Origin: Rhodanobacteraceae bacterium | Lineage (GTDB): Bacteria > Pseudomonadota > Gammaproteobacteria > Xanthomonadales > Rhodanobacteraceae | NCBI GenBank assembly: GCA_025928585.1 | Contig: JAICJG010000019.1 | Span: 1 to 32,547, forward strand | Direction: 5' to 3' | DNA: 32,547 nt | Shown: positions 1 through 32,547 of the stretch, one piece after another | How the letters are laid out: each line of letters begins with the position of its first letter | Position numbering within the stretch: position 1 is the stretch's first letter | The notes under the pieces: model-generated | Databases searched by the model: none | What the model was told of the DNA's origin: nothing | The model's input: only the letters and a program-made list of their open reading frames with translations | Made by a program: the position numbers and the translations under genes

Positions 1-1315
1 GCATGATGTCGCCCTTGCGGGCGGCCGCCTGCGCGCGTGCCACCAGCCGCGCGACCTTGGCCGATTGCGCCGGCGTCACGGCAGGCGAGATGCCGGCCGC
101 GGTCGAAGACGGCGGCCCGGAAGCGGTCGCAGGATGCGAGGCGAGCCGCGAGCGCGCTGCCACCAGGTCCGCGGATTTCGGCGCCCATTCGGCGGCCTTG
201 TCCAGCAGCGCCTGTGCGGCGTGCGGGTGGCCTGCATCGATTGCGGCATTGGCCTGCACGATCAGCGCTTCCGCCACTTTCCCCAGGCCCGCCTGGGCCT
301 TCGCATTACCGGGGTCGGCTGCCAGCGCCGCCTTGAACTGCGCCTCCGCATTGTCGCTGTCGCTGCCGGTGATCTTGCCCGCGCGCAGATCGGCCTCGCC
401 TTGCGCGAGATACTGGTCGCGCCGGGTGTCTGCCGCGCGGGACGCCGCCGCGACCGCGGCGCGCAGGTTGGGCAGCTGCGAATATCGGGGCAGCCTTTGC
501 GCCAGGTCCGCAAGCGCCTTCTTGGCATCGGCAAGATCATTCTGGCCCAGCCGGTCCTGGACCCGCGTCGCGAGTACGTCGCCCACCTGGTCCATGCCAT
601 GGCGCGCCACCGCGTTGTGCGGGTCGCCGGCCAACACCTTGCCGAACAAGGCCGCGGCGCCGCCCGGACCGTCGATGCGCCCATTCGCCAGCGCCTCGCG
701 CGCCTGCGATATCAACTGGTCCACGTTGGCATCGTGCAACACGGCCTTGGCGAGTGCCTTGTCCAGCGCTTCGACCCCGGCACCTCCACCCAGCAAGCTG
801 CGGGCCTGTTCGAGCGCACTGCGCGCGCGCGCAAAGTCGCGTTGCTCGAGGGCCTCCCTCGCGCGCGCGAGTTCCCGGTGACCCACCTTCTGCAGCCCGG
901 CCAGCGCCCGTTCGTTGTCAGGGTCGAGCACCCGCGCGGCCTCGTACAGCTCGCGCGCACTGTCGGGCCCGCCGGTCAGCGCGCCGGCGGCCAGCGCATC
1001 GTCGCCCCGCGTCAGCAGCGTGTTCAACTGGGTCTGCGGCAACAGCCCGCGCAGCATCGTCTGGTGCATGAACGCCCACGCACCGGCGCCGATCAGCACC
1101 AGCACCACCACCAATGCGGCCCAGCGCAGCCGGCGATGCCCGCGCGGTGCGGGCTTGCGCGTCTCGCGGGCACGGAATGGCGGCCGCTGCGGAGGTTGCG
1201 CCCCGCCGGATCGGGGGTCGCGCCGATCCACGCCGGCGTCCACCTGGTCGAGGTTTCCCAGGACCGGTTCGGTACGCCGCGGCGTGCCGCGCGAAGAATC
1301 GTTCCGTCCGTTCAT
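1..1315 (-). CDS. Membrane-anchored TPR-like repeat protein (C-terminus off window)
   Basis: This gene is absent from the ORF track because it has no stop inside the window. I translated it from the reverse strand: it starts MNGRNDSSRG and stays open for 438 codons to the left edge. Residues 1-64 are polar and Pro/Arg-rich. Residues about 65-84 (LRWAALVVVLVLIGAGAWAF) form one membrane helix, and the rest is Ala-rich helical repeat, presumably periplasmic. Three copies of a roughly 100-residue unit (LxxGxIxG, then A..LF..AL..DPxNxxA..GL..V) begin near residues 104, 205 and 306, and a fourth begins at the edge near 429. It lies 154 bp downstream of relA on the same strand. Related xanthomonad proteins may carry a C-terminal enzymatic domain, but none is visible here. 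The reading frame is secure; the function is unknown. Confidence 0.8.
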   Translation of the reverse strand, partial: MNGRNDSSRGTPRRTEPVLGNLDQVDAGVDRRDPRSGGAQPPQRPPFRARETRKPAPRGHRRLRWAALVVVLVLIGAGAWAFMHQTMLRGLLPQTQLNTLLTRGDDALAAGALTGGPDSARELYEAARVLDPDNERALAGLQKVGHRELARAREALEQRDFARARSALEQARSLLGGGAGVEALDKALAKAVLHDANVDQLISQAREALANGRIDGPGGAAALFGKVLAGDPHNAVARHGMDQVGDVLATRVQDRLGQNDLADAKKALADLAQRLPRYSQLPNLRAAVAAASRAADTRRDQYLAQGEADLRAGKITGSDSDNAEAQFKAALAADPGNAKAQAGLGKVAEALIVQANAAIDAGHPHAAQALLDKAAEWAPKSADLVAARSRLASHPATASGPPSSTAAGISPAVTPAQSAKVARLVARAQAAARKGDIM

Positions 1316-1422
1316 GCCCATCCATCACCGGAGCGCTCTCCGGCCCATCCAAACCCGGTCATGGGACCATGGCGGCCGCCCGGCGGTTCCAGCGGGCGCA
1401 GGAGCCTGCGCAAAACGCGGGC

Positions 1423-1431
1423 ATCTTACCA
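1423..1431 (-). promoter_or_regulatory. Possible extended -10 promoter of the repeat-protein gene
   Basis: On the minus strand the sequence reads TGGTAAGAT, an extended -10 (TGn plus TAAGAT, 4/6 to TATAAT), between relA and the repeat-protein gene. There is no good -35 at 17 bp. A short dyad, CCGGA-N6-TCCGG, lies between this site and the start codon. This is motif reading only. Confidence 0.25.
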
Positions 1432-1469
1432 TTCGATGGCAGGCCCACCGCCGCCGCCGCGAATGCGCT

Positions 1470-3557
1470 TCAGCTCCCGGCCAGCCGTCGCACATCGGTG
1501 ACGTTGGACAACGCAGCCACCTTGACGAGCAGCGCCGAAAGCTCCCCGTAGTCGTGCACCCGCAACGTGAACTGCATCGCCAGCTCACCGCGGTCGCGGT
1601 CGCTGTGGCTGCCGGATGCGACGATCCGCGCGCCGCTGTTGGCAATGGCATTGGTGACGTCGCGCTGCAGATCGCGACGATCGTAGCCCACCACCGAAAT
1701 GGCGACCTCATAGGCGCGATCCGGCGCGCTCTGCCAGCGGACTTCGATGGCGCGCTCGGGATTGCGCGCGCGCAACCGCGCCAGCGCCGGGCAGTCGGCA
1801 CGGTGCACGGTGATGCCGCGGCCGCGCGTGATGTAGCCCGTGACGTCGTCGCCCGGCAACGGCCGGCAGCAGCGCGCGAGGCTGGTCAGCAGATTGCCGA
1901 TCCCCTCGACCGTGAGCGCCCCGGGCTTGCCGGGTTCGCGAGGCAGGCGGGCTGGCGGGGGCGCAGCGGCCGCCGGCGGCGACTGCGCCTCCAGCATTGC
2001 CCGCGTCAACTGGGCGATGCCGACTTCGCCGAGGGCCAAGGCGACCAGCAGGTCATCGCGTCCCTTGCGGCCGAGCTTCGCCGGCAGGCGATCCAGCACC
2101 TCGTCCGGCAACGCCAGGCGGCGCGCCTCGCGCTCGAGGATCTGCCGGCCCGCCGCGAGATTGTCCGCGAGATCCTCGTGCCGAAACCACGCCCGCACCT
2201 TGCCGCGCGCGCTGGCGGTGCTCAGATAGCCGTGCTGCAGGGACAGCCAGTCGCGGCTGGGCGCGGGCTCGCGCGCGGTCAGGATCTCGACCCGATCGCC
2301 GCTCTTCGGCTGATGCGTCAGCGGCACGATCCGGCCGTTGACCTTGGCGCCCCGGCAACGGTGCCCGACCATGGTGTGCACGTGGTAGGCGAAATCGAGC
2401 ACCGTTGCGCCGGCCTGCAGGTCGATCACCTCGCCTTTCGGCGTCAGCAGATAGACGCGATCCTCGGCGAGTTCCGCGCGCAGCTCGGCGAGCAGCGCGC
2501 CGTCGTCCTCGCCTTCCAGCAGCTTGCGCATCCATGCGACGCGGGCCTGGTACGCGGCGTCGCCTGCGCCGCCCTCCTTGTACTTCCAGTGCGCGGCGAC
2601 GCCGAGTTCGGCACCCCGGTGCATCTCCTCCGTACGGATCTGCACCTCCAGCGTCTTGCCTTCCGGGCCGATCACCGCGGTGTGCAGCGAACGGTAATCG
2701 TTGCCCTTGGGGTGCGCGATGTAGTCGTCGAATTCATGCGGGATGATCGGCCACAACCCGTGCACGATGCCGAGCACCGCGTAGCACTCGGAGAGGCTTC
2801 CGGTCAGGACCCTGAGCGCGCGGATGTCGTACAGCTCGCCGAAGCCGACGCCCTTGCGTTGCATCTTCTTCCAGATCGAGTAGATGTGCTTGGCGCGCCC
2901 CTGCACCGTCGCCGTGATGCCGTGCTCGGCGAGCGCGGTGCGCAGGTCGGCGACGCAGCGTTCGATCCAGGCCTCGCGATCGGCGCGCCGCTCGGCCAGC
3001 AACCTCGCGATGCGGTGGTACACCTCCGGCTCCAGGTAACGGAACGCGAGGTCCTCGAGTTCCCATTTCCATTGCCCGATGCCCAACCGGTTGGCGAGCG
3101 GCGCGTGGATATCCCGGGTACGCCGCGCCAACTCGCGGCGCTCTGCGTCCGGGAGGGCCGCGGCCGCACGCAGCTCCGCCAGCTGGCGCGAAAGCAGCAG
3201 GTACACCACCCGCAGGTCACGGATGATCGCGAGCAACAGCCGGCGCAATCCCTCGTTCCCGCCCTTGCCGTCGCGCTCGGCATGCAGCGCCCACACCTGC
3301 TCGGCCTGCTGCTGGCCTTCGACCAGTCTGCGCACCGCCGGCGATATGCGCTGCATCGCATCGAGCCACCCCGGCGGTCGCGCACGGGCGATCGCATACC
3401 ACGCGGCCGCAAGACGGGTTTCGTCGTCGCAGCCCAGGTCCCGCAGCAGCGTGTCCGTCTGCGTCCACAACGCGTGATCGGTGGACGGCAACCCATCGAC
3501 CGGAACCGCACGCGCGGGTTCAGACGGTGCGCCAGCGTGGGAAGTCATGGATCGCAT
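1470..3557 (-). CDS. relA: RelA, ribosome-associated (p)ppGpp synthetase
   Basis: Transfers pyrophosphate from ATP to GTP/GDP when uncharged tRNA is on the ribosome, producing the stringent-response alarmone. Domains in order: a degenerate HD-like region without His-Asp pairs, a synthetase domain (GRAKHIYSIWKKMQRK; EFDDYIAHPKGNDYRSLHT), a TGS domain (VYLLTPKGEVIDLQAGATV), the zinc-finger/helical region (EGIGNLLTSLARCCRPLPGD) and a C-terminal ACT domain ending DVRRLAGS. The acidic EFDD motif is the RelA (EXDD) type, not the RXKD type of bifunctional SpoT/Rel, so it should be synthesis-only. The ORF opens at 3665, but its first residues overlap the divergent promoter region. ATG 3557 (about 695 aa) or ATG 3548 fits E. 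coli RelA; neither has a clear Shine-Dalgarno, so the start is uncertain. Confidence 0.96.
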   Translation of the reverse strand: MRSMTSHAGAPSEPARAVPVDGLPSTDHALWTQTDTLLRDLGCDDETRLAAAWYAIARARPPGWLDAMQRISPAVRRLVEGQQQAEQVWALHAERDGKGGNEGLRRLLLAIIRDLRVVYLLLSRQLAELRAAAALPDAERRELARRTRDIHAPLANRLGIGQWKWELEDLAFRYLEPEVYHRIARLLAERRADREAWIERCVADLRTALAEHGITATVQGRAKHIYSIWKKMQRKGVGFGELYDIRALRVLTGSLSECYAVLGIVHGLWPIIPHEFDDYIAHPKGNDYRSLHTAVIGPEGKTLEVQIRTEEMHRGAELGVAAHWKYKEGGAGDAAYQARVAWMRKLLEGEDDGALLAELRAELAEDRVYLLTPKGEVIDLQAGATVLDFAYHVHTMVGHRCRGAKVNGRIVPLTHQPKSGDRVEILTAREPAPSRDWLSLQHGYLSTASARGKVRAWFRHEDLADNLAAGRQILEREARRLALPDEVLDRLPAKLGRKGRDDLLVALALGEVGIAQLTRAMLEAQSPPAAAAPPPARLPREPGKPGALTVEGIGNLLTSLARCCRPLPGDDVTGYITRGRGITVHRADCPALARLRARNPERAIEVRWQSAPDRAYEVAISVVGYDRRDLQRDVTNAIANSGARIVASGSHSDRDRGELAMQFTLRVHDYGELSALLVKVAALSNVTDVRRLAGS

Positions 3558-3600
3558 GGACGGCTGGTGGCGCCCACGGGAAAGGCCGCCGAAAGACACG

Positions 3601-3606
3601 AGTGTA
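3601..3606 (-). promoter_or_regulatory. Possible -10 of relA (TACACT)
   Basis: On the minus strand TACACT lies about 44 nt upstream of ATG 3557. The same hexamer appears before glnS and the downstream kup in this window. No convincing -35 is found at 16-18 bp. Confidence 0.25.
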
Positions 3607-3650
3607 TTGGATTGGACATCGACGCACCCCGTGCGATGGGCGGGGGGCAC

Positions 3651-3659
3651 TGCTATCAT
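3651..3659 (+). promoter_or_regulatory. Extended -10 promoter, possibly giving a leaderless mRNA
   Basis: TGCTATCAT is an extended -10 (TGn plus TATCAT, 5/6). It ends 8 nt before the ATG at 3668, so transcription would begin at or beside the start codon. No Shine-Dalgarno fits in the gap. This agrees with a leaderless transcript but needs a mapped 5' end. Confidence 0.4.
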
Positions 3660-3667
3660 CGCCACTC

Positions 3668-4132
3668 ATGCGCACCCTACGGATGTTGCCGGCCGCACTG
3701 GCCGTGCTGATCACCGCCATGCCCGCCATGGCGCAACAATTTTCCTCGCTCGAGGAACGCATGTCGGCGGCCGACTTCAAGGCAGCAGGCCTCGACAAGC
3801 TCAGCCCTCAGCAACTCCAGTTCCTGGACGACTGGTTGCGCACGCACGAGCAGACCAAGATGGTCTCCGCAAGCGGCCAGCCGGTGTTCTATCCGGACAA
3901 TCAACCCCGCGACAAGTTCACTACGCATCTTGTCGGGCAGTTCAACGGCTGGGCCGGACACACGACGTTCACCCTCGACAACGGCCAGGTGTGGAAGCAG
4001 GCTGAATCCGGCGCGTATTCGTGTCCCGACGTCCACAACCCCGCGGTCACGATCAAGCCGATGATCCTGGGCAGTTGGCTCATGTACGTGCAGGGCTGCA
4101 ACCAGAGCGTGCGCGTCGAACGCGTGAAATAA
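3668..4132 (+). CDS. Small secreted protein of unknown function
   Basis: The 154-aa product begins MRTLRMLPAALAVLITAMPAMAQQ, a typical Sec signal peptide with a likely cut after AMA. I prefer ATG 3668 to the longer ORF from 3527 because the signal peptide starts there and the upstream part overlaps relA in antisense. The mature part (about 130 aa) has a short helical section (LDKLSPQQLQFLDDWLRTHE) followed by a beta-rich segment with two cysteines (SCPDVHN, VQGCNQ) that could form a disulfide. No family is recognised. It is divergent from relA and shares the short promoter region with it. The protein is probably periplasmic; its role is unknown. Confidence 0.8.
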   Translation: MRTLRMLPAALAVLITAMPAMAQQFSSLEERMSAADFKAAGLDKLSPQQLQFLDDWLRTHEQTKMVSASGQPVFYPDNQPRDKFTTHLVGQFNGWAGHTTFTLDNGQVWKQAESGAYSCPDVHNPAVTIKPMILGSWLMYVQGCNQSVRVERVK

Positions 4133-4228
4133 CTTCGCGCGAACCGGGTTCGCCGATCTGTCTTTCGCTTGCCGATATGGGCATGATGCCTGCGGTCGCG
4201 CCCCCGCCCGGCGCGCGAGGATCGTGAC

Positions 4229-4645
4229 GTGCTGGAAGTATGGTTGCCGTTGTTGTCGTGCATGGCCGTCGCCGCGACGTGGTACCACGTCCTGCGCCTC
4301 CGCGAGCGCGCGATCCTGCATGCGCGCCGCCTCTGCGAACGACACGGCCTGCAACTGCTCGATGACAGTGTGGCGCTGCATCGCCTGCGCGTGAACTGGC
4401 GGCGCGGCCCGTGGCACGCCGTGCGGGAATACCGGTTCGATACCAGCCTCGGCGGCCACGACCGCCAGACGGCGAGCATCACCCTTGTCGGCGACCGGAT
4501 CGTGGGCGCGAGCCTGCCGCGACGCGACGAATTCACCGACGCGCCGGCGCCTGCGATTCGCGTGGTGCACGGCATGCTGCCGGCGCAGCCGGAGGCCAGC
4601 GGCAACGTCGTCCCCATCACCCGCGCGCGAAGGACGCTGCACTGA
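4229..4645 (+). CDS. DUF3301 family protein
   Basis: This 138-aa protein has one N-terminal membrane segment (LEVWLPLLSCMAVAATWYHV) followed by a soluble domain. The pattern RERAILHARRLCERHGLQLLDDSVAL, with a later YRFDTSLGGHDRQTASITL, is that of the DUF3301 family of small proteobacterial proteins, whose function is not established. The start is GTG at 4229: AGGA at 4218-4221 lies 7 nt upstream, and no in-frame ATG precedes the conserved region. It follows the secreted-protein gene on the same strand after 96 nt, so the two may be co-transcribed. Family assignment is from memory of the conserved pattern. Confidence 0.8.
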   Translation: MLEVWLPLLSCMAVAATWYHVLRLRERAILHARRLCERHGLQLLDDSVALHRLRVNWRRGPWHAVREYRFDTSLGGHDRQTASITLVGDRIVGASLPRRDEFTDAPAPAIRVVHGMLPAQPEASGNVVPITRARRTLH

Positions 4646-4746
4646 CCTATCGAAAGTGATTTCGCTCGCCTCCGGCGCGTGATCGGCAAGCGGCAAGGGT
4701 GGGCCGGCGCGGTCGCAACGTGCGGGAGGCATGGCGCGTGGGCGAG

Positions 4747-4770
4747 CGCCCGTGCACGGAGGCACGGGCG
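4747..4770 (+). other. Perfect 9-bp stem-loop in intergenic region
   Basis: CGCCCGTGC pairs with GCACGGGCG around the loop ACGGAG. It lies in the 354-bp stretch between the DUF3301 gene and sspB, where I find no coding potential. There is no T tract after it, so by itself it is not an intrinsic terminator. A smaller hairpin, CGAAA-GTGA-TTTCG, lies at 4651-4664 directly after the DUF3301 stop. Confidence 0.4.
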
Positions 4771-4824
4771 GACGTTCGTGTCATGGATGACTGCTTGCCT
4801 CACGCACTTTCAGGGCGCCGTACC

Positions 4825-4845
4825 GCCACGGGCGCGTGGCCTTTT
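4825..4845 (+). terminator. Rho-independent terminator (plus strand)
   Basis: GCCACG-GGCG-CGTGGC (6-bp stem, 4-nt loop) is followed directly by CTTTT. It would end transcripts from the DUF3301 gene about 180 nt after its stop, or end an unrecognised small RNA made from 4646-4845. The T tract is short. Confidence 0.45.
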
Positions 4846-4847
4846 CG

Positions 4848-4893
4848 CCCCTTTCGGGCAATGTCAAAGGGGCCGCGCCGGGGGACGGCGCGG
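4848..4893. other. Two adjacent inverted repeats, convergent intergenic region
   Basis: CCCCTTT-N11-AAAGGGG (4848-4872) is followed at once by CCGCGCC-N7-GGCGCGG (4873-4893). Both are perfect 7-bp stems and can form on either strand. They sit between convergent genes (DUF3301 plus, sspB minus) and may help termination in both directions. Confidence 0.4.
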
Positions 4894-4924
4894 AAAGGAC
4901 GGGGATATGCGCGCTCGCCGAAGC

Positions 4925-4948
4925 AAAAGGGACCCGGCATTCACCGGG
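4925..4948 (-). terminator. Probable terminator of petABC-sspAB
   Basis: On the minus strand CCCGG-TGAATG-CCGGG is followed by TCCCTTTT, about 50 nt after the sspB stop. The stem is short (5 bp) and four bases separate it from the T4 tract, so it is a moderate candidate. It is the first such structure after sspB. Confidence 0.4.
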
Positions 4949-4999
4949 ATCGCAATCGGGGCAAAGGCGCGGGACGGGGAACGCGCCACGCGCGCGCCG

Positions 5000-5497
5000 T
5001 CACTTCACCACATGCAGGCTGGGCTTGCCCTTCGGCCTCGGCTTGTCCGGCTCGTCGCCGTGACCGCCGGTGCCCCCCTCGTCGGAGACGGATGCGTCCT
5101 GCCCCGATGCAGGCACGGCCTGGAGGGAAGGTGCAGACGGTTTGGCGGGCGCCATATCCGGCGACTGCACGGGTGGCGCGGCCCCCGCAGCATCCTCGGC
5201 CAGCAACATGCCCTGGCCGTTCTCCCGCGCGTAGATTGCCTGCACCGCCGCGATCGGCACGTTGACGGCATGGCTGACGCCACCGAAGCGGGCCATGAAG
5301 CTGATTGCATCGTTGCCGATCTCCAGGCGTGCGACCGCACGCGGGGCGAGGTTAAGCACCACCCGCCCGTCGCTCACCGCCTGCGGCGGAACCTGCAGCC
5401 CCGGCCGCGCGGCATCGACCACGATGTAAGGGGTGAGCCCGTTGTCACAGATCCATTCGTGGACCGCCCGCAGCAGGTACGGACGGTTGGAGGTCAT
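5000..5497 (-). CDS. sspB: SspB, ClpXP adaptor for ssrA-tagged proteins
   Basis: SspB binds the ssrA degradation tag and tethers substrates to ClpX. The 165-aa product has the conserved N-terminal fold (RPYLLRAVHEWICDNGLTPYIVVDA; LNLAPRAVARLEIGND; FMARFGG; VPIAAVQAIYARENG), then a disordered linker rich in Ala, Pro and Asp. It ends with the ClpX-binding tail RPKGKPSLHVVK, which matches the E. coli XB motif. The ATG at 5497 is 14 nt after the sspA stop. A GTG at 5515 overlapping the sspA stop would add six residues and cannot be excluded, because neither has a clear Shine-Dalgarno. The ORF from 5647 is too long because it runs into sspA. Confidence 0.96.
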   Translation of the reverse strand: MTSNRPYLLRAVHEWICDNGLTPYIVVDAARPGLQVPPQAVSDGRVVLNLAPRAVARLEIGNDAISFMARFGGVSHAVNVPIAAVQAIYARENGQGMLLAEDAAGAAPPVQSPDMAPAKPSAPSLQAVPASGQDASVSDEGGTGGHGDEPDKPRPKGKPSLHVVK

Positions 5498-5511
5498 GGC
5501 GGTGGGCTGGG

Positions 5512-6138
5512 TCACAGCTCGCCCAGCAGCCGCTCGTCGGAGGTCAGGCTGCGCGCAAAGCCCTGGCTCCGGAACAGGCGCTCGCCGTAATCCACGATCG
5601 GCTTGGCGTCCTTCGGCAGCGAAACCCCGAGCGAGGGCAACCGCCACACCACCGGAGCCACCAGGCAGTCGGCGAGGCTGATTTCGGGATTGAGGAAGAA
5701 TTTGGCGGCCTTGAACAGCGGCAGCGCCGTCATCAGGTGCTCGCGCAGGCGCTTGCGCGCGGATTCGGCGGCGCGCCCGCCGGCCTTGATCGCGGCAACT
5801 TCCGGCACCCAGTCGCGCTCGATGCGCACGCAGGCGAGCCGCAGGCGCGCGCGCGACAGCGGATCGACCGGCATCAGCGGCGGATGCGGGTAGCGCTCAT
5901 CGATGTACTCGCACACCACCTCCGGTCCGTACAGCACCAAGTCGCGGTCCTGCAGGGTCGGGGTGTCGCCGTACGGGTTGACCGAGAGCAGTTCCTCGCT
6001 CGGTTTGGCCGGCGGAACCTCGACGCGGTCGTAGACCACGCCCTTGGCGGCCAGCACCAGACGGACCCGGTGCGACTGCACGTCATCGGGAGCGGTGAAC
6101 AGCGTCAGTACGGTGCGGGTGTGGGCGGTTTGGATCAT
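5512..6138 (-). CDS. sspA: SspA, stringent starvation protein A (GST fold)
   Basis: SspA is a glutathione-transferase-like protein without GST activity that binds RNA polymerase and alters transcription in stationary phase and acid stress. The thioredoxin-like half (TLFTAPDDVQSHRVRLVLAAKGVVYD; NPYGDTPTLQDRDLVLY) is followed by ERYPHPPLMPVDPLSRARLRL, close to the surface PHP motif of E. coli SspA, and a helical C-terminal half. I choose ATG 6138 (208 aa) over 6153 because GGGGGAA lies about 8 nt before it and the length fits the family. It heads the sspAB pair downstream of petC, a common arrangement in beta- and gammaproteobacteria. Confidence 0.95.
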   Translation of the reverse strand: MIQTAHTRTVLTLFTAPDDVQSHRVRLVLAAKGVVYDRVEVPPAKPSEELLSVNPYGDTPTLQDRDLVLYGPEVVCEYIDERYPHPPLMPVDPLSRARLRLACVRIERDWVPEVAAIKAGGRAAESARKRLREHLMTALPLFKAAKFFLNPEISLADCLVAPVVWRLPSLGVSLPKDAKPIVDYGERLFRSQGFARSLTSDERLLGEL

Positions 6139-6175
6139 GCCAGGTTCCCCCATGGGCCGGGTCTATTCGCATTGC

Positions 6176-6215
6176 CCCGGGTGCGCCGCGCTGCTTTCGC
6201 AGCGGCCGTCCCGGG
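6176..6215 (-). other. Compound stem-loop between petC and sspA
   Basis: A 40-nt structure: outer stem CCCGGG/CCCGGG, inner stem CGCTGC/GCAGCG closed by the stable tetraloop GAAA (minus strand), with small internal mismatches. It lies after the petC stop and 38 nt before the sspA start. There is no T tract, so it may be an mRNA processing or stability element separating petABC from sspAB, or a weak terminator. Confidence 0.45.
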
Positions 6216-6253
6216 TCTGGTGGGATCGCGCAGCCGGCCGGCGTCGTTGCCGG

Positions 6254-7015
6254 TCAATGCACGTCCTTCCAGTATTCCTTCTTGAGCACCAGCGCGAACA
6301 GCGTGAAAAATACCAGATACAGCACCACCCACGCGCCCATGCTGCTGCGCACGAGTTCGTCCGGCGAGGAAACGTAGGTCAGGAATGCGGTGAGGTCCCG
6401 CACCGCCCGGTCGTACTGGGCAGGGGTCATGCTCCCGGGCTGTGCGAGCTTCAACTCCTTGATCGTGGCCGGCTCGCCGTTTGCGGGAGGGCTCATCACC
6501 GCGACCTGCTCGCCCTGCAACTGCCACAGCGGAAAGGGCATCGCCACGTTCGGGAACACCGTATTGTTCCAGCCGCTCGCCGTCGAAGGATCGAGGTAGA
6601 ACGACTTCAGGTACGCAGCCACCCAGTCGGCGCCCCTGGCGCTGACTTCCAGCGACAGGTCCGGCGGTGCCTTGCCGAGCCATTTTTCGGCATCGGCCTC
6701 GGGCATCGCCGAGACGATCGGCTCGCCGAACTTGACGCCGGTGAAGTTCAGGTTGTCCATCACCTGCTGTTCGGTCAGGCCGAGCCCCTCGGCCATCTGC
6801 GAATAGCGCATGTACTTCAGCGAATGGCAGCCCACGCAGTAATTCATGAAGAGCCGCGCACCGCGTTGCAGCGAGGCCTTGTCATGCACGTTGACGTTGA
6901 CGTTCGGGTAGCCGCCTTCCTCGGCGAGCGCGGCGGGTGCGGCCGCAAACGCCACCAGCAGCGCCAGCAACACCGTCAGGGTGCGCATGGAAGCGCGAAA
7001 GGTCTTGTCATGCAT
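6254..7015 (-). CDS. petC: Cytochrome c1 subunit of the bc1 complex
   Basis: Carries the c-type heme that passes electrons from the Rieske protein to a soluble or membrane cytochrome c. A signal peptide (MRTLTVLLALLVAFAAAPAALA) leads to a periplasmic domain with heme motif CVGCH (C60, C63, H64) in NYCVGCHSLKYMRY. The probable axial ligand is Met159 in NVAMPFPLW. A C-terminal anchor helix (GAWVVLYLVFFTLFALVL) ends in KKEYWKDVH. The 253-aa length is normal for bacterial cytochrome c1. The ATG at 7015 overlaps the petB stop by 8 nt and has AAAGG about 10 nt upstream. A second Met (residue 10) could also start the signal peptide. Last gene of petABC. Confidence 0.97.
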   Translation of the reverse strand: MHDKTFRASMRTLTVLLALLVAFAAAPAALAEEGGYPNVNVNVHDKASLQRGARLFMNYCVGCHSLKYMRYSQMAEGLGLTEQQVMDNLNFTGVKFGEPIVSAMPEADAEKWLGKAPPDLSLEVSARGADWVAAYLKSFYLDPSTASGWNNTVFPNVAMPFPLWQLQGEQVAVMSPPANGEPATIKELKLAQPGSMTPAQYDRAVRDLTAFLTYVSSPDELVRSSMGAWVVLYLVFFTLFALVLKKEYWKDVH

Positions 7016-8276
7016 GCGTGGTCACCCTTTCCGGAACCGGCCGGGTCCTCTCGAACCCGAAAAACGTGTAGACCCAAAGGAACACGAAGAACGCGAAATA
7101 GAGGATCACGAGGATCCGTCCGAACAGGTTCTCGATCGTCGTGATGTCTGCGTTGGGACCGAAGATGGACACGATCCAGCCCGGCGTGAGGTCGGCGCCG
7201 ATGCACCCCAGCAGGAAGAACACGATCGCGAAGATCGCGAGCGCGATCTTGTAGCCGAGTCCCCGGTAGCGAATCGACTTCACCCCCCCGCGGTCCAGCC
7301 AGGGCACCAGGAACAGCGCCACGATCGAGGCGGCCAGCGCCAGCACGCCGAGACCCTTGCTCGGGATCATGCGCAGGATCGCGTAGAACGGCGAGAAGTA
7401 CCAAACCGGCTTGATCGTGGCTGGAGTCACGAGGTCGTTGGCCGGGATCGAGTTGTCGTGCTCGAGGAAGAATCCGCCGACACTCGGCGCGAAGAAGATG
7501 ATCACCGCGCAGATGATCAGGAACACGCCCACGCCGACCAGGTCCTTCAGCGTGTAATAGGGGTGGAACGCGATGCCGTCCAGCGGGATGCCCTTCGGAT
7601 TCTTGTGCTTCTTGATCTCGACGCCGTCCGGGTTGTTGGAACCGACCTCGTGGAGCGCGCCCAGGTGCAGCACCACCAGCAACAGCAGCACCAGCGGCAG
7701 GGCCACCACGTGCAGCGCGAAGAAGCGGTTCAGGGTCGGGTCGCCCGGCACGAAGGTGCCCATGATCCAGGTCACCAGCGTGTGGCCGAACCACGGCACC
7801 GCGCTGAACAGGGTGATGATCACCTTGGCACCCCAGAACGACATGTTGCCCCAGGGCAGCACGTAGCCCATGAAGGCCTCGGCCATCAGCACCAGGAAGA
7901 TCAGCATGCCGATCAGCCACACCAGCTCGCGCGGCTTCTTGAACGAGCCGTACATCAGCCCGCGGAACATGTGCAGGTAGATCACGATGAAGAACATCGA
8001 GGCGCCGGTCGTGTGCATGTAGCGGACCAGCCAGCCCCAGTTGACGTCGCGCATGATGTACTGCACCGAGTCGAACGCGCCGGCCGCGGTCGGGGTGTAG
8101 AACATCGCCAGGAAGATCCCGGTGACGATCTGGTTCACCAGCACCAGCATCGCCAGCGAACCGAAGTAGTACATCACGTTGAAGTTCTTCGGTGCGTAGT
8201 ACTCGGTCATGTGCTTCTTGTAGACCGCGCCAAGACCCGGCGCGCGCTCGTTGAACCATTGCGTGAACGCGCCCAT
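7008..8276 (-). CDS. petB: Cytochrome b subunit of the bc1 complex
   Basis: Core membrane subunit of complex III, which oxidises quinol at the Qo site and reduces quinone at Qi. The 422-aa protein has eight or more hydrophobic helices. Four heme-ligand histidines are visible: H88 and H102 in helix B (13 residues between) and H189 and H204 in helix D (14 between). The Qo-loop motif reads PVWYFSPFYAILR, so the usual PEWY is PVWY here. The start ATG at 8276 overlaps the petA stop as TAATG, indicating translational coupling, and the 3' end overlaps petC. The length covers both cytochrome b and the subunit-IV-like C-terminal part in one chain, as in respiratory bc1. Confidence 0.97.
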   Translation of the reverse strand: MGAFTQWFNERAPGLGAVYKKHMTEYYAPKNFNVMYYFGSLAMLVLVNQIVTGIFLAMFYTPTAAGAFDSVQYIMRDVNWGWLVRYMHTTGASMFFIVIYLHMFRGLMYGSFKKPRELVWLIGMLIFLVLMAEAFMGYVLPWGNMSFWGAKVIITLFSAVPWFGHTLVTWIMGTFVPGDPTLNRFFALHVVALPLVLLLLVVLHLGALHEVGSNNPDGVEIKKHKNPKGIPLDGIAFHPYYTLKDLVGVGVFLIICAVIIFFAPSVGGFFLEHDNSIPANDLVTPATIKPVWYFSPFYAILRMIPSKGLGVLALAASIVALFLVPWLDRGGVKSIRYRGLGYKIALAIFAIVFFLLGCIGADLTPGWIVSIFGPNADITTIENLFGRILVILYFAFFVFLWVYTFFGFERTRPVPERVTTHA

Positions 8277-8872
8277 TACGCGGCTCCTTTCGGATCGACG
8301 CCGATCTGGATGTGGGTGTCATCGACGAAGTGGTACGGCGGCACCACCATGTTCAGGGGCGCCGGCACGCCGTCGTACACGCGTGCGGCCATGTCGTAGC
8401 GGGAGTGGTGGCAGGGGCAGTAGAAACCACCCTTCCAGTCCGGATCGAAGGGTTCCGGGCCGACCTTCTTCTTGTAGTCGGGCACGCAGCCGAGGTGGGT
8501 GCAGATGCCGATCAGCACCATCCATTCCGGCTTGATCGAGCGGTGACCGTTCTTGCAATACGACGGCTGCTGCGGCTCGTTGGAGTGGGGATCGCGCAGG
8601 CGCGGGTCCTGCTTCGGGAGCCACTGCAACTGCTCGGGGGTGCGGTTGATCACGAAGATCGGCTGCTTGCGCCAGCCGTAGCGGACCATCTGGCCCTTTT
8701 CGATCTTGCTGATGTCGACGGTGATCGGGGAACCCGCCGCCTGTGCACGTGCGCTCGGCAGCCAGGTTTCCACAAACGGGATCGCCGTGATGATCAGGCC
8801 CGCGCCGCCGATCACGGCCGTGGAGGCCGTCAGGAACCTGCGCCGGCCCTTGTTGATGCTGTCGTCCGCCAT
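8276..8872 (-). CDS. petA: Rieske iron-sulfur subunit of the bc1 complex
   Basis: Holds the [2Fe-2S] cluster that takes electrons from quinol. The 198-aa product has a twin-arginine-type N-terminus (NKGRRRFLTASTAVIGGAGL) with an uncleaved anchor helix. The cluster-binding motifs are CTHLGC and CPCHHSRYD. ATG 8872 is chosen over the ORF start at 8932 because AGAGG lies about 5-8 nt upstream and the product begins MADDSINKGRRRF, like other Rieske proteins. It is first in petABC and overlaps petB by one base. A stem-loop in the leader is listed separately. Confidence 0.96.
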   Translation of the reverse strand: MADDSINKGRRRFLTASTAVIGGAGLIITAIPFVETWLPSARAQAAGSPITVDISKIEKGQMVRYGWRKQPIFVINRTPEQLQWLPKQDPRLRDPHSNEPQQPSYCKNGHRSIKPEWMVLIGICTHLGCVPDYKKKVGPEPFDPDWKGGFYCPCHHSRYDMAARVYDGVPAPLNMVVPPYHFVDDTHIQIGVDPKGAA

Positions 8873-8895
8873 CCGCCTCTCCGCGCTGCTGTGGT

Positions 8896-8917
8896 CACGG
8901 CGCCGAACCGCGCCGTG
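8896..8917 (-). other. Stem-loop in the petA leader
   Basis: A perfect 8-bp inverted repeat CACGGCGC-N6-GCGCCGTG lies 24 nt upstream of the petA ATG on the likely 5' untranslated region. It could stabilise the mRNA or bind a regulator. No confident promoter was found in the petA-htrA divergent interval (8873-9060). Confidence 0.35.
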
Positions 8918-9060
8918 GTCGCCCCGGCCCATACGGACAAACCCGGATGAACGGCCGATTCCCTGCCGCGTCCGCGTCGTCCATCGGGCCCCAAAATCGT
9001 GTTAGTTTAGCGTTCGCCTCTTGAGCGCACAATCCGACGGCGCACGAGGGGCCGTCCATC

Positions 9061-10242
9061 ATGCTCCGCAAGCTCCGCCCGCTGCTTTTCGTCCTGCAAT
9101 TCATGGTGGCGGGCCTCGCGGCTGCCTTCCTCGTCAGCCTGGCCTGGCCCGGGGCGGGCAGCCTGTTGCGCGACAGGATCGGCGGCCACGGGTCGCGATC
9201 GGAATCGACGACAACACCGGTTGGGCGGGGCGATGCGGGACGCGGACCGGTGTCCTACGCCGATGCGGTGGACCGCGCCGCCCCGGCGGTCGTGAACATT
9301 TATGCGGACAAGATCGTGACCGAGCGACCGGTGCGGATCTTCCGTGACCCATTGCTGCAGCAATTCCTGGGCGGCGTGGCCGGTCCGGCCATGCGGCGCC
9401 GGGAACAGAGCCTCGGCTCGGGGGTCATCTTCACTTCCGACGGCTACGTGCTCACCAACAACCACGTGATCTCGGGCGCAAGCGACATCCAGGTGATGCT
9501 GCACGACGGGCGCGTCGCGCACGCGCGCCTGATCGGCAGCGATCCCGATACCGATCTTGCGGTCCTGAAGATCAACGCCAGCCAGTTGCCGACGATCGCG
9601 GTGGATCCGGACCCGCCGCGGGTCGGCGACGTGGTGCTCGCCATCGGCAATCCGTTCGGGATCGGCCAGACGGTGACCATGGGCATCGTGAGCGCCTTGC
9701 AGCGGCAATTGAGCCTGTCCCCCTACGAGGACTTCATCCAGACCGATGCGGCGATCAATTCCGGCAATTCCGGAGGTGCGCTGGTGAACGCGCAGGGCCA
9801 ACTGGTCGGGATCAACACCGCGATGCTCGATCGCGACGTCGGCGCGCAGGGCATCGGCTTCGCGATTCCGATGCGCACCGCCAAGCGGGTGCTCGAACAG
9901 ATCGTCGAGCACGGGCACGTCGCGCGGGGCTGGCTCGGCGTCGAAGTGGGCAACGTGGTGGTGTCGGCGGACTCGGGGCTCCCCGGGGCGGCCCGCGGTG
10001 CCACCGTGGTCGAGGTGTATCCGGGCGGGCCCGCGGCCCAGGCAGGGCTGCAGCCTGGCGATATCCTGTTGAAGCTGGGCAAGCATCCGATCATCGACCC
10101 CGCCGACCTCCGGAGCCGCGAAGCCGAACTCGCGCCCGGCAGCAAGGTGGAGGTGTCGGGCCTCCGGACCGGCGAGCCGTTCAGTACCGAAGTGGTGCTG
10201 GCACAGCGGCCGAGCCTGGGGCGGAACGGCACCAGCGGCTGA
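9061..10242 (+). CDS. DegS/AlgW-type membrane-anchored periplasmic serine protease
   Basis: HtrA-family protease. An N-terminal helix (LLFVLQFMVAGLAAAFLVSLAW) anchors it to the inner membrane with the catalytic domain in the periplasm. The catalytic triad is visible as His135 (NNHVI), Asp165 (DPDTDLAVLKI) and Ser237 (NSGNSGGALV). There is only one PDZ domain (about 283-390; RGWLGVEV ... AQAGLQPGDILLKLG). At 393 aa with one PDZ it resembles DegS/AlgW, which start the sigma-E cascade by cutting the anti-sigma factor RseA/MucA, more than two-PDZ DegP/DegQ. Position near petABC-sspAB agrees with degS/algW neighbourhoods in other gammaproteobacteria (recalled). ATG 9061 lacks a clear Shine-Dalgarno. 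The exact orthologue (degS or algW) is not settled. Confidence 0.92.
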   Translation: MLRKLRPLLFVLQFMVAGLAAAFLVSLAWPGAGSLLRDRIGGHGSRSESTTTPVGRGDAGRGPVSYADAVDRAAPAVVNIYADKIVTERPVRIFRDPLLQQFLGGVAGPAMRRREQSLGSGVIFTSDGYVLTNNHVISGASDIQVMLHDGRVAHARLIGSDPDTDLAVLKINASQLPTIAVDPDPPRVGDVVLAIGNPFGIGQTVTMGIVSALQRQLSLSPYEDFIQTDAAINSGNSGGALVNAQGQLVGINTAMLDRDVGAQGIGFAIPMRTAKRVLEQIVEHGHVARGWLGVEVGNVVVSADSGLPGAARGATVVEVYPGGPAAQAGLQPGDILLKLGKHPIIDPADLRSREAELAPGSKVEVSGLRTGEPFSTEVVLAQRPSLGRNGTSG

Positions 10243-10257
10243 AACCCGGTTTTCAGC
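10238..10257. terminator. Inverted repeat between convergent htrA-like gene and apt
   Basis: GCTGAAA-CCCGGT-TTTCAGC is a perfect 7-bp dyad overlapping the protease stop codon (TGA 10240-10242) and ending 6 nt before the apt stop. Its place between two convergent genes with only a 21-nt gap suggests a shared bidirectional terminator, although no long T tract follows. Confidence 0.4.
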
Positions 10258-10263
10258 GAGCGA

Positions 10264-10821
10264 TCAATAGCGAAGCAGCGTATGCAGCGGTGCATCGGCG
10301 CCCCAACGTTCGCGGCCGCGCAGGAATTCGAGTTCAATCACCACCGCGGCACCGGCGACTTCCGCGCCGAGGCTTTGCACGAGCCCCGCCGCCGCCGCGA
10401 GCGTACCGCCGGTAGCCAGCACGTCATCCACGATCAGCGCGCGCGTGCCGGACGCCAAGGCGTCGACGTGGATTTCCAGCCGTGCCTCGCCGTATTCCAG
10501 TCCGAAATCGACGCCGCGGGTCGGGGCCGGCAACTTGCCCGCCTTGCGCAGCGGCACGAAACCCGCGCCCAGCGTGCGCGCCAGCGCCGCGCCGAAAATG
10601 AAACCGCGCGCCTCGATTCCGCACACGATATCGATCGCGGTGTCGCGCCAAGGCGCCCCCAGCGCGTTCACGCACTGGGCAAACGACTTCGCGTCCGCGA
10701 GCAAAGGCGTGATGTCCTTGAAGAGCACTCCGGGCGCAGGGAAATCCGGGACGTCGCGGATGCGTGCGGACAGCCGCGCGAGCAGCGAGGGATCCGTCTC
10801 CACGGCGGCGGAGGCGCTCAA
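10264..10821 (-). CDS. apt: Adenine phosphoribosyltransferase
   Basis: Salvages adenine to AMP using PRPP in the cytoplasm. The 185-aa product has the family pattern DVPDFPAPGVLFKDITPLL, GIEARGFIFGAALA, FVPLRKAGKLP, LEYG..RLEIHVDAL, and the PRPP-binding loop ALIVDDVLATGGTLAAA. The first codon in the track is TTG (10821), overlapping the upstream DUF2007 stop as TTGA, which suggests coupled translation. A GTG six codons in is the main alternative; neither has a good Shine-Dalgarno. No ATG lies between there and the conserved region, so a non-ATG start is likely. Confidence 0.95.
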   Translation of the reverse strand: MSASAAVETDPSLLARLSARIRDVPDFPAPGVLFKDITPLLADAKSFAQCVNALGAPWRDTAIDIVCGIEARGFIFGAALARTLGAGFVPLRKAGKLPAPTRGVDFGLEYGEARLEIHVDALASGTRALIVDDVLATGGTLAAAAGLVQSLGAEVAGAAVVIELEFLRGRERWGADAPLHTLLRY

Positions 10822-11099
10822 GTGGATGCAGGACGCAGGCTGGGGACCGGTGCGGGCGCGTCATCGTGCGCCTCCGCGACCGGCGCGTGCAACATCGCCA
10901 CCATCTCGCGCACTACTGGCGCCGCCGCTTCGACGCACACTTCCGGGACGCTTACGCCGAGGAAATCCCGCGCAGGCAACTGGCCGACGCCGCCAATCAG
11001 GTGCTCGCCGGTGACGAAGGCGGGGATCCCGGCATGCTCCAGCGCATCCTTGACGAGGTGCGCATCGACGATGCTTTCCGCGTGGTAGATCACTCGCAT
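10818..11099 (-). CDS. DUF2007-domain small protein
   Basis: A 93-aa protein starting MRVIYHAESIVDAHLVKDALEHAGIPAFVTGEHLIGGVGQLP, the pattern of the DUF2007 family (called a putative prokaryotic signal-transducing domain, with remote PII-like resemblance). The V..PE..A.AA..VV motif follows, then an Ala/Pro-rich tail. The function is not established. The stop overlaps the apt start codon. Minus-strand TAATTT ends 6 nt before the ATG and there is no Shine-Dalgarno, so it may be translated from a leaderless mRNA. It is divergent from glnS. Confidence 0.85.
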   Translation of the reverse strand: MRVIYHAESIVDAHLVKDALEHAGIPAFVTGEHLIGGVGQLPARDFLGVSVPEVCVEAAAPVVREMVAMLHAPVAEAHDDAPAPVPSLRPAST

Positions 11100-11105
11100 G
11101 CGACC

Positions 11106-11111
11106 AAATTA
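11106..11111 (-). promoter_or_regulatory. Possible -10 of DUF2007-apt, close to start codon
   Basis: The minus strand reads GGCTAATTTGGTCGC then ATG. TAATTT (4/6) ends 6 nt before the start, with no Shine-Dalgarno in between. It resembles the -10 sites before the genes at 3668 and 25023. Confidence 0.3.
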
Positions 11112-11268
11112 GCCCTGGCGGCCATCGCACGCAAGCATCAGCAGTTCGGTGAATACCCGTTCATCCCCGACTGCGCCCGGCTTGGAGCGCAGGCACCGTC
11201 CTGAGCAAAGATGTCCCGGGCTTGGGGTCCTGCGCGAAGCAGCGCGCCGCTACCCGTGCGCGCGTCGC

Positions 11269-11274
11269 TACACT
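11269..11274 (+). promoter_or_regulatory. Possible -10 of glnS (TACACT)
   Basis: GCTACACTT lies 28 nt upstream of the glnS ATG, a normal -10 to start distance. The -35 is poor, as for most candidates in this window. Confidence 0.3.
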
Positions 11275-11302
11275 TGTGGGCTGTCCCGCACCGGAACCGC
11301 GT

Positions 11303-13036
11303 ATGGCAGACGAACACGCTCCCGTCGTCACCAATTTCATCCGCCAGATCGTGCTGGCCGACCGGGAAGCCGGCAGGCTTCGGGGCGGCGCGAAAACGCG
11401 TTTTCCGCCCGAACCCAACGGGCACCTGCACCTTGGGCATGCCAAGGCGATCTGCCTCGATTTCGGGATCGCGCGGGAATTCGACGGCACCTGCAACCTG
11501 CGGCTCGATGACACCAACCCGGGGCGCGAAGATCCGGTGTTCGTCGAAGGCATCAAGGAAAGCGTCCGCTGGCTCGGGTTCGACTGGAGCGAATTGCGCC
11601 ACGCCTCGGACTATTTCGAGGTGTTCTATCGCGCCGCACTGAAACTGATCGAGGACGGCAATGCGTACGTGGACGATCTCGATGCGGAGCGGGTGCGCGA
11701 ATACCGCGGCACGCTCACCGAACCCGGCCGCGACTCGCCCTACCGGAACCGTCCGGTCGCAGAAAACCTCGACCTGTTCCGCCGCATGCGCGCGGGCGAA
11801 TTCCCGGACGGTTCGCGTACCTTGCGCGCGAAGATCGACATGACGGCGGGCAACATCAACCTGCGCGATCCTGCCCTCTATCGCATCCGCAAGCTCGCGC
11901 ACCAGAACACCGGCGACGCGTGGCCGATCTACCCGATGTACGACTTCGCGCATTCGCTCTCCGATGCACTGGAAGGCATCACGCATTCCTTCTGCACGCT
12001 CGAATTCGAAGATCACCGGCCGCTGTACGACTGGTGCGTGGACAACGTGGATTTCCCGAATCATCCGGACCTGTGGCGGCCACTGCTCGAGAAGGGGATG
12101 CCAACCGCGCCGACGAAGCCGCGCCAGATCGAGTTCGCGCGCGGGAACCTTTCCTACACCGTGATGAGCAAGCGCAAACTCGCCGAACTCGTCGACCAGA
12201 AGCTAGTCGATGGTTGGGACGACCCGCGCATGCCGACGCTCGCCGGGGCGCGTCGGCGCGGCTTCACGGCCGCCGCAATCCGTACGTTCTGGGAACGCGC
12301 CGGAGTCTCCAAGCAGAACAGCGTGATCGACTACGGTGTGCTGGAGAACTGCGTCCGCGAGGATCTCGACGCGCACGCGCCGCGCCGGATGGCGGTGCTG
12401 GAACCGCTGAAACTCACGATCACCAACCTGCCGGAAGGCCACGCGGAAACGCTCACCTTCCCGAATCACCCCAAGGACGAATCGTTCGGCACCCGCGAGG
12501 TGCCGTTCGCGCGCGACCTCCTGATCGAGCGTGGCGATTTCGCCGAGGTGCCGCCGAAGGGATACAAGCGGCTGGTACCGGGCGGCGAAGTCCGCCTGCG
12601 CGGCGTCGGGATCGTGCGCTGCAACGAGGTCGTCACGGACGAGGCGCGCAACGTCACCGAGCTTCGTTGCACGCTCGATCCCGCATCTCGCCACGGGATG
12701 CCCGGCGCCGACCGCAAGGTCAAGGGCACCATCCACTGGGTCAGCGCGCGCCATGCGATCGAGGCCGAAGTGCGCCTGTACGACCGGCTGTTCGATGCCG
12801 CCGACCCCGAGGACAACCGCGACGGCCGAAGCTGGCTCGATCACCTCAACGCCGGATCCCGTCGCAGTGTGCGCGGGTTTCTCGAGCCCTCGCTGGAGGA
12901 CGCGCCACCGGAACGGCATTTCCAGTTCGAACGCACGGGCTACTTCGTCGCCGACCGCAACGACCATTCGCCTGTGCATCCCGTGTTCAACCGCGCGGTC
13001 ACCCTGCGCGACACCTGGTCCACGCGATCCGCCTGA
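11303..13036 (+). CDS. glnS: Glutaminyl-tRNA synthetase
   Basis: Class I synthetase that charges tRNA-Gln with glutamine. The HIGH-type signature is in FPPEPNGHLHLGHAKAI and the KMSKS-type signature in YTVMSKRKLAELV. LRLDDTNP and IYPMYDFAHSLSDALEGITHS are typical GlnRS active-site stretches, followed by the beta-barrel anticodon-binding region (GEVRLRGVGIVRCNEV; KVKGTIHWVSARHAIEAEVRLYDRLF). I start at ATG 11303 (MADEHAPVVTNFIRQIV, 577 aa) and not at 11222: the conserved N-terminus begins there and GGAA lies about 7 nt upstream. The protein is full length. Presence of GlnRS fits gammaproteobacteria, which commonly charge Gln directly. Confidence 0.98.
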   Translation: MADEHAPVVTNFIRQIVLADREAGRLRGGAKTRFPPEPNGHLHLGHAKAICLDFGIAREFDGTCNLRLDDTNPGREDPVFVEGIKESVRWLGFDWSELRHASDYFEVFYRAALKLIEDGNAYVDDLDAERVREYRGTLTEPGRDSPYRNRPVAENLDLFRRMRAGEFPDGSRTLRAKIDMTAGNINLRDPALYRIRKLAHQNTGDAWPIYPMYDFAHSLSDALEGITHSFCTLEFEDHRPLYDWCVDNVDFPNHPDLWRPLLEKGMPTAPTKPRQIEFARGNLSYTVMSKRKLAELVDQKLVDGWDDPRMPTLAGARRRGFTAAAIRTFWERAGVSKQNSVIDYGVLENCVREDLDAHAPRRMAVLEPLKLTITNLPEGHAETLTFPNHPKDESFGTREVPFARDLLIERGDFAEVPPKGYKRLVPGGEVRLRGVGIVRCNEVVTDEARNVTELRCTLDPASRHGMPGADRKVKGTIHWVSARHAIEAEVRLYDRLFDAADPEDNRDGRSWLDHLNAGSRRSVRGFLEPSLEDAPPERHFQFERTGYFVADRNDHSPVHPVFNRAVTLRDTWSTRSA

Positions 13037-13056
13037 AGCCCCGGCGCGGCGTCCGG

Positions 13057-13068
13057 GCCTCCGGAGGC
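13057..13068. other. 12-nt palindrome downstream of glnS
   Basis: GCCTCCGGAGGC is a perfect palindrome 21 nt after the glnS stop. No T tract follows. It may be part of a weak terminator. The rest of 13037-13286 is GC-rich and shows no convincing gene. Confidence 0.25.
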
Positions 13069-13286
13069 TTGCACTTCCCTCCGCCGCGACGGCGTGGCGC
13101 CGGAGCGCGGTCCGTCCGGGCTTCGCGAAACCTCCGGGGCGAACCCGGCCTCGCTCCCTCGAAACGAACTCGTACGGAATCTCCGTTCATCCCGGATTCA
13201 AAAGTCATGCCCGGTCGCGTTCATATTCGGGCTGCTAATGTTCAAGCCGCATCGCAACCGGCACTGAAGCCAAAGGATTGACGGAC

Positions 13287-13529
13287 ATGACCGCGTTTCC
13301 TGCATCTGCGCGCATCCACCAGAGGCCGCCCATCGGCCTGGATCTCATCAAGATCGAATGGCCGAACATCGCCGGCAGGATGAGGCGGCGTTGGCGCAAA
13401 CTGACTGCCGACGACGTGGCCTATGCGGGCGGTAGTGCCGAATACCTCGCGGCGGTGGTGCAGGACCGCTACGGGGTCGACCGGCGCGAGGCCCTGTTGC
13501 AGGTATACGAATTCGAAAGCGAGCTGTAG
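13287..13529 (+). CDS. CsbD-like general stress protein
   Basis: An 80-aa protein with the CsbD-like pattern: IKIEWPNIAGRMRRRWRKLTADDVAYAGGSAEYLAAVVQDRYGVDRREALLQVYEFE. CsbD-family proteins are small, helical, very common and induced by general stress; their biochemical role is unknown. ATG 13287 is preferred over the in-frame TTG at 13278 because AAAGGA lies 9 nt upstream. The usual N-terminal MNxDxxxGxWK is replaced by a longer Pro-containing lead (MTAFPASARIHQRPPIGLD). It is followed directly by a strongly structured segment and then by a DUF1328 gene, another small stress-related family. Confidence 0.8.
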   Translation: MTAFPASARIHQRPPIGLDLIKIEWPNIAGRMRRRWRKLTADDVAYAGGSAEYLAAVVQDRYGVDRREALLQVYEFESEL

Positions 13530-13553
13530 GAAGACTTGCGCCCGGTTGGCAGG

Positions 13554-13744
13554 AAAACCGCTCCGGGCCAATTCGACGCGCCGCGTGGAGCGCGCTTCCC
13601 CAGCGGTTTTGCGGCTCAAGGAAGGAGCCGCATCCGGACCGAACCCGTTCCCCCTGCGGGTTCGGTCCGGAAGTCCCGCCACGTCGACCACGCCGCGGGA
13701 CCCGTCCGGACAAGCCACGGAAGCGCTTGTCCGGATGTTTTTTT
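13554..13744 (+). ncRNA. Candidate structured small RNA or 3'UTR RNA with intrinsic terminator
   Basis: Five contiguous stem-loops were read directly: (1) AAAACCGCT/AGCGGTTTT (13554-13562 with 13602-13610) enclosing CGCGC-CGCGTGGA-GCGCG; (2) GCGGCTC-AAGGAAG-GAGCCGC (13611-13631); (3) a perfect 14-bp stem CCGGACCGAACCCG with its complement around a 9-nt loop (13634-13670); (4) GTCCCGC/GCGGGAC (13673-13701); (5) an 11-bp terminator stem followed by TG and seven Ts. Three loops contain GGA. It starts 24 nt after the CsbD-like stop, so it may be a 3'UTR-derived RNA or an independent gene. No known RNA family is recognised. Confidence 0.5.
13705..13744 (+). terminator. Strong Rho-independent terminator
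   Basis: TCCGGACAAGC-CACGGAAGC-GCTTGTCCGGA (perfect 11-bp stem, 9-nt loop), then TG and TTTTTTT. It is the clearest intrinsic terminator in the window. It ends the CsbD-like transcript and the structured segment before the DUF1328 gene. Confidence 0.88.
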
Positions 13745-13824
13745 GAAGGCGGCGGCCCCGCCATGGTGGCAATAAGCGTGTACCCCGTGAACCGAACGCA
13801 CCGATACGTCGCAAGGAGAGCGCC

Positions 13825-13986
13825 ATGCTGTATTACGCCATCGTCTTCCTCATCATCGCGTTGATCGCCGGGTTCTTCGGATTCTTCGGCGTCGCCGGCC
13901 TCGCGGCAGGGATCGCGAAGATCCTGTTCGTGATCTTCATCATCCTGTTCATCGTCTCGCTGATCTTCGGGCGCAGGCGCGTGTGA
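13825..13986 (+). CDS. DUF1328 / YtjA-family small membrane protein
   Basis: Too short for the ORF track, so translated by hand. The 53-aa product [20 protein letters not shown] ... FGRRRV has two hydrophobic helices joined by a Gly/Ala-rich turn ([11 protein letters not shown]), the exact layout of the DUF1328 (YtjA) family of inner-membrane peptides found across Proteobacteria. The Shine-Dalgarno AGGAG lies 6-7 nt before the ATG and is one of the best in the window. Function is unknown; homologues often sit beside CsbD-type stress genes. A hairpin follows the stop. Confidence 0.92.
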
Positions 13987-14004
13987 CCCTGCGCGCAGCG
14001 GACG

Positions 14005-14025
14005 ATCGGGACGCCACGTCCCGAT
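14005..14025 (+). terminator. Hairpin after the DUF1328 gene
   Basis: ATCGGGACG-CCA-CGTCCCGAT, a perfect 9-bp stem with a 3-nt loop, 18 nt after the stop codon. The tail TCCCGCTCC has no T run, so it may act as a 3' stabilising hairpin or weak terminator. Confidence 0.45.
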
Positions 14026-14078
14026 TCCCGCTCCCGCCGGCTGCGTGCTCTTCAGGCGCGGAGAGTTAGGGTCACGGA

Positions 14079-14654
14079 ATGGACCGTCGGATCCGTAATC
14101 CACGGCGTTCCCCGCCGACCCTTCCCGCGTGGATTCCGGATGCGGTGGATTTCCACCGCACGTACATCGGGGAGGCCGCGCGGATCTCGCTCGCGATCGA
14201 CCTGGCACGCGACAATGTCGACTACGCGACGGGGGGCCCCTTCGGCGCGGCGGTATTCGACGGAGACGGCGCACTGGTTGCCTGCGGCGTGAATCGCGTC
14301 GAGTCGTTGCGGTCATCGCTGGCGCATGCCGAGCTGATCGCACTGGTCGGCGCGCAACGCAAACTCGCTCGCGCACGCCTCAACGAAGACGGACGCCATT
14401 ACACGCTGGCCACCGCCGGGCAACCCTGCTGCCAGTGCTACGGTGCGATCGTCTGGGCCGGTATCGATGAGGTGTTGATCGCTGCCCGCGCGGATGACAT
14501 CGAGTCGATCGCCGGCTTCGACGAGGGCCCGCTGCCGGAGGACTGGACCGGCGAGTTCGAACGCCGCGGCATCCGGGTCGTGCGGGACCTGCATCGCGAA
14601 GCTGCCCGGGAGGTGCTGGCAGGTTATGTCCTCCGCGGCGGCGCGCGTTATTGA
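14079..14654 (+). CDS. Nucleoside/guanine deaminase-like zinc hydrolase (CDA fold)
   Basis: A 191-aa member of the cytidine-deaminase-like superfamily. The zinc site is visible as HAE (LAHAELIAL) and PCCQC (GQPCCQCYGAIVWAG), with the catalytic Glu in HAE. GGPFGAAVFDGDG is typical of the guanine deaminase/TadA-like nucleoside deaminase branch. The usual PCPMC is PCCQC here. The likely reaction is hydrolytic deamination of a purine base or nucleoside; the substrate cannot be told from sequence. The start ATG 14079 has AGGG 7 nt upstream. The first 25 residues are an extra basic/Pro-rich lead. TVP38 follows on the same strand after 93 nt with its own candidate promoter. Confidence 0.85.
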   Translation: MDRRIRNPRRSPPTLPAWIPDAVDFHRTYIGEAARISLAIDLARDNVDYATGGPFGAAVFDGDGALVACGVNRVESLRSSLAHAELIALVGAQRKLARARLNEDGRHYTLATAGQPCCQCYGAIVWAGIDEVLIAARADDIESIAGFDEGPLPEDWTGEFERRGIRVVRDLHREAAREVLAGYVLRGGARY

Positions 14655-14713
14655 AGCCGGTATTCGGGACCCGTGCCGGCGCACGCCAGCTTCGCCGCGA
14701 CGAGGCGACCGGC

Positions 14714-14719
14714 TATCCT
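14714..14719 (+). promoter_or_regulatory. Possible promoter of the TVP38-family gene
   Basis: TATCCT in GGCTATCCTG lies 28 nt before the ATG. TTCGCC at 14691-14696 gives a 17-bp spacer but only matches TTGACA at three positions. This resembles the -10 context (GGCTATnnT) seen before other genes here. Confidence 0.3.
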
Positions 14720-14747
14720 GTCGTTTGCCGATCCCTGTTCCCCGCCC

Positions 14748-15449
14748 ATGAGTCGATTGCGCGCCTTCGTGCCCTTGCTGATTCTGATTGCGATTGGTAT
14801 AGCGGTCGGTGCGAGCGGGATGCTGGAACACCTGAACCCCAACCACATCATGGCCGAGCAGGCCGGATGGTCGCGCCAGATCGCCACGAATCCGGCGCTG
14901 GCGTATGTCGTTTACGTGGTGGTGCTGGCGCTGTCGATCGCCACCGCGATGCCGGGCCCGCTGTTGGTCATCATCGCCGGCGGGATGTTGTTCGGGATGG
15001 GCACCGCCATCGGGCTGTCGCTGGTGGGCGAAGTGCTCGGCTCGCTGCTGCTGTTTTTCGCCGCACGTCATGCGTTCGGCACCGGCAAGCGGCCGCCCCC
15101 GAAGTTCGTCGAACGCATCCGCCAGGGCTATCAGGCCCACCCGGTTTCCTACACGTTGTTCCTCCGCTTCGTGCCGCTGTTTCCGTTCGGCGGGGTCACG
15201 GTGGGACTCGCCTGGCTGCGCTGCCCGGTGTGGCTGTTCACCTCCGCGACCGCGCTCGGCGGCGTGATCATGCTGGTGTTCGAGACCGCGATCGGCGCGG
15301 GCCTTGCCCAGTCGATCGCCGAAGGCCACGGGATTTCGCCGGACCTCATCCTGGAGCCCCACATCTGGCTTCCGCTGGTGGGCCTCGGCCTGCTCGCGCT
15401 GATCCCGGTATTGGTGAAGCGCTTGCGTTCGAATGGATCGGGGGACTGA
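14748..15449 (+). CDS. TVP38/TMEM64 (VTT-domain) membrane protein
   Basis: A 233-aa inner-membrane protein with about five or six hydrophobic segments (FVPLLILIAIGIAVGASGML; YVVYVVVLALSIATAMPGPLLVIIAGGMLFG; the last near WLPLVGLGLLALIPVLV). The re-entrant VTT/SNARE-associated motif is visible as FxxGxxxG (MLFGMGTAIGLSLVGEVLGS) and LRFVPLFPFGGVTVGLAWL. Families with this fold (DedA, TVP38) are linked to lipid scrambling or transport, but this member is untested. Start at ATG 14748 (MSRLRAFVP) because the upstream ORF extension is neither hydrophobic nor conserved. It ends just before a strong terminator hairpin. Confidence 0.88.
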   Translation: MSRLRAFVPLLILIAIGIAVGASGMLEHLNPNHIMAEQAGWSRQIATNPALAYVVYVVVLALSIATAMPGPLLVIIAGGMLFGMGTAIGLSLVGEVLGSLLLFFAARHAFGTGKRPPPKFVERIRQGYQAHPVSYTLFLRFVPLFPFGGVTVGLAWLRCPVWLFTSATALGGVIMLVFETAIGAGLAQSIAEGHGISPDLILEPHIWLPLVGLGLLALIPVLVKRLRSNGSGD

Positions 15450-15461
15450 CATCCGCAACGA

Positions 15462-15498
15462 AAGCGGCGATCGCCAACGCGATCGCCGCTTCGAGTTT
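15462..15498 (+). terminator. Terminator of the TVP38-family gene
   Basis: A 13-bp stem (AAGCGGCGATCGC / GCGATCGCCGCTT) with the 4-nt loop CAAC, 12 nt after the stop. A short TTT follows at 15496-15498. The stem contains two copies of GCGATCGC. The T tract is weak but the stem is very stable. Confidence 0.6.
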
Positions 15499-15578
15499 CA
15501 CTGGATACCCATGGGGCCACGTATTCCGCGGCGCTCCCGATGCAGCATTGTGCGGTGCAGCCGGAAGGGATGGACCTG

Positions 15579-15818
15579 CTAATCCGGGCGGCTGAACCAG
15601 AACGCGAGCCCCGTGATCAGGCAGGCGGCCGCCGCACTCAGCAGCGCGGTTTCGACCGGACGCCGGTGCACGAACGAACTGACTTCGTTGCCCGCCACCC
15701 GGATCCCGTACTTAGCGGAATCCGCCACCCGGCTCGCCTGATACCGCGCCTGCTCGCTGGCGTTCTGGAGCGCTTCCGCGCCGCTATGAAGAATTTTGTT
15801 GCCTTGCGTAACGTCCAT
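15579..15818 (-). CDS. DUF883/YqjD-like tail-anchored small protein
   Basis: A 79-aa protein. An amphipathic Ala/Gln-rich helical part (GAEALQNASEQARYQASRVADSAKYGIRVAGNEVSSFVH) is followed by RRPVETALLSAAAACLITGLAFWFSRPD, a C-terminal membrane helix. This is the layout of the ElaB/YqjD/YgaM (DUF883) family, which in E. coli is stationary-phase induced and associates with ribosomes at the membrane. The ORF in the track begins 58 codons too early. ATG 15818 is fixed by a perfect AAGGAGG 7 nt upstream, the best Shine-Dalgarno in the window. The match to DUF883 is by layout; it is somewhat shorter than usual. Confidence 0.8.
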   Translation of the reverse strand: MDVTQGNKILHSGAEALQNASEQARYQASRVADSAKYGIRVAGNEVSSFVHRRPVETALLSAAAACLITGLAFWFSRPD

Positions 15819-15845
15819 TTCATTTCCTCCTTGACGAGGGTCCAT

Positions 15846-15876
15846 GCTAATGCGCGGGAGCCGCGCGGGCATTAAC
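15846..15876. promoter_or_regulatory. Imperfect dyad upstream of the DUF883-like gene (possible operator)
   Basis: GCTAATGCGCGGG and, on the other strand, GTTAATGCCCGCG face each other: TAATGC...GCATTA with a GC-rich centre. It lies 28-58 nt upstream of ATG 15818, where a promoter would be expected. This could be an operator or overlapping -10/-35 elements; no clean promoter was found. Confidence 0.3.
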
Positions 15877-16202
15877 AAAGCGGAAATGGCGAACGCCTGG
15901 GACGCGCAGGCGCGCGTCCACATCGCCCATTGGAAGCAGACACCGCGCCCGTACACCGGTCGAAACAACCGGTTTGTCCGCGCACCGTCCAACCGTTTCC
16001 ATCGCGCGCTTTCACGACGCGACGCCGTGAACGGGCAAGAAGCCCATCGGCCGCTCGACGAGCGGCTATCGCGCCGGTGGCATTGCGCAGGATCTCGGCG
16101 GCGAGGGGGAGTCGTGTTCCCGCCCCACGGTGTCGAACGTCATTTCCGCCCCGCTCAGCGAGGTGATTGCAGAATGGTTGGCCGCATTCAAGGACGGACA
16201 AC
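15877..16202. other. Intergenic region with palindromes, no gene seen
   Basis: This is the larger part of the 384-bp gap between the divergent DUF883-like and response-regulator genes. Two ACCGGT copies lie near 15956-15976 (ACCGGTCGAAACAACCGGT). A perfect dyad, GCCGCTCG-A-CGAGCGGC, lies at 16050-16066 and is followed directly by TATCGC, so it could overlap a promoter of the response regulator. No small ORF with a ribosome binding site and plausible composition was found. Confidence 0.35.
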
Positions 16203-16580
16203 ATGAACGACAGGAATCCACTGGCGGGCCGGCGCATTCTCGTGGTCGAGGATGAAGCCATGCTCTCGATGCTGCTCGAAGACATCCTCGAGGGCCTCGG
16301 TTGCGAAGTGGCGGGTACCGCATCGCGGTTCGACGAGGCGATGCGCAGGGTCGACACCCTCGACTTCGACGCCGCCCTGCTCGACGTCAATCTCAACGGC
16401 ACCTACTCGGTGCCGATCGCCGAGAAGCTGGCGCAACGCGGAGTGCCGTTCGTCCTTGCAACGGGCTACGGCACGCAGCTGCCCGGGACCGTTCCTGCCG
16501 CACCCATCCTGCAAAAACCGTTCGATGAAGCCGCTCTGGAACGCGCCCTGCGCTCCGTGTTGAAGGAATCCACGCGCTAG
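16203..16580 (+). CDS. Single-domain (orphan) response regulator
   Basis: A 125-aa CheY-like receiver with no output domain. The acidic pocket is in ILVVEDEAML, the phospho-acceptor Asp in DAALLDVNLNG, the switch Thr in VLATGYG, and the conserved Lys in ILQKPFDEAAL. Phosphorylation by a distant histidine kinase is expected, because none is encoded nearby. The YS-PIAEKL...GVPFVLATGYG pattern is typical of stand-alone receivers in alpha- and gammaproteobacteria that are linked to blue-light or HWE-type kinases. ATG 16203 has AAGGA 8 nt upstream, so it is preferred over the ORF start at 16167. The target is unknown. Confidence 0.9.
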   Translation: MNDRNPLAGRRILVVEDEAMLSMLLEDILEGLGCEVAGTASRFDEAMRRVDTLDFDAALLDVNLNGTYSVPIAEKLAQRGVPFVLATGYGTQLPGTVPAAPILQKPFDEAALERALRSVLKESTR

Positions 16581-16585
16581 AACTG

Positions 16586-16651
16586 CCCGGCGTCGGCCGG
16601 GTCGTCCCGCAGGGCGGCGCAGCGCGTGGCCATGGGAACCAGGGGACGACC
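16586..16651. terminator. Inverted repeats between convergent response-regulator and UDG genes
   Basis: CCCGGC-GTCG-GCCGGG (16586-16601) begins 5 nt after the response-regulator stop. It overlaps by two bases a 9-bp inverted repeat, GGTCGTCCC (16600-16608) with GGGACGACC (16643-16651). No T tract is present. They lie in the 98-bp gap between convergent genes and may end transcription in both directions. Confidence 0.4.
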
Positions 16652-16678
16652 GCCCACGGGACAGTTGATGAAGACGGC

Positions 16679-17404
16679 TCACGCTTCCGGCTGCCGATGG
16701 AGCCACGGGGCGAGCGCACGGTCGGCAAGGCTGTCCCAATCCCGGTTGGCGGCGGGGCTGGCGGGGCTCGGATGCGGCAGGTAGCCCACCGCCGTTCGCC
16801 CCGCGGCGACCAGCCGCGCCCGTTCTTCCGCATAGCGCCCGATGCCCACGATCGCCCTCGGCTCCAGTACCTCGATGGTGCGCTCGAGCGCCCGGTCGCA
16901 CACCCGGCCGAGGGCGTTCGACTCGCGGGCCGTCAGCCCGGCAGGCGTGAGGTTGCGGTTCCGGCAAATGAAGAGGAGCGGACAGTAGTTCCAGACGAAG
17001 AATCGCTCGAAAAAGCGCTCGGGCGTGCCGAAACGACGCTGCGCCCAACCCCACAGTCGCCGCCCGCTACCTTCGTCGCGATGGCAGCGCATGCCGAGGA
17101 TCGGGTAGTTCGGGTGTTGCACGGGCAAGCTGCGCGCCAGCCTGCTTTCGATCCGGAACCAGTCGCGCACCGCGGAGATATTCCCGAATGGCACCCCGGT
17201 TTGCGCCATGCCCCAGGGGCCGGGATTCATTCCCACCAGCAACACGCGGCCGCGTTTCCTGCCGTAGCGTTGCAGATAGATCCGATGTCCGTTCCACGCG
17301 TACTGCAGGGGGTTGTACACGTGGCTCGGCGTGCGCCAGTCGAGCACGGAGACATTCCGCGCCAGTTCTCGGGCAATTGGAACGAGCAGAGAGCGCGGCG
17401 CCAT
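16679..17404 (-). CDS. SMUG-type uracil-DNA glycosylase
   Basis: Removes uracil (and oxidised derivatives such as hydroxymethyluracil in characterised members) from DNA. The active-site motif GMNPGPWGMAQTGVPFG matches the SMUG1 family (NPGPFGMAQTGVPFG), and the second motif HPSPASPAANRDW matches HPSP..N. The 241-aa length agrees with the family. The ORF's first codon (17449) is a TTG that reaches toward the tRNA. ATG 17404 is chosen because the conserved region starts soon after (LARNVSVLDW), though no Shine-Dalgarno is seen. It lies on the same strand downstream of tRNA-Lys, 57 nt away, and might be co-transcribed with it. SMUG proteins are less widespread in bacteria than Ung. Confidence 0.9.
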   Translation of the reverse strand: MAPRSLLVPIARELARNVSVLDWRTPSHVYNPLQYAWNGHRIYLQRYGRKRGRVLLVGMNPGPWGMAQTGVPFGNISAVRDWFRIESRLARSLPVQHPNYPILGMRCHRDEGSGRRLWGWAQRRFGTPERFFERFFVWNYCPLLFICRNRNLTPAGLTARESNALGRVCDRALERTIEVLEPRAIVGIGRYAEERARLVAAGRTAVGYLPHPSPASPAANRDWDSLADRALAPWLHRQPEA

Positions 17405-17461
17405 CGCGGGTCGGATTTTGCTCCTGCACACGGACGCGTGGATTCGCAAGCGGTTTGCGAA

Positions 17462-17536
17462 TGGTGGGCCGTGAAGGGATCGAACCTTCGACCAATGGAT
17501 TAAAAGTCCACTGCTCTACCGCTGAGCTAACGGCCC
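17462..17536 (-). tRNA. tRNA-Lys (UUU)
   Basis: The minus strand reads GGGCCGTTAGCTCAGCGGTA, with acceptor stem GGGCCGT pairing with ACGGCCC, discriminator A and encoded CCA. The anticodon loop CTTTTAA has the stem GTGGA/TCCAT, giving anticodon UUU. The T arm contains GGTTCGATCCC. Length is 75 nt. It follows the tol-pal-cpoB-queC cluster; tRNA-Lys also lies just after cpoB in E. coli (lysT cluster) and, as recalled, in Pseudomonas. Confidence 0.98.
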
Positions 17537-17570
17537 CGTTTCACTCAAACACCCCACCGCGCCAAGCGCG

Positions 17571-17576
17571 ATTATC
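17571..17576 (-). promoter_or_regulatory. Possible tRNA-Lys promoter -10
   Basis: GATAAT (5/6) on the minus strand, 34 nt upstream of the mature tRNA 5' end, is followed by a GC-rich discriminator (CGCGCTTGG). GC-rich discriminators are typical of stringently repressed stable-RNA promoters. The best -35-like hexamer, TTGCCT, is about 20 bp upstream, which is longer than ideal. Confidence 0.4.
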
Positions 17577-17724
17577 GCCCTCCCCGCTCACGGGAAAGGC
17601 AACCGCAGGCCGAGCGGGTAGTGAGGGCCACGCCACGACAACCTGTGACGAAGCCACGTCCCGCTCGCCCGCTCCGACATGCTCATGCCGGTCTGCGCAA
17701 GAGCCGGCCGCGCATTGTAACGGG

Positions 17725-18432
17725 TCACGCCGAGGCGACGTAGCGGGTGGGGTCGGCTATGCCTGCATCCGCGAACCCGCGGGCGCGCAGCACACACGCG
17801 TCGCAGCGTCCGCAGGCGCGGCCTTCGGAATCGGCGCGATAGCAGGAGACGGTCGCGGCGAAATCCACGCCGAGCCGCACGCCCTCGCGCACGATGTCGG
17901 CCTTGGACATGGCGAGCAGGGGCGCGTGCACGCGCAACGCGTTGCCTTCGACGCCAGCGCGGGTCGCGAGATTGGCGAGGCGCTCGAACGCCTTGACGAA
18001 TGCGGGGCGGCAATCCGGATAGCCGGAATAGTCGACGGCGTTCACGCCGCAAAAGAGGTCGCTCGCAGCGAGCGCTTCGGCCCAGCCGAGTGCGATCGCG
18101 AGCAGGATCGTATTGCGCGCCGGCACGTACGTCGCGGGAATCTCGCCTTCGCCGTGGGCGCCGGAATAGTCGGGGACCTGTGTGTCGGCGGTCAGCGCTG
18201 ATCCGCCGATGCTGCGCAGGTCGACCGTAACGGTCTTGTGTTCGGCCGCCCCGAGTATCGCCGCGACGCTCGCGGCGGCCCCGAGTTCCGAAGCATGCCG
18301 CTGGCCGTAGGCGACCGACAACGCGTGGCAGGTGAAGCCCGCTTCCCTGGCGAGCGCCAGCGTGACCGCCGAGTCCATGCCCCCGGAGACGAGCACGACC
18401 GCCTTGCGCGGTTCCGATCGATCCCCGCTCAT
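17725..18432 (-). CDS. queC: 7-cyano-7-deazaguanine (preQ0) synthase QueC
   Basis: Converts 7-carboxy-7-deazaguanine to preQ0 with ATP and ammonia in queuosine tRNA-modification synthesis. The PP-loop [16 protein letters not shown] begins the protein. [19 protein letters not shown] and [23 protein letters not shown] are typical. The C-terminal zinc-binding cysteines are [21 protein letters not shown] 18432 is 7 nt downstream of the cpoB stop, so it is in the tol-pal transcription unit. Length is 235 aa, as expected. Its pathway partner queE, often found between cpoB and queC in related bacteria, is not here. Confidence 0.97.
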
Positions 18433-18439
18433 CGCCGCG

Positions 18440-19204
18440 TCATTGCAACCCGGCCGGGATGTCCTGCAACTTGGCACGCGCGCGCTGGGCGGACTCGGAG
18501 CCGGGGTTGGCCTTGATCAGCGCCTGCAACGTCCCGCGTGCAGCCGCGTATTGCTTGAGCGCGATCTGGCAGTCGGCGATCCGCAGCTGCGCTTCGTCGG
18601 CTTTGGGACTGCTCGGGTATTTCCGCAGCACCGTCTGGAACGCGGCGAGCGCGGGCTTGTAGTTCTGGGTGACCTGATACGAACTACCCAGCCAGTAGTA
18701 TGCGTTGGAGACCAGCGGGCTTTGCGGGTACTTGTCGATGAACGCGCGGAACCCGCGGGCCGACTCGACGTAGTTGCCGTCGCGCAACGACTTGAAAGCG
18801 CCCTCGTAGGCGGCCTGTGCAGCCGCCTCATCGGCCGCCGACAGCGGCTGCGTCGGGGTAGCCCCCGGTGCAGGTGCGGCGCCTCCCTGCGGCGCGGCGG
18901 CCGGCGGTGCGCTTTCCGCCGTTGCGGGCTGCGCGTGCTCCAGCTTGCCGACCCGGGAATCGAGATCGACGTACTGCTCCTTGTTGGCCTGCTTGAGCTG
19001 CTGCAACTGGTGCTGCAACTCCTCGATCTGGCCCTGCATCTGCCGCATCTGCGCCTGCAGGCTCTGGATCTGGTTGACCAGGACCAGGCTGTTCGAAGGC
19101 TGCGGCGCCACAGCCTGCGCCCGCGCCTGCGGCGGACAAAACGCCGCAACGATCATGGCCGCCGAAGCGGCCATGACCATCGCAGGCTTGCGCAGTCCGC
19201 GCAT
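18440..19204 (-). CDS. cpoB: CpoB (YbgF), Tol-Pal-associated division coordinator
   Basis: This periplasmic protein couples peptidoglycan synthesis (PBP1B-LpoB) to Tol-driven outer-membrane constriction in E. coli. The signal peptide is [27 protein letters not shown]. Next comes an N-terminal coiled coil ([30 protein letters not shown]), then an Ala/Pro linker, then about three TPRs ([65 protein letters not shown]). Start is ATG 19204; a GTG at 19222 is an alternative. The gap to pal is about 23 nt. 254 aa is normal for the family. Confidence 0.95.
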
Positions 19205-19227
19205 CCGTACTGCGCTCGTCACACCGC

Positions 19228-19737
19228 TTACTCGGTGGTGTAGACGATGTTGACGCGGCGGTTCTGGTGCCAGCAACCCTCGTTGTGCTCACGGCACACC
19301 GGGCGTTCCTCGCCGTAGCTCACGACCTTGATCTGGTCGGAAGACGCCCCGGCGGCTTCCAGCGCGCTGGCGACGGCGTTGCCGCGGCGCTCACCGAGAC
19401 CGAGGTTGTATTCGCGCGTGCCGCGCTCGTCGGTGTTGCCTTCCAGCGTCATCCGCGCCATCGGGCGGTCACGCAGGTATTTGGCGTGGCAGGCGATGAT
19501 CTGCTCGAATTCCGGCTTGATGTTGCTCTTGTCGAAATCGAAGTAGACCACGCGGGTGCGCAGGCATTCGTTGCTCTGCAGGTCAGCCGGGGTGAAGGCG
19601 CCTTCGGTGGTGGCCGGGGCGGTGGTGGTGGTCGGCTGCTCAGGCGGCGGCTGGGGCTTGACCTCCTGCTTCTTTGCGCAGGCCGCCGCGGCCAGGCAGA
19701 AAAGCGCAATCACGGAGACGCGAACGGTTGCGTTCAT
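19228..19737 (-). CDS. pal: Peptidoglycan-associated lipoprotein Pal
   Basis: Outer-membrane lipoprotein that binds peptidoglycan and TolB. The lipobox is in VSVIALFCLAAAACAKK, with cleavage before the Cys in AAAC. A Pro/Thr-rich linker follows, then an OmpA-like domain (VVYFDFDKSNIKPEFEQII; LEGNTDERGTREYNLGLGERRGNAV; QIKVVSYGEERP; NRRVNIVYTTE) with the peptidoglycan-contacting Asp/Arg in NTDERGTREYN. ATG 19737 (169 aa) is used: AAGGA is 11 nt upstream, and the longer ORF to 19788 only adds leader sequence. Two added cysteines (CREHNEGCWH) could form a disulfide. Confidence 0.97.
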   Translation of the reverse strand: MNATVRVSVIALFCLAAAACAKKQEVKPQPPPEQPTTTTAPATTEGAFTPADLQSNECLRTRVVYFDFDKSNIKPEFEQIIACHAKYLRDRPMARMTLEGNTDERGTREYNLGLGERRGNAVASALEAAGASSDQIKVVSYGEERPVCREHNEGCWHQNRRVNIVYTTE

Positions 19738-19741
19738 GGCG

Positions 19742-19771
19742 AATCCATCCTTTTTTCTTGATGAGTGGATT
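19742..19771 (-). promoter_or_regulatory. Stem flanking the pal ribosome binding site
   Basis: On the minus strand AATCCA (19771-19766) and TGGATT (19747-19742) can pair, with the AAAAAAGGA ribosome binding site in the 18-nt loop, ending 4 nt before the ATG. The leader here is unusually A-rich for this genome. The stem is short, so this is only a candidate control element. Confidence 0.3.
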
Positions 19772-19790
19772 TTTGACTGACGATACAACG

Positions 19791-19796
19791 ATTGTA
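19791..19796 (-). promoter_or_regulatory. Internal promoter candidate for pal-cpoB-queC
   Basis: TACAAT (5/6) on the minus strand in the 87-nt tolB-pal gap. Upstream are TCTTGA at 17-bp spacing and TTGATC at 15 bp. The start site would leave a leader of about 45-50 nt. A small dyad, TACAA-TCG-TTGTA, overlaps it. An internal promoter would allow extra Pal synthesis. Confidence 0.4.
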
Positions 19797-19824
19797 GTGA
19801 AGCACCGTGACGATCAAGATGACG

Positions 19825-21138
19825 TCAAGGGTTCCGGTACGGACCCCAGGCGGGCGATCGCACGTCCCCATCGCCCAGCACCAGCCGCTGGCGAACGCGG
19901 CCATCGGCCGACACCGCGTAAAGAACGCCGCGGGGCCCTTCGGTGGCTGCGTAGAGGAGCATGCTGGCGTTGGGTGCCCAGCTGGGAGATTCGTCCAGAT
20001 TGCCCGGCGAAACGAACGTCTCCTGGCCGCCGAGGGAGCGGTCCATCACGGCAATACGATACACGTTTCCGTTGCCCTCTACCATCGCGAGCTTGTTGCC
20101 GTCATAGCCGATCGAGACGTCGCCGTTCCACTGCCCCTGGAAAGTGATGCGCTGGGGCGTGCCGCCGGCACTGGGAATCTGGTAGAGCTGCGGCTTGCCG
20201 GAACGGTCGGAGGTGAACACGATGTTCTGGCCGTCGGGCGTCCACGAGGGCTCGGTGTCGATCGCCAGGTTATGGGTGAGCCGGGTCAGTGCACCGGTGG
20301 CGAGGTCGAGTGTATAGATCTCCGGATTGCCCTGGAAGGACAGGCTCACGGCGAGCCGTTTGCCGTCCGGCGAGAAGCGCGGCGCGCCGTTGATCCCGGG
20401 TCGCGCGGACACGACCCGGCGCGCGCCGGTGGAGACGTTCTGGATGTAGATCGCCGAATCGCCGCTCTCGAACGAGACGTAGGCTAGCTCGTTGCCGTCC
20501 GGCGACCACGCGGGCGACAACAGCGCCTCGTGCGAGTGCACCACCGTCTGCGGGTTGTAGCCGTCGGAATCGGCGACCACCAGCGCGTATTGGGCATTCT
20601 TGCCGAGGCCCACCATGGTCACGTAGGCGATGCGGGTGTCGAACGCGCCGCGCACGCCGATGATCTTCTGGTAGATCTGGTCGGCGATCTGGTGCGCCAC
20701 CCGGCGCAGGTCGCTGCCCTGGCCGGTGATCGACAGCGCCAGCAGTTGCTGCTGCTTGTTGACGTCCCACAGCTCGAATTCGGCGTGCAGCACGCCGCCG
20801 TCATAGGACGTGCGGCCGACCACGATGTAGTCCTGCTTCAACTGCTGCCAGGTCGCGAACTTGATCTGCGAGCCGGTGGTGGGCGACTCGACAATTTCGC
20901 TGGTCGGCAAGGTGTGGAACTTGCCGCAGCGATCGAGATCCATGCTGACGATCTGGGCGATGTCGACGGGCGATGCCGGTCCGGAGCCCTGCTGCCCGAA
21001 CGGCACCACGGTGACCGGGATCGCCGAGGGCACGCCGTTGACGATCTGGACGGTGAGGGCCTGCGCGCCCGCCTGGACCGCGAACAGGGCGGCGCAGGCG
21101 GTCACGACGAGTGCAAGCAGGAATTTCCGGATTGGCAT
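19825..21138 (-). CDS. tolB: TolB, periplasmic beta-propeller of Tol-Pal
   Basis: TolB shuttles between TolA and Pal to recycle Pal to division sites. The signal peptide is RKFLLALVVTACAALFAVQAGAQA. The N-terminal domain (VPFGQQGSG..SPVDIAQIVSMDLDRCGKF) is followed by a six-bladed propeller with the repeats SPAWSPDGNELAYVSFESG, APRFSPDGKRLAVSLSFQG, EPSWTPDGQNIVFTSDRSG and ESPSWAPNASMLLY. ATG 21138 is chosen because GAGGAAG lies about 9 nt upstream; ATG 21156, overlapping the tolA stop, adds six residues (MRKRRT). Length of about 437 aa agrees with E. coli TolB (430). Confidence 0.97.
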   Translation of the reverse strand: MPIRKFLLALVVTACAALFAVQAGAQALTVQIVNGVPSAIPVTVVPFGQQGSGPASPVDIAQIVSMDLDRCGKFHTLPTSEIVESPTTGSQIKFATWQQLKQDYIVVGRTSYDGGVLHAEFELWDVNKQQQLLALSITGQGSDLRRVAHQIADQIYQKIIGVRGAFDTRIAYVTMVGLGKNAQYALVVADSDGYNPQTVVHSHEALLSPAWSPDGNELAYVSFESGDSAIYIQNVSTGARRVVSARPGINGAPRFSPDGKRLAVSLSFQGNPEIYTLDLATGALTRLTHNLAIDTEPSWTPDGQNIVFTSDRSGKPQLYQIPSAGGTPQRITFQGQWNGDVSIGYDGNKLAMVEGNGNVYRIAVMDRSLGGQETFVSPGNLDESPSWAPNASMLLYAATEGPRGVLYAVSADGRVRQRLVLGDGDVRSPAWGPYRNP

Positions 21139-21152
21139 GGTTCGACGCTTCC

Positions 21153-22065
21153 TCATTGTGACGAAGTCACCGTGAAATTGAAGATGATGTCGCGCTTGAA
21201 CTGCTTTTCAAACCCCTGGTAGGGCAGCGGCGAGGAACGCAGCACTGCCGCTTCCACCGAGTGCCGGCCCACGTCGTTGAACGGGCAACTCGGCAATACT
21301 TTGGCAGAGATAACCTGACCCCCCGGTATCTGGACGATCTCCACGGGGCACACGGCGCCCGGGGGAATGTTGTCCGGCCGCAGCCAGTTCTGGGTGATCG
21401 CGTTCTGCAGCGCCGCGACGTAGGCGGCGTTGTCCGTGCCCGCCTGCCCGGTCATGGCCTGCTTGCCAGTGGGCACATTCGCCGCGGGCTGGCTCTCCTT
21501 CGCCTTGCGCAGGTCGGCCAGTTGCTCCGCCTTCTGCTGCTCGAGATTGGCTTGGCGCTGAGCCTTGGCGCTCTCTGCTTTGACCTTGGCCAGTTCCTTG
21601 AGAATGCGCTCGCGTTCCTTCTCCTTGGTCAGCTCGGCCATCCGGCGCTGGTGTTCTTCTTCCTGGGCCTGCTTCTCCTTCGCGGCCTTTTGCTCGGCGA
21701 CCTGCGCGATCTTTTCCTGATCCTTCAACTTCGGCTGCGGCACCGGCGTCGGCAGTACCCTTACGGGCGCCGGCTGCGGGGGCTTGGGTTTGGGTTCCGG
21801 CTTCTGCTCGTGGGGGGGCGATGCCTTCTGTGCGTGCTTGGCCGCCCGGGGCGGCGGCGCGGCGGCCGGACCGACCAGCGTCGCCTCGATGATCGGCCCC
21901 TGCAATTGCACGACGTGCGTGCAGGTCACCGGGCGCAGCGCCTGGGGCAGCCGCAGGAAATCGGCCACCCGTTCCCAGTGGGTGCAGTTGAGCAGCGCCA
22001 GCGCGAGGAAGCCGACGATGCCGAGGTGCAGCAGCGCGGAATAGGCGACCGCGCGCGGCGTGGCG

Positions 22066-22079
<14 letters not shown>
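21153..22079 (-). CDS. tolA: TolA, inner-membrane to periplasm coupling protein
   Basis: Transmits proton-motive force from TolQR across the periplasm to TolB/Pal. It has one N-terminal membrane helix (VAYSALLHLGIVGFLALALL). A long Lys/Glu/Ala-rich helical domain II follows (EQKAAKEKQAQEEEHQRRMAELTKEKERERILKEL), then the C-terminal domain III (YVAALQNAITQNWLRPDN; AAVLRSSPLPYQGFEKQFKRDIIFNF) with two cysteines (AVCPVE, LPSCPF), a disulfide pair seen in TolA domain III. A Pro/Lys-rich spacer lies at residues about 70-115. The 5' end overlaps tolR by 14 nt. Confidence 0.96.
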
Positions 22080-22524
<445 letters not shown>

Positions 22525-22525
22525 G

Positions 22526-23242
22526 TCAGCGCGCCTGCGCTTCCGCGTGCCCGGGTGCCGCGGGCGCTTCGCTCTGCATCTGGCGATGCAGCACAGAGGA
22601 GAACTCCTCCTGGAAGGTGTCGTAACGCACCGTCAGGCGTTCCAGCCGCGTCGAATAGCGGTTGTACGCCCACACCGCGGGGATCGCCGCGAACAGGCCC
22701 ATCGCGGTCGCGACCAGCGCCTCGGAAATGCCCGGCGCCACGGTCGCGATTGTGGCCTGCTTGAGCGAGCCCAGTCCCTGGAACGCGACCATGATGCCCC
22801 ACACCGTACCGAACAGGCCGACGTAGGTGCTGATCGAGCCGACGTTGGCGAGGTACTCGAGGTTGCGCTCGAGTTTCTCCACTTCGCGGGTGCCCGCGAC
22901 CCGCATCGCGCGCTCGGAGCTTTCCAGCACTGCGCGCCGGTCCTCGCCCCCCCGCTGGCGCTGGCGCACGAATTCGCGGAAGCCGGATTCGAATACCGCG
23001 GCCAGGCCGCCGGCTTCGCCCGCGCGGTGGCTGACTTCGCGGAACAACGCCGCGAGGTCCACGCCCGACCAGAAGCGCTCCTCGAAGCCGTCGGCGTCGC
23101 GGCTCGCCGCATCCAGGATCGCCTTCTTGCGGAAGATGATCACCCACGACGAGAACGAAAAGATCACCAGGATCAACAGCACGATCTTCACCGGCCAGCT
23201 GGCGTGGAGGACCAGATCGAAAATGTTGATGGAGCCATTCAT
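22526..23242 (-). CDS. tolQ: TolQ, proton-channel protein of the Tol motor
   Basis: MotA/TolQ/ExbB family. Three helices: VKIVLLILVIFSFSSWVIIF near the N-terminus, then GSISTYVGLFGTVWGIMVAFQGL and GISEALVATAMGLFAAIPAVWAYN. The conserved VGLFGTVWGIM and EALVATAMGLFAAIPAV motifs are present. The cytoplasmic loop carries EVEKLERNLEYLANVGS. The start ATG 23242 has AAGG about 10 nt upstream. The 206-bp gap to ybgC may hold the tolQ promoter; GACAAT at 23279-23284 (minus) is one possible -10. Confidence 0.97.
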   Translation of the reverse strand: MNGSINIFDLVLHASWPVKIVLLILVIFSFSSWVIIFRKKAILDAASRDADGFEERFWSGVDLAALFREVSHRAGEAGGLAAVFESGFREFVRQRQRGGEDRRAVLESSERAMRVAGTREVEKLERNLEYLANVGSISTYVGLFGTVWGIMVAFQGLGSLKQATIATVAPGISEALVATAMGLFAAIPAVWAYNRYSTRLERLTVRYDTFQEEFSSVLHRQMQSEAPAAPGHAEAQAR

Positions 23243-23448
23243 GCGCTAAACCTTTTGCTCGTTTGCGAGGTGGATTGCATTGTCTTCGCGCCGGTGCCCG
23301 CGGCGGTGGCGCGCCCCTGCCGGGGTGGTCCGGCGGCAGGCCGGGGCCGTCATCACCCGCTCAGGGATCGACATGGGTTGCCGCGGTGTTCCGTGTGCGA
23401 TCGGGAAGCACCGGCGGCGACTGCCTGGAATGGTTGCGGCCGTGACCA
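23243..23448. other. ybgC-tolQ intergenic, GC-rich, no gene supported
   Basis: In most gammaproteobacteria ybgC and tolQ nearly touch; here 206 bp separate them. A 67-aa minus ORF (23246-23449) spans the gap but has no recognisable pattern and an Arg/Pro-rich composition typical of spurious ORFs. A CTGCCG/CGGCAG inverted repeat is near 23316-23338. Confidence 0.4.
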
Positions 23449-23901
23449 TCAGGCCGGCCGGCCCTGCTGGATCGTGGCCGCAATCGCGGGCGGAATCCGG
23501 CGAGGCACGAAAGCATCCCCGTCGACGCAGGCGACCCGCACCTGCGCCCGCGCAAGCGTAACGCCGTCGGCGACCCGTTGCACGGCTTGCGCGATGTCGA
23601 TGCTGGCCGCGCGCAGGCGCACCACGCGCACGCTCGCATCCAGTTCGTCGTCGAGGCGGGCCGGCTTGTCATAGGCGATTTCGAGTCCACGCACCACGAA
23701 CACCACTCCGTGCGAGCGGCGGATGGCATCCTGGCCGAGTCCGATTGCGCGCATCCATTCGCTGCGCGCGCGTTCCAGAAACCGCAGGTAACCCGCGTGG
23801 TACACCACGCCACCTGCGTCGGTATCTTCCCAGTAAACCCGTATCCGCCAACTGAACGAAAAACCGGGGTCGACGAAACCGGGGTCAGAGTCACTTTTCA
23901 T
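23449..23901 (-). CDS. ybgC: YbgC, Tol-Pal-cluster acyl-CoA thioesterase
   Basis: Hot-dog-fold thioesterase, first gene of the tol-pal cluster. Residues IRVYWEDTDAGGVVYHAGYLRFLERARSEWMRAIG contain the catalytic Asp (EDTDAGG) and match E. coli YbgC. The 150-aa product starts at ATG 23901. No other in-frame ATG, GTG or TTG lies between that ATG and the conserved region; the only earlier candidate in the track is a TTG at 23925. As a result the first residues (MKSDSDPGFVDPGF) are coded by a REP-like repeat, and the protein has about a dozen more N-terminal residues than E. coli YbgC. Some of these residues lie in a duplicated GGGGTC segment. Confidence 0.94.
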   Translation of the reverse strand: MKSDSDPGFVDPGFSFSWRIRVYWEDTDAGGVVYHAGYLRFLERARSEWMRAIGLGQDAIRRSHGVVFVVRGLEIAYDKPARLDDELDASVRVVRLRAASIDIAQAVQRVADGVTLARAQVRVACVDGDAFVPRRIPPAIAATIQQGRPA

Positions 23902-23972
23902 GACATTCCGATAATGCGCAAGCAAACGGAAAGTGACTCTGACCCCGTTTCGGAAAAGTCACTCCGACCCCC
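23881..23972. repeat. REP-like inverted repeat cluster between ruvB and ybgC
   Basis: GGGGTCAGAGTCACTTT (23881-23897) and AAAGTGACTCTGACCCC (23930-23946) are a perfect 17-nt inverted pair separated by 32 nt. A third copy, AAAGTCACTCCGACCCC (23955-23971), matches at 15 of 17 positions. A partial direct repeat, AAACCGGGGTC-GACG-AAACCGGGGTC, adjoins it. This GGGGTCAGAGT-type sequence is, as I recall, common in proteobacterial genomes beside REP-associated tyrosine transposases (TnpA-REP); no such transposase is in the window. It codes for both the ybgC start and the ruvB stop. Confidence 0.75.
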
Positions 23973-25023
23973 TTTTGGCGGAGGACCCCGTGTCCTCGAA
24001 CAGGTTCAGCTCGGGCGAGGCGCTGCGGGGCGGCTTCAGACCGAAATGCCGCCAGGCCTTGGCGGTGGCGATCCGCCCGCGCGCGGTGCGCGCGATCAGT
24101 CCCTGCTGGATCAGGTACGGCTCCAGCACGTCCTCGATGGTGTCGCGGTCCTCGGCCAGCGCCGCGGCGAGCGACTCGACACCGACCGGGCCGCCCTCGA
24201 ACTGCTCCAGCACCAGCCGCAGCAGCCGCCGGTCGAGCTCGTCGTAGCCGCCGGCATCGACCTTCAGCATGTCGAGCGCCGCCGAGGCTGTCGTGCGCGT
24301 GATCTGCCCGCCCGCACGCACCTCGGCGTAATCGCGCACCCGCCGCAGCAGGCGGTTGGCGATGCGGGGCGTGCCGCGCGCGCGCCGCGCGATCTCGTCG
24401 GCGCCCTCCGCGTCGCAGGCGATGCCGAGGATCCGCGCCGCCCGCACGACGATCGCGGCCAGCTCGGGAACCGTGTAGAACTCCAGCCGGTGCACGATGC
24501 CGAAGCGGTCGCGCAAAGGACTGGTAAGCATGCCCGCGCGGGTGGTCGCGCCTACCAGCGTGAAACACGGCAGGTCCAGCTTGATCGAACGCGCGGCCGG
24601 GCCTTCGCCCAGCATGATGTCGATCTGGAAGTCCTCGAGCGCGGGGTAGAGCACTTCCTCGACCACCGGCGAAAGCCGATGGATCTCGTCGATGAACAGG
24701 ACGTCGCGCGGTTGCAGGTTGGTCAGCAGCGCCGCAAGATCGCCCGCGCGTTCCAGCACCGGTCCCGAGGTGCTGCGAAGGTTCACGCCCAGCTCGTTGG
24801 CGATCACGTGGGAAAGGGTGGTCTTGCCGAGCCCCGGAGGCCCGAACACCAGCACGTGGTCGAGCGCGTCACCCCGTTTGCGCGCGGCCTCGATCGACAG
24901 CGACAACTGCTCGCGAAGCGACGCCTGCCCCACGTACTCGGCGAGCGAACGCGGCCGGATGCTGGCGTCCAGCACTTCCTCGTCACGGGTTTCGGCGGCG
25001 TCCACGACGCGGGCTCCACTCAT
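23959..25023 (-). CDS. ruvB: RuvB, Holliday-junction branch-migration helicase
   Basis: Hexameric AAA+ motor that works with RuvA and RuvC. Walker [13 protein letters not shown], Walker [13 protein letters not shown], sensor GATTRAG, and arginine-finger region [16 protein letters not shown]. The C-terminal winged helix includes [19 protein letters not shown]. The conserved part ends near PELNLFED; after that, [10 protein letters not shown] and the stop codon come partly from the third REP-like copy (GGG TCG GAG TGA). Start is ATG 25023 (354 aa). The longer ORF to 25299 runs into kup. A -10-like CATAAT ends 6 nt before this ATG. Confidence 0.97.
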
Positions 25024-25028
25024 CCGCT

Positions 25029-25034
25029 GATTAT
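25029..25034 (-). promoter_or_regulatory. Possible -10 of ruvB, very close to ATG
   Basis: On the minus strand GGCATAATCAGCGG precedes the ruvB ATG; CATAAT (5/6) ends 6 nt before it, and no Shine-Dalgarno is present. This agrees with a leaderless ruvB transcript independent of kup. No clear -35 is seen. Confidence 0.35.
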
Positions 25035-25069
25035 GCCGGAACCCGCCATCTGCGATGGTGCGACGGCGC

Positions 25070-25098
25070 AAAAAAGCAACCCATGCCGGCAATGCATG
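25070..25098 (-). terminator. Weak terminator candidate after kup (T6 tract)
   Basis: On the minus strand CATGC-ATTGCCG-GCATG is followed by GGTTGC and TTTTTT. The stem is only 5 bp and six bases lie between it and the T run, so it is a weak terminator. It would separate kup from ruvB. Confidence 0.3.
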
Positions 25099-25222
25099 CC
25101 CACATCTTGCGCGAATGGCGGCAGGGATCGCCGCCACACGGGATTCCGCGACGCAAGCGGCGCGCCGGGGTATCCGCTCGTGGTGTGTGCGTCCTGTTCC
25201 CGCGCAGCCACCGAGGCACGGG

Positions 25223-27112
25223 CTAGATTTCGACCTGGGTGCCCAGTTCGACCAGGCGATTCCCGGGAATGTGGAAGAACGCGGTCGCGGGCAGAGCATT
25301 GCGCGAAAGGAACGCGAACAGCTTGTCGCGCCAAAGCGCCATGCCGGGCCGCCGAATCGAGACGACCGTCTCGCGTGAGAGGAAGAACGTGGTGTCCATC
25401 ATGTCGAAGGCGAGGCCCCGTGCGCCACATTTCTCGAGCACGCCGGGAACGTCGGGATCCTCTGCAAAGCCGAACCGGATGGTCAACCTGTAGAACCCGT
25501 GACCAAGATCGTGCAGCTCGATGCGTTCGGAGCGATCGGCCAGCGGTGTTTCCAGCGTTTCCACGCTCAGCAGCACGTTGCGCTCGTGCAGTACCTTGAA
25601 GTGCTTCAGGCTGTGCAAAAGTGCATGCGGCACCACGTGGGGGTTGGCGGTCATGAACACGGCCGTGCCCGACACGCGGGCCGGCGGGTACTGGGCGATG
25701 CTGGCAATGAACGGCGTCAATGCAAGCCCGCCGTGCTGCAACTGCCGCAATACCAGCTCGCGTCCACGCCGCCAGGTCGTCATGACCACGAAAACCAGCA
25801 GCCCCAGCACCAGCGGGAACCAGCCCCCGTGCTCGACCTTCAGCAGGTTGGCGCCGAAGAATGCCAGGTCGATCGCCAGGAACGCCACGCCGATCGCGAT
25901 GACCGCCGGCAGCTTCCAGTGCCACATGCGACCCGCGACGATCAGCATCAACAGCGTCGTGACCACCATCGTGCCGGTCACCGCGATGCCGTAGGCAGCG
26001 CCGAGGTTTTCCGACGAGCGGAAGCCGATCACCGCCGCGATCACCAGCACCAGCAACATGCCGTTGATCCACGGCACGAAAATCTGCCCGGCCACGCGGC
26101 TGGAGGTGTGCACTACGCGCATCCGCGGAGAGTAACCAAGCTGGACGGCTTCGCGGGTCATCGAAAATGCGCCGGTGATCACCGCCTGCGAGGCAATCAC
26201 CGTGGCCGCGGCGGCCAACACGATCATCGGGATCAGCAGTGCGTGCGGAACGAGCAGGTAGAAGGGATTTCCGGCCACGCCGGGCTGAGCGAGCAGCAAC
26301 GCACCCTGGCCGAAATAGTTCAACAGCAACGCGGGGAACACGAAGCCCAGCCATGCCATCCTGATCGGGCTCCTGCCGAAATGCCCCATGTCCGCATACA
26401 ACGCCTCGGTACCGGTCACCGCCAACACCACTCCGCCCAATGCCAGGAACGCGGCGACGCCGTGCGAATGGAAGAATCGCACCGCGTAATAAGGACTGAA
26501 GGCGGCCAGGATCTCCGGAGCGCGAATGATCATCCGGACGCCCAGCAGAGCGATCGCGATGAACCACACGCAGGTCACCGGCGCGAACAATCCACCCACG
26601 CGCGCGGTGCCGAACTTCTGCAGCAGGAACAGGCCGAGCAGGATCGCCACGCTGATCGCCACCACCCATCGTGCCAGCCCGGGCGCGGCCATCTTGATGC
26701 CTTCCACCGCCGACAAAACCGAAATCGCCGGCGTGATCACGCCGTCGCCGTAGAACAGCGCGGCGCCGAAGATCGCCACGACCGCGACCAGCCAACGCAG
26801 GCGCGGCATCCCGCGCACGCTGCGCTGAGCCAATGCCAGCAGCGCCATGATGCCGCCCTCACCCTTGTTGTCGGCGCGCATCACGAACATCACATATTTC
26901 AGCGTCACCACCAGCAAGAGCGACCAGAACACCAGCGACAGCACGCCCAGGACCGTCGCGCGATTCACCGCCAGGCCGTACTGGCTGCTGAAGACCTCCT
27001 GCACCACGTATAGCGGACTGGTGCCGATGTCGCCGAATACCACGCCGAGCGCACCGAACGCCAATGCGCGCGAGGAGGGCGAAACTTTCGAATCCGAAGC
27101 GATGGCGTGCAT
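25223..27112 (-). CDS. kup: Kup-family potassium transporter, copy 1 (downstream)
   Basis: Low-affinity K+ uptake protein (proton-coupled in E. coli). It has about 12 hydrophobic segments, beginning [21 protein letters not shown], with the family signatures [48 protein letters not shown] and GYGIAVTG-type stretch [13 protein letters not shown]-terminal cytoplasmic domain (about 450-629) ends [18 protein letters not shown] 27112 gives 629 aa, close to E. coli Kup (622); the ORF start at 27166 lacks support. A TACACT at 27146-27151 on the minus strand is a possible own promoter. It is adjacent to and very similar to copy 2. Confidence 0.95.
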
Positions 27113-27145
27113 ACCCGCACCCGGATGCAGCAAACGAGGGCGCGA

Positions 27146-27151
27146 AGTGTA
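27146..27151 (-). promoter_or_regulatory. Possible -10 of the downstream kup (TACACT)
   Basis: GGCATTACACTTCG on the minus strand, 33 nt before ATG 27112. If real, the second kup can be transcribed apart from the first. -35 not recognisable. Confidence 0.3.
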
Positions 27152-27222
27152 ATGCCGCCGCGTCATTCCGGAAGGACGGACCGCAGCCCGGCAGATCGAC
27201 GTTCAGGATGGGTCGAGACGGC

Positions 27223-29127
27223 CTAGATTTCCACCTGCGCGCCCAGCTCGATCAGACGATTGCCGGGAATGCTGAAGAACGCGGTCGCCGGCAGCGCGTT
27301 GCGTGCGAGGAAGGTGAACAGCTTGTCGCGCCAGAGCGCCATCCCGGCGCGATCGGCGGCGACGATCGTTTCGCGCGAAAGGAAGAAGGTCGTGTCCATC
27401 AGCTTGAATTCGAGTCCGTGCTTGCTGCATTCGTGCAGCGCACGCGGCACGTTGGGATCGTCGGCGAAGCCGAAGCGTAGGGTCAGCCGGAAGAAATCGT
27501 GCCCCAGGTCGGCGAGTTCGATCCGCTCCTCCGGGTCCGCGTACGGCGTCTCCAGGGTGTCGACGGTCACGATGACATTACGCCTGTGCAGGACCTTGTT
27601 GTGCTTCAGGTTGTGCAGCAGCGCGTGCGGCACCGCGTCGGCATCGCTGACCAGGAAAATCGCCGTGCCTTCGACACGGGTCGGGGGGTGCTCGGCGAGA
27701 TTGGCGATGAAGGGCCCGAGCGCGAGACCGCCATGTTTCAACTGCCGCAGTACCAGTTCACGTCCGCGCCGCCAGGTGGTCAGCACCGTGAACACCGCGA
27801 GGCCGAGCACCAGCGGGAACCAGCCGCCGTCCTCCACCTTGAGGGTGTTGGCCCCGAAGAACGCGAGGTCGATCGTGAGGAAGAACAGGCCGAGTCCCAC
27901 GATCAGCGCCGGGTGCCACTTCCACATCCGCCAGGCGACGATCAGGAACAACGTGGTATCGATCGCCATGGTTCCGGTCACCGCGATCCCGTAGGCGCCG
28001 GCCAGCGCCTTGGACGATCCGAAGCCGATCACCACCAGCACCACGAGGATCATCAGCAGCCGGTTGATCCACGGCAGATAGATCTGACCGACTTCCTCGT
28101 TGGAGGTGTGCACGACCGGCATGCGCGGAAGGAATCCGAGCTGGATCGCCTGGCGCATGATCGAGAACGATCCGGCGATCACGGCCTGCGAAGCGATCAC
28201 CGCGGCGGCGGTCGCCAGTGCGATCATCGGGTACAGGCCCCACTGCGGCACCGCGAGGTAGAACGGATTGCTGGCCGCGGCGGGATAGTGCACCAGCAAC
28301 GCCCCCTGCCCGAAGTAATTCAGCATCAATCCGGGCATCACGAACCCGTACCAGCCGATCTTGATTGGCTTGCGCCCGAAGTGGCCCATGTCGGCGTACA
28401 GCGCCTCGGCACCCGTCACGCACAGCACCACCGCGCCCAGCACCAGGAATCCGCCGGCACCGTGGTGGACGAAGAAATTGAACCCGTACCAAGGATTGAT
28501 CGCGCGCAGCACCAGCGGGTGCTGCGCGATGTTGTAGACGCCGATCAGGCCGAGCGCCACGAACCAGACACACATCACCGGCCCGAACACCTTGCCCACC
28601 CCGCCGGTGCCGCGCTTCTGGATCAGGAACAGCGCAACCAATACCACCACGGCGATCCAGACCACCCAGTGCGCGAGCGCCGGCGCCGCGACCCCCAGTC
28701 CTTCGACCGCGGACAATACCGTGATCGACGGCGTGATCACGCCGTCGCCGAAGAACAATGCCGCGCCGAGCACCGCCGCCAGCATCACCAACCTCCGGGT
28801 CCGCGGGTACTGGCGGGTGGCGCGCTGGGCGAGCGCCATCATCGCCATGATGCCGCCTTCGCCCTTGTTGTCGGCGCGCATGATGAAGGTGAGGTATTTC
28901 AGGGCCACCACGATCAGCAACGACCACAGCACCAGCGACAGGATGCCCAGCACGTTGAAGGTCGTGACCGGCATGCCGTGCTGGTCGCTGAAGGCCTCGC
29001 TGAACGTATAGAGCGGGCTGGTTCCGATGTCGCCGAACACCACGCCGATGGCGCCGATCACCAACGCCCGCGTGCCCTTGCCGAGCGAATCGTTGCCGCC
29101 GGCTTCCACAGGACTCGTGTCCATCAT
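27223..29127 (-). CDS. kup: Kup-family potassium transporter, copy 2 (upstream)
   Basis: The same family and layout as its neighbour: [96 protein letters not shown], and C-terminal [15 protein letters not shown]. The last 57 residues of the two copies differ at only about 10 positions by my count. The start ATG 29127 overlaps the ruvA stop (ATGATG with TGA in a shifted frame), so it is translationally coupled to ruvA. 634 aa. Two adjacent copies are most simply explained by tandem gene duplication, now diverged in the transmembrane half. Confidence 0.95.
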
Positions 29128-29717
29128 CGACCCAGCGCCGCCCGCAACGCCATGCGGATGATCGTCTCGGCGCCGGCGTCCTCGCCCGCCGCGGCGCCGG
29201 CCACAAGACGCGCGGCCTCGGCAGGTTTGTAGCCGAGTTGCTGCAGCGCGGCTTCCGCTTCGCCGCGCGCATCCCGCGGACGCGGCGCGCTTTCCGGCGA
29301 AGTCGCGGAGAGGCTCCCGGCGACGCGATCGCGCAGTTCGACCACGATCCGTTCGGCGGTCTTCTTGCCGATGCCCGGCACGCGGGTCAATGCCGCCACG
29401 TCGCCCGCCTGCACCAGGCGCGCGAATTCGGAGGTCGACACGCCGGAAAGCACCGCCAGCGCGATGCGCGCGCCAATGCCCGAAACCCTTTGCAGGTCGC
29501 GAAACAGTACGCGTTCGTCGTCACGCAGGAAGCCGTACAGCGCGACGGTGTCTTCCTTGTGGGCATAGTGGGTCAGCAGCACCACTTCGCGGCCCACCTC
29601 GGGCAGATCGTACAAGGTGGACATCGGCACTTCGAGTTCGTATCCGACCCCGCCGACCTCGACCAGCGCCCACGGCGGCCGCTTGCTGATGAGGGTGCCA
29701 CGCAGGCGGCCGATCAT
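29124..29717 (-). CDS. ruvA: RuvA, Holliday-junction binding protein
   Basis: Binds four-way junctions and loads RuvB. The N-terminal OB domain ([31 protein letters not shown]) is followed by two helix-hairpin-helix motifs ([33 protein letters not shown]). After a Pro/Arg-rich linker comes the C-terminal domain III ([17 protein letters not shown]) that contacts RuvB. ATG 29717 (197 aa) is right because the family begins MIGRLRG; the ORF's extra 40 residues reach into ruvC. Its stop overlaps the start of the upstream kup. Confidence 0.97.
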
Positions 29718-29769
29718 GGCGACAGTCCCGTAACCCGGAAATCGGCGACCCGAAACCGCGAAACCATTT

Positions 29770-30306
29770 TCATCGCCTGCGTCCCCATGCGGCAAGCGCG
29801 ATCCCGGTGCGCGTTTCGCTCGCACGCAGATGCGCATGGGTAATCGCGATCGCCAGCGCGTCGGCGGCGTCGGCCTGCAGCGGCTCGCGCAGGTTCAGGA
29901 GGATTCCAACCATGTGCTGTACCTGCTCCTTGCCGGCGTGCCCCTTGCCGACCACCGCCCGCTTGACCGCGTTCGGCGCATATTCGCGAACCTGTAGCCC
30001 GCGACCGGCCGCCGCGCAGATCGCGGCGCCGCGCGCCTGCCCGAGCTTCAGCGCGGAATCGGCGTTCTTGGCCATGAACACGCGCTCGACGGCGGCTTCC
30101 GCCGGCGCGTGGGCGTCGATGATGGCCGAAAGTTCGTCGTAGATGCGTCTCAGGCGCAACGGAAACGTTTCCTCTCCCGCGACGACCAGAGTCGCGCGGA
30201 ACACGCAACGCAACTTGCCCGCCGGGTCTGCCTCGATGATACCGACGCCGGTGCGCTGGCTGCCGGGATCGATGCCGAGGATGCGCAGCGGCGCACGCCT
30301 GTCCAC
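29770..30306 (-). CDS. ruvC: RuvC, Holliday-junction endonuclease
   Basis: Resolves junctions by paired nicks. The RNase H-like fold shows the catalytic acids: Asp in [13 protein letters not shown], Glu in [11 protein letters not shown], and the Asp pair in [28 protein letters not shown] is the DNA-contacting stretch. It starts with GTG at 30306, two nucleotides after the yebC stop, so translation is probably coupled. 178 aa, normal length. The 52-nt gap to ruvA shows nothing special. Confidence 0.97.
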
Positions 30307-30308
30307 GA

Positions 30309-31031
30309 TCAGGCAACCGGCAGGTCCGCGTTGGAATGCACGTTCTGGACGTCGTCCAGTTCGTCGAGGCGCGCGAGCAGGCCTTGCACGGCTTCCACCT
30401 GGTCGGTCGCGACCGGCACGTCGAGTTCGGCGCGCATCGTGACTTCGGCGTGGTCGGGGTCAAGCCCCGCCTTGGCCATCGCCTCGCGTACCGCGTCGAA
30501 CGACTCCGGCGTGGTGATGACGTCGATCTGGCCGTCTTCGGGCCACACCTTCACGTCCTCCGCGCCGGCTTCGATCGCGGCATCGGTGATCTTCTCCTCG
30601 TCCGCTCCGCCGGCATACGAAAGCACGCCGATCTTCTTGAACAGGTACGCGACGGACCCATCGGTTCCGAGGTTTCCGCCGAACTTGGTGAACGCATGGC
30701 GCACGTCGGAGATCGTGCGCTGCCGATTGTCGGTGAGACACTCGACCAGGACCGCGACGCCGCCGGACGCGTAGCCTTCGAAGTGCAGTTCCTCGTAGGT
30801 GACGCCTTCGAGTTCGCCGGTAGCCTTTTTGATCGCGCGATCGATGTTGTCCTTCGGCATCGAGGCGGCGATCGCCTTGTCCACGGCACTGCGCAGGCGC
30901 GCGTTGCCATTGACGTCGCCGCCGCCGCTGCGCGCGGCAACCATGATCTCGCGGACCAGTTTGGTGAACACCTGGCCGCGCTTGGCGTCCTGCGCATTCT
31001 TGCGGCCGGCGATGGAAGGACCTCTGCCCAT
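30309..31031 (-). CDS. yebC: YebC/PmpR-family protein
   Basis: A 240-aa member of the YebC family ([102 protein letters not shown]). Members were described as transcriptional regulators; more recent work links YebC proteins to translation of difficult proline-rich stretches. Its conserved place next to ruvC and aspS is seen here as in many bacteria. ATG 31031 gives the canonical N-terminus; the Shine-Dalgarno is weak. TAGACT at 31062-31067 (minus) might be a -10. Confidence 0.97.
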
Positions 31032-31136
31032 GGGGCGTACTCTCGATACCGAAAGGTGGAAAGTCTAGGGAAACACTTGCCGTGCCGCTACGCTTCCGCG
31101 CCGAGCCCGTGGGTTGCATTCGTCCACAACCGCCCA

Positions 31137-31157
31137 CCGAACCGCTTTGCGGTTCGG
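31137..31157 (-). terminator. Stable hairpin between aspS and yebC
   Basis: CCGAACCGC-AAA-GCGGTTCGG (minus strand), a perfect 9-bp stem with a 3-nt loop, 14 nt after the aspS stop. An outer CGCCC/GGGCG can extend it. No T tract follows, so it may be a weak terminator or a 3' end stabiliser for aspS. Confidence 0.5.
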
Positions 31158-31171
31158 GCGCCCCTTGCCTC

Positions 31172-32547
31172 CTACTCCCTGCTCCGTGCTTCCCGCACCT
31201 GCACGTGCAATTCCGCAAGTTGCCTCGCGTCGATTGCACTCGGTGCATCGGTCATCAGGTCCTGCGCGCTGGTGGTCTTGGGGAACGCAATCACGTCGCG
31301 GATGGCGTCGGTGCCGCCGAGCAGCATCGCGAGGCGATCGATGCCGAAGGCGATGCCGCCGTGCGGCGGCGCGCCGAACTTGAGGGCATCGAGCAGGAAA
31401 CCGAACTTGGCACGCGCCTCCTCCTCCCCGATGCCGAGCAGGCGGAACACCGCACTCTGCATTTCCGGACGGTGGATGCGGATCGAACCGCCGCCGATCT
31501 CGGCGCCGTTCAACACCATGTCGTAGCCGCGGCTGACCGCGTGCCCGGGATCGGCGGCGAGCGCCGCCGCATCATCGACCTTGGGCGCCGTGAACGGATG
31601 ATGCAGCGCGACGTAGCGTTGCTCGGCCTCGTCGTATTCGAACATCGGGAAATCGGTGACCCACAGTGGCGCCCAGCCGTCCCCGACGAGACCACGATCA
31701 CGCGCGACTTTCAGCCGCAGCGCGCCCATGAATTCGCTGACGGTCTTCCACTTGCCGGCACCGAACAGCAGCGCGTCGCCGTCCTGCGCGCCAGTCTTCT
31801 CGATGACCGCCGCGAAAGTTGCCTCGTCGAGGAATTTCGCGATCGGCGAATTGACGCCTTCCGGCCCCTTCCCGGTTTCGACGACCTTCATCCACGCGAG
31901 ACCCTTGGCGCCGAACTTCGCGGCGTGCGCGGCGTAGTCGTCGAGTTGCTTGCGCGAAAGATCGGCGCCGCCCGGAACCCGCAGTGCAACCACCCGGCCG
32001 TCGGGATCGTTCGCCGGTCCCGCGAACACCTTGAATTCGAGGTGCTTCACCGCAGCGGCGATGTCGATCAGTTCCGCGGCGATGCGCAGGTCGGGTTTGT
32101 CCGAGCCGTAGCGGGTCATCGCCTCCAGCCACGTCATGCGCGGGAACGGGTCGGGCAGTTCGACGCCGCCGACCTCGCGGAACACGCCGCGGATCATCGC
32201 CTCGACCGTGTCCTGCACATCGCGTTCCTCGACGAACGCGAACTCCATGTCGAGCTGCGTGAATTCCGGCTGGCGGTCGGCGCGCAGGTCCTCGTCGCGG
32301 AAGCAGCGCGCGATCTGGTAGTAGCGATCGAAGCCCGCGATCATCAGGAGCTGCTTGAACAACTGCGGCGACTGCGGCAGCGCGTAGAACTGGCCCGCGT
32401 GCACGCGCGAAGGCACGAGGTAATCGCGGGCGCCTTCCGGCGTCGCCTTGGTCAGGATCGGCGTCTCGACGTCGACGAAGCCGTTGGCATCCATGTAATC
32501 GCGGATGTGCTTCACCACGCGATGGCGCAGGCGCAGGTTCTGCTGCA
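31172..32547 (-). CDS. aspS: Aspartyl-tRNA synthetase (N-terminal part off window)
   Basis: Class II synthetase charging tRNA-Asp. The frame stays open to the right edge ([19 protein letters not shown] lies before the ORF's listed first codon), so the anticodon-binding OB domain is outside the window. Visible parts: [21 protein letters not shown], motif 2 in [22 protein letters not shown], the bacterial insertion (GAD) domain in the middle ([19 protein letters not shown] ... [17 protein letters not shown]), [21 protein letters not shown], and motif 3 [16 protein letters not shown]. It precedes yebC-ruvC on the same strand. Confidence 0.97.

Follow-up and report, generated by a model that had tools for sequence, protein, structure and literature searches.

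What are five back-to-back hairpins doing between two small-protein genes, and are they more than the end of a transcript? The question arises at positions 13554–13744 of the window, by which we mean the whole 32,547-nt stretch analysed, part of a Rhodanobacteraceae genome of 2.73 Mb in 183 contigs that is probably a MAG. About 25 nt upstream of the hairpin chain, and in the same sense, ends the gene for a csbD-like small protein (13287–13529, plus strand; ATG at 13287, with the ORF listed from TTG 13278), whose transcript we presume to be the host of the chain. Its match to Pfam CsbD (E = 7e-4, 19.9 bits) lies below the curated cut-off of 40, and it has homologues in the genus. Downstream, 90 nt separate the last hairpin from the ATG (13825) of a gene for a DUF1328 small membrane protein (13825–13986, plus strand; Pfam DUF1328, E = 3.7e-14), which is preceded by AAGGAG at 13813–13818. 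The Salmonella proteins YjbJ (CsbD-like) and YtjA (DUF1328) are both among listed sigma-S-controlled small proteins (PMC5437024). A csbD–DUF1328 query found matches in 25 of 41 relatives, and DUF1328 is present in 14 of the 16 genus genomes.

Direct search for stems located the five hairpins SLa–SLe (S1–S5), all read on the plus strand. The outer 9-bp stem of SLa (13554–13610; 13554–13562 paired with 13602–13610) encloses a 5-bp stem (13577–13594) and the sequence CUUCCCC (13595–13601). SLb (13610–13632) has 8 bp, or 7 without the base that it shares with S1, and presents the loop C[AAGGAA]G (13618–13623), of the CsrA type ANGGAN. SLc (13633–13671) is a perfect 15-bp stem with the loop UUCCCCCUG (13648–13656), SLd (13673–13701) has an outer stem of 7 bp with inner pairs, and SLe (13704–13736; stem of 12–13 bp) carries C[ACGGAA]G (13717–13722), again of the ANGGAN type. 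A U7 tract (13738–13744, plus strand) follows and by inspection forms with SLe an intrinsic terminator, which is not conserved in most relatives. The earlier note had described five stems of 7–14 bp, the first enclosing a 5-bp stem; each is present where it had been placed, and S3, at 15 bp, is one longer.

Folding of the segment 13554–13744 gives a minimum free energy of −125.2 kcal/mol; 200 dinucleotide shuffles give −97.2 ± 5.3, none of them folding as well (z = −5.3). The chain region takes ranks 1 and 3 among 1618 GC-corrected 190-nt windows from both strands of this contig. The contig's strongest GC-corrected folding outliers also include 19000–19270 (minus strand) and 23760–24070 (both strands). 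A simple terminator scanner reported no terminator at the chain, its loop limit of 8 nt excluding S5. No sigma-70 promoter was found for the chain, and the single match to the GacA box TGTAAG-N6-CTTACA in the window, at 20333 with three mismatches, corresponds to chance expectation. ORFs that cross the region (13423–13746, plus strand; 13242–13826, minus strand) were dismissed because indels among relatives are not multiples of three. Kissing of the C-rich SLa loops with the SLb loops was also rejected, the complementarity being missing, by inspection, in several loci.

The same chain design recurs upstream of DUF1328 at 15 loci in the genus, always in the sense orientation and with divergent stem sequences; in most genus genomes it adjoins DUF1328 at the same position. 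The shared order is SLa (with a C-rich loop in many), a short SLb with ANGGA, a long SLc (C-rich loop in many), SLd, and an SLe of 12–14 bp with ANGGA. The ANGGA loop is found in SLb at 14 of 15 loci and in SLe at 14 of 15, against 2.3% of hairpins in shuffled sequence; the strings were picked by hand from related loci, so these counts are not independent trials, yet the stems vary while the loops stay constant. SLb is always closed as C[ANGGAN]G, the N of ANGGA takes all four bases across loci, and the SLb and SLe sites lie 93–101 nt apart. The C-rich loops of SLa (CUUCCCC) and SLc (UUCCCCCUG) recur in relatives and are possible anti-Shine–Dalgarno seeds.

RNAalifold, applied to 12 of the genus loci (in an MAFFT alignment that misplaces SLa), reports two-sided changes at 14 of 27 pairs; the earlier note had proposed a covariance analysis as a check. 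We regard a conserved structured RNA at the csbD–DUF1328 locus as well supported by these comparisons. The candidate new small RNA of the earlier note survives in this form, with compensatory changes, geometry, ANGGA loops and a DUF1328-adjacent position in its favour; a free transcript stays a prediction from sequence, and the word new has to be qualified, given an RsmW architecture and related dispersed repeats. The U tract is a local feature, with at least 5 U after S5 in 3 of 15 loci only. In 6 of the 15 loci S5 ends 31–49 nt before the DUF1328 start, so that the chain is probably read through there. Two chains follow CsbD with no DUF1328 within the retrieved flank (L160 and L161); a further chain, L163 of genome G010, likewise lacks DUF1328 in its retrieved flank.

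Proteins of the CsrA family, RsmE among them, bind hairpins in which the loop is the hexamer ANGGAN with any base at N (PMC7652899). The chain has what is generally expected of a CsrA/RsmA-binding RNA, at least two conserved ANGGAN hairpin loops; since its loops hold this docking motif, it is probably a CsrA-binding RNA. The window genome has one CsrA gene, and the protein contains L4 and R44, which are named as residues that matter for RsmE binding (PMC4950607). At gathering threshold, Rfam reports only tRNA in the window. When the chain region alone was compared with 4227 Rfam families under permissive filters, RsmW (RF02809) was the best by E-value, at 35.8 bits and E = 1.2e-4, a value that applies to this small search and a score that falls short of the gathering score of 52; the next-best family has E = 0.08. 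The alignment covers model positions 1–124, the full length, in the sense direction, and has GGA in the loop of the first hairpin and in that of the last, whereas the antisense strand of the chain region gives no RsmW match. A second copy in the window genome scores 43.1 bits, also below gathering. Among the candidates scored when 16 genus genomes were scanned with RsmW, which do not include the window copy, the top four all belong to the chain family (G000:C99, before another DUF1328; G010:C37; the DUF1328 locus of G014; G008:C45). Because the curated threshold is not reached, membership of the RsmW family is not established, and the chain is built like RsmW on paper.

The explanation we favour, and judge to be evenly balanced between right and wrong, is that the chain is a conserved RsmW-type CsrA/RsmA-binding RNA forming the 3′ portion of the transcript from the csbD-like gene. 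Given the observed structure, conservation, loop motif, sense orientation at the locus and CsrA gene, such an RNA might work as follows. The csbD-like transcript would carry the chain as its 3′ part, ending in this genome at SLe and U7, and would be processed to release it. CsrA would dock on the ANGGAN loops of SLb and SLe, about 93–101 nt apart and separated by SLc and SLd. On the model of RsmW and RsmU, expression of csbD could then yield a stable tail that titrates CsrA and couples the stress locus to the CsrA regulon.

The chain L163 in G010 was also the lead to a dispersed four-hairpin element. In an alignment of 16 dispersed copies (A2), paired cells amount to 95.5%, two-sided changes occur at 17 of 30 pairs, and the covariation score is 0.328, against 0.132 for shuffles and at most 0.08 for slid controls. 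A model built from dispersed copies only, with the window left out of training (R2), detects the element in every genus genome, with 1 to 73 copies each, and, across the host order, has matches in 69 of 300 genomes and 35 of 86 sampled genera. In the order-wide alignment (A3), 28 of 30 pairs show changes on both sides, a count biased upwards by fitting to the structure of the model. Members include L182, L183, L184, L189, L162 and L203 among others in the genus, and L241–L270 in the order; their first hairpin is nearly always C[ANGGAN]G. The full-length R2 match to the window chain scores 51.6 bits (E = 8e-16); in antisense, these helices give 13.1 bits. Other DUF1328 chains reach only about 11–27 bits, and among named DUF1328 loci from beyond the group only one genus MAG gives R2 a match, at 15 bits. 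That the window chain is homologous to the dispersed element is likely but not certain, because those other chains score low with R2 and the score is partly generic pairing.

Relative to neighbouring genes the dispersed copies are unbiased in strand (19 same/same, 17 opposite/opposite, 8 convergent and 4 divergent, from a crude gene caller, several of whose 'inside gene' calls are read-through of long open frames), and the loop may therefore act at the level of DNA. One subtype only has TIR-like ends, and the dispersed copies look like palindromic mobile DNA. Those that were scanned against Rfam give no match above gathering, and a 221-base dispersed copy used as query found no match in plasmid and phage collections; the family is apparently undescribed. 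Tandem arrays occur, with three copies at G037:C21:41789-42185 (period 133 bp) and two at G010:C50:27991-28286. Some copies lie in frame within genes, at the same place in a GcvT-like gene of two species and in an ABC transporter gene, each adding about 40 residues in the manner of Rickettsia palindromic elements (L190, ~1500–1630; L192, ~1460–1590; L251, 1501–1631). Many others lie between operon genes, for example at rpsM–rpsK, before ftsZ or beside a tRNA. The window's own genome (G000) holds a further chain between a BON-like gene (by eye) and DUF1328 (L164, 2526–2680), and two more copies in the sense direction just upstream of LptD-like and LpoA-like genes, named by eye from translation (L224, 1501–1630; L239, 1501–1626). 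In G008, a chain (L206, 119–251) lies upstream of an ElaB/DUF883-like gene (by eye), which like the BON-like gene is small and of stress type. SLe was also considered as a dispersed terminator hairpin and rejected, the pattern being rare and its matches in most genomes no more frequent than those of the reversed-pattern control. Weak matches of the model R1 were inspected singly, and several, found in coding sequence (for example, L096 at 3745 and 4074), were discarded; an R1 score of about 25 bits or less is therefore no evidence when taken alone.

As the U tract is unconserved and the dispersed copies have no strand bias, a cis-acting leader and a palindromic DNA repeat stay rivals to the RsmW-type reading. 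A leader or intercistronic region of DUF1328 would have CsrA on SLb, SLe and the AAGGAG Shine–Dalgarno sequence control read-through or translation, with no release of a sponge. The closeness of SLe to the DUF1328 ATG at 6 of the 15 loci, the missing U tract in most loci and a window Shine–Dalgarno that is itself ANGGA all fit such a leader, but chains without DUF1328 in their retrieved flanks (L160, L161 and L163) do not, and nor do the U7 after SLe and the 90 nt from there to the ATG in the window genome; we consider it rather unlikely. We also doubt a reading in which the chain stems from a mobile or repetitive multi-hairpin element that became fixed here long ago, with no RNA function at this site and with hairpins and loop that serve spread of the element, for example as folded single strands. 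This would explain why a model of dispersed copies matches the window, and it suits copies that are scattered with no strand preference, have TIR-like ends in one subtype, and are found here and there in tandem or, in some genes, in frame; against it, the DUF1328 chain is fixed in position, always sense, has ANGGA in SLe as well and keeps its spacing, and the window copy showed no TIR-like end. Decidedly improbable, in our estimate, is a wider account in which the repeats would be a distributed CsrA sponge and mobile CsrA sites, dozens per genome and located behind or between genes, of which the csbD–DUF1328 copy has become fixed and regulated, with Pseudomonas RsmW and gyrA RNA as distant relatives that share the design.

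Far less can be said for a base-pairing small RNA whose C-rich SLa and SLc loops would pair with G-rich ribosome-binding sites, leaving the GGA loops secondary: such loops do recur in both hairpins at several loci, but they are less constant than ANGGA and are missing from SLa in L046 and L035. Equally remote is the notion that the chain serves only as terminator and mRNA-stabilising 3′ end of csbD. SLe with U7 makes a good intrinsic terminator on inspection, but constant loops, fixed spacing and a chain conserved throughout are more than a terminator calls for, much as the earlier note argued when it held that five stems exceed what one needs, and the U tract is not conserved.

An RsmW-type RNA at the end of the csbD-like transcript thus remains our preferred reading. 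Tied to stress genes, a conserved RsmW-like RNA is a directly testable candidate for CsrA titration in part of the host order, from which hardly any RNAs of this kind are known; the interest of the chain lies there and in a repeat family that has the same loop. That family, with its near-constant CsrA-type loop and strong covariation, would be relevant to small RNA annotation and to work on mobile palindromes.

Among known systems, RsmW of Pseudomonas aeruginosa, an RsmA-binding RNA from the 3′ UTR of a gene for a 74-residue protein (PMC4950607), shares with the chain its hairpin order, GGA loops on the two end hairpins, and U after the last hairpin. The chain differs in its unrelated host gene, its extra 5′ stem SLa, a score of 35.8 against the gathering 52, and CsrA binding that is predicted. 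RsmU (sRX061) of Xanthomonas campestris, processed from a 3′ UTR and binding RsmA, with GGA motifs (PMC7694677), is the only RsmA-sequestering RNA found for the host order in the literature searched. It comes from the same bacterial order as the chain and resembles it, by description and not by sequence, in 3′ UTR linkage and GGA motifs; its host gene is comEA where that of the chain is csbD. RsmU still bound RsmA and still functioned after all four of its GGA motifs had been changed (PMC7694677), and GGA loops alone are therefore no proof of mechanism. CsrB/CsrC and RsmX/Y/Z likewise have several GGA hairpin loops, presumed to titrate CsrA/RsmA; their Rfam models have no match in the window at gathering, or in the chain region at E ≤ 10. 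Gac-controlled RsmX/Y/Z have a GacA box, whereas none was found for the chain, and Xanthomonas genomes are reported to be without CsrB/CsrC homologues (PMC7286519). The full gyrA RNA model (RF01740) is matched by SLd–SLe of three dispersed copies (L241, L245 and L247; ~1495–1577, minus strand) at 27–35 bits, below the gathering score of 45, and has no match in the chain region at E ≤ 10. The dispersed repeats themselves recall REP and ERIC-like sequences, Rickettsia palindromic elements and MITEs in their many copies, palindromic build, TIR-like ends (in one subtype) and occasional in-frame position within genes (background in PMC3733652), but they are chains of about 130–200 bp with four to five different hairpins and a near-constant C[ANGGAN]G loop. 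The window chain departs from such palindromic elements, and from the dispersed copies, in its conserved position, its sense-only orientation and its ANGGA in both SLb and SLe.
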